DNA of 64,000 nt from Phormidium tenue FACHB-1052 (lineage in GTDB: Bacteria; Cyanobacteriota; Cyanobacteriia; Phormidesmidales; Phormidesmidaceae). Below the pieces are notes generated by a model. That model had not been told where the DNA came from and made no database searches. It saw only the letters and a program-made list of their open reading frames with translations. Position 1 is the stretch's first letter, and every line of letters begins with the position of its first letter. The stretch covers positions 124,001 through 188,000 of the forward strand of contig NZ_JACJQN010000005.1 of assembly GCF_014696675.1 (NCBI RefSeq), written 5' to 3'. Positions 1-64,000 of this stretch are shown here, piece by piece. The position numbers were made by a program, and so were the translations under genes.

Positions 1-540
1 AAGCCAGACCCAGACAGAACAATTGCATTGGGCTTACTCTGAATCTAGCTCAGGTAGAAAAAGATTGCTTCTTCCAGGTGGAAGACCATCAGCTCTAGGG
101 GTCTGGAGATCCGTGCTTATCGGCACCAGCACAGCGCGAATTAGTGTTGAGGTGGAAAAAGACGGCGATCGCCCTAGTACCGCTGCCCAGAGTTCAAAAC
201 GCAAAATTCAAAGTGAAAAATCCTTAGGTACAGGTATTTCAAGCATTCTGGACAGTAGGGTCATTTCTGCCGCAGCGTACTGGTGCGGCGGCGACCCAAT
301 CGCGGCGCTGTATCGAGCCTCTTGGCAGTTTCGCCGCCGCTGGCGCACTAGCCACTACAACCACCGATGTGTACTCCCCTGATTTGGATCGCCGCCCTGG
401 CCAAACTTTTTCTAGCCAGGGGAAGCCTTGGCCGAGAAGGGTTATTTTTACGGGCTGAAGGTGCATGATAGCGGTGACAACAGCCAACGCTATTGCTCAA
501 AAATGTAGATTTTTATACGGTTTTAGACCAAATACGTTCT
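1..540. other. Window edge and upstream region of the amylase gene, no confident gene
   Basis: I see no gene I can support here. One plus-strand frame is open from the window edge to a TAG at 96-98 and could be the last ~31 codons of an upstream gene, but the short tail shows no recognisable motif. A longer open frame from about 23 to 382 has an Arg/Ser-rich composition without domain character and looks like chance. The last 60 bases are A/T-richer and probably hold the amylase promoter and leader, though I cannot fix a clear -35/-10 pair. Confidence 0.4.
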
Positions 541-2076
541 ATGTGGAAAATCGTCTTGGGCGCAGTCTCAACCAGCAGTCTGTTGGGCCTGGTGATGCTG
601 GCTTCACCCAGTGCTTTAGTTCCGGCACTGTCTTCAGAAATCTCGGCGACCCAGGCTCCGATGGTTGCGGCCCCACCGACCACCCTGGTGCACCTGTTTG
701 AATGGACCTGGAACGACATTGCCACCGAGTGCGAAACCTACCTCAGCCCCAACGGCTACCGGGCTGTTCAAATTTCGCCGCCCCAGGAGCATATTGTGCT
801 GCCCGACTACGGCTATCCCTGGTGGCAGCGGTATCAGCCCGTTAGCTACAAGCTCGAAAGCCGCAGCGGCAGCCGTGCTGAGCTTCAGGATATGATCGAC
901 CGCTGCCATGCCGCGGGGGTTGCCATCTACGCCGATGCGGTGATCAACCACATGGCCGGGTTCGAAAACGGTGTGGGCAGCGCGGGCACCGGATTTACCA
1001 AGTACGACTATCCCGACCTCTACGGCCCCGCAGATTTTAACGACTGTCACCAATCTGTCACCGACTATGGCAATGCCGAAAATGTCACCCAGTGCGAACT
1101 GGTCGGTCTGGCCGATCTCAATACTGGCTCGGCTAAGGTACAGGCCACCATCGTCAACTACATGAGCGAACTGGTGGATATGGGGGTAGCAGGCTTTCGC
1201 ATTGATGCCGCCAAGCACATCCGCAACGAAGAGCTGGGGCAAATTTTAGAACAACTGCGCGATCGCCACCCCGACACCGATCTCTACATCTATCAAGAAG
1301 TGATCGACCCCGGCACCGAGGCTATTCGCAAGCAAGACTACTACGACAGCGGCAATGTGCTCGACTTTAAGTATGGCCGTTTTCTCGGCGAGGCCTTTTT
1401 GGGGCTAGAGGGCCAAACCCTGGCCAACCTGCAAACCCTGGGCGAGGGCTGGGGCCTAGCCCCCTCTAACCAGGCGGTAATTTTTACCGACAACCACGAC
1501 AAACAGCGGGGCCACGGAGGCGGCGGCGACTACTTGACCTACAAAAACGGCGACCTCTATGCCCTGGCCAACGTGTTTATGCTGGCCTTTCCCTACGGCA
1601 AACCCCAGGTGATGTCGAGCTTTGCCTTTGACGACCCCGATCAGGGGCCACCCGCTGACGCCGACGGCACCACTCGCCCTATCTACCAAGATGGCCAAGT
1701 TAACTGCTTTAGCGAATGGGTCTGCGAGCACCGCTGGCCTGCTATTTCGGGCATGGTCGGTTTTCGCAATGCCACCCAGCCTGTGGCCGAAGTCACCGAC
1801 TGGTGGAGCAACCAGGCCAACCAAATCGCTTTTGGTCGAGGCGATCGCGGCTTTGTCGCCATCAACCGCGAGGCCGCCCCCCTCACTCACACTTTTCAAA
1901 CCCAGCTGCCCCAGGGCCGCTACTGCAACGTGGTGCAGGGCGGGCTAAGCGCTGATGGCACCACCTGCGCCAACGAGGCCAAAGTCGTGCTGGTCAACCG
2001 CGCCGGACAGTTCACCTCTACCCTACCCGAAATGACCGCCCTGGCCATCCACGTAGAGGCAAAGCTCCGCCGCTAG
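541..2076 (+). CDS. Secreted alpha-amylase, GH13 family
   Basis: Hydrolyses alpha-1,4-glucosidic bonds of starch or glycogen, here probably outside the cytoplasm. The ATG at 541 begins a typical signal peptide (MWK, hydrophobic stretch, then Ala/Ser-rich region). Extending to the TTG at 493 would add 16 residues before the signal, so I prefer 541. The mature part begins with the amylase-type VHLFEW strand. GH13 region I is DAVINH, region II is GFRIDAAKH (nucleophile Asp), region III has the YQEV acid/base Glu, and region IV is FTDNHD. YPWWQRYQP and the C-terminal beta domain resemble animal-like, chloride-dependent alpha-amylases found in some bacteria. At 511 residues it has the normal length and looks intact. 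It stands alone, with a toxin-antitoxin pair downstream. The family assignment is firm, the export inferred. Confidence 0.92.
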   Translation: MWKIVLGAVSTSSLLGLVMLASPSALVPALSSEISATQAPMVAAPPTTLVHLFEWTWNDIATECETYLSPNGYRAVQISPPQEHIVLPDYGYPWWQRYQPVSYKLESRSGSRAELQDMIDRCHAAGVAIYADAVINHMAGFENGVGSAGTGFTKYDYPDLYGPADFNDCHQSVTDYGNAENVTQCELVGLADLNTGSAKVQATIVNYMSELVDMGVAGFRIDAAKHIRNEELGQILEQLRDRHPDTDLYIYQEVIDPGTEAIRKQDYYDSGNVLDFKYGRFLGEAFLGLEGQTLANLQTLGEGWGLAPSNQAVIFTDNHDKQRGHGGGGDYLTYKNGDLYALANVFMLAFPYGKPQVMSSFAFDDPDQGPPADADGTTRPIYQDGQVNCFSEWVCEHRWPAISGMVGFRNATQPVAEVTDWWSNQANQIAFGRGDRGFVAINREAAPLTHTFQTQLPQGRYCNVVQGGLSADGTTCANEAKVVLVNRAGQFTSTLPEMTALAIHVEAKLRR

Positions 2077-2135
2077 CCTGACAGACCAACAGCTTGTTTA
2101 CGGCAGTATGCACAATCGTACATACTATAATTGAT

Positions 2136-2405
2136 ATGGTTTATCAGTGGAATCCTAATAAGGCAGCAGCCAATCTGCGCAAGCATGGTATTGAGTTTGC
2201 TGATGCCGTCTTCGTTTTCTCAGATGACTTGGCGATCACGATTCCAGACGAACGCTTTGACGAAGAACGGTTCATCACCATTGGCACAGATTCAATTGGC
2301 AGAGTACTCGTAGTGATCTACACGTTGTGGGGCAATGAGATTCGGATTATCTTCGCCCGCAAAGCGACGCGGCACGAACGACACCAGTATGAGGAGGAAC
2401 TGTGA
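2136..2405 (+). CDS. brnT: BrnT family toxin (type II toxin-antitoxin)
   Basis: BrnT toxins are small RelE-fold ribonucleases that block translation and are neutralised by BrnA. The 89-residue product shows the family signature: WNPNKAAANLRKHGIEF near the N-terminus, a central acidic loop (DDLAITIPDERFDEERF), the TIGTD..GRVLVVIYT strand and a C-terminal IIFARKATRHERHQYEEEL helix carrying the conserved Arg and Glu. I start at ATG 2136 (MVYQWN), which matches where the family begins; upstream in-frame codons add unrelated residues. Its stop overlaps the ATG of the next gene, as usual for co-expressed toxin-antitoxin pairs. A TATAAT box at 2126-2131 lies too close to this ATG to serve it with a normal leader. 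Confidence 0.88.
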   Translation: MVYQWNPNKAAANLRKHGIEFADAVFVFSDDLAITIPDERFDEERFITIGTDSIGRVLVVIYTLWGNEIRIIFARKATRHERHQYEEEL

Positions 2406-2662
2406 TGAAAGCCGAATACGACTTTAGTCAAGGCAAACGAGGCGCAATTATCCCGACACCATCAGGAAAGACTCGTATCACCATTCGCCTAGATGACGAC
2501 GTTTTAGCCTGGTTTCGTGAACAGGTGAACTTGGCGGGTGGAGGGAATTATCAGACTTTGATCAATGAAGCGTTGCGAAGCCACATACAGCAAATCCATC
2601 AGCCCTTAGAAGACACTTTACGTCGAGTCGTACGCGAAGAACTTGACCGCATTGAGCGATGA
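2405..2662 (+). CDS. brnA: BrnA family antitoxin
   Basis: Antitoxin partner of the BrnT gene immediately upstream, overlapping it by one base (TGATG). The 85-residue product has the expected BrnA layout: a basic and hydrophobic lead-in, TRITIRLDDDVLAWFREQV forming the ribbon and first helix of a ribbon-helix-helix fold, GGGNYQTLINEALRSHI as the second helix, then a charged tail that would wrap the toxin. BrnA proteins bind the operon promoter as part of the toxin complex, so autoregulation is likely. A GTG at 2402 is an alternative start three bases earlier. The pair is complete and shows no damage. Confidence 0.88.
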   Translation: MKAEYDFSQGKRGAIIPTPSGKTRITIRLDDDVLAWFREQVNLAGGGNYQTLINEALRSHIQQIHQPLEDTLRRVVREELDRIER

Positions 2663-2717
2663 ATCTGTGGCTAAATCAAACAAGGTTATCGGTTAATTAG
2701 CTTCAGTAAAGTCTCGC

Positions 2718-3320
2718 CTATTCAGCATCGGGAGCGGCTTTTTTCGAGCGGTAAAAAGCTTTGATCGCAAACCGCACCAACAGAATAAAGAAGGCCAGCA
2801 CCAGCACAAACATAACGATGGGAGCCACCAAAGCCAGCAGTGCGATCGCGATCGCCCCCACCAGCTCCACCCCAGCAATAATCAAGTTCGTCGCGCCACC
2901 CGTAGTGGCTGTGGAGACTAACCGGGTCAGGCCGTTGAGTCCTTTAACCGTGGCGGCAACTCCGCCCCCGGCCACGATCGCAACGCTCCACTGGGCAAAG
3001 GGGTCGAGCTGGTTAGCGGCGATCGCCATCAGCAGCGTGCCCGCCACCGCCGCGATCGGCAGCGCCACCGTGTCGATCACGTTGTCGAGCCAGGGCACGC
3101 TGTAGGCCAAAATTTCGACCACCAGGGCAATGGAAAGACTGACAAAGGCGGTAGTGCTTCCCAGCCAGGTCATGCTGCTAGTCAGCTCCAGGTGGCCAAA
3201 CAGGGCAGCGGCACTCAGCACCCAAAAGGGCACCACCACTCGAAACCCAGCGGCAACCCCCAGGCCCAGGCCCAGGCCAATACTCTCCAACAGTTGCAGA
3301 TTCACAAGGCTTAGATCCAT
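2718..3320 (-). CDS. DUF4126 family membrane protein
   Basis: A 200-residue, very hydrophobic protein with about five to six predicted membrane segments: two glycine/alanine-rich helices near the N-terminus (LGLGLGVAAGFRVVVPFWVL), one around VSLSIALVVEILAYSVPWLDN, one around LPIAAVAGTLLMAIA, and a C-terminal pair ending in a basic tail. The GFRVVVPF and SVPWLDNVIDT motifs and the KGLNGLTRLVSTATTGG loop match the DUF4126 family, whose function is unknown. It is monocistronic here and reads toward the BrnTA pair. It shows no sign of transfer or truncation. Family confident, function not assignable. Confidence 0.8.
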   Translation of the reverse strand: MDLSLVNLQLLESIGLGLGLGVAAGFRVVVPFWVLSAAALFGHLELTSSMTWLGSTTAFVSLSIALVVEILAYSVPWLDNVIDTVALPIAAVAGTLLMAIAANQLDPFAQWSVAIVAGGGVAATVKGLNGLTRLVSTATTGGATNLIIAGVELVGAIAIALLALVAPIVMFVLVLAFFILLVRFAIKAFYRSKKAAPDAE

Positions 3321-3419
3321 TGCGCGTCCCTCACCAACGATTCCTGAATGCCGTCATTGGCCTAAGAATAGCCCCCGTGCTGACCTGCAACAAGCCCAGG
3401 GATCTGTGGAAGACCGGGT

Positions 3420-4190
3420 TTACCATGGCAGGCGACTGCCATCCCAGCTAAAAAACTCGCCGCTGTCGGCGGGGGTGAGGCTGTCCATCACCGCCATCAG
3501 CTGCGCCACCGTGCGCTCCACCGGGAACAACTTTTCCGGCGGCACTCCTCGCTGAAAGGGCTCCGACAGCCGAGTGTCGGTGGTGCCGGGGTGCAGCAGA
3601 GCCAGAATCGTATTGGGGCTGCGGCGGGCATACTCCAGCGAGGCGGTTTTGATGAACATATTCAGCGCCGCCTTAGAAGCCCGGTAGCCGTACCAACCCC
3701 CCAGACGGTTGTCGCCGATGCTGCCCACCTTGGCCGACAGGGCGGCAAAAACGCTGGGCTGGTCGTGCTTCAGCAGAGGCATCAGGTGCTTGGCCAACAG
3801 CACCGCCCCAAAAGCATTGGTCTGAAACGATCGCATCAAGTTTTCGCTGGTGAGCTGTCGCAAGCTCTTTTCGGGCTGAAAGTCGCCGTCGTGGAGCACC
3901 CCCACGCAATACACCACCCGGTGCAGCCGAGGCGTCAGGGTTTGGATGTGGGCGATCGCCCCCTCCATCGTGCCCTCATCGGTAACATCCACCGGCAGGC
4001 CGGTGAGTTGGGGAAATTGCTCTGCCAAAGCCAGCAGCCCCTGGGCCGTCTCAGGCCGACGGTAGGTGCCATACACCCGCTCAAAGCGCCCGTCGGCCAG
4101 CAGGTGCCGTACAAAGCCCAGACCAATGCCCTGGCTAGCGCCCACCACTAAGGCAGTCTGGTCGTTGTTTTGGAATAGTTCAGCAGTCAT
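3420..4190 (-). CDS. Short-chain dehydrogenase/reductase (C-factor-like)
   Basis: NAD(P)-dependent oxidoreductase of the classical SDR fold. The 256-residue product has the nucleotide-binding GASQGIGLG motif near residue 17-25, an acidic stop after the second strand region (PVDVTDEG), a variant of the NNAG-type motif (VVYCVGVLHDG), and the catalytic tetrad with the Ser in FAALSAKVGSIGDN and the YRASKAALN motif (YxxxK). The shape, including PGTTDTRLSEPF near the C-terminus, resembles the CsgA/C-factor subgroup; the substrate is unknown. It lies 34 bases downstream of the acyltransferase gene on the same strand, so the two are probably co-transcribed, which would fit lipid metabolism, but that is inference. 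Confidence 0.85.
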   Translation of the reverse strand: MTAELFQNNDQTALVVGASQGIGLGFVRHLLADGRFERVYGTYRRPETAQGLLALAEQFPQLTGLPVDVTDEGTMEGAIAHIQTLTPRLHRVVYCVGVLHDGDFQPEKSLRQLTSENLMRSFQTNAFGAVLLAKHLMPLLKHDQPSVFAALSAKVGSIGDNRLGGWYGYRASKAALNMFIKTASLEYARRSPNTILALLHPGTTDTRLSEPFQRGVPPEKLFPVERTVAQLMAVMDSLTPADSGEFFSWDGSRLPW

Positions 4191-4224
4191 AGCAGCCCGA
4201 CTGTCTCAGCCCTAAACCTCTGGA

Positions 4225-5646
4225 TCATGACACCTCTCCCTCAGCCGTCAAGATCAGCTCCTCTAACGCCGCTTGAATGTCTGCCGTCAGGGTCTCCACC
4301 GCTGCTTTGGCCGATCGCCGCGACTCGGCGTAGTCAGACCAGCGATCGCTAATATTCATTGGCTCCCCCAGACCAATCACCGCCTGGCGAATCCCTAACT
4401 GGGGGCGTTTGGGCACCCTTGTCCCCTTCACCCGTTCCACCAGGTCAAAGAGAATTAGCGTCGTCTCGGCGAAGCGCTCAAAGGTGGGCTTGTCTTTGAC
4501 GTAAGTGCCCGTCACTGCCACAAAGCTCTCCACCAGCCGCATGTGCCGCATGTGCAGGGTGGCTTCCTCAGCCATCCAGTTGGCCAGGCCGCGATCGAAG
4601 GCCGAGAGCTGCTTCAGGTCAGCAATGTCTTCGCGGTAAATGTGGGCCCATCCCGCCTCTTCTAGGCGACGGCAGCGGGTCACTAACGACCCGGTGTGGG
4701 GCAGGGCAAAGAATCGCTCCCCAATTTTGAGGGAGCCGTCTAACAAAGGGCTCAACCGCTGGGCGATCGCGGCGGGGTGTTCAGAAGCTTCAGGCTCGGT
4801 AGCGGGTTGCAGGCCGTAGAACCGCTGGTAAAACTGCTCTAATCGACTCAGCAGGTGCTGCCCCAGGGCCAGCAGCCGAGGATAGTAGTCCTCTGGCCCC
4901 ATGGCCGTCGGCTCACTAAACGACTGCACCGGCAGTCCACAGTCGGCCTCAAGCTGAGCCAGCAGCCGGTTGAGAGCCGCCCAATCGGGGTGGGGGTAGA
5001 TGTAGCGCAGCCCCACCGGCAGCAGCAGCACCTGCTCCGATCGCCCCGCCTTTTGCAGATCTTCCACCGCCCAAAAAGCCAGCTGAGCCGTGCCGGGTTC
5101 CAGATCGCTGATCACTTCGCCGTGGCCATTGGTGGCACCCTCGGGGGCAATGGTCACCGGCAGCGGCGCATTCATCATCCGTTCGCGCACGGCTTTAAGG
5201 GCCTTGAGATCGAGCCGCCGACCCCGATGCACCGGAATTCCCCCAATGGCGGCAAAAAACCAGCCCAGCCACCGCCCGGCCCACAGGGGCATCCCCCGGT
5301 CATACATAAAAAAGCTGTGCAGCGGACGCTTGAGGCTAAAGCCTTTTTGCCGGGCCGCCCGAGGCACCAACCGCGAAAACAGATACGACAGGCACAGTGG
5401 ATCGTCCACCTGGCTGTGGCGAAAGGCCATCATCAGCCGAATTTTGCCGGTTTGAAACTGACGAAAGCAATCTGCTAGCACCTCAGGGTTGCGGCAGGTC
5501 ACCGGCCAAATGCCTGCCGGTAGCCAAGGCCGCAGCCGCAGCCGCAGCATCAGGGGCAGCACGATGTAGCAACCCTGGACCACCCAGGGCTTGTAGCGGG
5601 GAGGAATAAAGCCCAGGGGCGGCTGGGCGCGATTGAGCTGAGGCAA
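4225..5646 (-). CDS. PlsC-like lysophospholipid/glycerol acyltransferase
   Basis: Membrane-associated acyltransferase of the PlsC (1-acyl-glycerol-3-phosphate acyltransferase) superfamily. The catalytic HX4D motif is visible as HSQVDD near residue 77, a GGIPVHRG block follows near residue 138, and the APEGATNG block near residue 168 corresponds to the phosphate-binding EGT motif. The 473-residue length is about twice that of minimal PlsC; the C-terminal half (from about residue 290) is helical, carries no catalytic motif I recognise and is probably family-specific. Start at the ATG at 5646. The SDR gene follows 34 bases later on the same strand. The acyl acceptor cannot be read from sequence. 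Confidence 0.82.
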   Translation of the reverse strand: MPQLNRAQPPLGFIPPRYKPWVVQGCYIVLPLMLRLRLRPWLPAGIWPVTCRNPEVLADCFRQFQTGKIRLMMAFRHSQVDDPLCLSYLFSRLVPRAARQKGFSLKRPLHSFFMYDRGMPLWAGRWLGWFFAAIGGIPVHRGRRLDLKALKAVRERMMNAPLPVTIAPEGATNGHGEVISDLEPGTAQLAFWAVEDLQKAGRSEQVLLLPVGLRYIYPHPDWAALNRLLAQLEADCGLPVQSFSEPTAMGPEDYYPRLLALGQHLLSRLEQFYQRFYGLQPATEPEASEHPAAIAQRLSPLLDGSLKIGERFFALPHTGSLVTRCRRLEEAGWAHIYREDIADLKQLSAFDRGLANWMAEEATLHMRHMRLVESFVAVTGTYVKDKPTFERFAETTLILFDLVERVKGTRVPKRPQLGIRQAVIGLGEPMNISDRWSDYAESRRSAKAAVETLTADIQAALEELILTAEGEVS

Positions 5647-5840
5647 CGGCAGACTCCGGAGCAGTAGACGGGTTTTACCCTAGCCCACTGTAGGGCAGAT
5701 TCCTCTCCCCTGCGTTGGCCTTTAACCTGTCTTTGACTATCGCAGCCTTGGCTCCCAAAACAGCAACGTCCCCCTCCCAAAGGAGAAGGACGCTGCTACA
5801 GGACCACACAACCAGGGCATCCACCCGCGTGAACTACCCC

Positions 5841-5886
5841 AAAAATAAAAGTGCCTGACCCCTGAAAGCCCCCTGGAGTCAGACAC
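5841..5886 (-). terminator. Likely terminator for the minus-strand CPBP gene
   Basis: An imperfect hairpin (GTGCCTGAC paired with GTCAGACAC, one mismatch, 5851-5886) lies next to AAAAATAAAA at 5841-5850. Read on the minus strand this is a stem-loop followed by TTTTATTTTT, the form of an intrinsic terminator, about 190 bases past the end of the CPBP gene. The rest of the 430-base gap 5647-6077 shows nothing I can name. Confidence 0.55.
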
Positions 5887-6077
5887 ATTACCTGTAAGGA
5901 CGCTTTTCAGACAGACCAGCTCTCAGGTTCAAATGCCCCCAAGTGAGCCGCTGAGCTAACCTGCCTGCGTTCTTCAGAATTAAATTTATTCTCTTCGGTT
6001 TCGCCCCTAGCGGCGTCCAGAGAATTACGTAACCTGGCCAACTTTGTCCTAAGCGGGGAAGAATGGGGTCGGTGGTA

Positions 6078-6968
6078 TTACCCAGGGTGGCGGCAGCCCT
6101 GGTTGGCGAAGTAGGGCAGCAGCGCCCGCCGCTCTGGCCAGTGGTAGACCACATAGCGCAGCACCCAGGGGGCCGACACCAGCAGACAAATCACCCCCAG
6201 CCACCAGCTAGCGCGAAATTCCGCCAGGGTGTCGATGGTGTTGGCGGTGGGCTGGTTGGCCAGAATGTCGATGCCTGAGGCGATCGCATTGTTGATGGCG
6301 TGAGCTGCCATGGGCACCAGCAGCGATCGCGTGCTCAAGTACAGCAGCGACATCACCACCCCAAACACAAACAGCCCAATCAAATTAGAGTGCAGCACCC
6401 CAAACAGCACCGAGGTCAGCACAATAGCCGGGCGCACCCCCCACTTCACCCCCCAGCGGTGCAGCAGCACGCCGCGAAAGATAAATTCTTCGGTAATGGG
6501 GGCCACCACCAGCACCGAAAATAGCATCAGCCCATTGTAGAGACTCGGATCTGCCGCTTGCTCAGCCGACAGCAGCAGCGACTGCCGCAGCGTGGCCTCC
6601 ACCAATCCCGGAGCCACAACTGACAGACCCAGGTATGACACCTGAAACGCCCCCAGCGAAAACAAAAACATCCCCACCACCAGCCACAGCAGCTGCACAC
6701 AGGCCAGTTGTCTGGGCCAGACACCCAGCAGCGCCGCCAAGTTGAGAGGCGATCGCCGGGCTGCCAGCAAAATCGACCCACACAGGCCCAAGAAAATTAG
6801 GCTATAGAGAATGGGAGCCAAAATTGGGTCATCGCCCTCTAGGGGCAGCAGTTCTAGGGCACCCAGGGTACCAAATACCAGAGCCAAGCCCATGGAAATA
6901 GCAAAAAATGCCACCACCACCAGCCGGGCTTTAAGGGCCAGAAACGGATTGTTGTCACACGCTGCCAT
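6078..6968 (-). CDS. CPBP family intramembrane glutamic endopeptidase (CAAX protease-like)
   Basis: Polytopic membrane protein of 296 residues in the CPBP/Abi (Rce1-like) family. The three signature motifs are present: EEFIFRG with the adjacent glutamates at about residues 160-161 and Arg165, then the second block FGVLHSNLIGLFVFG with its conserved His, and the third block HAINNAIASG with His and Asn. About eight hydrophobic segments surround them. Members cleave within or near membranes or act in peptide immunity and protein maturation; the substrate here is unknown. It stands alone, with a hairpin terminator downstream. Start ATG at 6968; no clear Shine-Dalgarno was seen. Confidence 0.88.
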   Translation of the reverse strand: MAACDNNPFLALKARLVVVAFFAISMGLALVFGTLGALELLPLEGDDPILAPILYSLIFLGLCGSILLAARRSPLNLAALLGVWPRQLACVQLLWLVVGMFLFSLGAFQVSYLGLSVVAPGLVEATLRQSLLLSAEQAADPSLYNGLMLFSVLVVAPITEEFIFRGVLLHRWGVKWGVRPAIVLTSVLFGVLHSNLIGLFVFGVVMSLLYLSTRSLLVPMAAHAINNAIASGIDILANQPTANTIDTLAEFRASWWLGVICLLVSAPWVLRYVVYHWPERRALLPYFANQGCRHPG

Positions 6969-7247
6969 AGACCCAAGCCCGTTCTAGAAACCGCAGATCA
7001 GTGCTATCAGCATCAAGCTACCCAATGTTGCAGTTGATCCGGTTTTTCCCGATTCAACCATGAATTGCTTAGGGAGCGCTATAACTGAGGCACTACGCCC
7101 TTGACCAAGGGCAGCAGGGCAGGGCTTAGCCCCAACTAGGGTTCCCATCCTTTGCCCCACCGCAGGGTGCTTATTGACGGTGACTGTTCTGCGCCTCCGG
7201 GTCAGCGCCTATAGTTATGGGGGCTGTCATTCTTGCTCCAGGGCCCC

Positions 7248-8477
7248 ATGACCAACGCTTCAACCGATTCCGGCGCAATCCCCGGCATCATTTTAGTGGC
7301 ACCAGTAGCCGACAGCCCCTTGGGGCCTCTGGTGGAGTTATTAGACGTGCTACGAGCCGCGGGCTACGAGGTGCACCAGGTCAGCGGCGAAGACGACACC
7401 ATTGCAGCAGCCGAAGCCACCCCCCCCGACCTGATCTTGCTAGCGTTAGAACAATTCGATACAGCCGCCATGCGGCTGTGCCATCGCCTCAAAAAACGGC
7501 CCCTCACCCGTCAGGTGGCCGTGGCTGTCATTGGCCAAGACAAAGCCCTGGCCCGACGGCTGCGGGCCTTTGAATTTGGTGTGGTCGATTACATTGACCA
7601 GGCGCTCTGGGTTGAAGAGGCCGCTGCCCGCATCAAAGCCCAGGTGACCACCCACCGCATGCAGCGACGGCTACGACAGCAAGCCCAGCGGGCGGTGTCG
7701 GCGGGCAGCGCCACCAACCTCTTGGCCGATCTGCAAAAGGCGCTGCGTCGTCAAGCCCAGCTTTTGCAGGCTCAAAACCTCCAGCTTCAGCAAGAGATGC
7801 AGGAGCGCGAACAGGCCCAGCAGGCGCTGCGCCTAGAGCAGCAAAAGTCAGAGCAGCTATTGTTAAACATTCTGCCGAGGGCGGTGGTCGACAAGCTCAA
7901 GCAGCTAGAGGGATCGCTGGCCGAGCGCTTCGACGATGTCACGATTCTGTTTGCTGACATCGTCAACTTTACTCCCCTAGCCGCTCAGATTAGCCCCCTG
8001 GAGTTGGTCAACTGGCTCAATCACATTTTCTCCGCCTTCGATCGCCTAGCCGAGCAGTACCAGCTAGAGAAAATTAAGACCATTGGCGATGCCTACATGG
8101 TGGTGGGGGGGCTGCCCTTGCCCCGTTCAGATCATGCCGAAGCCATTATGGAAATGGCCTTGGCTATGCAGGAAGCGGCTGCCCACATCACCCGTAACGA
8201 TGGACAGAAGTTTGAGCTGCGCATTGGCATCAACACTGGGCCGGTGGTGGCCGGAGTCATCGGCATTAAAAAGTTTAGCTACGACCTCTGGGGCGATGCC
8301 GTCAATATCGCCAGCCGCATGGAGTCCCATGGCGTGCCGGGCAAAATTCAAATCACCGAGGCGACCTACCAGCACCTCAAACACCGCTATACCTTTGAAG
8401 AAGTGGGCCAGGTGATGGTCAAAGGTCATGGCTATTTGACCACCTATCAATACAGCGGCCCTGAGCAAAAAGCTTGA
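7248..8477 (+). CDS. Class III adenylate cyclase with degenerate receiver-like N-terminus
   Basis: Makes cAMP from ATP. From the ATG at 7248 (preferred over the TTG at 7233) residues 12-130 form a response-regulator-like alpha/beta domain, residues 140-210 a Gln/Arg/Leu-rich coiled coil, and residues 225-400 the class III catalytic domain. Metal-binding Asp237 (FADIVNFT) and Asp281 (TIGDAYM) are present, as are the adenine-selecting pair Lys277 and Asp346 (YDLWGD) and the transition-state Asn353 and Arg357 (VNIASRM), so ATP rather than GTP is the expected substrate. In the receiver-like part the expected phospho-acceptor Asp is missing: the strand reads DLILLALEQFD. The domain therefore probably senses protein partners or folds only as a scaffold. 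glyS follows 126 bases later. Confidence 0.9.
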   Translation: MTNASTDSGAIPGIILVAPVADSPLGPLVELLDVLRAAGYEVHQVSGEDDTIAAAEATPPDLILLALEQFDTAAMRLCHRLKKRPLTRQVAVAVIGQDKALARRLRAFEFGVVDYIDQALWVEEAAARIKAQVTTHRMQRRLRQQAQRAVSAGSATNLLADLQKALRRQAQLLQAQNLQLQQEMQEREQAQQALRLEQQKSEQLLLNILPRAVVDKLKQLEGSLAERFDDVTILFADIVNFTPLAAQISPLELVNWLNHIFSAFDRLAEQYQLEKIKTIGDAYMVVGGLPLPRSDHAEAIMEMALAMQEAAAHITRNDGQKFELRIGINTGPVVAGVIGIKKFSYDLWGDAVNIASRMESHGVPGKIQITEATYQHLKHRYTFEEVGQVMVKGHGYLTTYQYSGPEQKA

Positions 8478-8603
8478 TAGACTGGGGAAGCTCAAAATTC
8501 GGGCCGCTGAGCTAGTTATTCTGTAGACACAGAACTATCTAGCCCAGCGACAATGCTCAATGACGGCCCCCAGGGGACAGTACACGGTTAACTCATACCT
8601 CTT

Positions 8604-10766
8604 ATGGCGACATTTTTACTGGAAGTTGGCACCGAAGAACTGCCCGCCAGTTTCGTTAGCGATGCCCTCCACCAGTGGCAGACCCGGATTCCTGCCGAAT
8701 TGGCAGAGCAAGCTTTGGCCCCTGAAGCGGTGCGCTTCTACGGCACCCCCCGCCGCCTGGCGGTGATGCTCGATGGGTTACCCCTGCGCCAGCCCGATCG
8801 CCAGGAAGAGGTCAAAGGCCCCCCGGCCCAGGCCGCCTTTAAGGATGGCAAGCCGACCAAAGCCGCCGAGGGCTTTGCTAAATCTAGGGGTGTAGATGTC
8901 TCTGCCCTAGAGGTGCGCGACACCGACAAGGGCTCGTTTGTGTTTGTCAATCAAGACATTCCAGGCCGGGCGGCCACCGACATTTTGACCGAGCTAATTC
9001 CCCAGTGGATTTTGGGGCTGGAGGGCAAACGGTTTATGCGCTGGGGTGACGGCGACCTGCGGTTTCCGCGCCCGATTCGCTGGCTGGTAGCGCTGATGGA
9101 CAGCGAGGTGCTGCCTTTAACCCTCGAGAATGGGTCGCTGGTCTGTACGAGCGATCGCGTCTCCCAGGGCCACCGCGTGCTGCACCCCGACCCTGTACCG
9201 CTGCGTCGCGCCCAGGACTACGTCGAGGCACTACGCAACGCCTACGTCGAAATCGACCCCGCTGCCCGTCGTCTGCTAATCCAGCACCAGGTCGAGGAGA
9301 CAGCCAAGACCCTGGGGGGCGTGCCGATGGTTTCTCCCGCCCTGCTCGACGAAGTCACCAACCTGGTGGAGTGGCCCACCGCCGTAGTGGGCAAGTTCGA
9401 CACCGAATTTCTCGATCTGCCGCCGGAGGTCGCCATCATCGAAATGGAGAGCCACCAGCGCTACTTTCCGCTGAAGCAGAAAGCCGACGGTCTGGCGCTG
9501 ATGCCCAGCTTCATCACCATCTCCAACGGCGACCCCAGCAAAGCCGCGATTATCGCCGAGGGCAACGCTCGGGTGATTCGTGCCCGCCTTTCCGACGGCA
9601 AATTTTTCTTTGATGCCGATCGCGCCCAGCCCCTCGACGCCTTTGTCGCCAAGCTCGAAACCGTCACCTTTGAAGAACGGCTGGGCTCCATGGCCGCCAA
9701 GGTGAAGCGCATTGGCACCGTGGCCGACCACCTCTGCGACCAGCTCAACCTGGGGGCGCAACCCCGCCAGCACATTCGCCGCGCTGCCTACCTGTGCAAG
9801 GCCGATCTGGTCACCCAGATGGTGGGCGAGTTTCCCGAACTCCAGGGGGTGATGGGGCAAAAGTACGCCCTCCACAGCGGCGAGCCGGAGGCCGTGGCCA
9901 CCGCCATTGTCGAGCACTATCTGCCTAAGGGCGCGCAGGATAGCCTGCCCCAAACCCTGGCGGGGCAGGTAGTGGGCATCGCCGATCGCCTCGATACGCT
10001 AGTTGGCATTTTTAGCACTGGCCAGTTGCCCACGGGTTCCTCCGACCCCTTTGCCCTGCGGCGAGCCGCCAACGCGGTGCTGAACATTATTTGGGCGGCG
10101 GAGCTGCCCCTCAACCTAGCCAAACTCTTAGATACAGTAGTGCAGGACTTTGCTCAGGATCCAACCCTGGCGATCAATGCCCCCGAGGCGCTGCGCACCC
10201 AGCTCCACGACTTTTTCTTGCAGCGAGTGCAGACGCTACTCCAAGACGAGCAGGGCATCGACTACGACCTGGTGAATGCCGTACTGAGCGGTGGCCCTAA
10301 GGGGTCGGGCCTTGGCCATCGCGCCCTCAGCGATCCGCTAGATGTCAAAGATCGCGCCCTGTTCTTGCGGGCTATGCGCCGCAATGGCCGCATGGATAAA
10401 GTCTACGAAACTGTAAACCGGGCCACCCGCCTGGCCGCCCAGGGCACCCTTGACACCGCTGTGCTCGACCCCGAGGGCGTGATTGCCGAGGCCAAGCTAG
10501 AAGCTAAGGCCGAGCATGCCTTCTTAGCGGCGCTCAAAACCCTGGTGCCCCAGACCCAGGCCGCCCAAGCCAGTCGCGACTACGATCGGCTCGTGGCGGG
10601 CCTAGAGCAGGTGGCCCCGGTGGTCAGCGGCTTCTTCGACGGCCCCGACAGCGTGCTGGTGATGGCCGACGAGCCAGCGGTGCGGCAAAACCGCCTCAAC
10701 CTGCTGGGCCTGCTGCGCAACCACGCCCTTGTGCTGGGCGACTTTGGGGCGATCGTCAAGGGATAG
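8604..10766 (+). CDS. glyS: Glycyl-tRNA synthetase beta subunit
   Basis: Beta subunit of the tetrameric (alpha2beta2) glycyl-tRNA synthetase, cytoplasmic, needed for tRNA binding and glycylation. The 720-residue product begins [18 protein letters not shown], the standard N-terminus, followed by the MESHQRYFP block, the HD-like region ([24 protein letters not shown]) and the [12 protein letters not shown] motif before the C-terminal anticodon-binding-like domain. Length is normal and it appears intact. The alpha subunit gene is not in this window. murD starts 7 bases after the stop, so both genes are probably one transcript. Confidence 0.97.
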
Positions 10767-10773
10767 CGATGCC

Positions 10774-12120
10774 ATGAAAAACGCCCATGTAATTGGTCTG
10801 GGGAAGTCGGGAGTGGCGGCGGCGCGGCTGCTGCACCGCGAAGGCTGGCAGGTGGTGCTGAGCGATCGCGGCTCCAGCCCATCCCTCGTCACCCAGCAGG
10901 CGGCTCTGCGCCAGGACGGCATCACCGTGCTGCTCGACTACAGCTTTGTGCCCGACAGCCGCACGAATTTGCTGGTGGTCAGCCCCGGCGTGCCGTGGGA
11001 TAGCCCCGCCCTAGTGGCCGCCCGCGAGAACGGCTTAGAAGTGATTGGCGAAACCGAGCTGGCCTGGCGGTTTCTACAAGATCGCCCCTGGGTTGGCATT
11101 ACCGGCACCAACGGCAAAACCACCACCACGGCCCTGACCGCCGCCATCTTTCAGGCCGCCGGACTCAACGCGCCCGCCTGCGGCAACATTGGCTATGCCG
11201 CCTGCGAACTGGCCCTAGAGCCCACGGTGCCCGACTGGGTGATTGCCGAGCTGAGCAGCTACCAGATCGAGGCTTCAGCCACCCTGGCCCCAAAAATTGG
11301 CTTGTGGACTACGCTCACCCCCGACCACCTCCAGCGCCACGGCACCGTGCAGAACTATGCCCAGATCAAAGCCACACTGATGCATCGCTCAGAACTGGCG
11401 GTGTTTAACGGCGACGACCCCTACCTGCGCCAGCACATGCCGGAGGAGTTCCCTTCGGCCTACTGGACGAGCGCCGCAGGGAAACGGGCCATTGCACCCC
11501 TGCGGCCCAGTGCCTATGTTAACGACGGCTGGGTGAAGTTTGAAGGCATCCCCATTGTGCGGGCCGATGCGTTGCGCATGGTGGGCGAACACAACCAGCA
11601 AAACCTGCTGCTGGCAGTCACGGCGGCTTGTTTAGCCGAGCTGGATGCCGAGGCGATCGCCGCCGGAGTTGCGTCCTTCCCCGGCGTGCCCCATCGCCTA
11701 GAGCACATCTGCACCTGGCAGGGAATTGATTTCATCAACGACTCCAAGGCGACTAATTACGATGCGGCTGAGGTGGGGCTGCGATCGGTAGAGGCCCCAG
11801 CCGTGTTGATTGCCGGTGGCGAAGCCAAGGAAGGGGACGACACCGCCTGGGTGCAGCGCATTCACGAACGAGCTGCCACCGTGCTGCTGATTGGCGATGC
11901 CGCTCCCCAGTTCGCCCAGCGACTAGAAACCGCTGGGTATCGTAACTACACCATTGTCGAAGACATGGAGCGAGCAGTAGAGCGGGGCGCTGAAGTCGCC
12001 CCAGCTTTGGGAGCTTCAGTCGTGCTGCTTTCCCCCGCTTGCGCCAGTTTTGACCAATATCCCAACTTTGAGCAGCGGGGTGAACACTTCCGCCGTCTCT
12101 GTCAGGAGCGGTTTTTGTAG
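10774..12120 (+). CDS. murD: UDP-N-acetylmuramoyl-L-alanine--D-glutamate ligase
   Basis: Adds D-glutamate to UDP-MurNAc-L-Ala in peptidoglycan precursor synthesis, in the cytoplasm. The N-terminal Rossmann part has [15 protein letters not shown], the central ATPase has the P-loop [12 protein letters not shown], and the Mur ligase signatures SSYQIE and HRLEHI plus the NDSKATN block are all present; 448 residues is a normal length. I start at ATG 10774 (MKNAHVIG) because upstream residues in the frame belong to the tail of glyS. The seven-base gap implies translational coupling with glyS. Confidence 0.97.
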
Positions 12121-12369
12121 AGAGTTAACATCAAACTGGGCCAGGGAAGTGTTCAAAACTGAAACAATTTTTTGTAAGGTTTGCAGTTTGAAAGTTGAGA
12201 AACTTTATAACCTGTAAACCTTTTTGCTGGTCTAAACCTAAACTATTCAGGTATAAAGTTAGGCAGATGGTGCCTAACTCTGCCCTTCAAACGATTCAAT
12301 CCAGGGCAATTATTCTCAAGTCAGTTCCTGATCTGCTTCATCCGCCTGACTCAGTCTCCCTCGCGCCCT

Positions 12370-13173
12370 ATGGATACCTCGCCTGATTCTGCTGATTTTT
12401 CCGCAGTGCCCTCCCCTACTGTGGGTACCGGGGAAGGACGGGCTGCTCGACGGCCCGTTTCATTCACCATCGGCACTAGCAAGGCCACTAGCGATGTCAG
12501 TCCCCCCGCGAGGAGCCCTGAGTCCGCACCCCAGACCGTGGCTGCCCCAGCTCACTTAGCGCCCTTTCCTGTGCAGGCTCAGCTATCGCATTTGCCCCTC
12601 CTGCCGCGTCGCAAGCTGCCGACCTTTAGCCGCCATCGCCACGATGCCAACCCAGCGCTGGCGGTCAAGGTGCTGCAAGACATTCAAATGGCGGTCGAAG
12701 CTTGGCACCAAGACCTCAAGCAGACAGTGCATCGCATTCAGGCGCTCTACATGGAAGGGCCTATCGTCGATGGCTGGCTCGAGACCATAGACGAGCAACC
12801 AGGCCCAGTCGCCGCCCTCGATGCTGCTCTACTGCGCCACGGCGACCCCCAGGCACTCTCAGGCTATGTCGAGCAGCTCTGTCAATCGTTAGAATCTCCA
12901 GCGGCACCCGCCGCCCCCGGCACTGATCTGGGCCGTCCTGGCTATCGTCTATGCAGCCTTGACTCAGACGGACGGGTGCAGTATTTCCCCTGCCCGCCCG
13001 AGCAGCTGTCTTCGATTAGCTTAGCGATCGCCCGCCACCAAAAGCTGCGCCAGCTACTCGACCACAAACAATTTTTAGAAGCCAAACTGAAGCGCACGGT
13101 GGATATTATGACCACCAGCCGCGACAACTTGGGGATTGCGCCGACCTGTAGCTCGGAAACGGGGGAAGAGTAG
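12370..13173 (+). CDS. Hypothetical protein with helical core
   Basis: I do not recognise this protein. Residues 1-85 are Pro/Ser/Ala-rich and probably disordered. Residues 85-180 look helical (ALAVKVLQDIQMAVEAWHQ, then a long segment with the HRIQALYMEGPIVDGWLE motif). Near residues 190-215 there is a short strand-rich piece with YRLCSLDSDGRVQYFPCP, and the tail (residues 215-250) is a basic helix. The composition and codon use match the neighbours, so it is probably a native gene. It starts 250 bases after murD; that gap holds an A/T-rich stretch that may contain its promoter. No function can be assigned. Confidence 0.7.
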   Translation: MDTSPDSADFSAVPSPTVGTGEGRAARRPVSFTIGTSKATSDVSPPARSPESAPQTVAAPAHLAPFPVQAQLSHLPLLPRRKLPTFSRHRHDANPALAVKVLQDIQMAVEAWHQDLKQTVHRIQALYMEGPIVDGWLETIDEQPGPVAALDAALLRHGDPQALSGYVEQLCQSLESPAAPAAPGTDLGRPGYRLCSLDSDGRVQYFPCPPEQLSSISLAIARHQKLRQLLDHKQFLEAKLKRTVDIMTTSRDNLGIAPTCSSETGEE

Positions 13174-13217
13174 ATGGGTGGATGGGTGGAGGCGTAGGTG
13201 AATAGCCCAAGACCGAA

Positions 13218-13718
13218 TTACCATCCCCAGGTGCCGGGGTCGCCTTTGAAGGGGCCAACGATGTCTGACGTAATCCAGCCACCGTAGAAGTCGCCGGGCT
13301 GAGACTGCACCAGCTCATCATCGACATAGCAGGCTTCCATGCGGCTGGGGTAGAGGGCGATATAGTTGGCAATGCTCTCAAATGCCTCCGTAGGCTGAGG
13401 ATAGGCCCAGGCGACCTGCTCAGCAATTTGTTCGCCCACTGCCACTGTAAAGTAAACCGCCGCCCCTTTCCATTCGCAGAATGTCGAGCGGGGCACCGGC
13501 TGAAAATACTGCGTCTGCACATCCTCGGGGGGAATGTAGTAGGTCGGCGGATGGCTGGTCTCTAGCACCCGCTTGGTACGCCGCGAATCGGCAATCACCA
13601 CACCGTTAAACACCACGCGAATGTGCCGAGTTGAGTCTTCTAATCGGGGTGGACGTGGATAATCCCAGACGGATTCTTGGCCGGGGCCGGGGGTGATGCG
13701 GTTGGGGGGGGAGAACAT
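13218..13718 (-). CDS. DUF427 domain-containing protein
   Basis: A 166-residue cytoplasmic protein matching the DUF427 family (small beta-rich fold, function unknown). Characteristic pieces are VVFNGVVIADSRRTKRVLETSHPPTYYIPPEDV, then the FCEWKGAAVYF core motif and the YPQPTEAFESIANYIALYPSRM block and the C-terminal YGGWIT. The ATG at 13718 gives the usual N-terminus for longer cyanobacterial members. It is downstream of the pseudo-caspase gene on the same strand, separated from it by a G-rich repeat region. No damage seen. Confidence 0.85.
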   Translation of the reverse strand: MFSPPNRITPGPGQESVWDYPRPPRLEDSTRHIRVVFNGVVIADSRRTKRVLETSHPPTYYIPPEDVQTQYFQPVPRSTFCEWKGAAVYFTVAVGEQIAEQVAWAYPQPTEAFESIANYIALYPSRMEACYVDDELVQSQPGDFYGGWITSDIVGPFKGDPGTWGW

Positions 13719-13832
13719 GGGTGGGGAGTAGGGAGTAGGGGGTAAGGGGGTTATGTAGAGCTGGACTTGGATTTGGTTTATTGGCAGCCGATTACCTAAA
13801 GCATAAACTCCCTACCCATTCACTCCCCACCC
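13719..13832. repeat. G-rich short repeats with matching C-rich arm between two minus genes
   Basis: The spacer starts with GGGTGGGGAGTAGGGAGTAGG and ends with ACTCCCCACCC just before the stop of the caspase-like gene. GGGTGGGGAGT and ACTCCCCACCC are exact reverse complements, so the spacer could fold as a long hairpin. The G-rich side has a 7-8-base imperfect period. Confidence 0.6.
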
Positions 13833-15782
13833 TCACTGGCTCTGCCACTGCTGAATCTCCTGCTGGGCCTGGTCATAGGCGCTGGTGCCGGGGGGCACTA
13901 GGCCCGCAGCGGAGATCGCGCTGGGAAGTTGGCCGGAGGCCGCGCGGGCACGGGCGATCGCCAAAATATCTCGGCTCCACTGGTCGATGCGCTCCTGGGC
14001 GATCGCCGATTCAGGGTAGTCGGGAGGAATTTGCTGGGCGATCGCGATCGCCGACTGAAACGAGGTGGCCTGGTCGGGCTGAAGTAAGCTCTGGGCCTCT
14101 TGCAATAGCTGCCGATTGACTCGGCTCTGCTCCCACTTTTGAACTTGGGCCTGGGCCTGTCCCCAGGTTTCGCCCTGATCTTCGGGCACTAGGCGGGCAG
14201 CCGAAATGGCGGCATCTAAATCACCCGCAGCGGCTCGGCCTTCGGCCAAGTCTAGAATCACCAAACTCCAGCGCTTAATATCGGCCTGGGCCTGATCGTA
14301 GGCTGGATCCCCGACGGGCACTTGCCGAGCCTGCTCAATAGCATCGTTAAAAAGGGAAGCCGAAACTGGCTCAATCAGACGGCGGGCCTGGGTGAGGGCA
14401 GCCCCCCCCGACAGCTCAGCGTTGGTATAGCCCATTTCCGCCTGGTTAACCAGGGCTTCGTAGTCTTCGGGACGCTCACCCTCAGGAATTTGGGTCAGCC
14501 AGCTCAGCGCCTCGCCAAACTGACGCTGGTCAAGGGCCGTTCTAGCTCGCGCTAGGGCCTCGGCACCGCTCGCAGCCGCTCCTGGAAATAGGGGTTCCCC
14601 AACCGTCTCAGCAGCAGGATCGACTTCTCCCCCAGTCCCACCGGAAGGGGGAACGACAGACGGCGCAGTAGCCTCAGGGGCAGCACCTCCCCCCACAAAG
14701 CTCTCTTGGTTGCGCCACAGCACACCGAGCAGCAGCAGCCCCGCCGCTAAAATTACCCAGCGCTGCCAGGGCACCAGACTAGAGGTAGCTGGCTGACTCG
14801 GAGCGGATGGTTTCGTAACCTCAGGCAGAACTCCCGGCAGCAGCTCCGGTTCAACCGGCTCGATCGATGGCCGAGGCTTAGCAAACTCATTGTTGGGAAG
14901 ATCTACAGGCACCAGAGCTGGGTAAACGGGCCAGCTTGGGCTCGGCTCTATCGGCAGAGAGATGCTTGGCTCGGGCTGAGGTTCTGACAGAATCTCTGGC
15001 TGAGGCATAACGCCAAGGGGCATTTGGCCCACCAGGCTAGGGGGCACCAGCATGGCGTACTGCTGGCCAGAGGGCACCACGGCCACGGGGTTTTGCACGG
15101 GTCGCCAGTGGTGTTGGCACAGCTCAGGCACGCGATCGCCCAGGTAATCCACTAGCTGAGCTAGGGTCAGACAGCCATGGAACCGCATTCCTTCGATCAA
15201 GGCTTCGGTAAACAGGCCGTGGCGCACCGCCAGCGTCTCCTGTGAAAACTGGTTGGGCTGGCAGGAGAGCACCAGGGGAATCTCCAGACTTTTCGCCAGA
15301 GCCAGGGTTTGATCGCCGAGGTTACCCCCTCCGGGAGCAGGACTGAGCGCGCTCTGGGGTCGGTTCATGTCGAGCATGACGATCGACTGGCGCTGATTCC
15401 CCTGGGCCAATTGATCTAGCAGAGTTTCTACCAAAATGCCGGTTTGATCAATGCGGTTGGGGTCGGCATCGATGGGCAGCAGATAATCCTTTCCCTGCCA
15501 CTGCACCCCGTAGCCGCTAAAGAAAAACCACACCGTATCTTCAGGGTCGGCGCGATCGCAGCTCTGGGCCAGTCGTTGCAGCATCACCTCGCGGGTTGGC
15601 GCAGCCGCCCCCTCATAGACAACCGCAGAAATATCCGTCAGCAACGAGCAATACTGGGCCGGCAACCCCACCTCGGCCACCAAAAAGTCTCGCAGTTCGA
15701 GGGCGTCAAACTGGGCATACATCAGGGGCTGAAGCGATTGATATTGATTGATGCCAACGATCACGGGCCAATGGCTTGCCAT
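13833..15782 (-). CDS. Caspase-fold (orthocaspase-like) membrane protein lacking the catalytic dyad
   Basis: Residues 5-220 form a peptidase C14 p20-like domain: VIVGINQYQSLQPL, the DALELRDFLV block, TVWFFFSGYGVQWQGKDYLLP and IVMLDMNRPQS. In active caspase homologues the Tyr91 position is the catalytic His and the Asn140 position is the catalytic Cys, so this copy has a Tyr/Asn pair and should not be a protease. A Pro-rich linker follows (residues ~265-345), then one transmembrane segment (WVILAAGLLLLGVLW, ~350-365) and a C-terminal helical array with at least three repeats around a DQAQ..I..W motif. I start at ATG 15782 (MASHWPVIVG); upstream residues have no domain character. Inactive variants of cyanobacterial orthocaspases are known; this one is probably a scaffold or regulator. 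Confidence 0.82.
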   Translation of the reverse strand: MASHWPVIVGINQYQSLQPLMYAQFDALELRDFLVAEVGLPAQYCSLLTDISAVVYEGAAAPTREVMLQRLAQSCDRADPEDTVWFFFSGYGVQWQGKDYLLPIDADPNRIDQTGILVETLLDQLAQGNQRQSIVMLDMNRPQSALSPAPGGGNLGDQTLALAKSLEIPLVLSCQPNQFSQETLAVRHGLFTEALIEGMRFHGCLTLAQLVDYLGDRVPELCQHHWRPVQNPVAVVPSGQQYAMLVPPSLVGQMPLGVMPQPEILSEPQPEPSISLPIEPSPSWPVYPALVPVDLPNNEFAKPRPSIEPVEPELLPGVLPEVTKPSAPSQPATSSLVPWQRWVILAAGLLLLGVLWRNQESFVGGGAAPEATAPSVVPPSGGTGGEVDPAAETVGEPLFPGAAASGAEALARARTALDQRQFGEALSWLTQIPEGERPEDYEALVNQAEMGYTNAELSGGAALTQARRLIEPVSASLFNDAIEQARQVPVGDPAYDQAQADIKRWSLVILDLAEGRAAAGDLDAAISAARLVPEDQGETWGQAQAQVQKWEQSRVNRQLLQEAQSLLQPDQATSFQSAIAIAQQIPPDYPESAIAQERIDQWSRDILAIARARAASGQLPSAISAAGLVPPGTSAYDQAQQEIQQWQSQ

Positions 15783-15976
15783 GCCTTTTGAATGCCTCTC
15801 GTACTGTAGAGTTGAGGGATAAAAATTCCCCTGCCATAGTAGCGCCTGCGTGGCCAAACGGAAGCGTTGACCGGCAACCCCAGACGGCGACAATTCTTAA
15901 TTGACGATTAGCGGCTCTATCGCTAGAGTTAAAGCACTTTTTGGGCATCCTGCGAGGATGTGTGGAGCAGTAGGCC

Positions 15977-16426
15977 ATGAAATTGATGTCTCGTTTAACC
16001 AAGCGCAATGGGACTAAGCACCAGGGGCAGCCCCGCTCTACGTCTTGGGCAGCCCTCACCCTGGCCGCGCTGATGGGCTTTGGGGGCGTGGCTCTGCCGT
16101 CCCTCGTCGCTCCGCCCGTGGCCGAGGCCTACACGTCGCGCGTCAACCTCTACCTGGTGCGCGAACAGGGCGAAAGTTTTGAGACATTGGTGCAGCGCTC
16201 CGAAATCATTGCCCGAGCCGCCATTCAGCGCAGCTTCGACGCCGATGTGCTGATGACTGACGTGATCGTCACCGTCATTGGCGACAACCAAGGTATCTCT
16301 GTCCCCATTCTCACGGTGCCGGTGAGCCGCAGCGAGTGGCAGCTCCGACCCGATGTACCCGAGTGGGCCAATTACTTTGAAGCGGCTAGAGCCTTAGTTG
16401 GCGATGCCGAGTCAGCAGCTCCCTAG
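15977..16426 (+). CDS. Secreted or periplasmic hypothetical protein
   Basis: A 149-residue protein with a long basic N-terminus followed by a hydrophobic segment (AALTLAALMGFGGVALPSLV) and an Ala-rich cleavage-like site before AEAYTSRV, consistent with a signal peptide. The mature part of about 100 residues alternates strands and helices (VNLYLVREQGESFETLVQR, ILTVPVSRSEW, VPEWANYFEAARALV). I do not recognise the family. It is divergent from the caspase-like gene, and the 190-base gap between them holds a small hairpin (CATCC-TGCGA-GGATG). Confidence 0.65.
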   Translation: MKLMSRLTKRNGTKHQGQPRSTSWAALTLAALMGFGGVALPSLVAPPVAEAYTSRVNLYLVREQGESFETLVQRSEIIARAAIQRSFDADVLMTDVIVTVIGDNQGISVPILTVPVSRSEWQLRPDVPEWANYFEAARALVGDAESAAP

Positions 16427-16438
16427 ATTGGGTAATGG

Positions 16439-16650
16439 TAATTGCTCAACTACCCCCTCCTCCCTGGAATCCCTTATTTGGTGTGCTTTTTAGATGATTG
16501 TCAATAAGCCATCTTATAGAGAATTTGAACGTAAAAATGCCTGAAACCCTCATTCTTTCGTTGAATCGCCTCTAACTAGGTGGATTTGCCCAGTCCCTGA
16601 ATCCCTTGCCATTAATAGGTTTCAGATTTGTCTACCTAGTTGAGCAATTA
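16439..16650. repeat. 212-bp element bounded by 14-bp perfect inverted repeats
   Basis: TAATTGCTCAACTA at 16439-16452 and TAGTTGAGCAATTA at 16637-16650 are exact reverse complements. A second, nested pair (CTGAAACC near 16546 and GGTTTCAG near 16618) lies inside, with partial further pairing around AACTAGGTGGA and TCTACCTAGTT. No open reading frame of note lies between. It could be a MITE-like remnant or a structured RNA in the leader region upstream of rpmF. Confidence 0.6.
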
Positions 16651-16700
16651 CGGGTAATGCCATGGCGGGCCTCCAGTAGCGCCGCGCTAACAAAATAAAA

Positions 16701-16730
16701 TTGCATAGAATAGCACTCTTGCCCTATGCT
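16701..16730 (+). promoter_or_regulatory. Putative rpmF promoter
   Basis: TTGCAT (-35-like, 16701-16706) and TATGCT (-10-like, 16725-16730) are separated by 18 bases and sit 34 bases upstream of the rpmF start. This is a reasonable sigma-70-type match, placed from sequence only. Confidence 0.45.
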
Positions 16731-16763
16731 TGAAAGGTTGTGAAGTCTTAAAGTATTGCTGTC

Positions 16764-16940
16764 ATGGCGGTTCCCAAGAAGAAAACCTCCAAACAAAAGC
16801 GTGACCAACGTCGCGCCACCTGGAAGCGCACCGCAGCGCTTCAGGCCAAGAAGGCGATGTCCCTGGGCAAGTCTGTGCTCACCGGGCGGTCTACTAGCTT
16901 TGTCTATCCCACCGATGATGAGGCCGACGACGAAGAGTAA
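16764..16940 (+). CDS. rpmF: 50S ribosomal protein L32
   Basis: A 58-residue basic protein beginning [20 protein letters not shown], the standard start of cyanobacterial and plastid L32, followed by [23 protein letters not shown] and an acidic tail (DDEADDEE). It is a small structural component of the large ribosomal subunit. No zinc-binding cysteines are present, as usual in this lineage. The gene is monocistronic, with a putative promoter upstream and a clear hairpin terminator downstream. Confidence 0.95.
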
Positions 16941-17014
16941 AGTGCTAGGCCAAGGTTCATGGGCTCTGGCAGGTTCGCCCTGTCAATGTTCAGTAACCGA
17001 ATACTACATTTTGT

Positions 17015-17044
17015 AAGCAGGGTAGAGCGTCTATCCTGCTTTTT
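17015..17044 (+). terminator. Intrinsic terminator after rpmF
   Basis: AAGCAGG-GTAGA with loop GCG pairs with TCTAT-CCTGCTT (12 pairs, one G-T), directly followed by a T run. It sits 75 bases after the rpmF stop. Confidence 0.8.
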
Positions 17045-17084
17045 AAGTTAGCTTGGCGGCAGCTTATTTCATTCTGCCACTACC

Positions 17085-17438
17085 ATGAACCAGCTCGACT
17101 CCAACCCAGAATCGCGCATGTGGGCTATGCTTGCTCACCTCAGCGCTTTGTCTGGCTTCGTTATTCCCTTTGGCAATATTATTGGGCCTCTCGTCATTTG
17201 GCTGGTCAAGCGCGATGAAATGTCCTTCGTCAACGACCAGGCTAGAGAAGCGCTCAACTTTAACATCTCTATGACTATCTATATGGTGGTTGCAGGGGTA
17301 CTAATTTTTGTGCTGATTGGCATTCCCCTGATGATTGTTTTGGGCATCGCCTGGCTGGTGTTGGTCATTCTGGCGGCAGTTAAGGCTAATGAAGGGACGG
17401 CCTATCGCTATCCCTTGACGCTGCGGTTAGTCAATTAG
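17085..17438 (+). CDS. DUF4870 (Tic20-like) small membrane protein
   Basis: A 117-residue protein with a short polar N-terminus (MNQLDSNPESRMWAMLAHLS), a first membrane segment with GFVIPFGNIIGPLVIWLVKRD, the signature FVNDQAREALNFNISM motif, and two further membrane segments rich in Val/Ile/Leu. This is the DUF4870 arrangement. The function is unknown, although distant similarity to Tic20-type membrane proteins has been noted for the family. It ends five bases before the convergent lipoprotein gene. Confidence 0.82.
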   Translation: MNQLDSNPESRMWAMLAHLSALSGFVIPFGNIIGPLVIWLVKRDEMSFVNDQAREALNFNISMTIYMVVAGVLIFVLIGIPLMIVLGIAWLVLVILAAVKANEGTAYRYPLTLRLVN

Positions 17439-17442
17439 TTAG

Positions 17443-19269
17443 CTAAATAAACGGACGAGCTTCTGGGGCCAGGGGCGATCGCGGTGCCACCTTAGGTTCC
17501 CTAGGCTCGTCGGCTTTGGCCTCTGAGGAATCTGCCTCAGGGGCCTTTTCGGTAATGGGTGGGCTGGGTTCTGCCTGCTCTTCACCAGAAGAATCGCTAT
17601 CGGGTTCAACCATCTCAGGTTGTACTCTATGTGGCTCGGGGGCCTCCCCAGACTCTGGGTTAGGCAGCAAATCTAGGTCAGGGTCAGGCGCAACCTGGGG
17701 CAGATCGCCAAAGGTATCCTTTGGAGTTGGCACAGGGGACGCAGGCGCGGGGGCTGGATTGGCCGGGTTGCGCCACTGCTTAAAACGGTTGAGCAACCCT
17801 TTAGTACCGGGTTCTGGAGTAGCTTCTGGAATCGCGGGGGCTGGGCGCACGGGTACAGGCTCAGGCTCCACTTGGGGAGACAGCACCGGGGGAATTTCCG
17901 GATCGGCCAGGGGAACCATGTCTTCAATGGCATCCTTTGACTCAGGGGCGATCGCAGGAGAAGCTTCGACAGCAGAGCGATCGGGATTAAGGGCGTCCGC
18001 TTCGGCATCTTCCCCAGCACCATTGTCTTCCGGCATGAATTGATCGTCCTTAGCCGCCTCTGACTCGATCGATTTCTCGGGTAGAAGAGATGGAGTGGGT
18101 GGGGTCTCGTCTTCAGGCTCATCTGGGGAAATGCCTTGAGCATCTGGAGCAGTTGATTCGGACTCGGGTTGCTCCTGGGTCGTTTCGGGTTGAGATGGCT
18201 CTGGGGCAGTAATGTCTGGTTGCGTAATCTCAGGCTCAGGAGCATTCTGCTCTGGCGTTTCTACGTCAGCGGCGGGAGGTTGAGGTTCTGGGGTCTCGGC
18301 TGTCGGCTCGGGGGTCGGGGGCACATAGGTGGGGTCGATAATGCCCGCCACATCCTTTAGACCCAGTTCACCTCGCACCAGGCGAGAGAGGGTATCGCTG
18401 CCGCCGGGCTGGTAGTCGATGATGCGCACGGTGTTGTTAAAGCGGTTGTCGATGGGGTTGCCGCTTTCGTCAATCAGTTCGAGCTGTACCCAGTTGCGGC
18501 CCGGCTTAAAGCCCTTGAGCCAAATGGGCTGCCACTGGTCAAATACAAAGCTCTGGTCGTTGACGGTGCAGCGGATGCGCCAGTCGTGCAGATCGTCATT
18601 GGCCTCGGCCTGGGCGCTCATGTGCAGGGGTGCATTGGTGAGATAAAAGTCGAGCATGATTGGCTCGGCCCCGTAGGTCGCTTGAGGACGACTGTAGGTG
18701 AGCAGGGGAGCCTTGGCGTTAAGCTCATTTTGGGGCGTGGGGGCCACTACGTGGAATGTGCGCTGGTCGAAAGCTCCCTGGTTTTTGAAGCTTTCGTGCC
18801 AGGGACGTGACGCGAACACGCGCAGGGTATGGGTACCAGGGGAAAGCCCGTCAAAGGTAATCGGTTCTGACAGGTCGTAGACCGCTTGATAGGGTTCGTT
18901 GTCGAGGAACAGGTGCAGGTGAGGGCCGAGGTCGTAGGCGTCGTCTTTGAACAGGGGCAGACCGCGCACCTGGAGCCGCACCGAGACACTGGTGTCGTCT
19001 AGCACTTCGCCGGGGCGGGGGCTAAGAATGCGCACTTGGGGGGTGTAGGCGTCGATGATTTGCTTGAGGGTCTCTAGGGTTTCGGGGGGAGAGACCTCGG
19101 CAATTTGCCCAGTGAGACGGTTGGACTGGGGGGTAGGCTCTGACAGCAGCTCGGTGGGCTGCACGGGTTTGGCGCAGCTAGCTAGAAAGATCAGTGCGAT
19201 CGCACAGAGGGCCACAGCTCGCCGTCCTAGTCCCATGACCTTGCGGATGAACCCTTGTGTCGTGCCCAT
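17443..19269 (-). CDS. Putative lipoprotein with Pro/Glu-rich C-terminal half
   Basis: From the ATG at 19269 the protein is 608 residues and starts with a lipoprotein signal (hydrophobic stretch ending LASC, residues ~28-31), so it is likely anchored to a membrane. Residues 50-300 are beta-rich with pieces such as VRILSPRPGEVLDDTSVSVRL, the DLGPHLHLFLDNEPY block and FDGLSPGTHTLRVFASRPWHE, reminiscent of Ig-like or FHA-adjacent cyanobacterial domains. From about residue 330 the sequence is Pro/Glu/Thr-rich and probably disordered. Upstream in-frame residues (to 19509) lack signal character and overlap the divergent gene, so I reject the longer start. Function unknown. Confidence 0.75.
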   Translation of the reverse strand: MGTTQGFIRKVMGLGRRAVALCAIALIFLASCAKPVQPTELLSEPTPQSNRLTGQIAEVSPPETLETLKQIIDAYTPQVRILSPRPGEVLDDTSVSVRLQVRGLPLFKDDAYDLGPHLHLFLDNEPYQAVYDLSEPITFDGLSPGTHTLRVFASRPWHESFKNQGAFDQRTFHVVAPTPQNELNAKAPLLTYSRPQATYGAEPIMLDFYLTNAPLHMSAQAEANDDLHDWRIRCTVNDQSFVFDQWQPIWLKGFKPGRNWVQLELIDESGNPIDNRFNNTVRIIDYQPGGSDTLSRLVRGELGLKDVAGIIDPTYVPPTPEPTAETPEPQPPAADVETPEQNAPEPEITQPDITAPEPSQPETTQEQPESESTAPDAQGISPDEPEDETPPTPSLLPEKSIESEAAKDDQFMPEDNGAGEDAEADALNPDRSAVEASPAIAPESKDAIEDMVPLADPEIPPVLSPQVEPEPVPVRPAPAIPEATPEPGTKGLLNRFKQWRNPANPAPAPASPVPTPKDTFGDLPQVAPDPDLDLLPNPESGEAPEPHRVQPEMVEPDSDSSGEEQAEPSPPITEKAPEADSSEAKADEPREPKVAPRSPLAPEARPFI

Positions 19270-19406
19270 GCTGCTATTCTCTACGTCTTTACAACCAATA
19301 CCATAGGCCACTTTAGGGTCTTTACAGCAATCGCCACACAGCTTTTTGCTAGCGCAGGAGAGCTGAGCTACACTGTCTCGACATACCCAAGGGAGGGTTG
19401 TCAGAC

Positions 19407-20117
19407 ATGCGGACGAAGCAGGCTGTTGTACTGGCGCTATCACTATTGATCGGTCTCTCGGCGGGGGCCGCCGCTGCCACCGCTTTCTACTGGAACCGAG
19501 CCACAGCATTGCCGACCTGGTACAGCACCAGCGGGACTGATACTGCCGTAGCCAATGTCAGCACCAGCGGCAACCTGCTGGAAAGCAAGCTGGCCAGTGG
19601 CCAGGGGGTACGCTATGGCGACAATAACCGCGTCGAAATTTCTCTCACCGAGGCGGAACTGACCCAGCTACTGGCCGAAGGCATAGCCCAGACTCCCGAA
19701 GTGGCACAGTTTTTTCCAGAGGCAGATAGCCTAAATGCCACCATTCGCGGCGATCGCGTCGCCGGAGGCATTGTCGTCAACCCCGCCGATCTACCCACCC
19801 AAGGCCTACCGCCCCAGGCCCAGCAGGCGTTAGAGACGGCTTTAAGTACGGTGCCTATGCTGGGCGATCGCCCCCTCTACATTGGCATCGAAGGCAGCCC
19901 CCGCGTAGACAATGGCCGCCTGGTACTGGGTAACGACACCCGCGTTCAAATTGGCCGAGTCAACCTATCGCTAGACGATGTAGCCCGCCTAACCGGCCTC
20001 GACCCGGCTCAAATTACCGAGCGCATCAACCTCGCCCTGCCCCAGGCCGGGCTCACCCTCGACGGCCTGGAGTTTGTCAATGGCGAGGCCGTGCTGCGCG
20101 GGGCCACCCAAAACTAA
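19407..20117 (+). CDS. Membrane-anchored hypothetical protein
   Basis: A 236-residue protein with an N-terminal signal anchor (AVVLALSLLIGLSAGAAAATAFYW) and a soluble domain of about 190 residues. The start ATG at 19407 has GGGAGG at 19391-19396. The domain contains VEISLTEAELTQLLAEGI, then an ATIRGDRVAGGIVVNPADLP strand pair and DDVARLTGLDPAQITERINLALPQAGLTLDGLEF. The layout resembles cyanobacterial proteins of unknown function, often described as DUF2993-like in architecture, but I cannot confirm this. Divergent from the lipoprotein gene, with which it may share regulatory DNA. Confidence 0.7.
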   Translation: MRTKQAVVLALSLLIGLSAGAAAATAFYWNRATALPTWYSTSGTDTAVANVSTSGNLLESKLASGQGVRYGDNNRVEISLTEAELTQLLAEGIAQTPEVAQFFPEADSLNATIRGDRVAGGIVVNPADLPTQGLPPQAQQALETALSTVPMLGDRPLYIGIEGSPRVDNGRLVLGNDTRVQIGRVNLSLDDVARLTGLDPAQITERINLALPQAGLTLDGLEFVNGEAVLRGATQN

Positions 20118-20123
20118 AGCCGC

Positions 20124-20474
20124 CTAAACCGCCGAATTGGCGGTTACCAGCGCCTCTAGCCGCGCCACCAAGTCATCCTTTGAGATGACCCCTTCAACGG
20201 TGTCAACCCGCTCGCCATTCTGAAAGAAGATCAGAGTGGGAATGGCCATCACATGGTATTGGAGAGCCAGGGCATCTTCTTCATCGACGTTGAGCTTGGC
20301 AACCTTGGCCCGACCGGCAAAGGTTTCGGCCAACTCTTCCACAATCGGGTTCATAATGCGGCAGGGGCCGCACCAGGCCGCCCAAAAATCGACCAGCACC
20401 GGCACATTGCTTTGCATCACCTCGGCCTCAAAGTTGTCGGCGGTCAGGGTGAGGTAGGTTGCATCGTCAGCCAT
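20124..20474 (-). CDS. trxA: Thioredoxin
   Basis: Cytoplasmic disulfide reductase of 116 residues. The active site WCGPC is in VLVDFWAAWCGPCRIMNP, and the conserved cis-Pro (AIPTLIFFQNG) and C-terminal helix are present. In cyanobacteria such m/x-type thioredoxins pass electrons from ferredoxin-thioredoxin reductase or NTR to Calvin-cycle and stress enzymes; CP12, a typical target, is encoded elsewhere in this window (59849-60076). It converges on the upstream membrane-anchored gene with a six-base gap and looks intact. Confidence 0.95.
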   Translation of the reverse strand: MADDATYLTLTADNFEAEVMQSNVPVLVDFWAAWCGPCRIMNPIVEELAETFAGRAKVAKLNVDEEDALALQYHVMAIPTLIFFQNGERVDTVEGVISKDDLVARLEALVTANSAV

Positions 20475-20596
20475 TTCAATCGCTCCTTCTCTGCGTCTTT
20501 AGTCTGCGTTGGGATTTTGCGGGTGTAAAAAACTATCCGGCCCCTATTTTCTACGGTACTGCAAAGCCTGGGCGATGGGGTTATGACCACCCCACT

Positions 20597-20983
20597 TTAG
20601 CGCCCCTGGGAGCAGGGGGCGGCTACCCAGCTCAGGCTGCGCTGCCACAGGGCTACGAGCTGAGCCTCTAGCTGGAGTCCGAGTTCGACCACCAAAATGC
20701 CCTCGGCGCTGGCGGCATTGTCGGTCAGCCAGGTGCCTCGCAGGGTGACTTCGAGCCAGTCGATGTCGCAGGGGGCAATGTCGATCGCCCCCTGGCACCC
20801 GGCTTTAAGCGCCGTAATTCCCGGTAGGTCGGCGGGCAGGGCAAAGGCCCCGTAGCCCGGCTGCACCACCAGGGGTTGTCCGGCCCGCAGCGCCACCAGG
20901 CTGCGCTGGGTCACCATCGCTTCTACGGTGAGGTCTAAATGCTCAATCAATAAATCTGCATCGGAATAAGTTAGCTTCAACAT
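20597..20983 (-). CDS. Conserved cyanobacterial-type hypothetical protein
   Basis: A 128-residue protein with no signal or membrane segment. It begins MLKLTYSDADLLIEHLDLTVEAMVTQR and contains alternating strands (LVVQPGYGAFALPADLPG, IDWLEVTLRGTWLTDN, GILVVELG). The composition suggests a small beta-rich cytoplasmic fold. I do not recognise a family with confidence. It lies 120 bases upstream of trxA on the same strand, so co-transcription is possible. Confidence 0.65.
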   Translation of the reverse strand: MLKLTYSDADLLIEHLDLTVEAMVTQRSLVALRAGQPLVVQPGYGAFALPADLPGITALKAGCQGAIDIAPCDIDWLEVTLRGTWLTDNAASAEGILVVELGLQLEAQLVALWQRSLSWVAAPCSQGR

Positions 20984-21270
20984 GATCCCTCATGCCTTAA
21001 TACTTGTGAACTAGTTTTGTCGCTTAAGTGTGTTGTGTCGAGGCAGCAGCGGCCCTAAAACCGTCGCCCAGCCAGGCGATCGCACGGTGGATCACGGGCC
21101 CCATGGGCAGTCTTGAGCGACCATGCCCTAGGTGGATACCGATGCGAACCCCTGGTCTGACGAAAGACCAACGGTGATAATGCTGCTGCAAACCCAAATT
21201 TGAAGCCCGATCGAAACGGAACTAGCCGCGAACAGCCATCCCTAGGCGCTGGGCCAGATCGGGGGTCGGG

Positions 21271-21606
21271 TTAATGCTGGGAGAAATAGTGGGGGTAGGG
21301 CCAGCCCAGACGTTGGCACGGCATCCCGAAAGGGGAATCGCCCCGGGTGAGGCATCCCGTTAGCGTGAGGAATCGCCATAGCCCTAGGAAGAGACCTGCC
21401 CAAAGGCGATCGCCTCTCAAGGCATCCCCTTTAGATAGATCGCTCCCGTCATAATCACCCAGGGCTAACCCATCCATGGGGTGAATTAGTCGGCTAATTA
21501 GGCCACTAAAATACCCATCGAACCCCGCCACCATGCCTAGCTGGCCAGCGTCGCCCGTGGTGACGGCGATATTCATTGCGGTGCCAGTAGACAAGATGTT
21601 TACCAT
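21271..21606 (-). CDS. Doubtful small hypothetical protein
   Basis: An open frame of 111 codons from ATG 21606, preceded by a Shine-Dalgarno-like GAGGA. The N-terminal 60 residues (MVNILSTGTAMNIAVTTGD, then GQLGMVAGFDGYFSGLISRL) could be a small folded protein, but the C-terminal part runs through the GGCGATTCC/GGGATGCC repeats and has an odd composition (LTLTGCLTRGDSPFGMPCQ). I recognise no family. It may be a chance frame, a degraded gene or a lineage-specific protein. Confidence 0.3.
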   Translation of the reverse strand: MVNILSTGTAMNIAVTTGDAGQLGMVAGFDGYFSGLISRLIHPMDGLALGDYDGSDLSKGDALRGDRLWAGLFLGLWRFLTLTGCLTRGDSPFGMPCQRLGWPYPHYFSQH

Positions 21607-21723
21607 AGCGGAGTTCCTCAAGCGTAAAACAGCAAGGCTTAGGAAGGCATGAGGGCATCCGTTGGGTCAAGACCGTTCGCTCAGCGAGGAGGCTTGACGG
21701 ATACGCTCGAATAACGTTAATAC

Positions 21724-21787
21724 TACACGTGTAATACAAACGTGTCTAGTCTGTCTAAACTGTTAGGTAGAGACAACTCACTAGTGA
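21724..21787. promoter_or_regulatory. Two 10-base palindromes upstream of the RHH-like gene
   Basis: TACACGTGTA (21724-21733) and TCACTAGTGA (21778-21787) are perfect palindromes about 45 bases apart (54-base centre-to-centre spacing), 70-130 bases upstream of the start at 21856. They are candidate operator sites, possibly for the RHH-like product itself; this is inference. Confidence 0.35.
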
Positions 21788-21855
21788 CAACCACAGCCGA
21801 GTTGTGACAGGTTCCAGAAATTATCGTTATGTTCCCTTTGGAGGTGTGCCCGCTA

Positions 21856-22179
21856 ATGCCAACCCTAACTCGCGTATCGACCACTGATATGGAAGTTACC
21901 AGCATTCGCCTAGAGCGATCGCTGAAAGAAAAACTTAAAGCCCTGGCCGGTAACCGGGGATATCAGGCGTTGATTCGCGACATTCTTTGGCAGTACGTGG
22001 AGCAAGGACCGAGTGAATGTACAACCCAGGTACAGCCTGAGGACATTTGCGCCAGCTTTGGGGCGGTGGCTGAGCGCGAACAGGTGTGTGCCCTGACTGG
22101 CAATCCCATTCTTGCCAACCAGCCCATGCGGCTAGGACTAACCACCCAGGGCCGCCTCGTGCCCCTGTGTGTGGAGTGA
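21856..22179 (+). CDS. Small RHH-like DNA-binding protein, putative regulator
   Basis: A 107-residue protein. The ATG at 21856 has GGAGGTG at 21839-21845, which decides this start over the ATG at 21829. Residues 10-55 read MEVTSIRLERSLKEKLKALAG then GYQALIRDILWQYVEQ, the strand-helix-helix pattern of ribbon-helix-helix (MetJ/Arc type) DNA-binding proteins. The C-terminal half (ICASFGAVAEREQVCALTGNPILANQPMRLGL, continuing to the end) has two spaced cysteines and looks like a small treble-clef-type piece, but this is uncertain. It may regulate its own promoter or yjbQ/era downstream. No toxin partner is adjacent. Confidence 0.7.
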   Translation: MPTLTRVSTTDMEVTSIRLERSLKEKLKALAGNRGYQALIRDILWQYVEQGPSECTTQVQPEDICASFGAVAEREQVCALTGNPILANQPMRLGLTTQGRLVPLCVE

Positions 22180-22237
22180 CCTAACGTAGAGAGCCGCAGG
22201 GAAAAGGAACAAAGTTTCCCTAGGGTGGTTAATTCTG

Positions 22238-22263
22238 CCAGAATAGAGAACGGTCTATTCTGG
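22238..22263 (+). promoter_or_regulatory. Perfect 10-bp stem-loop just upstream of yjbQ
   Basis: CCAGAATAGA (22238-22247) pairs exactly with TCTATTCTGG (22254-22263) around a six-base loop, ending 11 bases before the yjbQ start and without a T run. It may hide or position the ribosome entry site, or be an operator. Confidence 0.45.
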
Positions 22264-22274
22264 TAATTTGCCCG

Positions 22275-22712
22275 ATGACATCTTCTACCGCCACCACTCG
22301 CCACCATCAGCAGGTGCTGACCCTGCGATCGCGGGGCAAATCTCTCCAGCGGTTTACCGCCGAAGTTGAGCAGGTGGTGCGCGCCTCGGGCATCGAGACC
22401 GGGCTGTGTACGGTGTTTTTGCGCCACACCTCCGCCAGCCTGATCATTCAAGAAAACGCCGACCCCGACGTGCTGGTCGATCTGGAGAATTTCTTGGCCA
22501 AACTGGTGCCCGAGGGCAACCACTACATCCACAGCACCGAAGGCCCCGACGACATGCCCGCCCACATTCGCTCGGTGCTAACCCACACCAGCGAAACCAT
22601 TCCGGTTGTGCAGGGGCGGCTGGGCCTGGGCACCTGGCAGGGTATTTATCTCTGGGAACACCGAGCGCGGGGGTCAGCCCGTGAGGTGATCGTCCATGTC
22701 ACAGGCTATTAG
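22275..22712 (+). CDS. YjbQ/UPF0047 family protein (secondary thiamine-phosphate synthase-like)
   Basis: A 145-residue soluble protein. It has the family hallmarks GIETGLCTVFLRHTSASLIIQENADPDV, the HYIHSTEGPDDMPAHI core with its metal-binding histidines, and the C-terminal GTWQGIYLWEHR. E. coli YjbQ has weak thiamine-phosphate synthase activity; the physiological role is unknown. Its last 17 bases overlap the start of era, so the two are translationally coupled. A strong hairpin lies in its leader. Confidence 0.9.
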   Translation: MTSSTATTRHHQQVLTLRSRGKSLQRFTAEVEQVVRASGIETGLCTVFLRHTSASLIIQENADPDVLVDLENFLAKLVPEGNHYIHSTEGPDDMPAHIRSVLTHTSETIPVVQGRLGLGTWQGIYLWEHRARGSAREVIVHVTGY

Positions 22713-23670
22713 CATGGTCGATACCTTTGATCCGATTGGCTACAGCGCTATCCCCACCCCGCCGGAGGGGTTTAAGTCTGGGTTTGTGGGCATCGTGGGC
22801 CGCCCCAACGTGGGCAAATCGACCCTGATGAATGCCCTGGTGGGGCAAAAAGTCGCCATTACCTCCCCCACAGCTCAAACCACTCGCAACCGCCTGCGAG
22901 GCATTCTTTCGACCGACCAGGCCCAGATTATTTTTGTCGATACTCCCGGCATCCACAAGCCCCACCACGAGCTGGGCAAAATCTTGGTCAAGAACGCTCG
23001 CATGGCCATCGACTCGGTGGATACCACCCTGTTTGTGGTCGATGGCAGCGTAGATGCAGGGCGCGGCGACCAGTTTGTAGCCGAACTGCTGGCCCACAGC
23101 AGCGGCCCAGTAATTTTGGGCATGAATAAAGTTGACCAGCAGCCGGAGGAGGACGGGGAGGCGATCGCCGCCCTCGACGCCAGCTACCAGCGCATGGCCG
23201 ACGCCCACGGCTGGCCCCTGGTCAAGTTCTCGGCCCTGCACGAAACCAGCCTCGACACCCTGCTGTCCACGCTAATCGACCAGCTCGACTGCGGCCCCTA
23301 CTACTATCCGCCCAACCTGGTCACCGACCAGCCCGAGCGCTTCATCATGGGCGAACTCATCCGCGAGCAAATTTTGCTGAACACGCGCGAAGAAGTGCCG
23401 CACTCGGTGGCGATCGCCGTCGATCGAGTCGAAGAAGACACCAACATCACCCGCATTCTCGCCACCATCCACGTCGAGCGTGAGTCGCAAAAGGGCATTT
23501 TGATCGGCAAAAAGGGCAGCATGCTGAAGGTGATTGGCTCCGATGCCCGCCAGCAAATTCAAAAGCTGGTGATGGGTCAGGTCTACCTAGAGCTGTTTGT
23601 GAAGGTGGTGCCCAAGTGGCGACAATCCCGCAGCCGCCTAGAAGACTTCGGCTACCGGGTCGAGGAGTAG
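22696..23670 (+). CDS. era: GTPase Era
   Basis: Essential GTPase for 16S rRNA 3'-end maturation and 30S assembly. G1 is GIVGRPNVGKSTLMNALVGQK, G2 TAQTTRNRL, G3 VDTPGIHKP, G4 MNKVDQ, and the C-terminal KH domain carries the RNA-binding IGKKGSMLKVIGSDAR loop. The 324-residue length is slightly long owing to an N-terminal extension of about 28 residues before the G domain. ATG 22696 overlaps yjbQ by 17 bases; ATG 22714 is an equally reasonable start. A convergent PIN gene follows after two bases. Confidence 0.96.
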   Translation: MSQAISMVDTFDPIGYSAIPTPPEGFKSGFVGIVGRPNVGKSTLMNALVGQKVAITSPTAQTTRNRLRGILSTDQAQIIFVDTPGIHKPHHELGKILVKNARMAIDSVDTTLFVVDGSVDAGRGDQFVAELLAHSSGPVILGMNKVDQQPEEDGEAIAALDASYQRMADAHGWPLVKFSALHETSLDTLLSTLIDQLDCGPYYYPPNLVTDQPERFIMGELIREQILLNTREEVPHSVAIAVDRVEEDTNITRILATIHVERESQKGILIGKKGSMLKVIGSDARQQIQKLVMGQVYLELFVKVVPKWRQSRSRLEDFGYRVEE

Positions 23671-23672
23671 TC

Positions 23673-24158
23673 TCATTCCTCTCCAGCCTGTTGCTTGAGC
23701 ATGACAATAATGCTCTCAGATAGCCAAAGCCCGGCTTCTTGCAAACGCTTTAATCGCTCACCTACAGAATCAATTAGTCCCTGTCGTTTTGCTAAAACAA
23801 GTACACCCCCAGTTCCCAGGGTAGCGATTCCTAATGCACGGGCACAGCGGCGGGCGGCGGCATCGTCTATGACGGCTCGATAGCCAGAGTGCTGCATGCC
23901 GTAGCTGAGTACAGCTGATTCTCCTGCGCCCAAATCCCAAGCTGCAATTTCAGAGTTGATTGAAACCTCAACTGGCATTGCCCAGGCTGAATTAATCAAT
24001 TGACTGCTAGCTACGTCATTCTGCAGGATGGTCACTTCTTGCCAAACGGCTTGAGGAATCAAGATCTCATGGAAGAGGCGCGGTAGCAGGTCTGCCTGAC
24101 TACTTTTGAACAGCACAATCAGCGGTGAGGCATTGACCACCACCCGATCAACTGGCAT
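23673..24158 (-). CDS. DUF3368 PIN-like toxin
   Basis: A 161-residue PIN-fold protein of the DUF3368 group, the predicted ribonuclease toxin partner of UPF0175 antitoxins. It starts VVVNASPLIVLFKSS, where the first metal-ligand Asp of typical PIN domains is replaced by Asn, a variant I believe occurs in part of the family. Later acidic positions are kept: DLGAGESAVLSYG and VIDDAAARRCA. The C-terminal helices are complete. It overlaps the upstream antitoxin gene by 11 bases, supporting a toxin-antitoxin operon. Activity cannot be inferred given the first-motif change. Confidence 0.8.
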   Translation of the reverse strand: MPVDRVVVNASPLIVLFKSSQADLLPRLFHEILIPQAVWQEVTILQNDVASSQLINSAWAMPVEVSINSEIAAWDLGAGESAVLSYGMQHSGYRAVIDDAAARRCARALGIATLGTGGVLVLAKRQGLIDSVGERLKRLQEAGLWLSESIIVMLKQQAGEE

Positions 24159-24402
24159 CCCCTAACTCCTGAGCCAGTTCCTCAGCGGTGTACTGAAATA
24201 CCGATACCTTATAGCGAGTCAACGCATCGATGAAGCCTGCTCGGGATAAACCAGCAATTTCGGCGGCTTTACCCTGAGAAACTTCCCCAAGTTCGTACCA
24301 TTTAACTGCGGCAGCCACTCGCATTTCTTGCACAAACTCCTCAGGGGCTTTGCGGAGGGCAGAAAATACTGTATCTGGCAGCCTAATTTCGATGCTTTGC
24401 AT
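24148..24402 (-). CDS. UPF0175 family antitoxin
   Basis: An 84-residue protein starting MQSIEIRLPDTVFSALRKAPEEFVQEM with a helix-turn-helix-like segment VSQGKAAEIAGLSRAGFIDALTRYKV, typical of UPF0175, the partner of DUF3368 PIN toxins. I choose ATG 24402; a TTG 51 bases upstream would add a non-family tail. Its stop overlaps the toxin start by 11 bases. It probably binds its own promoter. A second pair of the same families lies at 37309-38047. Confidence 0.82.
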   Translation of the reverse strand: MQSIEIRLPDTVFSALRKAPEEFVQEMRVAAAVKWYELGEVSQGKAAEIAGLSRAGFIDALTRYKVSVFQYTAEELAQELGDAS

Positions 24403-24547
24403 AGGAGTGCCGTTGATGGTGAAAGGTGCAGCTGCTTTGGAGTTTAGAAGCAAGGGTGTCGCCTTATAGAGGCAATGCTGCTATTCTATCGGCGATTTTC
24501 TAGTCCTTGGAAAAATTCCAGCCAATCGCGAGCTATCGCGAAAGGAA

Positions 24548-24946
24548 TTAAGAGAAAGCATCAATAACGAGTTCTAGATAACCTGTGACTGGGTCAAGCT
24601 GGCGGTGCAGGCGCAGGTGGGGCAGGTTGGCGATCGCAATCTCCGCCGTCGTGCGAATCAAGCAGCCCGACATAATGTGACCGCCGTAGACATTGCCCTG
24701 GGCATCGGCGATCGCCCCGTGCAGATGCATGCCGTGCCGCGACAGCGTGCCGCTGAGGGAAATTAGCTCCAGCGGGCCGTCGATTACCGTAGCCTCTGGG
24801 GCAGCCGCAAACCGCAGCGATGCCTGGGTCAAACTGCCCAACGCCGTCAGAATAATCCCAGCTTCTAGCGATTGAGCCTGGACAAAGGTTTGCAGCTCTT
24901 GCTTTAGATCTTGGCCAGGGGTAAGGCGCAGGCAGAAGGTTTCCAT
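24548..24946 (-). CDS. PPC domain (DUF296) DNA-binding-like protein
   Basis: A 132-residue PPC-domain protein. The fold is indicated by METFCLRLTPGQDLKQELQTF, then ILTALGSLTQASLRFA, the LSGTLSRHGMHLHGAIADAQGNVYGGH metal-site region with several His, and the final LELVIDAFS. Bacterial members are trimeric, of uncertain function, and plant homologues bind AT-rich DNA. The start is ambiguous because a perfect 36-bp tandem duplication repeats the first codons: ATG at 24946 gives the family-like N-terminus, ATG at 24982 adds one 12-residue copy. Minus strand, apparently monocistronic. Confidence 0.82.
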   Translation of the reverse strand: METFCLRLTPGQDLKQELQTFVQAQSLEAGIILTALGSLTQASLRFAAAPEATVIDGPLELISLSGTLSRHGMHLHGAIADAQGNVYGGHIMSGCLIRTTAEIAIANLPHLRLHRQLDPVTGYLELVIDAFS

Positions 24947-24996
24947 AAAACGATCGCGATGGCGCAGGCAGAAGGTTTCCATAAAACGATCGCGAT
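24925..24996. repeat. Perfect 2 x 36-bp tandem duplication over a start codon
   Basis: Positions 24925-24960 and 24961-24996 are identical. Each copy contains a full ATG (minus strand) and the first seven codons of the PPC gene plus a HIP1-like CGATCGCGAT, so the gene carries two in-frame candidate starts, 12 codons apart. Confidence 0.95.
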
Positions 24997-25084
24997 GGGG
25001 ATAGTGAGGACGATGGGGGGAGATGGGGAAGAGAATTTGACCCACTTCTCCCCCATCCTCTTTATCTTCGCCACTTTTCTAACT

Positions 25085-26779
25085 CTAAGCCGTCGCCTCA
25101 TCATCCCGCTCTGGCTGGCTAGGGCGGGCCTCAAAGGCAGGGCAAACTCCGTCAGGGCTAACCTGAAGCCCGTAGAGCGGGGAATCGACGCCACGGCAGC
25201 GACCTTCTCGCTGGTAGCGACAGGTTTGACAACTGGGGGGCTGCCAGGGGGCATCGCTGTTAGTCACTGTGCGCAGCAAATCTCGCTGGGTGAGGCCCTT
25301 AATCACTAGGTCGTTGCCCTGCCAGCGGGCTTGCACTAGGCCGGTGTCAGCCAGCGCCGTCCAACGGGGGTCGTGGGTGAGGTCTTCGGGCAGCAGCAGC
25401 AGCACGCTGTCGTCAACCTGGGTAATTTCGCCCTCAAAGACTGGGTCAGGGGCGGCGGGCTGAATGAAGCGATCGCCGATGGGAAACTCCACCTCTTTAC
25501 CCGCTGAGGGCAGGTGGAGCTGGTAGCGGGTTTGCAGCTCTTCAAGCCCAGCCAGATCGGCGAGGTGAGTGGGCTTGCCGTGGACAAAGGCCACGTGCTG
25601 GGGCCTGAGATTGTGGATCAGCTGGGTGGTGCCGACGCGATCGCTGTGGGTGGTGAGCTGGTAGGTGTCGAGCTGCACCCGCTCCGACTCTAGCTCGGCG
25701 GCCAGAGTTTGCAGCCAGCCCAGGGTGGCCCCAGCGTCGGTAGCAGGCGTACCCAGCGCCGTATCGGCGATCGCGGTGGCAAACGAGTCGGGCAGCAGCA
25801 CCGTCCAGGGCTGGGCCGAGGCGAGGCAGTAGTCGCTGAGGTCGGCCTCACGGTGGGCAATCACAATGCAGGGGCGCTCGTTCGCAGCATCGCCCTGGGG
25901 ATGCCCATCTACCCCTAAGCGGCGCACGCGAGGCAAAATGCGATCGTCCCAAAATAGTGGCTGGTGACGGGCAAAATTTTGCACGCTGCTGGGGAATGCG
26001 GACATCAGCTCCAGGTATAGGTTGCAGCCTGCCGCCACGGTTTCATCGACCCAGACCGTGACATCTTGGCCGGTGAATTGGTAGTGGCTGCGCAACAGCA
26101 TCACCAGCTCTTGACCAAGGCCCAGGGTGGGCGTGGGCAAGAGCACCGATCGCCCCTGCTGCAATAGACCGTGGAGCGTGCTGGCCAGCAAATTTTCCTG
26201 CTGGCGGCGGTGGGGATGGCGGGCAGACCCAGAGCTACCTTCAATGATCAGCACATCGGGCTTGAGGCCCCGCAGCGCCTCTAGGGGCAGGCCATCCACC
26301 AGGCGCGAGTTCGACATGAAAAAGTCGCCCGTGAAAAACACGGTGTAGTTGCGCTGGGGTGCGTGGTAGGTAAACAGGGCGCAGGCGGCTCCCGGCAAAT
26401 GCCCAGCGGGCCAAATTTGCACCGTCAGGTCGTCGGCCAGGCTAATGGGAGTTTGCCAAGGCAATGCCTGGCAGAGGTGGGGCGGAACCTCTGCCCCCAA
26501 CCAGTTGAGGGGTAATAGCTGGGCCGTGACCTCGCTGCCGTAGATGGGCACCTGGGGAAACGCTTGGCTAAACGCCCAGACACCGCGAGCGTGGTCGCTG
26601 TGGGCGTGGCTGCAAAAGAGCAGGTCAGCGGTGACAATGCGCTCACGGGCCGCGTCTAAAGCCGACAGATCGCGCAGGCCACAGTCAAGCACAATGCGCC
26701 GTGGCCCCATGCGCAACTCTAGGCACAGCCCTTCTTGGCCGTGACCCGCAGCGAACGGAAAGCAGACCAGATTACTCAC
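25085..26779 (-). CDS. MBL-fold metallohydrolase, CPSF/RNase J-like
   Basis: A 564-residue protein with a metallo-beta-lactamase fold followed by a beta-CASP-like part. The metal motif is CSHAHSDHARG near residue 58, further ligands come from AGHLPGAA (motif 3 His) and FFTGDFFMS (motif 4 Asp), and the C-terminal half holds TTHSDR and VHGKPTHLADL like the beta-CASP B/C motifs. Such proteins are often RNA- or DNA-processing nucleases. The last 60 residues carry a cysteine cluster (CQTCRYQREGRCRG, later GVCPAFE) that may bind metal. The start is a GTG at 26779. It is the largest gene of this minus block and shows no damage. Nucleic acid as substrate is inferred. Confidence 0.82.
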   Translation of the reverse strand: MSNLVCFPFAAGHGQEGLCLELRMGPRRIVLDCGLRDLSALDAARERIVTADLLFCSHAHSDHARGVWAFSQAFPQVPIYGSEVTAQLLPLNWLGAEVPPHLCQALPWQTPISLADDLTVQIWPAGHLPGAACALFTYHAPQRNYTVFFTGDFFMSNSRLVDGLPLEALRGLKPDVLIIEGSSGSARHPHRRQQENLLASTLHGLLQQGRSVLLPTPTLGLGQELVMLLRSHYQFTGQDVTVWVDETVAAGCNLYLELMSAFPSSVQNFARHQPLFWDDRILPRVRRLGVDGHPQGDAANERPCIVIAHREADLSDYCLASAQPWTVLLPDSFATAIADTALGTPATDAGATLGWLQTLAAELESERVQLDTYQLTTHSDRVGTTQLIHNLRPQHVAFVHGKPTHLADLAGLEELQTRYQLHLPSAGKEVEFPIGDRFIQPAAPDPVFEGEITQVDDSVLLLLPEDLTHDPRWTALADTGLVQARWQGNDLVIKGLTQRDLLRTVTNSDAPWQPPSCQTCRYQREGRCRGVDSPLYGLQVSPDGVCPAFEARPSQPERDDEATA

Positions 26780-26837
26780 GGAATAGCGAATACACTAACG
26801 GCAGCGGCACAGAAACGCCGATGGACGGGGTGTACTC

Positions 26838-26960
26838 CTAGTGGGCCGAGCCGTTGCCGTGGTAGTCGTCGGTGTCGTAGAAGCCGTTTTTGGTGCCAAA
26901 GAAGAGAGTGGCCACCACAAACAATCCGGTGAGCACAGCCAGTACAAGTTTGATATCCAT
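26838..26960 (-). CDS. Tiny single-span membrane protein
   Basis: A 40-codon frame: MDIKLVLAVLTGLFVVATLF is one membrane helix, followed by a short polar tail (FGTKNGFYDTDDYHGNGSAH). The tail, rich in Gly, Tyr, Asp and His, looks selected rather than random, and the sequence has the character of small thylakoid or photosystem-associated subunits, but I cannot name it. It lies between the MBL gene and the glycosylase gene, antisense to the long open frame that runs upstream of the latter. No strong Shine-Dalgarno seen. Confidence 0.6.
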   Translation of the reverse strand: MDIKLVLAVLTGLFVVATLFFGTKNGFYDTDDYHGNGSAH

Positions 26961-26990
26961 AGGAGCAGTAGGGATGATAAAAGGGCTTAT

Positions 26991-27680
26991 ATGGTCAGAG
27001 CCTTGGTTTTGAGTCATCTTAGCAAGCCTGCCCTGGAGGACACTATAAAGCTTTGTAATCAGCCTGCCCCCATTACCCCAGACTGGCTGGGGCGATCGTC
27101 CCTAGAGGTGGCCCCAGACCTGCTGGGCTGCCGCCTGGTGCGCCGCTGGGCCGATGGTCGCCAGCTCAGCGCCACCATTGTCGAAACCGAGGCCTATACC
27201 GAGGGCGACCCGGCCTGCCACGCCTATCGCCGCGAAACCACCCGCAACCGGGTGATGTTTGGCCCGCCCGGCTACAGCTATGTGTATCTGATCTACGGCG
27301 TTTACCACTGTTTTAATGTGGTGACGGACGGCGATCGCATCCCCAGCGCCGTCCTGATTCGCGCCGTCGAACTCGACACCATTCCTCCCTGGCTAGCGGG
27401 GTACCGGGCCGAGAAACCGGCTCGCTGGGGCGCTGGCCCCGGCAAGCTCTGCCTTTTGATGGAAATCGATCGCACCCTCACCGACCTGCCCCTGACTCCC
27501 GACTCCGGTCTCTGGCTAGAGCATCGGGATGCCGACTGGCAGCAGAGCGTCACCAGCGGGGAAATTCTGTTTACCCAAACGACTCGAATCGGCCTCACCC
27601 AGGGGGCCGACTTGCCCTGGCGCTGGTATGTAACAAACTCAAAAGCCGTATCGAAACGCGAACGGCTTTCGGCGGAGTGA
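26991..27680 (+). CDS. DNA-3-methyladenine glycosylase (AAG/MPG family)
   Basis: Removes alkylated bases such as 3-methyladenine to start base-excision repair. After a short lead, residues 30-229 show the family: LGRSSLEVAPDLLGCRLVRR, the catalytic-Glu motif IVETEAYTEGDPACHAYR, the MFGPPGYSYVYLIYG block with the intercalating Tyr, and the GAGPGKLCLLM segment. I start at ATG 26991; the frame is open further upstream to 26841, but that part overlaps the tiny antisense gene and has no family character. Length is normal. The start of the folded family region is nearer residue 30, so the true start may be somewhat further downstream. Confidence 0.9.
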   Translation: MVRALVLSHLSKPALEDTIKLCNQPAPITPDWLGRSSLEVAPDLLGCRLVRRWADGRQLSATIVETEAYTEGDPACHAYRRETTRNRVMFGPPGYSYVYLIYGVYHCFNVVTDGDRIPSAVLIRAVELDTIPPWLAGYRAEKPARWGAGPGKLCLLMEIDRTLTDLPLTPDSGLWLEHRDADWQQSVTSGEILFTQTTRIGLTQGADLPWRWYVTNSKAVSKRERLSAE

Positions 27681-27695
27681 ATGGGTTAAACCTAT

Positions 27696-27851
27696 CTAAA
27701 ATACCCCTACCAGAACAATCAGCGTGAACAGGCAAAACAAGCCGAAGGTTATGGCGCTGATTGTAAAGTAAGGCGCATGGTTGATGCTCTCCAGATAAGC
27801 ATTGACCTGCTCATCGTGGGCTGGATCAGGCTTCCAAGTCATGCTTTTCAT
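27696..27851 (-). CDS. Tiny membrane protein, 51 codons
   Basis: MKSMTWKPDPAHDEQVNAYL forms a polar N-terminus, and from residue 29 a single hydrophobic helix (TISAITFGLFCLFTLIVLVG) runs to the C-terminus. ATG 27851 is preceded by AGAGG at a normal spacing, which favours it over ATG 27842. The SINHAPYF boundary and clean layout look selected. I do not recognise the family; a small thylakoid or NDH-complex subunit is one possibility without direct evidence. Confidence 0.6.
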   Translation of the reverse strand: MKSMTWKPDPAHDEQVNAYLESINHAPYFTISAITFGLFCLFTLIVLVGVF

Positions 27852-28081
27852 AGCGTTAACCTCTGTAAGTTCCCTATGACACCCAGTGAAAAGCTAGAGC
27901 AAGACTCCATCACAACCGTTCTACAATTTTAGAAATTAACTGAGAAATGAAGGCAGTTATTCTCCTTCTCTTCACCAAATTATGGATTAATTAGCACGAC
28001 TTAAAAGCCCTAAAAACAGTTGAGAAAAGAAAAAGGAAATTCGGCTTGCCGGAGGTGGTTGAGGCCTTAGATTACCTGGGA

Positions 28082-29065
28082 CTAAAGCTGCTTCTGGTAG
28101 GTCACAGAGCGTTTTTTAGTGTAGAACCCAACGGATTCGTAGAGGCTTGCAGCCTGGTTGGGGTTTTGGGTGTCTACGCCTAGCAGAGCCGTTTCCATGC
28201 CCGCTGCCCGGAGCCGATGCAGCCCTTGCAGCAGCATCGCCCGCGCCAACCCCTGGCGGCGATAGCCCCGGCGAGTGCCCAGAATATGGATCCACCCTTC
28301 TTGGCGGTCTTTTAAGGCGTTTTCCTCGTAGTCAATGGCACCGCCGCAGAACCCGGCCAGGGTGCTGTCGGGGGCAACGGCCACCCAGTCAAATTCGGGT
28401 TGGTAGGTGGGGTAGGTGAGGCGAAACTGGCGACGATCTAGGGTCATCGGCCTAAAGTGCCAGTGATCGACAAAGCTCTCGTTGAACATCTCCACCCAGG
28501 CAGCAGCCTCGTCGGCATGGGTAGGGCGGCTGGTAAAGCCTGTCGGGAACTGGGGATGGGGGATGGGGTCAGCCAGCGATCGCTCCATAGTGTGAAACTG
28601 GCGAATAATCTCGTAGTTCGCCGTCTCGTAGATGCTCCGGTAGAAGGCGGCATTGGCTCTGGCTCCAGCGCAGAGTTGAGCAGGTCGCTGGGCGACGGCG
28701 GCCTGCTCCCGCACCTGCTGCTCGGCCCAGCGCAGCAGTTCAGCTTCTAAATGAGCGCCGCGCCAAGCGGGATGGACAGAGACGCCTACCCAGCCCTCTA
28801 GCGCATCGGTGGGCAGGTCGGTGGGATCATCTAGCCAGAGGGAAACTAAACCCACCAGCTCACCTGCGGGGGTTTCCCAGAGCTGGCGGTGGCGGGTGCC
28901 ACCGGGGGGCGGATGGTCGAGGCCACGCTGGAGGTCAGCCAGGGTAACGGTGTGGTCGAGCTGGTCAACCTGCTCGCAGATTTCGTAAAAGGCAACGATC
29001 GCAGGCAGATCGGCGTGGCCCGTGCTGGGGCGCGACTGCGTCGAAGTCAGCAGAGGATTCGTCAT
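28082..29065 (-). CDS. GNAT N-acetyltransferase with tandem GNAT domains
   Basis: A 327-residue protein made of two GNAT-like halves. The C-terminal one is complete, with LGTRRGYRRQGLARAMLLQGL as the acetyl-CoA pyrophosphate-binding motif (R/Q-x-x-G-x-A) and NPNQAASLYESVGFYTKKRSVTY as the closing motif. The N-terminal half (residues 20-160) has WVGVSVHPAWRGAHLEAELL and ANAAFYRSIYETANYE, a more degenerate copy. The arrangement is like mycothiol synthase, but cyanobacteria lack mycothiol, so the substrate is unknown. Monocistronic; divergent from pgm. Confidence 0.82.
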   Translation of the reverse strand: MTNPLLTSTQSRPSTGHADLPAIVAFYEICEQVDQLDHTVTLADLQRGLDHPPPGGTRHRQLWETPAGELVGLVSLWLDDPTDLPTDALEGWVGVSVHPAWRGAHLEAELLRWAEQQVREQAAVAQRPAQLCAGARANAAFYRSIYETANYEIIRQFHTMERSLADPIPHPQFPTGFTSRPTHADEAAAWVEMFNESFVDHWHFRPMTLDRRQFRLTYPTYQPEFDWVAVAPDSTLAGFCGGAIDYEENALKDRQEGWIHILGTRRGYRRQGLARAMLLQGLHRLRAAGMETALLGVDTQNPNQAASLYESVGFYTKKRSVTYQKQL

Positions 29066-29199
29066 AGATGCAACAGATTTGGGGGCCTTAAAGCTGCTAC
29101 AGCCTGGCGGTGGCCAATTCCTGATGTCCCATTCCCTTAACTAAGGCTTACGATTTACCCCATAAGTTAGAGCGAGATTTATCCTTCAGAGTTAGCTAG

Positions 29200-30882
<1,683 letters not shown>

Positions 30883-30906
30883 GAAACTGGGAAGTTTTGA
30901 ATGTTG

Positions 30907-30950
30907 AGTTTTGAGTTTTGAATTGCCGCCCAAATTCAAAACTCAAAACT
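30907..30950. terminator. 18-bp perfect inverted repeat after pgm
   Basis: AGTTTTGAGTTTTGAATT (30907-30924) and AATTCAAAACTCAAAACT (30933-30950) are exact reverse complements around an 8-base loop. It is built from a short AACTCAAAACT-type repeat that continues to 30971 and recurs after glgP. It could end pgm transcription, stabilise mRNA ends, or merely be a repeat. Confidence 0.6.
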
Positions 30951-31017
30951 AAGAACTAAGAACTCAAAACTCTCTCCCCTCCCCTCTCCCACCCCCGTTG
31001 TTACAAAAAGTCCCCCA

Positions 31018-33555
31018 ATGACAGCCTCTATGGATCAGCCCCACATCCAGGTTGAAGACGATCGCACCGGCCTCAGCATCGAAACCCTGCGGCGGGCAAT
31101 GGCCGACAACCTCTTCTACATCCAGGGCAAGTGGCCCGAGGTCGCCACCCGCAACGACTTTTATATGGCCCTGGCCTATACGGTGCGCGATCGCATGCTG
31201 CAGCGCTGGCTCAACTCCCAGCGCAACTACCTGCGCCCCGAGGTGCGCATTGTCGCCTACCTCTCCGCCGAATTTTTGCTCGGCCCCCACCTGGGCAACA
31301 ACTTAATTAACCTGGGCATCGAAGACGAGGTGCGCCAGGCCGTCGAAGAGTCGGGCCTCAACCTGCAACATTTGATTGCCCAAGAAGAAGAGCCCGGTCT
31401 GGGCAACGGCGGCCTGGGTCGCCTCGCCGCCTGCTACATGGACTCCCTCGCCACCCTCGAAATTCCCGCCATTGGCTACGGCATCCGCTATGAGTTCGGC
31501 ATTTTTGACCAGCAGATCCGCGACGGCTGGCAGGTCGAAGTTACCGACAAGTGGCTCCAGCACGGCAATCCGTGGGAAATTGCCCGCCCTGAAGCCTCAG
31601 TCAACGTGGGTTTTGGGGGCCGCACCGAGGGCTATACCGACTCCGATGGCCGCTACCGCATGCGCTGGATTCCCCACCAGGTGATCAAGGGCATCCCCTA
31701 CGACACCGCCATTTTAGGCTATCGGGTCAACACCGCCAACACCCTGCGCCTGTGGACTGCTGAAGCCGTCGAAAGCTTTAACTTTCAGGCGTTCAACGTG
31801 GGCGACTACTACGGTGCCGTCAACCAAAAAGTCACCTCCGAAAACATCAGCAAGGTGCTCTACCCCAACGATGAGCAGGCCCAGGGCAAGCAGCTGCGCC
31901 TAGAGCAGCAGTATTTCTTCGTCTCCTGCGCCCTGCAAGACATGATTCGCATTCACCTGACGGCAGGCCGCACCCTCGACACCTTCCAAGAAAAGTTTAC
32001 GGTGCAGCTCAACGATACCCACCCCTCCATTGGCGTCGCCGAGTTGATGCGCCTGCTGGTCGATGAGCACAACATCGACTGGGTCACCGCCTGGGAGATT
32101 ACCCAGCAGACCTTTGCCTACACCAACCACACCCTGCTGCCCGAAGCCCTCGAAAAATGGCCCCTCGACCTGTTTGGCCGCCTGCTGCCCCGCCACCTCG
32201 AAATCATTCTCGAAATCAACCAGCGCTTTCTCGACAAAATTCGCGTTCAGTATTTCAACGACCCTGGCAAGCTGTCGCGCATGTCGCTAATTGATGAGCA
32301 GGGGCCGCGCTACGTGCGCATGGCCAATCTGGCCTGCGTTGGCGGCCATGCCATCAACGGCGTCGCCGCGCTGCACTCAGACCTGCTCAAACAAACCGTC
32401 CTCAAAGATTTTCACGAACTCTGGCCCGACAAAATTCGCAATGTCACCAATGGGGTGACCCCGCGCCGCTGGATGGTGCTAAGCAACCCTAGCCTCGCCC
32501 TGCTGATTAGCGACAAAATTGGCACCCACTGGATTCGCCACCTCGAAGAGCTGAGACAGCTCGAAAACTACCTGGATGACCGGGGATTTCAGGATGCGTG
32601 GCGGCATGTCAAGCAGGAGCGCAAGGCCAATCTGACCCGGCTGATCCAAGAGAGGTGCGGCGTTACCCTCAACCCCAACTCGTTGTTCGATGTGCAGGTC
32701 AAGCGGCTGCACGAGTACAAGCGGCAGCATCTCAACGTGTTGCACATCATCACGCTATACGATCGCCTGCGCCAAAACCCCAACCTGGAAATTGCCCCCC
32801 GCACCTTTATCTTTGGCGGCAAGGCTGCACCGGGCTATGTCATGGCCAAGCTGATCATCAAGCTGATCAACTCCGTAGCCACCGTCATCAACAACGACCC
32901 CGCCGTTCAAGACCGGCTCAAGGTGGTGTTTTTGCCCGACTACAACGTCACCAATAGCCAGCGGGTCTACCCCGCCGCCGATCTCTCTGAGCAAATTTCT
33001 ACCGCTGGCCTCGAGGCCTCGGGCACCGGCAACATGAAATTTTCTATGAATGGTGCCCTGACCATCGGCACCTTGGATGGTGCCAACGTTGAAATTCGCG
33101 AAGAGGTGGGGGCCGAAAACTTCTTCCTGTTTGGGCTCACCGCCAAAGAGGTGATAGAGCTTAAAACCAGAGGCTATAACCCGTGGGATTATCACAACCA
33201 AAACCCCGAGCTGCAAGAAGTGTTCAACCTGATCCGCTCTGGCTTTTTCTCGGGGGGCGATCCGGGCCTGTTTGAGCCGCTGATCGCCAACCTGTTGCAG
33301 AGCGACCCCTACCTGCTGCTGGCCGACTACCAGGCTTACATTGACTGCCAGGCCACCGTTGACCAGGCCTACCGCAACCCAGACCACTGGACGCGCATGT
33401 CGATTCTCAACGTAGCCCGCATTGGCAAATTTTCGAGCGATCGCTCCATTCGCGAATACTGCCAGCAGATCTGGCACACCTCCCCCGTCCACGTCGAACT
33501 GAAGGAGTATGTTCAGGCCCAGGCCGGACTAAACGTGTCGTCAATCAAGTTTTAA
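31018..33555 (+). CDS. glgP: Glycogen/starch/alpha-glucan phosphorylase
   Basis: Releases glucose-1-phosphate from glycogen ends using phosphate and pyridoxal phosphate. The 845-residue product has the normal length. Visible motifs: RPEVRIVAYLSAEFLLGPHLG, the glycine-rich GLGNGGLGRLAACYMDS, IRYEFGIFDQ, VKRLHEYKRQHLN, and the PLP-lysine motif EASGTGNMKFSMNGALTIGT (Lys binds PLP), followed by DGANVEI. It sits directly between pgm, which takes its product, and the phosphatases and ackA, so the block fits dark glycogen breakdown. Start ATG 31018; no obvious Shine-Dalgarno beyond a C/T-rich leader. Confidence 0.97.
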   Translation: MTASMDQPHIQVEDDRTGLSIETLRRAMADNLFYIQGKWPEVATRNDFYMALAYTVRDRMLQRWLNSQRNYLRPEVRIVAYLSAEFLLGPHLGNNLINLGIEDEVRQAVEESGLNLQHLIAQEEEPGLGNGGLGRLAACYMDSLATLEIPAIGYGIRYEFGIFDQQIRDGWQVEVTDKWLQHGNPWEIARPEASVNVGFGGRTEGYTDSDGRYRMRWIPHQVIKGIPYDTAILGYRVNTANTLRLWTAEAVESFNFQAFNVGDYYGAVNQKVTSENISKVLYPNDEQAQGKQLRLEQQYFFVSCALQDMIRIHLTAGRTLDTFQEKFTVQLNDTHPSIGVAELMRLLVDEHNIDWVTAWEITQQTFAYTNHTLLPEALEKWPLDLFGRLLPRHLEIILEINQRFLDKIRVQYFNDPGKLSRMSLIDEQGPRYVRMANLACVGGHAINGVAALHSDLLKQTVLKDFHELWPDKIRNVTNGVTPRRWMVLSNPSLALLISDKIGTHWIRHLEELRQLENYLDDRGFQDAWRHVKQERKANLTRLIQERCGVTLNPNSLFDVQVKRLHEYKRQHLNVLHIITLYDRLRQNPNLEIAPRTFIFGGKAAPGYVMAKLIIKLINSVATVINNDPAVQDRLKVVFLPDYNVTNSQRVYPAADLSEQISTAGLEASGTGNMKFSMNGALTIGTLDGANVEIREEVGAENFFLFGLTAKEVIELKTRGYNPWDYHNQNPELQEVFNLIRSGFFSGGDPGLFEPLIANLLQSDPYLLLADYQAYIDCQATVDQAYRNPDHWTRMSILNVARIGKFSSDRSIREYCQQIWHTSPVHVELKEYVQAQAGLNVSSIKF

Positions 33556-33669
33556 GTTTTGAATTTTAAGTTTTGAATTCAAACTCTCACCTCCAAACTT
33601 AGAACTCAAAACTAAACACTCAAAACTAAACACTCAAAACTCCTCCCCACTCCCCTCTCCCCACCCCCC
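33556..33669. repeat. A/T-rich short direct repeats after glgP
   Basis: The spacer contains AAGTTTTGAATT-type repeats and then ACTCAAAACTAAAC as about 2.6 tandem 14-bp copies (around 33605-33642). The same AACTCAAAACT word forms the inverted repeat before glgP. Confidence 0.7.
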
Positions 33670-34308
33670 ATGCCCCTCAACCTCTACCTCCTGCGCCACG
33701 GCGAAACCGAGTACAGCCAAACCGGCGGCTTCTGTGGCGAGCTAGACCCCGAACTCACCCCCGAGGGCGTGGCCATGGCCGATGCCTTTGCGGCCCAGTA
33801 TCAGACCATGCCCTGGCAGGCTATCTTTGCCAGCCCGATGAAGCGCACGATCGCGACGGCCATGCCCCTGAGCAGAGCCGTGGGCGTGAATGTGCAGCTG
33901 CGCAATGGGCTAAAGGAAATTAACTACGGCCAGTGGGAAGGGCTGACCGCCGAGCATGTGCGCGAGCACTTTGCCGACGACTACCTGAACTGGCTCACCG
34001 AACCAGCCTGGAACCCGCCCACCGGGGGCGAAAGCTCGGTGCAAATCGCTAGCCGGGCCTCGCTGGTGATGGCCGAAATCGAAGAAAACTTTGCTGAAGG
34101 TAACGTGCTGGTGGTGTCTCACAAGGCCACCATTCGAATTATTTTGTGCAACCTGATGGGGATGGATGTGGGGCGTTATCGCAATCGCATCAGTCTGCCG
34201 GTCGCCTCTGTTACCCACGTGCAGTTTAATAACAACGGCCCCATGTTGATGAAGCACGGCGATCGCGCCCACCTGCCTCCAGAGCTGGAAACCAGACCAG
34301 GCACCTAG
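33670..34308 (+). CDS. Histidine phosphatase (phosphoglycerate mutase-like)
   Basis: A 212-residue histidine phosphatase superfamily protein. The phospho-acceptor motif LLRHGETEYS is at residues 7-16, the proton-donor Glu lies in LKEINYGQWEG, and the second His is in VVSHKATIRI. This layout is shared by cofactor-dependent phosphoglycerate mutases, phosphoserine phosphatases and fructose-2,6-bisphosphatase-like proteins; the substrate cannot be read. The next gene is a close paralogue. Both lie in the glycogen block, so a sugar phosphate or 3-phosphoglycerate is a sensible guess. Confidence 0.88.
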   Translation: MPLNLYLLRHGETEYSQTGGFCGELDPELTPEGVAMADAFAAQYQTMPWQAIFASPMKRTIATAMPLSRAVGVNVQLRNGLKEINYGQWEGLTAEHVREHFADDYLNWLTEPAWNPPTGGESSVQIASRASLVMAEIEENFAEGNVLVVSHKATIRIILCNLMGMDVGRYRNRISLPVASVTHVQFNNNGPMLMKHGDRAHLPPELETRPGT

Positions 34309-34369
34309 GGGGGATGCCAGCGATCGCGCCGACTAAGACGATAGGAGAGTAGCGTCTTGACGTTCCCCC

Positions 34370-35008
34370 ATGACTCTCAACCTCTACTTGCTCCGCCACG
34401 GTGAAACCGAATCGAGCCAGAGCGACACCTACTGCGGCCTATCTGACCCAGAGCTGACCGCCTCAGGGGTCGCTATGGCCCAGGCCTTTGCTGACAAATA
34501 CCAGCACCTAGACTGGCAGGCGGTATATGCTAGCCCGCTGCGGCGCACGGTGGCAACCGCCACGCCCTTTTGTGAGGCCACGGGCCAGACCATGCAGCTG
34601 CGCGACGGGCTGAAGGAAATGTTCTTTGGCGAGTGGGAAGGAAAGACCCACGACGAGGTGCAGTCAGAGTACACCCAAGACTACATGCGCTGGCTGGCCG
34701 AACCTGCCTGGAACCCGCCTACGGGGGGCGAAACGGGTGTTCAGGTGGCCAGCCGTGCCGCCCTGGTGATGGCTGAAATTGAGGCCAACCACAGCGCTGG
34801 CAACGTGCTAATTGTGTCGCACAAAACCACGATTCGATTGGTGCTCTGTAATCTTTTGGGTATCGATAGCGGTCGGTACCGCGATCGCATCGAGCTGCCC
34901 GTTGCTTCGCTCAGTCTGATCCGGTTCGACCAACATGGGCCGATGCTGGCCAAGCACGGCGATCGCTCCCATTTGCCAGAGGAGCTTGCGTCGCGACCGG
35001 GTACCTAA
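34370..35008 (+). CDS. Histidine phosphatase, tandem paralogue
   Basis: A 212-residue copy of the preceding gene, same length, with long shared stretches such as AEPAWNPPTGGE and ASRAALVMAEIE. LLRHGETESS, LKEMFFGEWEG and IVSHKTTIRL carry the catalytic residues. The two genes are separated by 61 bases. Sequence differences near the active site, for example in the region after RHGET (SDTYCGLSD versus TGGFCGELD), suggest different substrates rather than pure dosage, but I cannot tell which. Tandem duplication followed by divergence is the simplest origin. Confidence 0.87.
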   Translation: MTLNLYLLRHGETESSQSDTYCGLSDPELTASGVAMAQAFADKYQHLDWQAVYASPLRRTVATATPFCEATGQTMQLRDGLKEMFFGEWEGKTHDEVQSEYTQDYMRWLAEPAWNPPTGGETGVQVASRAALVMAEIEANHSAGNVLIVSHKTTIRLVLCNLLGIDSGRYRDRIELPVASLSLIRFDQHGPMLAKHGDRSHLPEELASRPGT

Positions 35009-35052
35009 GGGATAGGGAAGATGAGGGAGGTGGGGAAGATGAGGCAGGTGAC

Positions 35053-36270
35053 ATGAAAATTCTGGTTCTCAATGCCGGGTCGAGCAGCCACAAAAGCTGC
35101 CTGTTTGACCTCAGTCAGGGTGCCGAGGGTGCAGCGCCCCACCCCCTCTGGCGCGCTGCCCTCGACTGGACTCACCAGCAGGGCAAGGTAGAACTCTCCG
35201 CCAGCGGTGCGGGAGAATCTATTCAGCAGGTGCTGTCGATTACCGACAAAGCCAAGGGCATTGAGGCCATGGTCAAAACGCTGGTGGAGGGACCAACTCA
35301 AGTGTTGGGCGAGCTAGCGGAGATTGCTGCCGTTGGGCACCGTGTCGTCCACGGCGGTCGCCACTATCAGCAGCCGGTGGTGATAGATGACGAGGTTAAA
35401 GCCACGATTCAGAGCCTGATTCCGCTAGCGCCAGCCCATAACCCGGCAAATTTGCAGGGCATTGAGGCGATCGCCCAAAGTCTCGGTAACATCCCCCAAG
35501 TGGCGGTGTTTGACACGGCTTTTCACAGCTCCATGCCTGAGGCGGCGGCTACCTACCCTGGCCCCTACGCCTGGGTTGAGCAGGGTATTCGTCGCTACGG
35601 GTTCCACGGCATTAGTCACCAATATGTCGCTCAGCGGGCGGCGGATTTGATGGGTGAGGATATCGCCAGCCTAAAGCTGCTCACCTGCCACTTGGGAAAC
35701 GGCTGCTCACTGGCGGCGGTCACAAACGGCGTCTGCGTCGATACGACGATGGGATTTACGCCGCTGGATGGGCTGATGATGGGCAGTCGCTCGGGCAGTG
35801 TTGACCCTGGCATTTTGATCTACCTGATGCGGCAGGAGGGCTACAGCGCCGACCAGCTCGATACGCTGTTAAACAAAGAATCGGGGCTGAAGGGACTGTC
35901 GGGCATTTCTAACGATATGCGCGTTGTGGTGGAGGCGATGGAGCAGGGCAATGCCCCGGCCAAATTGGCTATCGAAGTGTTTATTCACCGTTTGCGGCGC
36001 GAGATGGGGGCGATGATCGCCAGCCTGAGCGGGCTGGACGGGGTGGTGTTTACGGCTGGCATGGGCGAAAACAGCCCGCTGCTGTGGAGGCAGGCCTGCG
36101 CGCCGTTTGAGTTTTTGGGGCTGCGGCTCAAGGCTGAGTTGAACCGAGCCAAGGATGACCAGGATATTGCGGCAATGGATTCGGCGGTGCGGGTGCTAGT
36201 GGTGCATACGCAGGAGGAGTGGGCGATCGCCCACTCCTGTCTCTCTCTACTGGAATCGAAACACGCCTAA
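35053..36270 (+). CDS. ackA: Acetate kinase
   Basis: Converts acetyl phosphate and ADP to acetate and ATP, reversibly. The 405-residue product begins MKILVLNAGSSSHKSCLFDL with the N-terminal Asn and Ser-rich phosphate loop. It also has GHRVVHGGRHY, VFDTAFHSSMPE (catalytic Asp), YGFHGISHQYV (catalytic His), the DTTMGFTPLDGLMMGSRSG loop and a C-terminal FTAGMGENS. All key residues are there. No phosphotransacetylase or phosphoketolase is next to it in this window. The 45-base spacer before it is a short G/A-rich repeat. Confidence 0.96.
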   Translation: MKILVLNAGSSSHKSCLFDLSQGAEGAAPHPLWRAALDWTHQQGKVELSASGAGESIQQVLSITDKAKGIEAMVKTLVEGPTQVLGELAEIAAVGHRVVHGGRHYQQPVVIDDEVKATIQSLIPLAPAHNPANLQGIEAIAQSLGNIPQVAVFDTAFHSSMPEAAATYPGPYAWVEQGIRRYGFHGISHQYVAQRAADLMGEDIASLKLLTCHLGNGCSLAAVTNGVCVDTTMGFTPLDGLMMGSRSGSVDPGILIYLMRQEGYSADQLDTLLNKESGLKGLSGISNDMRVVVEAMEQGNAPAKLAIEVFIHRLRREMGAMIASLSGLDGVVFTAGMGENSPLLWRQACAPFEFLGLRLKAELNRAKDDQDIAAMDSAVRVLVVHTQEEWAIAHSCLSLLESKHA

Positions 36271-36322
36271 CTCGCCTAGAACTGGGTGCCTCGACAGCAA
36301 ACCTAGCCCTATGACTGGTGAG

Positions 36323-36464
36323 GCTGGGTTCACCACCCACGAAGCTGAGTTCATCATTCACGAAACTGGCTTTGCTGGCCATGAAGCTAGCCTCTTCCCT
36401 GTGGAGTTGGCTTCATCGCCGACGAAGCTGAGTTCACCGTTCACGAAATTGGGTTCACAAAAAG
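36323..36464. repeat. 21-bp imperfect tandem repeat (minisatellite)
   Basis: About seven units of consensus GCTGAGTTCAYCRTTCACGAA. Units 36344-36364 and 36427-36447 differ at only two positions; the others are more diverged, and one (36407-36426) is 20 bases. The period is 7 codons, so frames on both strands stay open and produce 7-residue periodic peptides (plus frame from 36311). I cannot tell whether any is translated. Confidence 0.8.
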
Positions 36465-36601
36465 GGCAGATGACTGAGGATCTGGCGGACTCATCCGCGA
36501 TCTGACATGAACATCCCTGGTTTGTGGGGGCGCTGCGTATGTTCTCTGGCCCCTGCCAGAATGGTCGAATATGATGGACGAAATAAATTTCCATCAAAAT
36601 C

Positions 36602-37075
36602 ATGTTTAGAAAGCAGCCCCCGCCTGAGCCCGCTAAGTCTGGCAAGCCCGATCAGTCGCAAAGCCTCAGCAACGTGACCCTAAACGGGAGCATAGTAGAA
36701 ATGGGGCAAGCGGGGCGCGATCAACAGATAAGCCAAACCGGCGACTTGAAAACCCAGCAGCAGGGCTTGACTGGCGCAGACGTGGTGACGTTGCTAGAGA
36801 AGTTAGAAACAGCGGTTAAAGGCGCAGCCATTGACCCAGCCCTGCAAGAAGAATTGCTCTTTTTGATGGGTGGAGGGATAGCCTGCTTTCAGCATGTTTG
36901 CCTGCGGTTTGTGCTCTGGCAGAGCGGCACAGCCCCCTGGGACTTAGCTCAGTTTCTCAACTACTGTGTCGAGCGTCGGCTGCTGCAAAGGGTCGGCGAT
37001 CGCTATCGCTTCTTGCACCGCGAGCTGCTAGACCACTTCGCCCAGCTCCAACCACTCAACTCCCCCCCTGCCTAG
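36602..37075 (+). CDS. STAND/NACHT-related protein without the ATPase core
   Basis: A 157-residue protein made of two parts. Residues 20-60 read SLSNVTLNGSIVEMGQAGRD then QQISQTGD, the linker type that I associate with the N-terminus of cyanobacterial STAND-type signalling proteins. Residues 85-150 contain MGGGIACFQHVCLRFVLWQS, APWDLAQFLNYCVERRLL and YRFLHRELLDHFAQL, closely resembling the C-terminal end of the NTPase/helical part of large NACHT-type proteins. No Walker A or B motif is present, so the ATPase region seems deleted. It could be a decay remnant, an internal deletion product, or a minimal adaptor. ATG 36602 has no strong Shine-Dalgarno. Resemblance is from memory, not a search. 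Confidence 0.55.
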   Translation: MFRKQPPPEPAKSGKPDQSQSLSNVTLNGSIVEMGQAGRDQQISQTGDLKTQQQGLTGADVVTLLEKLETAVKGAAIDPALQEELLFLMGGGIACFQHVCLRFVLWQSGTAPWDLAQFLNYCVERRLLQRVGDRYRFLHRELLDHFAQLQPLNSPPA

Positions 37076-37092
37076 GCAGGGCAAAGGCACCC

Positions 37093-37216
37093 TGTAGGGG
37101 CAAACGGCGTTTGCCCCTACCCCATCTGGGCGCATCCAAACCAGACCCGGCATGGTATCAATTCTCGGCCTCGGGGCTACAAATTCTGCACTGGGCACAC
37201 ACAGTGCGCCCCTACA
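37093..37216. mobile_element. MITE-like palindromic element
   Basis: TGTAGGGGC (37093-37101) and GCCCCTACA (37208-37216) are inverted ends. Inside the left end is a 13-bp perfect palindrome GTAGGGGCAAACG/CGTTTGCCCCTAC with a one-base loop (37094-37120), and the right end contains the related GCACACACAGTGCGCCCC. Sequences of the TGTAGGGGC type form common dispersed palindromes in cyanobacteria. It carries no gene. Confidence 0.55.
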
Positions 37217-37308
37217 GAGGCCATCTGTGGGTGAAGCTAGTTGAAGTTCCAGCGGCGGTATCATAGCGATTAGCACAGTCCATACGGTCTCAGCGTTTTG
37301 GTAGCTCT

Positions 37309-37560
37309 ATGCACAGCCTCTCCATTCCCTACCCCGATGACTTGCTCATCACCTCGGGCAAATCGCCCCAGGCGCTTGAGGCTGAGCTGGCTTTTTTGCT
37401 CGCCGTCAAACTCTTCGAGCTTCATCGCCTATCCCTAGGCAAAGCCGCCACCTTTTGCGGCATGGACAAACTCCGGTTTATGTACGAACTAGGGCGGCTG
37501 CAAGTACCCGTCGTTAACCTAGACGACGACCAAATCGCCGACGAACTCCGCGATGACTAA
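37309..37560 (+). CDS. UPF0175 family antitoxin (second copy)
   Basis: An 83-residue protein: MHSLSIPYPDDLLITSGKSP, then a helix-turn-helix-like segment around LAVKLFELHRLSLGKAATFCGMDKLRFMYELGRL and the acidic tail NLDDDQIADELRDD. This is the UPF0175 layout. Its stop lies 8 bases inside the following DUF3368 gene (overlap 37553-37560), as in toxin-antitoxin operons. It lies right after a MITE-like element, in keeping with a mobile or accessory origin. Confidence 0.82.
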   Translation: MHSLSIPYPDDLLITSGKSPQALEAELAFLLAVKLFELHRLSLGKAATFCGMDKLRFMYELGRLQVPVVNLDDDQIADELRDD

Positions 37561-38047
37561 TGCCGCCATCGTTGCCGACAGCAGCCCCCTTATTGCCCTG
37601 GCCATCATCGAGCAACTTGACCTACTGCCTCAGCTCTTTCAGCACGTCTTCGCGCCCCCAGCTGTTTGGGATGAAGTCACCGTTAGAGGCGTCGGTCTAC
37701 CAGGGGCACAGGCCGTCAGTCAGGTGCCATGGCTAACAATTCAAGCCCCAGAGCCAGCCATTTTAGAGCCCCTGCTAATCTTGGTTGATCGAGGTGAGGC
37801 CGAAGCTATTGCCTTGGCCCAAGCCATCCCCAATAGCACCGTGTTACTAGACGACGCCCAGGCCCGACGGGTCGCCGAGCGGTTAGCTATCCGCCGCATT
37901 GGCACTCTAGGCATTTTGCGCCGTGCCAAGAAAGCAGGTTTCATACCGGCGTTAAAGCCTTATATTCAAACCATGCAGGCCAACGGTATTTATATTCGCT
38001 CTAGTTTGGTTGAGGCTGTGCTGCGAGACGTAGGCGAAGTTAACTGA
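37553..38047 (+). CDS. DUF3368 PIN-like toxin (second copy)
   Basis: A 164-residue PIN-fold protein of the DUF3368 group. It begins IVADSSPLIALAIIEQLDLL with the first acidic ligand (Asp) in place, unlike the copy at 23673-24158, and has DRGEAEAIALAQ and VLLDDAQARRVAE for the other acidic positions. Predicted action is RNA cleavage, held in check by the UPF0175 protein. It overlaps the next small gene by one base (TGATG), so three genes form one transcript ending at the terminator at 38251-38283. Confidence 0.85.
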   Translation: MTNAAIVADSSPLIALAIIEQLDLLPQLFQHVFAPPAVWDEVTVRGVGLPGAQAVSQVPWLTIQAPEPAILEPLLILVDRGEAEAIALAQAIPNSTVLLDDAQARRVAERLAIRRIGTLGILRRAKKAGFIPALKPYIQTMQANGIYIRSSLVEAVLRDVGEVN

Positions 38048-38253
38048 TGTCACACTACTTCTACAATCTCTGCCAAACCTTGCTCAGTGGAGCTAAACAG
38101 GGTTTCTTAGCAGCCTTTATCACTCACAATCACCAAGAAATTGAAGACCTCCTGTTTTATCAAGACTGCAAAGCCGCCAAAGAAGAAGGCTTTTTATCTG
38201 ATCAAGAAGCGCAAGAGTTCTTAGCCAACTTACCGCTGGCCTCAAAAAAATAG
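38047..38253 (+). CDS. Small hypothetical protein, third gene of the toxin-antitoxin operon
   Basis: A 68-residue protein MSHYFYNLCQTLLSGAKQGF with a helical core, the piece EIEDLLFYQDCKAAKEEGFL and an acidic tail. No signal or membrane segment is clear. Its ATG overlaps the stop of the DUF3368 gene by one base, implying coupling. I do not recognise it. It may modulate the pair, or be an unrelated passenger. The stop codon lies at the foot of the strong terminator hairpin. Confidence 0.6.
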   Translation: MSHYFYNLCQTLLSGAKQGFLAAFITHNHQEIEDLLFYQDCKAAKEEGFLSDQEAQEFLANLPLASKK

Positions 38254-38283
38254 GCTGGCTTCGTTAAAACCGAAGCCAGCCTA
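38251..38283 (+). terminator. Strong bidirectional-type terminator after the toxin-antitoxin operon
   Basis: TAGGCTGGCTTCG (38251-38263) pairs perfectly with CGAAGCCAGCCTA (38271-38283), loop TTAAAAC. An AAAAAAA run lies just upstream (38244-38250), so it could also serve the convergent minus gene; no long T run follows on the plus side. Confidence 0.7.
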
Positions 38284-38315
38284 TACAGTAGTTTCATCTC
38301 AAGGGTGTCCGATCG

Positions 38316-38801
38316 CTACCCCACCTTCGCAGACTCCGTCGCCTGCGCTTTGGCCCGGCTACCCTGCTGCGCAAACCGCCGCCCCATCTCATCGATCAGG
38401 TCGTCTAACCCCGCCACGCTGCCATTCGCTTTCGCATAGCGATAAACCTCCAGCGCTGCCCGATAAGCCTCATCCCCCGCTGCCACCGCCGTATCATCCA
38501 CCAGCTCACGCAGTCGCGTCAGCGCCAGCAGCATCGGCTGTAGCGCCTCAAACAGCTCCAGGTCACGGCGCATTTCAGTGATATCAAACGATCGCGGCAA
38601 AAAGTCCGGCGTCTGCGCTGCAATCTCCAGCGCCTTGCGCGTAAAGGCTCGGTTGCGGTCTCCCAGCTTCGTCATCGATCGCCGCTCCTGCGGCCCCACC
38701 TCAATCAAAAACGCCAGCTTCTGGTTGATCTGGGCGATCAGATCCATCACCTCATGCTGGTCAGTCACAGACAGGTTAGAGCTAACTCGGTTTATCGGCA
38801 T
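38316..38801 (-). CDS. Conserved hypothetical helical protein
   Basis: A 161-residue protein, mostly helical and charged: MPINRVSSNLSVTDQHEVMD, then IAQINQKLAFLIEVGPQERR, the MTKLGDRNRAFTRKALE segment, and a second half with LELFEALQPMLLALTRLREL and YRAALEVYRYAKANGS. This layout recurs in bacterial proteins of unknown function. No catalytic motif is visible. Minus strand, convergent with the toxin-antitoxin operon and sharing the hairpin at 38251-38283. It looks complete. Confidence 0.65.
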   Translation of the reverse strand: MPINRVSSNLSVTDQHEVMDLIAQINQKLAFLIEVGPQERRSMTKLGDRNRAFTRKALEIAAQTPDFLPRSFDITEMRRDLELFEALQPMLLALTRLRELVDDTAVAAGDEAYRAALEVYRYAKANGSVAGLDDLIDEMGRRFAQQGSRAKAQATESAKVG

Positions 38802-38983
38802 TTGGGTAGTGCTTCCTAATGGTGTACCACCCTAAAGTTGCCCAAAAGCCTGGGGCCTGCTCACGCTGCAAACGAGGGCTGCGATCGCAGTTGCTCCATA
38901 CTGTGACCGAGGGTACCGCCCTTGAAAGACGTACGATGGGGTTGCTCCTCTGCCTCAATGTTGCGGTTTGCAATGCAGCCTGA

Positions 38984-39214
38984 ATGAATACCTACCTTAT
39001 CTTCTGGATTCTTGGCTTTGGCACTCTCTGGGCAGGGCTAAAGCTATTTGACGATGAGGTAATCCTCATCGTGACAATGCTGGTTGGCTCGGGGTTAGTG
39101 CTGGCCGGTCTAATTGCGGCTCCTGACAGACTACAAATTGTCGTTGAGGTGGTTTTAGTAATTGTCCTATTCCGCCTCTGTATGGAGTGCATTAGTCGGG
39201 GCGATCGCAGTTAG
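38984..39214 (+). CDS. Small membrane protein
   Basis: A 76-residue hydrophobic protein with about three membrane segments (TYLIFWILGFGTLWAGLKLF, EVILIVTMLVGSGLVLAGLIA, IVVEVVLVIVLFRL) and a short polar end. I do not recognise it. It may be real because the helices are well spaced and the loops hold charges, but a protein of this size can be chance. The ORF starts at ATG 38984 and ends 25 bases before the convergent gene. Confidence 0.5.
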   Translation: MNTYLIFWILGFGTLWAGLKLFDDEVILIVTMLVGSGLVLAGLIAAPDRLQIVVEVVLVIVLFRLCMECISRGDRS

Positions 39215-39238
39215 TTCCACCAAAAATCCCCTCTGCCG

Positions 39239-39535
39239 CTACTGCTCTTGAATGAGCCTTAGATAGTTTTGCTTGAGCTGAATGTGGCTCTGGCTGAGGC
39301 GATCGGATAAGTTCTTTTCCACATCCGACAGCTGTTCCCAAAATTGCGAGGAGCGCTGGGTGCCAATGTACTCTTGCCAAAGCTGCTCTAGCAATTCAGC
39401 GGCGATCGGGCTGTCGGTTTTGAGTTCCCCGACTACCTCCTGAAAAGCCTGGTGGGCTTCGGGATGCTGCTGCACTTCTTTGGCCAAGCCAATGGCAGTT
39501 TGCAGGCGAGTCGACAGGTCGGTGGGGAGAGTCAT
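39239..39535 (-). CDS. Hypothetical helical protein
   Basis: A 98-residue cytoplasmic protein from ATG 39535: MTLPTDLSTRLQTAIGLAKE, then QQHPEAHQAFQEVVGELKT, AAELLEQLWQEYIGTQRSSQ and SQSHIQLKQNYLRLIQEQ. It is all-helical with Gln-rich faces. I do not recognise a family. Upstream in-frame codons to 39577 lack support. It diverges from trpS, with 184 bases between the two starts. Confidence 0.55.
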   Translation of the reverse strand: MTLPTDLSTRLQTAIGLAKEVQQHPEAHQAFQEVVGELKTDSPIAAELLEQLWQEYIGTQRSSQFWEQLSDVEKNLSDRLSQSHIQLKQNYLRLIQEQ

Positions 39536-39719
39536 AGGAATAATGGTTTTATGATTGCCTGTTACAAATCTAAGCAATTAAACCTGCTCCGACAAGGAAA
39601 GCCTGACTATTGGTTCATTTCTGGCTACTGCGGCGGGCAGAGATTGGGGTAGATTCATAGGGGGTTCGCCCGCTGGCGTTACGCCAATTCCATCTACGTT
39701 AGCTACACTCCCTAGACCT

Positions 39720-40730
39720 ATGGCCAAACAGCGCATTCTTTCGGGCATTCAGCCAACGGGCAACCTACACCTGGGCAACTATCTGGGGGCGATTCGCAAC
39801 TGGGTTGACCTGCAAGAAGAATACGACGCCTTTTTGTTTATGGCCGACCTCCACGCCATTACGGTGCCCCACGACCCTAAGCGACTGGCCGAAGATACCT
39901 ATAAGGTGGCGGCCACCTACATCGCCTGCGGCATTGACCCCGACAAAGCCACCATTTTTGTGCAGTCGCACCTGTCGGCTCACTCAGAACTGGCCTGGCT
40001 ATTTAACTGCATCACCCCGCTCAACTGGCTAGAGCGCATGATTCAGTTCAAAGAAAAGGCGATTAAGCAGGGGGAAAACGTCAGCATTGGCCTGCTCGAC
40101 TACCCAGTGCTGCAAGCCGCCGACATTTTGCTCTACGAGCCCGACTTAGTGCCCGTGGGCGAAGACCAGAAGCAGCACCTAGAACTCACCCGCGACATCG
40201 CCGCCCGACTCAATTTTCAGTTTGGCAGCGAAGAAAACCCGGTGCTCAAGGTGCCTGAACCGATGATTCGCGCTGAGGGGGCGCGGGTAATGAGCCTGAC
40301 CGACGGCACTAAGAAAATGTCGAAGTCAGACCCCTCTGACCAGAGCCGTATTGATCTGACTGACTCCACCGATGCGATCGTCAAAAAGATTAAGCGGGCC
40401 AAAACCGACCCCGAGCGGGGACTGTGGTTCGATGACCCGGCTCGGCCCGAGTGCAACAACCTGCTGACGCTGTATATGCTGCTATCGGGCCAGACCAAAG
40501 AGGCGGTGGCGGCAGAGTGCAAAGAGATGGGCTGGGGCCAGTTTAAGCCGCTGCTGGCCGATACGGCGGTGGCCGCCCTGGAGCCGATTCAGAGCCGGTT
40601 TAATGAGCTGATGGGCGATCGCCCCTACCTGGAAAGCATTCTCAGAACCGGGCGCGAAAAGGCAGGCGATGTGGCCAACGCTACCCTGGCTCGGGTAAAA
40701 GACGCCCTAGGCTACTCTAAACCGCTGTAG
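39720..40730 (+). CDS. trpS: Tryptophanyl-tRNA synthetase
   Basis: Class I synthetase charging tRNA-Trp, whose gene is at 48490-48562. The 336-residue product has the HIGH-equivalent motif GIQPTGNLHLGNYLGA near residue 8, the tryptophan pocket region VGEDQKQHLELTRDIA and the KMSKS loop GTKKMSKSDPSDQS. Length is normal and it starts MAKQRILSGI. The gene stands by itself, with the folate reductase gene about 60 bases downstream, and may share its transcript. Confidence 0.97.
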   Translation: MAKQRILSGIQPTGNLHLGNYLGAIRNWVDLQEEYDAFLFMADLHAITVPHDPKRLAEDTYKVAATYIACGIDPDKATIFVQSHLSAHSELAWLFNCITPLNWLERMIQFKEKAIKQGENVSIGLLDYPVLQAADILLYEPDLVPVGEDQKQHLELTRDIAARLNFQFGSEENPVLKVPEPMIRAEGARVMSLTDGTKKMSKSDPSDQSRIDLTDSTDAIVKKIKRAKTDPERGLWFDDPARPECNNLLTLYMLLSGQTKEAVAAECKEMGWGQFKPLLADTAVAALEPIQSRFNELMGDRPYLESILRTGREKAGDVANATLARVKDALGYSKPL

Positions 40731-40790
40731 CTGGCAAGATATACTAATCAATTCAATCACCCTGTTCGTACAGATCCAAAGGAGGATGGC

Positions 40791-41714
40791 TTGGCTTCTG
40801 CACCCCTGGGTTATCGACTGCGCACGGCGGCCCAAGCCGACCAGTTTTTGGTGACGGCAGAGGTCATGCCGCCCAAGGGAGGCAACCCAGAGCACATGCT
40901 GGCCATGGGCCAAATGCTTAAGGGTCGAGTGCACGCCGTCAATGTCACCGACGGTAGCCGAGCGGTGATGCGCATGTCGTCGTGGGCAGCGTCGCTGCTG
41001 CTCCAGCAGCAGGGGATTGAAGCGGTGTGTCAGGTGGCCTGCCGCGATCGCAACCGCATTGCCCTTCAGGCCGACCTTATGGGGGCCCACGCTCTTGGGC
41101 TGCGCAACATTCTGGCCCTCACCGGCGACCCGGTTAAGGCAGGCGACCACCCTGAAGCGCGATCGGTGTTTGACCTGGAGTCAGTACGGCTGCTCAAACT
41201 GCTGGCAAAACTCAACTTTGGCGTAGACAGCCACGACAAGCCCCTCAGCGATGGCGCGTTAGACCTGTTTGCCGGAGCTGCGATCGATCCGCAATCGACC
41301 AGCTGGTCGGGGTTGCAGCGGCGGTTTGAGGCCAAGGTCAAGGCCGGGGCGCAGTTCTTCCAAAGTCAGCTGATCACCGACTTCGATCGCCTGGCCAAGT
41401 TTATGGATCAGGTAGCGTCTGGCTATAACCGCCCCGTGCTCGCTGGCATTTTCCTACTCAAGTCGGCCAAGAACGCTAATTTCATCAATCGCAACGTGCC
41501 TGGGGTCAACATCCCCCAAACTATTGTCGATCGCCTGGCGGCTGCCTCCGACCCCCTACAGGAAGGGGTACAGATTGCCGCCGAGCAGGTGCAGGCTGCC
41601 CGCCAAGTATGTCAGGGCGTGCACCTGATGGCCGTGCGTCGCGAAGATTTAATTCCCCAAATCCTCGATCAGGGGGGGGTGGCTCCCGTCGATGCGGCCC
41701 TAGCCGAGCGGTAG
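40791..41714 (+). CDS. Methylenetetrahydrofolate reductase-like protein
   Basis: FAD-linked 5,10-methylenetetrahydrofolate reductase fold, giving methyl-THF for methionine synthesis. I start at the TTG at 40791 because AAAGGAGG at 40778-40785 has ideal spacing to it and no in-frame ATG lies near. The 307-residue product has FLVTAEVMPPKGGNPEHMLA (N-terminal barrel strand with the conserved Glu), INVTDGSR-like NVTDGSRAVMRMSS, HALGLRNILALTGDPVKAG and the FFQSQLITDFDRL block. Its tail overlaps the convergent P450 gene by 15 bases. Activity as MetF rather than a relative is likely but not proven. Confidence 0.85.
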   Translation: MASAPLGYRLRTAAQADQFLVTAEVMPPKGGNPEHMLAMGQMLKGRVHAVNVTDGSRAVMRMSSWAASLLLQQQGIEAVCQVACRDRNRIALQADLMGAHALGLRNILALTGDPVKAGDHPEARSVFDLESVRLLKLLAKLNFGVDSHDKPLSDGALDLFAGAAIDPQSTSWSGLQRRFEAKVKAGAQFFQSQLITDFDRLAKFMDQVASGYNRPVLAGIFLLKSAKNANFINRNVPGVNIPQTIVDRLAAASDPLQEGVQIAAEQVQAARQVCQGVHLMAVRREDLIPQILDQGGVAPVDAALAER

Positions 41715-43075
41715 CGCCGGTTGCTGAGCCACACGCTGGGCAACGGGTATCAGCCGCAAGTTTCCCGGTGGCGCTAGGGTCAGGCCGCGGCGCACAGGTT
41801 TGAGCGGGCGTCGCAGTCCCCCAGGCAATTCCAGCTGCCAGTGGCGCAAAATTGTCGCTAGCACCAACTTCATTTCCATCAGCGCAAAGGCCGAGCCAAT
41901 GCAGCTACGGTGGCCGCCGCCAAAGGGAAGATACTCGGAGGGCGAATACTGCCGCTCTAAAAATCGCTCGGGCCTAAAGCTGTCGGGTTCAGGATAGAGA
42001 TCCTCCCGGTGGTGTACCAGGTAGACATTGAGAAACAGCACCGACCCAGCCGGAAATTCGTAACCCGCCACCGTCATCGGTCGGCTGACGATGCGAATGC
42101 CCGTGGTGGGGGCGACAGGGTAAATGCGCAGGGTTTCCTGACAAACGGCGGTGAGGTAGGGCAGACTGGCATCAGCCAAAGGGTCGGGGGATGGCCCGAC
42201 AGCATCTAACTCTTGCCGAAGACGCTCACCCACTTCGGGTAGCCAGTGCACCCAATACAGCGCCCAGGCCAATGCAGAAGCCGTGGTTTCATGGCCCGCC
42301 ACCAGCAGCGTCATCAACTCGTCATGGAGTTCGCCGTCGCTGAGGGGTTCACCCTGGGCATCGCGAGCGCTGATCATTAGCGAGAGAATGTCAGTGCTGT
42401 TGGGATAGGGATGCTGGCGGCGATCGCTAATCTCGGCGTAGATCAGGGCATCAATCTCAGCTTTGATGCGCACAAACTTTCCCCAGGGGCTCATCGGCCC
42501 CCAGTCTTTCTGCAACCCTGGGAAGAAAATAAAAAAAGCACTGAAGGGAGTACCCAACCCCTCTAGCAATGTGCTGAGCAGCTGCCGCAGGCGATCGTAG
42601 CGATCGCCATCACCCAAACCAAACACGGCTTTTAAGATCACCCTCAGGGTAATGTCCTGCATGGCGGCTCGCACATTGAAGGCGGTACCCGGCTGCCAGG
42701 TGGCGATCGCCTGCTTTGTTAACGTGCAAATGACGTCGCTGTAGGCGCGCATGCGATCGCCATGGAACGGCGGCATCAGCAATCGACGGTGGCGGCGGTG
42801 CCGCTCCCCATCCAGCAGCAGCAGCGATTGATTGCCTAGCAAAAAAGTCAGCCCACTCCCCGGACTCTGGGAGGGAATGTGAAACTGCGCCGCATCGGCC
42901 TGAAAAATGCCCTGAATCACCGCCGGATCAGCCACATAGATCGACAGCGGAGCTTCTCCCACCTTAAACACCGGTCCGTAGCGCCGGTAGTGGTCTTCAA
43001 AATAGTCCAGCGGGCGCAGAATGAGTTTAGGTGCGCGCTGCCAAAAGGGAGTATTGAGCCAGGAAGAGTAGGCAT
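41700..43075 (-). CDS. Cytochrome P450, with an apparent 1-base deletion near the 5' end
   Basis: Heme monooxygenase. The reading frame from the GTG at 42971 (MFKVGE) downward has the I-helix AGHETTAS, the ETLR of ExxR, the PERF motif (FRPERFLERQYS) and the heme loop FGGGHRSCIGSAFA with the Cys ligand, about 423 residues. Family members continue upstream of this. Here the upstream codons in the same frame read LNTPFWQRAPKLILRPLDYF then EDHYRRYGPVFKV, but no start lies before a TAG at 43077-43079. The ATG at 43075 in the -1 frame begins MPTLPGS, a normal P450 start. One missing base between about 43050 and 43062 would join them. It could be a real frameshift, a sequencing error, or a GTG-started shorter protein. 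Confidence 0.75.
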
Positions 43076-43187
43076 GCTAAGAAAATGTACAGAGCGTTGA
43101 AGCGGCAAGCATTCATCCAGCCACTTCAATGCTAGACCATCTCAAATGGCATACAAGCTTTACCATCACAGGATCAACCCACTCTCA

Positions 43188-44432
43188 CTAAGAGCTAGTC
43201 AGAACCGGCTGTAAACGACTGGAGCTAAGCTGTTGCTGTTGATACGAACACCGCTCCAAACTGTGCCGCAATAACCACCGACGGCTATCAGGCGTATCGC
43301 TGATCCACTGCTCAATTAGCTGATGCCACTTAACCGGCAGCTGCAACCTAGACCAGGCCGCAGCAGAGTTTAGAGATAGCAACTGATACAGCTCTGCATC
43401 AATTAGCAGAGTTTTAATACAGTGAGCCAGCGCAGCAACATCTTTCTCAGGGAACATCAGCACATCTCGTCCCAGCTCAAATTTTCCCAAAAACATCGGG
43501 TGATCAGAAACAATCAGCGGCGTTCTAACGGTCAAAGCTTCGTAAATAGTCAAGGGCAAGCCCTCAGGATAGGCATGGCGACTAGGAACCAGTACGACAT
43601 CAGCCCAACGCATTTTTGCCAACACCTGATCATGGGATAATCCACCCAGCAGCGTCACCTGATCATCTAATCCCAAACGGTTAATTTCGGCTCTAAACCA
43701 GTCTAGATCTCCTTTACCAATTAAAGTCAAATTCGGAGTAACCCCAGACTGCTTCAACTCCACCAAAGCATTTAAAGCATCGCTCACCCCCTTCGTCTGA
43801 ACGATGCGGCCCACATAGACAATATTTTTATCGCTAATGGCCGATTCTCTCAGAATTTTGGGTGCAAAATCGTCGGGAGTAATTTCGTATGGAAAATCCC
43901 AAGGGACAATTTTGCTAGGCTTAACGCCAATCTGTTTTAAGGAATAACATGCGCTCACCCCATGATTGGCCACTAGGTCAACAGCTTTGTTGTTTAGGGC
44001 ACTTGACAGGCGAAAGTTGCGCAGCTTTGCCGACAGCCCACTCCTTTGAAAGGAATCGGCAAATAGACCCATAACTTTCACATTATTTTGCCTAGCCCAC
44101 TTAAACGCCGCCCCCAACGGGAAATGAACCACCAGGTGGGTAGGCCTCTGGCGTTGTAGCAAATCCAACAGCCGTTTTGGCTCACTGTAGGGATCAAGAT
44201 TGCCACCAACAGCCCTGAGGCCAGGCTCTAAAAGCTCGCTATATTCAGAACTGGTTTTACAGCAGACATGGATAACCTCGTCGATTTGGCGACCTATTTC
44301 AATAGAGCTTTCTATCGTGTATCGATGGCTGAAATATTCTTGTTGACCTGACTGAGTGAGGAGGTGATAAGCCTCTCTAAAATCACCGGCATATTGAAGA
44401 ATCACCAAACGGACTTGGGCTAAAGCAGACAT
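43188..44432 (-). CDS. Glycosyltransferase, GT4-type
   Basis: A 414-residue GT-B fold glycosyltransferase. The C-terminal half has NIVYVGRIVQTKGVSDALNA, PNLTLIGKGDLDWFRAEI and the E-x7-E-type nucleotide-sugar motif region VPSRHAYPEGLPLTIYEALT, typical of family 4. The N-terminal half (VILQYAGDFREAYHLLT, HLVVHFPLGAAFKWAR) binds the acceptor. ATG 44432 gives the natural start; the two codons before it are not needed. It is isolated, with a 467-base gap on its 5' side. Donor and acceptor cannot be read. Confidence 0.88.
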   Translation of the reverse strand: MSALAQVRLVILQYAGDFREAYHLLTQSGQQEYFSHRYTIESSIEIGRQIDEVIHVCCKTSSEYSELLEPGLRAVGGNLDPYSEPKRLLDLLQRQRPTHLVVHFPLGAAFKWARQNNVKVMGLFADSFQRSGLSAKLRNFRLSSALNNKAVDLVANHGVSACYSLKQIGVKPSKIVPWDFPYEITPDDFAPKILRESAISDKNIVYVGRIVQTKGVSDALNALVELKQSGVTPNLTLIGKGDLDWFRAEINRLGLDDQVTLLGGLSHDQVLAKMRWADVVLVPSRHAYPEGLPLTIYEALTVRTPLIVSDHPMFLGKFELGRDVLMFPEKDVAALAHCIKTLLIDAELYQLLSLNSAAAWSRLQLPVKWHQLIEQWISDTPDSRRWLLRHSLERCSYQQQQLSSSRLQPVLTSS

Positions 44433-44899
44433 AATCACTCAATCCGCTAGAGTTACGACCATACCTTTGAGAGGTTGGCCACACAAAACACTGCACACAC
44501 AATTCGAAAATCTTTGCAGCAGCAGATCGCTACACAAGCTAATCGATCTACGTGCCAGAAGAGCAGAATTCAATTAACAGATGTCAAGCTAACTTCTAAG
44601 ACTCTCTACCAACACAAAAAGACGGTGCTATCACTCTAATAGTTCCCCGCAGAGGGCATTTGAAAAGTGATGTGCTGTAACTTTAATAACTTGCCGATTG
44701 CTCCTGCCTTCTTAAAAAAGGAGGGTGGAAAAATCCTCCTTTTTATAGATGCATGCGGCCTCCCGCAGGGTAAAGAGGTTTGGGAGGATCTCCATTTTTG
44801 CTACAAGAAATAGGACTTTTCAAACATCCTCATGACTGTTTATGCAAGCAAAGTGGCCGATAAATAGCAGTAATTAGACTTATTCCACAGCTACAGGAC
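44433..44899. other. Intergenic region, mostly empty
   Basis: About 470 A/T-richer bases between two minus-strand genes. Only the hairpin at 44715-44744 stands out. I find no small open frame, tRNA or repeat of note. Confidence 0.5.
44715..44744 (-). terminator. Terminator of the DUF2301 gene
   Basis: AAAAAGGAGG (44715-44724) pairs with CCTCCTTTTT (44735-44744) around a 10-base loop. Read on the minus strand it is a hairpin followed by T residues, about 155 bases after the DUF2301 stop. The symmetric A/T tails could work in both directions. Confidence 0.6.
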
Positions 44900-45568
44900 T
44901 CAGACTTGAGAGCGCTGTTGTTTTAGGTAGGCAAAAACTGATTTATCGCCAATGTCAGGCACAATCGGCTGCACGGCCTTGCGCAATGCAAATACCAAAA
45001 ACAAAATTGCCCAGACTGTCAGCAGAATTTGCTTGGCCAGCAGCGGCAGCACACCAAACAAATGGCCTAGCAGCAGCAGCGGCACCAGGGGCGTTAGCAG
45101 CTTAGTCTCTATCCGGTCAAAGCAAAAGGCTTCCTTGAAGAAAATGCCGGTCAGCGCCACGAAGGTGAAACCCAATCCCCACAGTACCGAAGGAGTTTCT
45201 ACCACCGTTTGAGCCAGCGGGCCGTCAATGCCGTGGGAAAGCGCCAGCGACGCCAGCCCCCCCACCAGCCAAGCCCCTTGCAGCGCCCGGTGCAGCGGCA
45301 CCAAGTAGATGTGAATTGTGGCTAAGCTCAGCCCCAAACCCAACCAAAACACCGTGTAGAGCAGGCTAATGGCTTGCACCAGCGTAGAATTTTGGTCAAA
45401 CCCCAGGGCCAGAATCGTACCCAGGCCAAAGGCTAAAGCCGCCACCATCAGGCCCGTACGGTAAAGCACTACCCCTCGGCGATCGCCCTGAGTAATGGTG
45501 TAGTCGCCAAATTGCCCGGTGTAGATCGTCGGAGTTGGCAAAGGGGTGTCGTTGATGGCGCTGTCCAT
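44900..45568 (-). CDS. DUF2301 domain-containing integral membrane protein
   Basis: A 222-residue polytopic membrane protein (about seven segments) with the DUF2301 layout: a short polar lead with YTGQFGDYTITQGDRRGVVLYRTG, then alternating hydrophobic stretches, and the block GIFFKEAFCFDRIETKLLTP followed by the histidine-containing LLLGHLFGVLP. The family is widespread in cyanobacteria, function unknown. The start ATG at 45568 gives MDSAINDTPL. It is downstream of the histidine kinase on the same strand, about 60 bases away from it, so linkage is possible. No truncation seen. Confidence 0.85.
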   Translation of the reverse strand: MDSAINDTPLPTPTIYTGQFGDYTITQGDRRGVVLYRTGLMVAALAFGLGTILALGFDQNSTLVQAISLLYTVFWLGLGLSLATIHIYLVPLHRALQGAWLVGGLASLALSHGIDGPLAQTVVETPSVLWGLGFTFVALTGIFFKEAFCFDRIETKLLTPLVPLLLLGHLFGVLPLLAKQILLTVWAILFLVFALRKAVQPIVPDIGDKSVFAYLKQQRSQV

Positions 45569-45627
45569 TGGCGTTCGTCCGGTAGAGACTACAGTTAACC
45601 CGTGTCTCTATCTTATCGAGTTAAGGC

Positions 45628-47877
45628 CTATCGAGTGAGTGCCGGTTGCGTGGGTAGGGTGATAGTAAAACAGGTTTGCCCAGGATCACTAGTGACCGCG
45701 ATATCACCCCCCAGATGGGCGATTAGCTTTTTCACCAAAGCCAGCCCGAGACCTGTTCCCCCCTGCTTCCAAGGGTCGGCGCTGGGCACTCGATAAAACT
45801 TATCAAAAATCCGGGTCATTTCCTCTGCCGGAATTGTCACCCCATTATTGGTGATAGCAATGCACACCTGTTCGCTAGGAGCCGCCGGGTTAGGCAAAAC
45901 CTCTAGCGTGATAGATTCCCCCGGTGGGGTGTATTTGCAGGCGTTGTTTAGCAACTCAGCTAGCACCCGCTCTAGGCTGGCCAGGTCAGTGTATAGCACT
46001 GGCAGAGTGGAAGTTGCCACTAGCCGCAAGGTTTGATTGCGACTCTTGGCGCGGGTCACAAAGCTGTCAATCCAGCCTGCAAGCCAGGGTTCTAGCAAAA
46101 TTGGCTCGGGCTGAATAGGATGATTGCCCACATCCAGGCGCTGGAGATCGAGCAGGTCGTTAATCAGGCTAATTTCGCGCTCGCACTCCTCTTGCAAAAT
46201 GCTGTAGTAGCGGCCAATGCGAGTTTGCTCGGTTTTGGGCTTTTGCAGGTCAGCCGTGAGGTCAAATTCTTGATTTAGGGTGACGCCCAGCAGTTGCAAG
46301 GCTACCCGCATGCTGGTCACCGGGGTGCGCAGCTCGTGAGAAACCGTGCTGAGGAAATCGTCCTTGAGGGTGTTGAGCCGCTCTAGCTCGGCGACCTGCG
46401 ACTGGGCCGCCTGGTAAAGCCGCGCCTGGCGAATGGCGATCGCACACTGATTCGCCACCTGCTGCACCAGGCGAATCTCAATGTCGTTAAAGCCGTAGTC
46501 GCGATCGTTGATCAGCCACAGATCGCCCAGCACACCCCGATCATCCACCACGGGGCAGGCCAGCATGGCCACATAGCCCCGCACCGGATTCGGCTCCACC
46601 GAGCAAAACTGAAAATACTGCCCATCCAGCAGCTGGTGGTACACCTCTGGAAAGGCCTCCATCTGGGCGACGCGGCCCTGGTACGACGGGCTAGAGCTGT
46701 TGTACTCGTAATAGATAGTTGAGGTGCCCTGCTCTAGATCATAGAGCGAGGTATTCGATCCCTTCACATCCAGGGCCTCGGTCAGTTCCTTCACTGCCGT
46801 CAGCATAATTTGATTGACGTCGAGGCTGTCGCGCACTCGATCGGTAATCCGCTTGAGGGTCGCCTCAAACTCGAGGGCGGTCTGCAACTCCTCGGTGCGC
46901 TGGGCCACCTGCTGCTCCAGATCCGTATTCAGCCGCTGCACTTGGTTGTAGAGACGGGCCTGCTTAATGGCACCGCCCACCTGGGTGGCCACCTCTCGCA
47001 GGGTCTCAATCTCCCAGGCAGCCCAGGGGCGAGGGCTACTACAGTTGAGAGCGCACACCAAGCCGTAGAGCGCATCCCCCTGCACAATCGGCATCACTAG
47101 GCAGGCCTTGACCTGGGCCTGGGCAAACTTGGCCAGGTAGGCCGGTGGCAGGTGAGCCGTGGCCATGTCATCGATCACCTCCATCTCGCCCTGGCGGTAG
47201 CGCATTAAATCCGCAGGAATAAAGTTGAGATCGGTCTGAGCCGTGACCGCAGTGGCCATAGCGCCACTGGCTGACTCGGCCACCACCCCGTTGTAATCGG
47301 GGTCAAAGCTGTAGAACAGCACCCGGTCGATGCGCAAAAAGCGACGCACCTCGTTCACCGTCGTCTGCAACAAGTCTTCAGAATTGAGCGATCGCAGTAA
47401 GTGCTGGGCGATCGCCCCCAGCAGCCGCTCGCGCTCCGACTGCCGCTGCAGGGTCTGCTCCACCTCATAGAGAGAGGTCATATCCTGTAAACTCACCATC
47501 AGCTGAGGTTCACGGCTAGCCGTCCCAAATCGTCGCACTGTCGCCAGCAGTCGCCGATGCCCCCCGGCGGCCTCGGCGATCTCTACCGCAGCGGTTTGCT
47601 CGTCACCACTAGTCAAGGCCCGCTGTCCTGCGGTCAGTAATAGTTGACCAACCTCCGGTGGCAGCACGTCCGCGCTCCGTTGAGGTTCACTGCCAGCCCG
47701 GCGATCGCCTCCCAGCAGCGTCGCACAGGCTTGGTTGCAAAAGCGCCAGCGATCGCGAGCATCCATGATACAGAGGGGCGTCGCGATCGCATCGAGCACC
47801 TCCCTGAGGGCGGCATCGGCGACCTCAGGTTGAGGCCGATCTTCCTGGGGCAAGGGGTCGAGGGGAAAAGTAGACAT
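45628..47877 (-). CDS. Sensor histidine kinase with PAS and two GAF domains
   Basis: A 749-residue soluble kinase. Residues ~25-130 form a PAS-like domain (ALREVLDAIATPLCIMDARD), ~150-315 a first GAF (LLGAIAQHLLRSL, DRVLFYSFDPDYNGVV), ~330-500 a second GAF, ~515-590 HisKA with the phospho-His in FLSTVSHELRTPVTSM, and ~630-745 the HATPase with NNACKYTPPG and GGTGLGLALV. The G1 box reads AITNNGVTIPAEE where most kinases have D-x-G-x-G; Asn replaces the usual Asp, a change I also know from cyanobacterial relatives. No chromophore Cys is obvious, so the GAFs probably bind small ligands. No response regulator gene is adjacent. Start ATG at 47877. Confidence 0.88.
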   Translation of the reverse strand: MSTFPLDPLPQEDRPQPEVADAALREVLDAIATPLCIMDARDRWRFCNQACATLLGGDRRAGSEPQRSADVLPPEVGQLLLTAGQRALTSGDEQTAAVEIAEAAGGHRRLLATVRRFGTASREPQLMVSLQDMTSLYEVEQTLQRQSERERLLGAIAQHLLRSLNSEDLLQTTVNEVRRFLRIDRVLFYSFDPDYNGVVAESASGAMATAVTAQTDLNFIPADLMRYRQGEMEVIDDMATAHLPPAYLAKFAQAQVKACLVMPIVQGDALYGLVCALNCSSPRPWAAWEIETLREVATQVGGAIKQARLYNQVQRLNTDLEQQVAQRTEELQTALEFEATLKRITDRVRDSLDVNQIMLTAVKELTEALDVKGSNTSLYDLEQGTSTIYYEYNSSSPSYQGRVAQMEAFPEVYHQLLDGQYFQFCSVEPNPVRGYVAMLACPVVDDRGVLGDLWLINDRDYGFNDIEIRLVQQVANQCAIAIRQARLYQAAQSQVAELERLNTLKDDFLSTVSHELRTPVTSMRVALQLLGVTLNQEFDLTADLQKPKTEQTRIGRYYSILQEECEREISLINDLLDLQRLDVGNHPIQPEPILLEPWLAGWIDSFVTRAKSRNQTLRLVATSTLPVLYTDLASLERVLAELLNNACKYTPPGESITLEVLPNPAAPSEQVCIAITNNGVTIPAEEMTRIFDKFYRVPSADPWKQGGTGLGLALVKKLIAHLGGDIAVTSDPGQTCFTITLPTQPALTR

Positions 47878-48021
47878 AACCGTGGGGTTTAGGAAGATTT
47901 AGGTAACAACAACCTTGGCAAAAAGGGGCGCATGCTCTACAGACACTATGCCCAGAGCCGCCAAAGAATACCCAACCCGACCCTGCAAAAATCCATTGCC
48001 GAGAAACATTACCCAAACTGT

Positions 48022-48049
48022 TTGCTTAGCGCCACCCATGGTCTATAAT
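48022..48049 (+). promoter_or_regulatory. Strong promoter of rplS with overlapping palindrome
   Basis: TTGCTT (48022-48027), 16-base spacer, TATAAT (48044-48049), about 28 bases from the -10 to the rplS start. The palindrome GGTCTA-TAATCG-TAGACC (48040-48057) lies across the -10 box and the predicted start of transcription, a position where a repressor would act. Confidence 0.65.
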
Positions 48050-48076
48050 CGTAGACCGTGCACATTTGCAGGCCCT

Positions 48077-48442
48077 ATGAACGCAGAGGAAATCATCCGC
48101 TCGATTGAGGCGGAGCAGCTAAAGACCGACCTTCCCACCATCTACGTCGGCGACACCATCCGTGTTGGCGTGCGCATTCAAGAGGGTGGCAAAGAGCGGA
48201 TTCAGCCCTACGAGGGCACCGTTATCGCCATGCGCAATGGCGGCATCAATCGCTCTATCACGGTGCGAAAGATTTTTCAGGGGGTCGGCGTTGAGCGAGT
48301 TTTTCTCGTCCATGCTCCCAAGGTGGCCAGCATTGCTGTGCTGCGTCGGGGTAAGGCTCGTCGGGCCAAGCTTTACTACTTGCGCGATCGCGTTGGCAAA
48401 GCTACCCGCCTGAAGCAGCGTTTTGATCGCCCAATCAACTAG
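48077..48442 (+). CDS. rplS: 50S ribosomal protein L19
   Basis: Component of the large ribosomal subunit at the interface with 30S. The 121-residue product starts [20 protein letters not shown] and has the family core [20 protein letters not shown], the [20 protein letters not shown] strand pair and [18 protein letters not shown]. The C-terminal basic stretch ([20 protein letters not shown]) is normal. I use ATG 48077; the frame upstream to 47915 overlaps the promoter and is non-coding. A tRNA-Trp gene follows after 47 bases. Confidence 0.96.
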
Positions 48443-48489
48443 AATTGAGTAAAGTTGGGCAGTGGTGCTAAAGTGGCACCTGGTTTCAT

Positions 48490-48562
48490 GCGTCCTTAGT
48501 TCAGTTGGTAGAACGCGGGTCTCCAAAACCCGATGTCGGGGGTTCGAGTCCTCCAGGGCGCG
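48490..48562 (+). tRNA. tRNA-Trp (CCA)
   Basis: A 73-base cloverleaf: acceptor GCGTCCT/AGGGCGC with discriminator G at 48562, D arm with GTTC/GAAC, anticodon stem CGGGT/ACCCG around CTCCAAA with the anticodon CCA at 48523-48525, and a T arm with GGTTCGAGTCC. The 3' CCA is not encoded. It sits between rplS and secE, a common cyanobacterial arrangement. Confidence 0.96.
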
Positions 48563-48764
48563 CTGAGTAACGGCAGCGACATCTCCCAAACTCTATAGCC
48601 TTAGGGTCAGCTAGAGCAGCAGGATTTGTCACTGCCGTCAACTCGTAACTAAACCAGGAGTTATTAGCTCTTCGGCCTAATGTTTTCTCAGGTTAGCTAA
48701 GCCGGGTTGCCGGCCTGTGTTTTCCCGTAGTCAGTGTGGATAAGCGCCAACAGGAGCCAAGCCA

Positions 48765-49010
48765 GTGGTTAAAAAAGACGCCGCAATAGAGTCTAAGGGT
48801 AAGACCGCAGACCCTCAGGTTGCTGAGCAAGGCTTTAGTGTAGTGACCTTCTTGCAGGGCACCAAGGAAGAACTGGGAAAAGTTGTTTGGCCCAGTCGAC
48901 AGCAGCTCATCAGTGAGTCTGCCGCTGTCATTCTCATGGTTAGCCTGTCCGCAACGCTGATTTACCTGGTTGACCGGCTATTTGGGTGGGTTTCGGGGCA
49001 AGTATTTTAA
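48765..49010 (+). CDS. secE: Preprotein translocase subunit SecE
   Basis: Small subunit of the SecYEG channel in the plasma and thylakoid membranes. The 81-residue product has the SecE core FLQGTKEELGKVVWPSRQQL followed by one membrane helix (AVILMVSLSATLIYLVDRLF). GTG start at 48765, with AGGAG at 48752-48756. The last base of its stop codon is the first base of nusG, so expression is coupled. The preceding 200 bases hold a GCCGG/CCGGC hairpin but no gene. Confidence 0.95.
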   Translation: MVKKDAAIESKGKTADPQVAEQGFSVVTFLQGTKEELGKVVWPSRQQLISESAAVILMVSLSATLIYLVDRLFGWVSGQVF

Positions 49011-49720
49011 TGGCGGTAACTGAAGAAGACTTCAACTACGACGACGCTCCCCTCGACGAGTCCTTAGACAGCGATCTAGAGGCTGAACCTTCTGCTGAAG
49101 GGGCTGGGCCATCTACCGAAGAGGGCAACGAAGGTGAAGCAGCCCGGTTCTACCAGCGCAAAGCTCGGTGGTATGCCGTGCAGGTAGCATCTGGCTGCGA
49201 AAAGCGCGTCAAACTTAACCTTGAGCAGCGTATTGGGACGCTAGACGTCATCAACCGCATTTTTCAGGTTGAGATTCCTCAAACGCCAGCGGTCAAGCTC
49301 CGCAAAGATGGTAGCCGGCAAAGTATTGACGAGAAAGTCTTCCCTGGCTATGTGCTGGTGCGCATGTACATGGATGACGAAGCCTGGTCGGTGGTTAAGA
49401 ACACCCCCCACGTGATCAATTTCGTCGGGGCCGAGCAGCGTCGGGCCTACGGTCGCGGTCGCGGCCACGTCAAGCCCATGCCCTTGGGCATGAGCGAAGT
49501 GAAGCGCATTTTCAAGCGCACCGAAGAGCAAAAGCCAGTGATCAAGGTCGACATGGCTCCGGGAGACAAAATTACCGTGCTCTCGGGTCCCTTCAAAGAC
49601 TTTGAGGGCGAAGTGGTGGAAGTCAGCCCCGAGCGCAGCAAGCTGAAGGCTTTGCTGTCGATCTTTGGGCGCGACACGCCAGTCGAGCTGGAATTCAACC
49701 AAGTGCAAAAAGAGAGTTAA
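49010..49720 (+). CDS. nusG: Transcription termination/antitermination factor NusG
   Basis: Elongation factor that binds RNA polymerase. ATG 49010 overlaps the secE stop. Residues 1-46 are an acidic, disordered extension; the NGN domain follows (RKARWYAVQVASGCEKRVKL, VFPGYVLVRMYMDD) and the C-terminal KOW domain has APGDKITVLSGPFKDFEGEV. The 236-residue length is above the E. coli size because of the acidic tail, which is usual for cyanobacteria. It is part of the secE-nusG-rplK-rplA operon. Confidence 0.96.
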   Translation: MAVTEEDFNYDDAPLDESLDSDLEAEPSAEGAGPSTEEGNEGEAARFYQRKARWYAVQVASGCEKRVKLNLEQRIGTLDVINRIFQVEIPQTPAVKLRKDGSRQSIDEKVFPGYVLVRMYMDDEAWSVVKNTPHVINFVGAEQRRAYGRGRGHVKPMPLGMSEVKRIFKRTEEQKPVIKVDMAPGDKITVLSGPFKDFEGEVVEVSPERSKLKALLSIFGRDTPVELEFNQVQKES

Positions 49721-49723
49721 TTA

Positions 49724-50149
49724 ATGGCTAAGAAAGTTGTAGCGCTAATCAAGCTGGCACTTCCTGCTGGCAAGGCCAACCCAGCTCCCCCCGTTGGCCC
49801 AGCCCTGGGTCAGCATGGGGTCAACATCATGGCGTTTTGCAAAGAGTACAACGCTCGTACCCAAGAGAAAGTGGGTCTGGTGATACCGGTTGAGATCTCG
49901 GTTTTTGAAGATCGCAGCTTTACCTTTATTCTCAAGACGCCGCCAGCCTCGGTATTGATCAAAAAAGCGGCGGGCATTGAGCGGGGTTCGGGTGAACCCC
50001 GCACCAAAAAAGTGGGTTCCATCACTCGGGCTCAGCTCAAAGAGATTGCCGAGACCAAAATGCCTGACCTCAACGCCAACGACATTGAAGCGGCCATGAA
50101 TATTGTTGAGGGTACGGCCCGCAACATGGGTGTTACCGTTTCTGACTAG
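49724..50149 (+). CDS. rplK: 50S ribosomal protein L11
   Basis: Forms the GTPase-associated stalk base with 23S rRNA. 141 residues: [20 protein letters not shown] then [21 protein letters not shown], and the C-terminal rRNA-binding domain with [18 protein letters not shown] and [14 protein letters not shown]. Four bases after nusG, clearly in one transcript. Methylated in many bacteria; no enzyme for that is in this window. Confidence 0.97.
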
Positions 50150-50242
50150 GCCATTGCCTTAGACAATTGGCTGCAATCCAAGTTTCACTTATTCACACTA
50201 CGGGGAAGAGGCGTCGCTTCGTTTGACCCCAAGGAGATCACC

Positions 50243-50959
50243 ATGGCTAAAGTATCCAAGCGCCTGCGCGAAGCCCAGGCCAAAGTAGAAGCAGACCGTC
50301 TCTATGAGCCCCTAGAGGCTCTAGAGCTACTCAAAGAAACCGCTACCGCTAAGTTTGTGGAGTCGGCCGAGGCCCACATTCGTTTGGGTATTGATCCGAA
50401 GTACACCGACCAGCAGCTTCGTACCACAGTCATTTTGCCCAAGGGCACGGGTCAAACCATTCGAGTCGCCGTCATCGCTAAGGGCGAAAAAGTGGCTGAG
50501 GCCACCGCTGCCGGGGCCGACTTGGCAGGGTCTGAAGAACTTATCGACGAAATTCAGAAAGGCATGATGGACTTCGACGTTCTGATTGCTACCCCCGATG
50601 TGATGCCTCAGGTAGCTAAGCTTGGTCGTCAGCTTGGCCCTCGGGGCCTGATGCCTTCCCCCAAGGGCGGCACTGTTACCTTTGACTTGGCCAAAGCAAT
50701 TGATGAGTTCAAAGCAGGTAAGTTAGAGTTTCGTGCTGACAAAACGGGCATCGTCCATGTTATGTTTGGCAAGGCTGACTTTAGTGCTGAAGATTTGCTA
50801 GTCAACCTCAAAGCGCTGCAAGAGACAGTTGACCGCAACCGTCCGGCTGGGGCCAAGGGCCGCTATTGGAGAACCGTAGCGATCGCCTCCACTATGGGGC
50901 CTTCCATTCGCCTTGATGTGAACGCCCTACGCGACTTCAAGATGGTCGACGCGGTCTAG
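50243..50959 (+). CDS. rplA: 50S ribosomal protein L1
   Basis: Stalk protein of the large subunit and, in bacteria, a repressor of the L11-L1 operon. 238 residues beginning [20 protein letters not shown], with [20 protein letters not shown] and the [10 protein letters not shown] loop. In the 93-base spacer before it, a G-rich/C-rich hairpin (GGGG near 50202 to CCCC near 50230) directly precedes AAGGAGATCACC and may be where L1 binds its own mRNA; this is inference. A clear Shine-Dalgarno AAGGAG supports the start. Confidence 0.97.
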
Positions 50960-51019
50960 GCCAAACAAGTTTTACCCCAGCCAACCAGGAGTTACGCCCA
51001 CTAACACAACCCCTCACAA

Positions 51020-51166
51020 TTGAATAGACGACCGGAGACAGCAGGTAGCCGCCAAGCGCTGCATAAACCCTGCCGAGGTTGACGTAAACGACTACAGTGC
51101 TCTTGCCCAAGCTGAGCATCCTGGGTTGTTGGTCTACCCCGGCAGAGCTGTCGGGGTTTTGTTTTT
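51020..51166 (+). promoter_or_regulatory. L10 leader (autoregulatory mRNA structure)
   Basis: A structured leader upstream of rplJ of the ribosomal L10-leader type, in which L10-L12 binds and lowers expression of its own operon. The 3' part is a terminator: CCCCGGCA (51137-51144), loop GAGC, TGTCGGGG (51149-51156), followed by TTTTGTTTTT. This suggests attenuation, with L10 binding promoting termination. The exact 5' boundary is approximate. Confidence 0.75.
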
Positions 51167-51239
51167 ACTAAGGGCTGAGTCCAAACCTGGATCGGGTAAT
51201 TAAATTCCCAATCCCCAACTTAAAGGAGGTGAGATCGAT

Positions 51240-51800
51240 ATGGGGAGAACCCTAGCGAATAAGAAAGAGCTGGTGGCCGAAATCAAGGCCCTGCTAGACG
51301 ATGCCCAGCTAGCCTTTGTGATTGATTACAAAGGTCTGACGGTATCGGAAATCAGCGACCTACGCAACCGGCTGCGCCCTAAGGGTGCTGAGTGTAAGAT
51401 TGCCAAGAACACGCTGATGCGGATCGCCGTTGACGGCAACGAAAACTGGCAGCCGATCACCGAGTTCCTCAAAGATTCTTCGGCCTTTGTGCTGGTTAAA
51501 GAAGACTTTGGCGGAGCAATCAAGGAATACCAGGCGTTCCAAAAAGACACCAAAAAAACCACCCTGCGGGGCGGTGTCATGGAAGGTCAGTCCCTGAGCG
51601 AAGACCAGGTTAAGGCCATCACCGAATTGCCCACCAAGGAAGAGCTTATGGCTCGTCTGGCTGGCGCAATCAAGGCGATGCCAACTCGGGTGGCCGTGGG
51701 CGTCAACGCCGTACCGACCAAACTGGCGGTGGGTGTCAAAGAGGTGCCTGCATCTCTGGCCCGTGCTCTCAAGGCAGTCTCCGAAAAAGATGCAGCCTAG
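51240..51800 (+). CDS. rplJ: 50S ribosomal protein L10
   Basis: Binds 23S rRNA and anchors the L7/L12 stalk dimers. The 186-residue product starts MGRTLANKKELVAEIKALL, has the KGLTVSEISDLRNRLRPKG rRNA-binding part and AKNTLMRIAVDGNENWQ, and ends with helix repeats for L12 dimers (AVPTKLAVGVKEVPASLARA). AAAGGAGG lies just upstream. Regulated by the leader above; rplL follows 61 bases later. Confidence 0.97.
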   Translation: MGRTLANKKELVAEIKALLDDAQLAFVIDYKGLTVSEISDLRNRLRPKGAECKIAKNTLMRIAVDGNENWQPITEFLKDSSAFVLVKEDFGGAIKEYQAFQKDTKKTTLRGGVMEGQSLSEDQVKAITELPTKEELMARLAGAIKAMPTRVAVGVNAVPTKLAVGVKEVPASLARALKAVSEKDAA

Positions 51801-51861
51801 GCTCATCTCTCACGACTTTGTCTGTGTTTAATTGTGTTCAACCAGGAGTTAACCGGTAACT

Positions 51862-52269
51862 ATGTCTGCTAAAACTGACGAAATTCTCGAACAGCTAAAG
51901 TCCCTTTCTCTGCTGGAAGCTTCCGAGCTGGTCAAGCAAATTGAGGAAGCCTTTGGTGTTGACGCGTCTGCCTCCGCTGGCGGCGGCATGATGATGATGG
52001 CCCCCGGCATGATGGGTGGTGGTGCTGCCGCTGCTGCCGAGCCCGAAGAAGAAAAGACCGAATTTGATGTCGTGCTTGAAGAAGTGCCCGCCGACAAGAA
52101 GATCGCTGTTCTTAAGGTTGTGCGCACCCTGACCGGTCTGGGTCTGAAAGAAGCCAAGGAACTGGTGGAAGCTGCTCCTAAGGCCGTTAAGGAAGCCACC
52201 ACCAAGGACGACGCGGAAGATGCCAAGAAGCAGCTTGAAGAAGCAGGCGGCAAGGTATCTGTCAAGTAA
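51862..52269 (+). CDS. rplL: 50S ribosomal protein L7/L12
   Basis: Multi-copy acidic stalk protein that recruits translation GTPases. 135 residues: N-terminal dimerisation part ([20 protein letters not shown]), the Ala/Gly/Met-rich hinge and the C-terminal domain with [20 protein letters not shown] and [19 protein letters not shown]. The hinge contains [20 protein letters not shown], typical for cyanobacteria. A near-perfect terminator follows its stop, ending the ribosomal operon. Confidence 0.97.
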
Positions 52270-52304
52270 TCTAACGCTTTGCCGCTAAGGCCAAGACGTT
52301 TGAC

Positions 52305-52335
52305 AGCTCCCCGTGGTTTCACGGGGAGCTTTTTT
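52305..52335 (+). terminator. Intrinsic terminator after rplL
   Basis: AGCTCCCCGTG (52305-52315) pairs perfectly with CACGGGGAGCT (52320-52330), loop GTTT, then TTTTTT. It is the end of the secE-to-rplL operon. Confidence 0.92.
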
Positions 52336-52437
52336 ATAGTGCAATTGGTCTTCCCTAGCTTTGGACAGCGGCCCTCGGACTACTCAACCCCGGTCTGGAA
52401 AGTTAGCATTGAGAAGAACATTGATGAGAAGTTGACC

Positions 52438-52647
52438 ATGGCGCAATACCTAAAACGGTGGGAGTCACCCCGGAAGCTGGGGCGCAATGCCAAAGGCCGA
52501 GGCGGCACCGCCCGCCAGCGACAGCTACAAAAACGACAGCAGACTTTGCGCAAGCGCCTTGGGGGGCGATCGCCATCAGATCAGACAAATACTCATCCGG
52601 GGGAGTCAGCGGCTCCCCTTTTTGCGATCTATCTGCGTCCTGTCTGA
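52438..52647 (+). CDS. Doubtful small basic protein
   Basis: A 69-residue frame starting MAQYLKRWESPRKLGRNAKG with a strongly basic, Gln/Arg-rich helical middle (RQRQLQKRQQTLRKRLGG). The first part looks like a genuine small nucleic-acid-binding protein, but the last third runs through a terminator-like hairpin (52600-52623), which is unusual for a real gene. It may be a short real peptide with a different end, or chance. Confidence 0.3.
   Translation: MAQYLKRWESPRKLGRNAKGRGGTARQRQLQKRQQTLRKRLGGRSPSDQTNTHPGESAAPLFAIYLRPV
52600..52623 (+). terminator. Terminator-like hairpin
   Basis: GGGGAG (52600-52605) pairs with CTCCCC (52613-52618), loop TCAGCGG, then TTTTT. It would end transcripts that read through from rplL or start at 52438. 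Confidence 0.7.
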
Positions 52648-52651
52648 GAGA

Positions 52652-54064
52652 CTAGCCAATCAGCAGCTCTTCTTCGGGATACTGCACAGAGGACGGCTTA
52701 GGATCGCCAAGCAGTGCCGCCATAAACAGCAGAACTCCCACCCGTCCCAAGTACATGGTGAAAGCGATCACGTATTTACCAAAATCAGAGAGGTCGGCGG
52801 TAATGCCGGTAGAAAGCCCCACCGTCGCAAATGCAGACACAGCCTCAAAGAAAATATCAATAAAGCTCACAGTTGGATTGGTAAGAGAGACTAAGGCAGT
52901 GGCTACAACGACCGCCAGGCCCGATCCTACGACCACAGAGATGGCTTTTAGCACCCGAGTCGTAGCAATCTGCCGCCGAAAAACCAGCACCTGCTCTTTA
53001 CCTTGAAGCGCCATGCGAGTGCAGGCTAGCAGAATACTAAGGGTAGTGGTTTTAATGCCGCCGCCGGTGCTGCCAGGGCTAGCCCCAACAAACATCAGGG
53101 CAATCATGATAAACAGTGAGGCGTTGCCCATCGCGCCAATGTCAATGCTATTAAATCCGGCGGTGCGGGTAATAACAGATTGAAACCAAGCCATCAACAG
53201 CTTGTACTGAGGAGCTACCGGACCCAAAGTGTCGGGGTTTTGGTACTCGATTAGAAACAAGGCCAGGGTGCCTAGTACCAAAAGCGCCGCGGTAGTGCTG
53301 GTAACAATCTTAAAGTGAAGGGAAAACGGGTTGCGGCAGCGATTACCGCTAAGGCGATTGCGGAGCCATGACAGGAACTCCATAATCACTTGGTAGCCAA
53401 TGCCTCCCAGGATGACTAGGGCGGTGATCACGGCGTTGACCCAGGGGTCGAGCGCATAGCCAACAATATTGTCTTTAAACAGGCCAAAACCCGCATTGTT
53501 GAAAGCGCTGACGCTATGGAACATAGAGAGCCATAGCCCGTAGCTAGGCCCGTAGTCTCGACTAAAAACTGGGTACAGACAAAATAGGCCCGTCAGTTCA
53601 ATCACCAGCGTCATGGCAATGATCGAGAGGATCAGAGGCTTGCCACCCGCCAAAACTGAGTTATCCATGGACTGCTGAATGGCGAGTCGTTCTCGCAGCC
53701 CTAACCGTCGCCCCAGCAGCAGTAGCAGGAAGGTGTTGACGGTCATGTAGCCTAAACCGCCGACCTGAATCAGCGCCAGAATGGCCGCTTCGCCAAAGTC
53801 GGAGAAGTAAGTACCTGTGTCGACTACAACCAGGCCGGTGACGCAGACAGCAGAGGTAGCCGTAAACAGGGCGACAAGGGGATCGCCCCAGCCTTGTTGA
53901 GTGCTAGAGACGGGCAGCGCCAACAAAAGGGTGCCAACGGCAATTAACACTAAAAAACCAAGGCATATGGTGCGCGGAACCGTCATCTGCATAGGTTGGG
54001 CTTTCCGCCAGACACGGAATAGAGAGGCAACCCTATATTTCCACGAGTTGACGCTCTCGACCAC
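52652..54064 (-). CDS. TrkH/KtrB-type potassium uptake membrane subunit
   Basis: Membrane-spanning K+ (or Na+-dependent K+) channel subunit of the Trk/Ktr superfamily, 470 residues. Four M1-P-M2 repeats with selectivity-filter glycines can be seen: SAVCVTGLVVVDTG, VSAFNNAGFGLF, VITRTAGFNSIDIG and FATVGLSTGITADL. Such subunits work with a RCK regulatory protein (KtrA/TrkA), whose gene is not in the window. The start is a GTG at 54064. Divergent from the methyltransferase gene (54 bases apart), so regulation may be shared. No truncation. Confidence 0.92.
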   Translation of the reverse strand: MVESVNSWKYRVASLFRVWRKAQPMQMTVPRTICLGFLVLIAVGTLLLALPVSSTQQGWGDPLVALFTATSAVCVTGLVVVDTGTYFSDFGEAAILALIQVGGLGYMTVNTFLLLLLGRRLGLRERLAIQQSMDNSVLAGGKPLILSIIAMTLVIELTGLFCLYPVFSRDYGPSYGLWLSMFHSVSAFNNAGFGLFKDNIVGYALDPWVNAVITALVILGGIGYQVIMEFLSWLRNRLSGNRCRNPFSLHFKIVTSTTAALLVLGTLALFLIEYQNPDTLGPVAPQYKLLMAWFQSVITRTAGFNSIDIGAMGNASLFIMIALMFVGASPGSTGGGIKTTTLSILLACTRMALQGKEQVLVFRRQIATTRVLKAISVVVGSGLAVVVATALVSLTNPTVSFIDIFFEAVSAFATVGLSTGITADLSDFGKYVIAFTMYLGRVGVLLFMAALLGDPKPSSVQYPEEELLIG

Positions 54065-54118
54065 TATGCCGCAAGATTTAACCGGCTAGCCACGCTGTTT
54101 TCTAGGTGTCGAGTTGTC

Positions 54119-54979
54119 ATGACCAATGCCTTGTACAAGAAGATCCAGACTTTCTATGACGACTCCTCTGGGCTGTGGGAGCAGATCTGGGGTGAGCACA
54201 TGCACCACGGCTACTACGGGGCCGATGGCCGTCAGCGCAAAAATCGTCGCCAGGCCCAAATTGATCTCATTGACGAGTGTTTGACCTGGGGGGGCATCAC
54301 CCAAGCGGAGACTATTCTCGACTGCGGCTGCGGTATCGGCGGCAGCGCCCTCGAATTGGCGAACCGGTACGGAGCCAGAGTAACCGGCATTACCCTCAGC
54401 CCAGTGCAAGCTGAGCGAGCCACAGAGCGGGCGATCGCGGCAAATTTGGGCGGCGATACTGCTCCCTGTGCGGCGTTTCAGGTTGCAGATGCTTTAAATA
54501 TCCCCTTTGCTGATCACAGCTTTGATCTGGTGTGGTCGATGGAGAGCGGGGAGCACATGCCCGATAAGGTGGCATTTTTGCAGGAGTGCTACCGGGTGCT
54601 GAAGCCAGGAGGCAAACTGCTCATGGCCACCTGGTGCCACCGCCCTACGGATTCGTTGGGCGGGCCATTGACCTGGCTAGAGCAGCGGCAGCTCGACTGG
54701 ATTTATCGCGTCTATGGCCTGCCCTACGTGATTTCTCTGCCTGACTATGAGGCGATCGCCCAAAACTGTGGCTTTAACCAGCTAAAAGCCGCCGACTGGT
54801 CGCTGGCGGTCGCTCCCTTTTGGGATGAGGTGATTGCCTCGGCCCTTAGCCCTGAAGGCCTAGCGGGGTTACTTCAGGCGGGGCCAGGTACCCTTCAGGG
54901 GGCGCTGGCGCTGGGGCCGATGCGCCAGGGGTTGCATAGCGGCCTAATTCGCTACGGGCTGCTGTGCGCAGTGCGCTAA
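54119..54979 (+). CDS. Gamma-tocopherol methyltransferase-like SAM methyltransferase
   Basis: SAM-dependent methyltransferase of 286 residues. The FYDDSSGLWEQIWGEHMHHGYYG block near residue 11 is characteristic of cyanobacterial and plant gamma-tocopherol (VTE4-type) methyltransferases and close relatives. The SAM-binding motif is ILDCGCGIGGSALELANRYG, followed by LVWSMESGEHMPDK and VLKPGGKLLMATWC. It probably makes alpha-tocopherol in the membranes, though related enzymes act on sterols or phytyl compounds. Start ATG 54119. Confidence 0.85.
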   Translation: MTNALYKKIQTFYDDSSGLWEQIWGEHMHHGYYGADGRQRKNRRQAQIDLIDECLTWGGITQAETILDCGCGIGGSALELANRYGARVTGITLSPVQAERATERAIAANLGGDTAPCAAFQVADALNIPFADHSFDLVWSMESGEHMPDKVAFLQECYRVLKPGGKLLMATWCHRPTDSLGGPLTWLEQRQLDWIYRVYGLPYVISLPDYEAIAQNCGFNQLKAADWSLAVAPFWDEVIASALSPEGLAGLLQAGPGTLQGALALGPMRQGLHSGLIRYGLLCAVR

Positions 54980-54994
54980 GCCAGACGACTCGAT

Positions 54995-55026
54995 AAAAAA
55001 GGGTGAGTTCTGTACAGAACTCACCC
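54995..55026 (-). terminator. Terminator of the SLH gene (26-base palindrome)
   Basis: GGGTGAGTTCTGT/ACAGAACTCACCC at 55001-55026 is perfectly self-complementary. An AAAAAA run at 54995-55000 becomes a T run on the minus strand, so it most likely ends the minus-strand SLH gene, 32 bases after its stop, and may also reduce readthrough from the convergent methyltransferase gene. Confidence 0.8.
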
Positions 55027-55057
55027 TGGAGTTAGGGCCTAGTTATATCTAGCTGAC

Positions 55058-56404
55058 CTACTGGGGTCGCGCAGCCGGGCAGTCAATGGCCCGCACGGCA
55101 ACGGCGGCGGTATAGTCGCGCAGCGCGTTGAAGTTGGGCGCAAAGTTAGTTCCGGTTTCGTTGAGGGGGGTTGCGATCGCGCAGAAGGCCGCCATCTGCC
55201 GAATCGTAGACTCGCCCCAGTGACCGCCAATGTCGGTGAAGGTGGGCGGGTTGCTGATATTGGGAATAATCCCCCGAGTGGTCTGGTCGATACCCGGCAC
55301 CGGGCTGGTGCTGGTGGAATCGCCCGCGCCAGCGTTAGCTCGAACCAGGGCCAGTTTATAGGTCATCGCCATCAGTTCGGCCCGAGAGACATTGTCGGTC
55401 GGGCGGAAATTGCCGGTGCCAGCGTCCCCCGTGACGATGCCCAACTGCTTAGCCTGCTGAATTTTGACCGCACTCCAGCGGTTGGCGGCTACGTCACCAA
55501 AGGGAGCACTAAAGACCGACTGGGGCAGGTTAGCCAGCACCGAGGTGGGCAGGACTTTCCGAGCGGTTTCCATCATGACAGAAACGGCCTGCTCGCGGGT
55601 GAGTGGTGCGGTGGGCCGGAAGGTGCCATCCTCAGAAAATCCAGCAATAACTCCTAGACTGGACGCACGGGTGATCTCAGCGGCATAGCGGTTGCCTCGA
55701 ATATCGTTGAAGGCCACGGCGGGCGGCGTCACGGGCGGCGTCACGACGGGAGGCGTGCCACCACCGGTTTGCCCGCCTTGAAGCTGCGCTAGGGTCAAGT
55801 CGTTGGTGAAGTACACCAGGTGCGAGCTGACGATCGCCCCGTTAAAGGTGCGCTTAGTCAGTGACCAGCCTGGGTTGAGATCGAGCTGCGTAAAGCCTGT
55901 GGGGCTAATGCCGTTGGCGCGACCAATAGTGATGCGATCGCGAGAAACAGTGCTGGGAGCAAACTGCAGCAGCAAATCACCGTCGCGCTGGTTGACCTCA
56001 AACCGCACCCCAGATAAGTCCTGGCCCGCCAAGCGGATAGCATAACCATTGGTGTCGCGCTGGAGGCGACAGACGCCCGTAAAGTCAAAGGTATTCCACA
56101 GGGCGTTTACTTGGGTGGGTTCAGCGCCGGGGTTGGCGATCGTCCAGCAGGGGGGGTTGGGCTGGAGCTGCTCCACAATATAGAGCCGGTAGGGTTGGGA
56201 AGTGCTACCCGGCACCGCAACCACCAAAAAATTGGCCGCATTGATAGCGACATTGCCAAAGGTCTGAGCTAGCTGCGTGCCCGTCTCGCGCACCGCAGGC
56301 TGAACTGAAGTGGAGTTAGGGGCAACGGCCTGCCCTGCTCCACTGACTACCACGAGGGTAGCCGCAGTCAGCGCAGCCATTTTCAACATTGACATAAGCT
56401 TCAT
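55058..56404 (-). CDS. DUF3747 and SLH-domain secreted protein
   Basis: A 448-residue exported protein. ATG 56404 opens a signal peptide (MKLMSMLKMAALTAATLVVV). Residues ~45-200 are the DUF3747-type domain (NAANFLVVAVPGSTSQPYRL, then YIVEQLQPNPPCWTIA), a Thr/Pro linker follows, and the C-terminal ~190 residues hold S-layer homology repeats (FNDIRGNRYAAEITRASSLG, FGDVAANRWSAVKIQQAKQL, FTDIGGHWGESTIRQMAAFC). In cyanobacteria SLH domains bind the peptidoglycan or its secondary polymer. Function unknown. A GTG six bases upstream is an alternative start. Upstream DNA contains a palindrome (56498-56514). Confidence 0.88.
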   Translation of the reverse strand: MKLMSMLKMAALTAATLVVVSGAGQAVAPNSTSVQPAVRETGTQLAQTFGNVAINAANFLVVAVPGSTSQPYRLYIVEQLQPNPPCWTIANPGAEPTQVNALWNTFDFTGVCRLQRDTNGYAIRLAGQDLSGVRFEVNQRDGDLLLQFAPSTVSRDRITIGRANGISPTGFTQLDLNPGWSLTKRTFNGAIVSSHLVYFTNDLTLAQLQGGQTGGGTPPVVTPPVTPPAVAFNDIRGNRYAAEITRASSLGVIAGFSEDGTFRPTAPLTREQAVSVMMETARKVLPTSVLANLPQSVFSAPFGDVAANRWSAVKIQQAKQLGIVTGDAGTGNFRPTDNVSRAELMAMTYKLALVRANAGAGDSTSTSPVPGIDQTTRGIIPNISNPPTFTDIGGHWGESTIRQMAAFCAIATPLNETGTNFAPNFNALRDYTAAVAVRAIDCPAARPQ

Positions 56405-56410
56405 TGTCAC

Positions 56411-56804
56411 CCGTCCTAGATAGCGATGTGTGATGGGGGGAATAGTTTCTCTACCTTAGCGCTGGCAATTGGGGGCAAACCTTTGACCTCAACCACTTAT
56501 CAGACCGTCTGATAGTCAAGCTGACGGCCCCATATCGGCGGCTGAATCTTAGTCACCCAGACTTAAAACCTGGATCGCTGGCCCTAAGCCAACCACGGCC
56601 AACGGTCACGACCAAACAAACTCTTCTAAGCTCAATCCAAACGAATTAAGTCAGCGAACCAACTCACGATTTAGCTTAGAAAAGCCGCCATTATTGTAGG
56701 GGTATGACCGCTATCGAACCCTGCTTTTCGCAGGAATTACTTAGGATTCGTTGCAAAACCTCACCCTACGGTTCTGTGTTTTCTTGGTTCCGTTAAAGGC
56801 GTTT
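56411..56804. other. Intergenic region with one palindrome
   Basis: Nearly 400 bases between two minus genes. TATCAGACCGTCTGATA (56498-56514) is the only clear structure; the remainder is A/T-richer and without an open frame of interest. Confidence 0.5.
56498..56514. promoter_or_regulatory. 17-base palindrome, possible TetR-type operator
   Basis: TATCAGAC-C-GTCTGATA is perfectly symmetric around one base, about 95 bases upstream of the SLH gene start. Its form resembles operators of TetR-family repressors, but no such regulator is next to it. Confidence 0.4.
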
Positions 56805-58796
56805 CTAGATTTGAAATTCGTCTAGGGAGGTTGGGGATAGCCCGGCAGGGGCGATCGCGCGACTGACCGAGGCCTTATAGCTTTCCTGTTGAGTGACCAT
56901 GTCCACAGAAATCGCCTCAAACCACGCCTCTAAGCAGCCAAAGGGAGCCGTTAGCTGTAAATTGCCCTCGAGCTGTCCCTGGCCGTTGGGCAGCAGATTG
57001 AGCAGCTGACGCGGCTCATCGGCCAGGGTGCGAGTTTGAGGGTCTGTAATCCACACCTTGAGGTATAAGCGGTTGGGATGAAAGGGTACCCGCAGCGTCA
57101 CAACTACTGGCTCACCTGCGGTCAGGTCACCCTCTGGCAGCTCTAGGGTGGGCATAGGCGGGGTCACCCTCTCTGGCGGCTCCTCGACCTCTGGGGCAAG
57201 CACCGCTGCCGCTGCCAAGTCCCGCAGGGTAGGGTCTTCATCTTCATAGATCACCACCTCGCCGGCAAAAGGGACAAACGGCGGTGGCTCAAGCGGGGTT
57301 TCTACCGGAGCTTCCACCGGGGCAGCGGCGACCTCGGTGCGCTGCTCGATCGCCTCTTGCTGAAGGTTTACGGCTAGCTCGTTGAGCCGATTCCAGAAGC
57401 GGTCTTGCAGCTTGAGGTCTCTGAACCCCATAGCCTCGTGGGAAATTAGCTGGGGTACTGCGTCGCGGGGTTTAGGGCTAGCACTAGGGGACGCCTGACT
57501 CGCCAAGACGGCAACGGGGTCGTCGGTCTGGGGCGGCGAAACAATGGGCGGTAAGCTTAGCCCCCGGACTGGCTCTGGGCTAGGCGTAGCGGGGGCGATC
57601 AGATCAGTACTGCGATCGCCGGGGGGCGGGGGAATAGGACGAGAGCGCCCCACCAGAGGCAGCGACGGTTGACGAGCCGCCGCCTCGTGGGGAGAGGGGT
57701 AGTAGATTTTGGGCGGCAGCTCAGGACTGTTGCGAGGCAAAGTGAGAATAGGTATCTGCCGAGGCGGTGCCGATCGACCGACAATGTCCCAGGTTTTGAG
57801 CTCAGGAGTGGGGGGCAGGGGAGAGGTCGGGTCTTCCTCTAGGTCTTCGGCCGGAAAGACAACATCTAGACCTGATTCGGTTTCACCCTGATTGGCGATC
57901 GCATCAAACAGCGAGGCCACATCCACCGTGACTGTAAATCGCTGTAGGGCGGCTATCTCCGTCCCCACAAAGAGCCCAACTTCCCCTAGCAACAGCCGGG
58001 TTGACAGCTGAGTGGGCACGGTTACGGTCAGCGTCATGGTGCTGGGCAGCATCGCCACCGCCAGCGGCACCGGAGCCATGGCCACAGTAACCGCCGTCTG
58101 AGGGTCTGATAACCGCAGCACCAGGGTTAGGGGTGGACAAGGCTCACCGTCAGAGGGGCCAGTCACCGTCGCCGTTAGCCCTAGGTTTTCGCCAGTACTA
58201 CCCAAGAGCGCGGTGTGGGGTAGTGTCAGCCCATAGGACAAGGGGTCTGTGACTGAGCTAGCTAGCCGGGTTTGAAACACGTCCATGGCAGCCGCTGCGG
58301 CCTGAAGGTCAATGACCGGCACCGGGGCCACCGCTGCGGCTCCGGCAGAGGGGGGGCGAGAGGCGGCGATCGCACCTAAGCCAGCACCGCCGTCGTCAAA
58401 CCAGTCACCATCGTCGGTAGAGTCTTGGGCTACCACCTGCAACTGCACCGCGTAGCACCAGGGCAGAGGGGCGTTGGCGTCTTCTGGGCTTGTCTCTGGG
58501 GCGATCGCACTAGCGCATTCAATTCCCCAAGTGCCCTCACCTAGACGGGTAAAAGGCATGACGACCATCAGGCCATTTTCGTTGATCTGGCCCTGGCGAC
58601 GCAGGGTACGATGCCGAGGGGGAACGCTTTGCGAATCGGGCAGCAGCTGGCCGATCTGAATCTGTACCGGGGTATTGGTGTGGCTGGTGTGGGCCATCAC
58701 TCGGTAGCGGCCCTCCAAAATTTCTACCTGGGAGGTGTCGAGGGGCAACCAGCTCTGGTCACCCTCCTTTTGCAGCAGAAATTCCCAATACTCCAT
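56805..58796 (-). CDS. Large conserved-looking hypothetical protein
   Basis: A 663-residue protein beginning MEYWEFLLQKEGDQSWLPLD, then EILEGRYRVMAHTSHTNTPV. The N-terminal 150 residues look like a folded domain; the middle has alternating Val/Ala-rich strands (LPHTALLGSTGENLGLTATV) and long Pro-rich linkers; a helical patch sits near RDLKLQDRFWNRLNELAVNL; and the last 120 residues form a second beta-rich domain (VVVTLRVPFHPNRLYLKVWI). I know similar cyanobacterial proteins of unknown function from their N-terminus, but no family name is certain. No signal peptide or membrane helix. Linkers suggest a scaffold. Confidence 0.7.
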   Translation of the reverse strand: MEYWEFLLQKEGDQSWLPLDTSQVEILEGRYRVMAHTSHTNTPVQIQIGQLLPDSQSVPPRHRTLRRQGQINENGLMVVMPFTRLGEGTWGIECASAIAPETSPEDANAPLPWCYAVQLQVVAQDSTDDGDWFDDGGAGLGAIAASRPPSAGAAAVAPVPVIDLQAAAAAMDVFQTRLASSVTDPLSYGLTLPHTALLGSTGENLGLTATVTGPSDGEPCPPLTLVLRLSDPQTAVTVAMAPVPLAVAMLPSTMTLTVTVPTQLSTRLLLGEVGLFVGTEIAALQRFTVTVDVASLFDAIANQGETESGLDVVFPAEDLEEDPTSPLPPTPELKTWDIVGRSAPPRQIPILTLPRNSPELPPKIYYPSPHEAAARQPSLPLVGRSRPIPPPPGDRSTDLIAPATPSPEPVRGLSLPPIVSPPQTDDPVAVLASQASPSASPKPRDAVPQLISHEAMGFRDLKLQDRFWNRLNELAVNLQQEAIEQRTEVAAAPVEAPVETPLEPPPFVPFAGEVVIYEDEDPTLRDLAAAAVLAPEVEEPPERVTPPMPTLELPEGDLTAGEPVVVTLRVPFHPNRLYLKVWITDPQTRTLADEPRQLLNLLPNGQGQLEGNLQLTAPFGCLEAWFEAISVDMVTQQESYKASVSRAIAPAGLSPTSLDEFQI

Positions 58797-59032
58797 AGTT
58801 CAAGCCCCAGTTTAAGTCCTGAGTTTAAAGTCTGTTTTGGGAGACAAGCCACCCATGATGCTTCAGGATACTCCCTAGCGGCAAACCTGCACTGTTACTC
58901 CAGCAAACATTCAGGCCCAAATCGTAGCAATGCCTACATTTTGAGAGAGATGGCTTTCTACCTCTCTACAGAGGGGGCGACCCTGGCCTCGCCCTACGCT
59001 ATAGAAGTAACCTCTAAGGAGATGATTACGTT

Positions 59033-59215
59033 ATGTCTATTGAAGATAGAGCCAAGGCCACTGCTAAAGACATTGAAGGTAAGCTTCAGGAAGGCGCTGG
59101 TAAGCTGACGGGCGATCGCGAAGCCCAAGCCAAAGGCAAAGCCAAGCAGGCTGAGTCCGATGTGCGCCACGGTGTAGAAGACGCAAAAGACAACGTCAAG
59201 CGCGCCATTGATTAG
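59033..59215 (+). CDS. CsbD family stress-response protein
   Basis: A 60-residue, highly charged, Lys/Ala/Glu-rich protein: MSIEDRAKATAKDIEGKLQE, then GAGKLTGDREAQAKGKAKQA. This is the CsbD layout, a general-stress protein of unknown biochemical role. TAAGGAGATGATTACGTT before the ATG contains a good Shine-Dalgarno. Monocistronic, followed by a hairpin terminator. Probably stress-induced as in other bacteria. Confidence 0.9.
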   Translation: MSIEDRAKATAKDIEGKLQEGAGKLTGDREAQAKGKAKQAESDVRHGVEDAKDNVKRAID

Positions 59216-59252
59216 GCATTGGTCGTTCTGCCTAAAGTCGTCTAATTTTATC

Positions 59253-59283
59253 AGCTCCGATCCATACAGGGTCGGAGCTTTTG
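59253..59283 (+). terminator. Terminator after the CsbD gene
   Basis: AGCTCCGA (59253-59260) pairs with TCGGAGCT (59272-59279) around an 11-base loop, followed by TTTGA. The short T run makes it moderate. Confidence 0.7.
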
Positions 59284-59374
59284 ATTGCAGAAAACAGCGG
59301 TGCTAACTACTAACCCCCTGGCGCGTTTAGCATCATTCTCAGCCCTACGCACCGGCGCTTTTAGCTCAATGTGC

Positions 59375-59728
59375 TTAGCCCAAAAGATCGTTTAGCTCGG
59401 CCTCGGTCGCCCGAAACCCAACCAGTATCGCCTGGCCGTCTTTGACAACCAGAGGGCGCTTCAGCAGCATGGCATCGTTAGTGAAGGCGTTGACCCATTC
59501 GGGGTCACCCCAGGTCTGCTTCTCATCTCCCAGCGCCCGGTAGGATTGCCCTGAGGTGTTGCGCATGGGTTTGCTGCCAAGGCTGTCTACCCAGGCCGCT
59601 ATCATGGCCCGGCTGGGAGGATGTTCTTTGGTGTCGACAAAGTCGTAGGCAATGGCGCGGCTATCTAACCATTGCAGGGCTTTTTTGCAGGTGCTACAGG
59701 TGGGAATGCCATAGACTGTTAGCGTCAT
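59375..59728 (-). CDS. Spx/MgsR-ArsC family reductase-like protein
   Basis: A 117-residue thioredoxin-fold protein of the ArsC/Spx family. The N-terminal redox motif is CSTCKKA (CxxC), followed by DFVDTKEHPPSRAMIAAW and the MLLKRPLVV motif; KRP(L/I) with its cis-Pro is typical. In Gram-positives Spx binds RNA polymerase; cyanobacterial members are of unclear function, and arsenate reduction is another option. Complete; minus strand. Confidence 0.88.
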   Translation of the reverse strand: MTLTVYGIPTCSTCKKALQWLDSRAIAYDFVDTKEHPPSRAMIAAWVDSLGSKPMRNTSGQSYRALGDEKQTWGDPEWVNAFTNDAMLLKRPLVVKDGQAILVGFRATEAELNDLLG

Positions 59729-59775
59729 AGCGATCGGGTAAGGGATAGGTTCAAGTACACCAGAAAACGGGGGTT

Positions 59776-59821
59776 AAAACGCCAAAAACGCCCCGGCGAT
59801 CGAGACGTTTTTGTAGCGTTT
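59776..59821 (-). terminator. Inverted repeat, likely terminator of cp12
   Basis: AAACGC and AAAAACG at 59777-59790 are complementary to CGTTTTT (59806-59812) and GCGTTT (59816-59821). On the minus strand the hairpin follows the CP12 stop by 28 bases and ends T-rich. Confidence 0.5.
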
Positions 59822-59848
59822 CAACCTCCCAAGAGGTAGCTCGTTAGC

Positions 59849-60076
59849 CTAGGTGTCGTACACTCGGCACTCGTCGGCTTCAGGGTTGTTGTCGCAGTAG
59901 ACTTCTAGAGAGTTTTTATCGGTGCCTTTCTCGCGCTGGTGAGACGCTTCTGCCTGAAGCTCTTCTACAGCATCCCAAGCAGCGGCGCACTCCTGGGAGC
60001 TGCCACCAGTGGCATCACAGGCGGCCCGGGCACCTTCAATTTCTTTTTCAATGCGCTCTTTGATGTTCTCGCTCAT
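59849..60076 (-). CDS. Calvin-cycle regulator CP12
   Basis: Redox-switch protein that joins GAPDH and phosphoribulokinase in an inactive complex in the dark. The 75-residue product from ATG 60076 is MSENIKERIEKEIEGARAAC, with the N-terminal Cys pair (C...EC, residues ~20 and ~29), a helical acidic middle and the C-terminal EVYCDNNPEADECRVYDT signature containing the second Cys pair. GAAAGGA lies upstream of this ATG, which decides the start against an upstream frame to 60136. All four Cys are present, so both disulfides can form. Thioredoxin (20124-20474) would be the reductant. Confidence 0.94.
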   Translation of the reverse strand: MSENIKERIEKEIEGARAACDATGGSSQECAAAWDAVEELQAEASHQREKGTDKNSLEVYCDNNPEADECRVYDT

Positions 60077-60413
60077 GTCCTTTCTTACCGTTTGTAAACA
60101 ACTAGCGGGGGCCTGTGGCCTGGTCAGCAGGGGCAAACTATGGTTTTAGATTGTCAGATCCCGACTCCAGGCTTAGTATACTGCACCGATTCAGAGGCTC
60201 TGGCGGTGAAAACTCTACCCCATAGAGGCAGGGTTACGCCCTTGACAGCCCCCCCGGCTGGCCCAGACGAGGTCAGTATAAGTACTCACTCTCCATTGTA
60301 CACATCTCCACCATGGCAGGGGTAACCGCTGAACATTCTGAGCCCAGGTCAATTTACTCAGGGGGAGGAGCAATCCGATCTAGACTGGAACCACCCAAGG
60401 AGGGGGCTATTCA
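60077..60413. other. Divergent promoter region between cp12 and the FIST gene
   Basis: About 340 bases without a supported gene. An open frame at 60140-60325 has no domain character. Promoters for both divergent genes must lie here, but I see no unmistakable boxes. AGGAGGG just before 60414 is a good ribosome site for the FIST gene. Confidence 0.45.
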
Positions 60414-61664
60414 ATGACCGACATTCCCCAACCAGACCATCCACCCATGGAGTGGGCCAATGCGGTATCGACCCGTCCATCCCTTGAGGGGGCAGTGAAG
60501 GACGTGGTAGAGCAGCTAAAGCACCGCCTGACGGGGGCTCCGGATCTGGGCATTGTGTTCATTTCGTCGTCGTTTACCAGCGAGTTTGCTCGCCTGCTGC
60601 CTCTGCTCCACGACCTGTTGCCCATACCGGCTTTGGTGGGATGCAGCGGCGGCGGCATTGTGGGTATGGATGACCAAGGCCACCCCCAAGAATTAGAAGA
60701 CACCCCAGCCTTAAGTTTGACGCTGGCTCGGCTGCCAGGGGTCACGGTACGAAGCTTTCATCTGTCGAGCGATGACCTTCCGGATTTAGACAGCCCGCCC
60801 AATGCCTGGTCTGAGCTAATGGGGGTCGCGCCAGAAGCGAACCCTCAGTTTATTTTGATGGCTGACCCGTTTTCATCCAACGTCACCGACCTGCTCCAGG
60901 GGCTTGATTTTGCCTACCCCAGCGGCGTGAAGATTGGCGGTCTAGCCAGCGTGGACGGGTTTAATCGCCACAGTGGGCTATTTTGCGATCGCACCCTACA
61001 TACCGAAGGCGCTGTTGGAGTAGCCCTGGCGGGGCCGATTGTGCTTGACACTATTGTGGCCCAGGGCTGCCGCCCTATAGGGCCTGTCTATCGGGTTGAT
61101 AAGGCCGAGCGCAACATTCTGCTGTCTCTGAGCGACCCAGAAGACAGCGACTCGGCGCGCCCGCCCCTAGAGCTGCTGCAAGAGCTGTTTGAAACGCTGC
61201 CCGAGGGCGATCGCCAGCTGGCCCAGAGTTCCCTCTTCATCGGCATGGCCCAGGACAGCTTTAAGCTCAGCCTCAACCCAGGCGACTTTTTAATTCGCAC
61301 GCTGCTGGGGGTTGACCCCAAAATGGGCGCGATCGCGGTGGGCGATCGGCTGCGCCCCGGGCAGCGAGTGCAGTTTCATCTACGCGATGCCCACACCTCC
61401 GCCACCGACCTCGAAGCCCTATTGCAGCGCTACCAGCAGCAGACTCCTGTAGCGATCGCCCCTGTCGGAGCGCTGATGTTTTCCTGCATGGGGCGCGGTG
61501 CCGGGCTCTATAACCAGGCCAACTTTGACTCAGGTCTGTTTGCCCAATATTTGCCCGGCCTTCCCATAGGAGGCTTTTTCTGCGGCGGCGAGATTGGCCC
61601 CGTGGGGCAGACAACGTTTCTGCACGGATTTACATCAGTGTTTGGAATTTGTCGGCAGCCGTAG
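60414..61664 (+). CDS. FIST domain sensor protein
   Basis: A 416-residue cytoplasmic protein with FIST_N (residues ~15-230) and FIST_C (~235-400) domains, a module that binds small ligands such as amino acids, usually as the input of signalling proteins. Typical parts are GIVFISSSFTSEFARLLPLL, VGCSGGGIVGMDD and, in the C-terminal half, GALMFSCMGRGAGLY and LPIGGFFCGGEIGPVG. Here it stands alone with no kinase or cyclase fused, so it may sense in trans. An AAGGAGGG ribosome site precedes ATG 60414. Confidence 0.9.
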   Translation: MTDIPQPDHPPMEWANAVSTRPSLEGAVKDVVEQLKHRLTGAPDLGIVFISSSFTSEFARLLPLLHDLLPIPALVGCSGGGIVGMDDQGHPQELEDTPALSLTLARLPGVTVRSFHLSSDDLPDLDSPPNAWSELMGVAPEANPQFILMADPFSSNVTDLLQGLDFAYPSGVKIGGLASVDGFNRHSGLFCDRTLHTEGAVGVALAGPIVLDTIVAQGCRPIGPVYRVDKAERNILLSLSDPEDSDSARPPLELLQELFETLPEGDRQLAQSSLFIGMAQDSFKLSLNPGDFLIRTLLGVDPKMGAIAVGDRLRPGQRVQFHLRDAHTSATDLEALLQRYQQQTPVAIAPVGALMFSCMGRGAGLYNQANFDSGLFAQYLPGLPIGGFFCGGEIGPVGQTTFLHGFTSVFGICRQP

Positions 61665-61725
61665 GTGAGTGGATGAGTGGGTGAACAAAAAAGTTTTCAA
61701 CCGACCCACCGACCCACCGACCCAC
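61665..61725. repeat. Short tandem repeats between two convergent genes
   Basis: GTGAGTGGATGAGTGGGTGA on the left and three CGACCCAC units on the right, around AAAAAAGTTTTC. The two sides are partly complementary (GTGGGT/ACCCAC) and may form a hairpin that ends transcription. Confidence 0.6.
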
Positions 61726-62616
61726 CTAACGCAACCCCAGCTCTAGGGAAGGGGTCAAGCCGTCAATGGTAAGGGTGTAGGTAATGGCACTGGTGCCAAT
61801 GCCCTGCCAACCGGTGATAAAGCCCCTTTCATCCAATAGAGGACGATGCTGAGGAGTGGTGACGGCGGCATAGTACACCCCACTAGCGGGCAGGGTGGTA
61901 GCCGCTAGGCGAGGCTGCACACCCTGGGTCGTGCGAGCTTCGGCCAGGAGCCGACCGGCGGCATCAAACAAGAACAGATGGGCCGCATCGTCGGTATAGA
62001 GCACCCCTGGTCGCTGCTGAATGACGGTTAGATCGAGGTCGGTGCTGTCTCCCTGAGCACCGAGAAAGGCGTAAATATCGATGCGGCGGCTCACGGCTCC
62101 GGTGGTGACACCGCTGCCGCTGCGGGTGTTGACGCGCTGGGCCTCGGCTAAGGGACTGAGGGGGGTGTCAGCGGTAACGCCCAGCCCGGCCTGCCAGAGG
62201 GCTTCATACTGCCGCAGGGTTTGGTCGGCGGCAACAACCGGGGTGCCACGGCCTATGCTGGAGTACACCCCTCGGTCAAAATCCAGGGGCCGACCGCTGT
62301 AGCCGGGCAGACCAAACCCGGCGAGCACGGGTTCACAGCCATCAATAGGGCTCACCACCGTTTGGTTTTGGCGAAATAGCTGCATTTGACGGCGAAACGT
62401 CGCTAGCTGAGCGAGGGTTTTAATGGGCAGATCAGGGATTTGTTCGAGCTGGCTGGTGTGGGCGATCGCGCTGTCCCAGTCATTCAAGCAGACTGCAAGT
62501 CGCAAAGCATCCTGCAAAATGGCGGTGGATTGACCGTGGGCTGGAGCGGCAGCCAGCGTCGTCAGCAAGACAATGATCGATCGGCAGAACCAAGACCTAA
62601 CTTTTGTTGCCTTCAT
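61726..62616 (-). CDS. Secreted protein of unknown function
   Basis: A 296-residue exported protein with an N-terminal signal (basic start, hydrophobic SIIVLLTTLAAAPAHG). After a helical segment (ILQDALRLAVCLNDWDSAIA) the C-terminal 120 residues are beta-rich, with RIDIYAFLGAQGDSTDLDLT and AHLFLFDAAGRLLAEARTTQ then LAATTLPASGVYYAAVTT, which resembles the pre-peptidase C-terminal (PPC) type domain. No catalytic motif was seen. The start ATG at 62616 fits the signal. Function unknown. Confidence 0.72.
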   Translation of the reverse strand: MKATKVRSWFCRSIIVLLTTLAAAPAHGQSTAILQDALRLAVCLNDWDSAIAHTSQLEQIPDLPIKTLAQLATFRRQMQLFRQNQTVVSPIDGCEPVLAGFGLPGYSGRPLDFDRGVYSSIGRGTPVVAADQTLRQYEALWQAGLGVTADTPLSPLAEAQRVNTRSGSGVTTGAVSRRIDIYAFLGAQGDSTDLDLTVIQQRPGVLYTDDAAHLFLFDAAGRLLAEARTTQGVQPRLAATTLPASGVYYAAVTTPQHRPLLDERGFITGWQGIGTSAITYTLTIDGLTPSLELGLR

Positions 62617-62655
62617 CGCCGCTGACTCCTCTAGATACTGCCCAATCCGCTGGTC

Positions 62656-63381
62656 TCACTGTACCCACAAGTCTACCGAGGCTCGCCCATAGTGAGCCAA
62701 AAACTTGTCGCTGCCGGTTTCTTGTCGCCGCAGCCAGGCCCAAAGCTGATCGCCTAACGAAAAGTGCCACCACTCGTTGGGGTGGCGGCGAAACCCCGCC
62801 GCCGTCATCACCTGGTTGAGCAGCGTGCGGTGAGCGTGAAAGGCTTGCTCAGCCGGGGTCGGGCTGGCAGCGAAGTGGTCAGGGTGCGATCGCAACGACA
62901 CCTCATCGATGGGCGATCCCATATCAACCACGCTCCCGGTAGCATCGATCAGCGTCACATCTAGCGCGGCCCCGGTGCTATGGGGCGGCGGCGTGGCTGG
63001 GTCATCGCTGGGCATGGCCCAAAACTGCGTGACCACTGCCATCAGCTCATCGCGCTGGGCAGAGGTAAGCGCTTCGGCAACCCAGCCCCGCGCCCGTGCC
63101 TGCTCTGCGAGAGTGTGCTCCACCATAAACCGCTGCACCGCCACGGGACGAAAGGCGTCAAAAACTTGTAAGCGCCAGCCCGGTCGCTGCTGCTGAAGCT
63201 GATCCTGAGCTTCGATCAGGGCGGTGAGAACGCCTGATCTGAGAGAATAGGGCGACTGATTATCGTAGGGAGCACCTAGCGCTTGGTAGGGGTGGGGTTC
63301 CACCAGAGCAAAGCGATCGCCGGGGATGGGCACCAGCGGTTCACTGCGATCGCAGATTGGAATAGCCTGATAGGGCTTCAT
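62656..63381 (-). CDS. D-alanyl-D-alanine dipeptidase (VanX/DdpX family)
   Basis: Zinc dipeptidase of the M15D family that hydrolyses D-Ala-D-Ala for recycling of cell-wall peptides. From ATG 63381 the protein has 241 residues. The zinc and catalytic motifs are visible: HSTGAALDVTL (His and Asp ligands) and NEWWHFSL (catalytic Glu and His ligand), with VFDAFRPVAVQRFM and the MGSPIDEVSLRSHPDH block as further family marks. The frame extends to 63597 but that part is not family-like and overlaps the divergent gene. No vancomycin-resistance genes lie nearby, so a housekeeping role is likely. Confidence 0.88.
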   Translation of the reverse strand: MKPYQAIPICDRSEPLVPIPGDRFALVEPHPYQALGAPYDNQSPYSLRSGVLTALIEAQDQLQQQRPGWRLQVFDAFRPVAVQRFMVEHTLAEQARARGWVAEALTSAQRDELMAVVTQFWAMPSDDPATPPPHSTGAALDVTLIDATGSVVDMGSPIDEVSLRSHPDHFAASPTPAEQAFHAHRTLLNQVMTAAGFRRHPNEWWHFSLGDQLWAWLRRQETGSDKFLAHYGRASVDLWVQ

Positions 63382-63508
63382 AGTCCTTAATTTCCCCAGC
63401 TTGAAGAATTTTTGAATAGGTAGTCCAATGCCACGGCTAGGCGAGTGCTCAACCTCAAAAGCATCGAAGGATTTCGTCCCCCCTACGCCTCCGCTTCCTC
63501 GGCAGTAA

Positions 63509-64000
<492 letters not shown>

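Follow-up and report, generated by a model that had tools for sequence, protein, structure and literature searches.

A Tyr/Asn pseudo-orthocaspase with a conserved helical-repeat array and a divergently encoded exported neighbour in Phormidium tenue

The window, by which is meant the whole stretch of 64,000 nucleotides analysed from Phormidium tenue FACHB-1052 (contig NZ_JACJQN010000005.1), carries on its minus strand a YN-type pseudo-orthocaspase gene (13833..15782) that encodes a protein of 649 aa, with its ATG at 15782 and its stop at 13833-13835. Alignment backs this start, M1 being invariant in 53 of 53 aligned rows; a TTG at 15893, the start given in a mechanical ORF list, is disfavoured, the conserved first residue being that of the ATG at 15782. 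The product consists of a caspase (p20-like) domain (residues 1-250; 15033..15782), a proline-rich disordered linker (residues 256-334; 14781..15017), a predicted single transmembrane helix (residues 339-357; 14712..14768) and a helical-repeat array (residues 406-648; 13839..14567), all encoded on the minus strand. Across a 194-bp intergenic region (15783..15976) a plus-strand gene (15977..16426) reads in the other direction and encodes an exported protein of 149 aa from an unnamed family, here called fam1.

The caspase domain is recognized by Pfam as Peptidase_C14 (PF00656; residues 7-219, E 3.1e-16, 60.2 bits against a cut-off of 21.4). Within PADLOC only the caspase model matches the protein (E 2.4e-9), PHROGs has no match for it, and against the NCBIfam model NF047832 (EACC1-associated caspase) it scores 44.9 bits, below the curated cut-off of 140. 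The first-pass annotation had read Tyr91 in place of the catalytic His and Asn140 in place of the catalytic Cys. Both codons were re-read on the minus strand as TAC (15510..15512) and AAC (15363..15365), and alignment to active orthocaspases and metacaspases placed no His or Cys elsewhere at these positions. For example, in the paralogue L165, which retains the His/Cys (HC) pair, the motifs DNFWFFFSGHG and LILDACR align with DTVWFFFSGYG and VMLDMNR of the window protein. The alignment with HC paralogues is free of gaps inside both active-site motifs, which rules out a misaligned dyad; gaps start a few residues after the second motif. When the family profile is aligned to metacaspases from yeast, Candida and Trypanosoma, their SGHG falls on SGYG; these alignments end before the Cys position, so that metacaspases agree at the His position and HC paralogues at both. 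A phmmer search of PDB sequences with the window protein alone returned nothing at E up to 0.1, and the family profile did return metacaspases.

The fold itself is kept, as the annotation had also held. The AlphaFold2 model of the 649-aa protein has a mean pLDDT of 82.6, and most of the caspase domain falls in blocks whose mean exceeds 90. It matches Arabidopsis metacaspase-4 with Z 25.0 and an rmsd of 2.2 over 220 aligned residues, reaching residue 253. Foldseek relates the model to MALT1 (E 1.2e-9). Beyond the domain the pLDDT falls below 50 at residues 258-336. For the membrane tether that had been proposed, a helix at 339-357 is predicted from the model and from hydropathy, and the window's own hydropathy value is marginal at 1.65. 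In 71 of 79 rows from the best 80 of 500 stretches plus the window the helix reaches 1.6.

The C-terminal helical repeat array was likewise borne out. Its helices between residues 406 and 648 have block means mostly above 90 in the AlphaFold2 model. One motif occurs four times in it; divided by hand, the array yields hairpin units of about 41-44 aa. The array is Cys-free and has no Pfam match; no Pfam TPR family reaches even E 1 in the window protein. A TPR-protein ARM model matches one relative, L106, weakly and below its cut-off (E 0.0092). By sequence the array itself is weakly similar to a designed helical repeat (E 7e-4), with no stretch passing alone. In the structure search the caspase domain took up the matches. 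Matches to other proteins in the array only are seen in many related genomes. A second protein, of 670 aa (L054:3713-5722, minus strand), combines a hydrophobic segment with a helical array like this one and has no Pfam caspase match.

Cysteine is absent from the array across the family. There is none in 18,016 array residues of 78 of 78 orthologues (from the best 80 of 500 stretches plus the window), and none in 12,429 residues of the post-membrane part in 44 rows of a second set that comes partly from the same genomes. The incomplete rows L077, L079 and L084 were excluded from the cysteine and conservation counts. The caspase domain has 2.07 Cys per 100 residues, and eight neighbouring gene families have 0.63-1.54. 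The tails of HC paralogues contain 4-8 Cys in 16 of 17 cases, with one tail lacking Cys, and the mature exported protein has 3 Cys in 5,591 residues. An array without Cys suggests a place outside the cytosol, which would be the periplasm or the thylakoid lumen. Composition explains part of the signal, since linker 1 also has few Cys (0.06 per 100) and one HC tail is Cys-free. The charges that flank the helix lean slightly against a topology with the array outside and the caspase domain inside: in 78 rows from the best 80 of 500 plus the window, K+R is higher on the C-terminal side in 36, higher on the N-terminal side in 9 and equal in 33.

Orthologues with the same Tyr/Asn pair are abundant. 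In an alignment of 81 rows (the best 80 of 500 confirmed stretches plus the window) the dyads are 72 YN, 6 CN, 1 YS, 1 YH and 1 YK, and none of the 81 has HC. A second set of 47 rows, partly from the same genomes, has 36 YN, 4 YS, 2 HN and one each of YH, CN, YK, LN and YR; HC is again found in 0 of 47. Among the same best 80 of 500 plus the window, the His position is Tyr in 75 of 81 rows and Cys in 6, Asn140 at the Cys position is kept in 78 and the adjacent Arg141 in 79. The pocket positions D26, S89 and D138 are invariant (81 of 81 rows of this best-80-plus-window set), and W85, a few residues before Tyr91, occurs in 76 of the 81. D26 aligns with the TbMCA2 Asp taken for pocket residue Asp95, a number worked out from a tagged construct. 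A quick tree of 64 selected rows, computed with no bootstrap and with none of the published YN clade's own sequences among its rows, places the family (44 rows) together on one side of a branch supported at SH-aLRT 100. Near relatives are found in Leptolyngbya sp. FACHB-60 and Nodosilinea species. A match occurs in 55 of 57 related genomes, a count in which other proteins that match through the array alone are included. In a draw of 292 genomes across the phylum, 63 have a match at E of 1e-30 or lower; of these 63, G120 does so through the array alone, and G183 was counted through its array, its ORF also having a YH caspase domain.

The window protein belongs to the YN clade of pseudo-orthocaspases described by Klemencic et al. 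in 2019 (PMC6426788), as that clade is set out in the parts of the paper covered here, with representatives in Leptolyngbya, Calothrix, Microcoleus, Nostoc and Planktothrix, a Trp ahead of the Tyr and a retained acidic pocket. The same clade is named in the covered parts of PMC7475262 and PMC8283722, the latter giving WP_010997820.1 as the member from Nostoc sp. PCC 7120. Inactive orthocaspases are thus in print for cyanobacteria, as the first-pass annotation had said; the domain mix that it singled out as notable turned out to be the usual architecture of a known clade, spread over many cyanobacterial families and not specific to this genome. Two further loci of the window genome are related. 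The one at G000:C31:179203 (L005) encodes a YG pseudo-orthocaspase with a twin-arginine-type start, and because L005 is of the YG type, both known pseudo clades seem to be represented in the genome. The other, at G000:C21:17302 (L004:1354-2819), is an orthocaspase apparently spread over two reading frames: one ORF contains the His part and the next one the LDSCHSG part, owing to a frameshift, decay or assembly error.

The distribution bears on a published association with nitrogen fixation. The window genome (99.99% complete) has no nifH match above the curated cut-off; it has one weaker nifH-like match, which is probably chlL. Among the matches listed for the 63 caspase-positive genomes, 34 genomes have nifH above the cut-off and 8 a split nifH, in a count that may miss weak pieces of split nifH. 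Also among the matches listed, 16 of the 63, the window's included, have a single sub-cut-off match, and 5 have several weak matches, possibly from split nifH. The hosts of YN proteins that are named to genus are presumably filamentous. The covered text of PMC6426788 ties the YN clade to multicellular nitrogen fixers only. As a generalisation this does not hold, and the present data weaken the link; clade membership is unaffected.

The divergent exported partner, absent from the first-pass annotation, is the stronger functional lead. Its predicted signal peptide spans about residues 1-51 and the mature protein would begin at Tyr52; (A/V/S)xA precedes residue 52 in 53 of 53 rows. The model shows a compact alpha/beta domain, and the block means for residues 51-140 are all at least 93. 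The window's copy has no family in Pfam, NCBIfam, PHROGs or PADLOC, and four relatives, searched against Pfam alone, gave a best, sub-cut-off E of 0.056. Among the structural matches listed, the fold also has no clear relative: the best Foldseek E is 0.13, and the best VIA match, to a cAM373 precursor domain, has Z 6.1 and an rmsd of 2.5 over 83 aligned residues.

The partner gene stands head-to-head with the caspase gene, at most 460 bp away, in at least 53 of 81 loci (best 80 of 500 plus the window). This is a lower bound, with less than 350 bp of upstream sequence available at L067, L076 and L091. At L064 and L068 the partner was missed by the ORF call, and a profile search of the same genomes (G015 and G002) finds it beside the caspase gene, the G002 match having one TAG inside. 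At L069 an 87-aa ORF was called between the two genes. In the draw of 292 genomes a close partner copy, defined by a cut of 1e-28 chosen after inspection of the table, is found in 44, of which 40 also have the caspase gene. Of these 40, 34 have the genes within 4 kb, 24 of them from one family.

Conservation of this kind can be read in two ways, since divergent neighbours can persist through shared promoter constraint. The exported protein may be functionally unrelated, with a stable intergenic or promoter region as all that the genes have in common and the caspase protein acting alone. This we regard as unlikely, if a serious alternative. It would account for the 23 of 63 caspase-matching genomes that lack a close partner copy, from which it follows that the partner is not obligatory, for the six genomes in which both genes are present but apart, and for G060, where the partner is kept, the caspase gene is absent and the gene order looks the same by eye. 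It fits less well with the orientation of the neighbouring pairs, which is divergent in 34 of 34 cases over seven families, or with G050 (L172:887-3618). There the partner is divergent to an array protein of 419 aa that also has a hydrophobic stretch and lacks the caspase domain; the 494 bp between its start and the partner gene are too few for one.

The intergenic region has blocks conserved in Nodosilinea, and those conserved in Nostocales are different. A sigma-70-like promoter match for the exported-protein gene (15901..15929, plus strand; TTGACG, 17 nt, TAGAGT) rests on the consensus, two such matches being found in the region against 0.4 expected. In most of 20 aligned Nostocales regions (e.g., L100:6800-7000), though not in L132, the caspase gene is preceded by a conserved inverted repeat. 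When a shared operator was sought, the inverted repeat turned up at a single place in the genome, with as many as 2 mismatches allowed, and therefore no regulon follows from it. Distant copies of the exported family have been seen away from the caspase gene, beside large proteins with a twin-arginine-like start (L187:3263-6313 and L188:594-3713). The window also encodes a long Pro/Glu-rich protein (17443-19281, minus strand) with a weak, sub-cut-off DUF6130 match, relatives of which occur near the gene pair in 14 of the best 80 of 500 loci.

A different role for the caspase protein would be that of a decoy or partner of active orthocaspases in the same cell, where it would bind such an enzyme or its substrate and tune the activity, as cFLIP does for caspase-8. 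The window genome also encodes two HC orthocaspases (L001 and L002), the pocket is kept, and the cFLIP and TbMC4 precedents are discussed in the covered part of PMC6426788. The two HC proteins are, however, the most distant rows of the tree, the membrane array and the exported neighbour would be left unexplained, and the same paper, in the part covered, argues against such a role because small unicellular cyanobacteria have only the pseudo-variant. We consider it improbable.

Selection has acted on both folded parts. By the Nei-Gojobori method, dN/dS against 10 orthologues is 0.04-0.14 for the caspase domain and 0.05-0.13 for the array, 0.25-0.62 for linker 1 (in the 8 of 10 comparisons where it is defined) and 0.14-0.70 for the short membrane segment, with dS above 1 or undefined in several of the 10 comparisons. 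The caspase domain is under strong purifying selection and is not drifting. With the fold kept and the HC pair absent in every aligned member, the pseudoenzyme reading of the first annotation is well supported; the signalling or scaffold role attached to it is one that we infer. To our knowledge neither Tyr nor Asn is a usual protease nucleophile. This, together with the change of the His position to Cys, His or Leu inside the clade, makes it very doubtful that the altered pocket (Tyr91, Asn140, Arg141) still catalyses some reaction, even though Asn140 and Arg141 are kept beyond what simple loss needs (78 and 79 of 81 rows, best 80 of 500 plus the window). Gene decay, suggested by the absence of both catalytic residues, has next to no probability and is ruled out by the dN/dS of the caspase domain (again with dS above 1 or undefined in several comparisons) and opposed by open-frame orthologues in many families.

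On balance we favour the view that the caspase protein is a non-proteolytic transmembrane sensor or scaffold, a reading of moderate confidence, for which we infer the topology, binding and signalling. The caspase domain, devoid of the His/Cys pair, would sit in the cytosol, tied across the membrane to the array by the disordered Pro-rich linker and one membrane helix. The array may bind a ligand in the envelope or the lumen, perhaps the exported protein whose gene lies head-to-head with the caspase gene. The inactive pocket of the caspase domain, its acidic substrate-binding residues kept, might hold a cytosolic client. A more specific proposal can be offered only tentatively: the pair may form a two-gene envelope signalling module of filamentous cyanobacteria, in which the outer array would read the new-family exported protein and the cytosolic dead caspase would pass that state on by retaining or letting go of a client that has basic residues. 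The core of such a module would be formed by the array together with the exported protein, and the caspase domain would be an exchangeable output.

The YN pseudo-orthocaspase kind of filamentous cyanobacteria and its membrane tether are already known from the covered parts of the published work, and no experimental function for YN pseudo-orthocaspases was found in that literature as covered. What looks new here is the conserved repeat array and the exported partner gene that is often adjacent, both undescribed in the open-licence literature covered. A conserved exported partner together with a domain that is probably not cytosolic gives a direct, testable entry to YN function.

The His/Cys pair is a feature of the metacaspases AtMC4, YCA1 (yeast) and TbMCA2, which resemble the window protein in fold (Z 25.0 for metacaspase-4) and in an alignable first half of the active site, and differ from it in that pair, the His of which is seen in the profile alignment. 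The HC orthocaspases of the phylum (L156-L171 and L173) are the tree rows nearest the clade and have the same motifs around the active site. In contrast to the window protein they keep the HC pair and have no match past query residue 354, so none to the array. The YS/YG pseudo-orthocaspases, exemplified by SyOC (sll0148) of Synechocystis, whose knockout has been examined in connection with oxidative stress, also have the caspase fold and have lost the dyad (PMC7889975, in the part covered). They differ in the dyad itself, and the YS group has a TAT-like N-terminal extension, according to the covered part of PMC6426788, that is absent from the window protein.

Membrane helices have been described in orthocaspases before. 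A 2012 survey reported a metacaspase with a C-terminal helix in seven cyanobacterial species, the caspase domain being predicted inside, and its covered text does not give the dyads (PMC3501461); the covered part of PMC8283722 counts 37 pseudo-orthocaspases that have membrane helices, most of these helices lying C-terminal to the caspase domain, so that a tether in such proteins is not new. These share with the window protein one helix C-terminal to the caspase domain, and they differ in that neither a repeat array nor a partner gene is described for them in the parts of the two papers covered. The closest likeness is to the YN clade, with which the window protein shares the caspase domain, the Tyr/Asn pair, the Trp before the Tyr and the acidic pocket residues. 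The covered text of PMC6426788 gives that clade no identifiable C-terminal domain after the caspase part, whereas the proteins described here carry a conserved array in that place.
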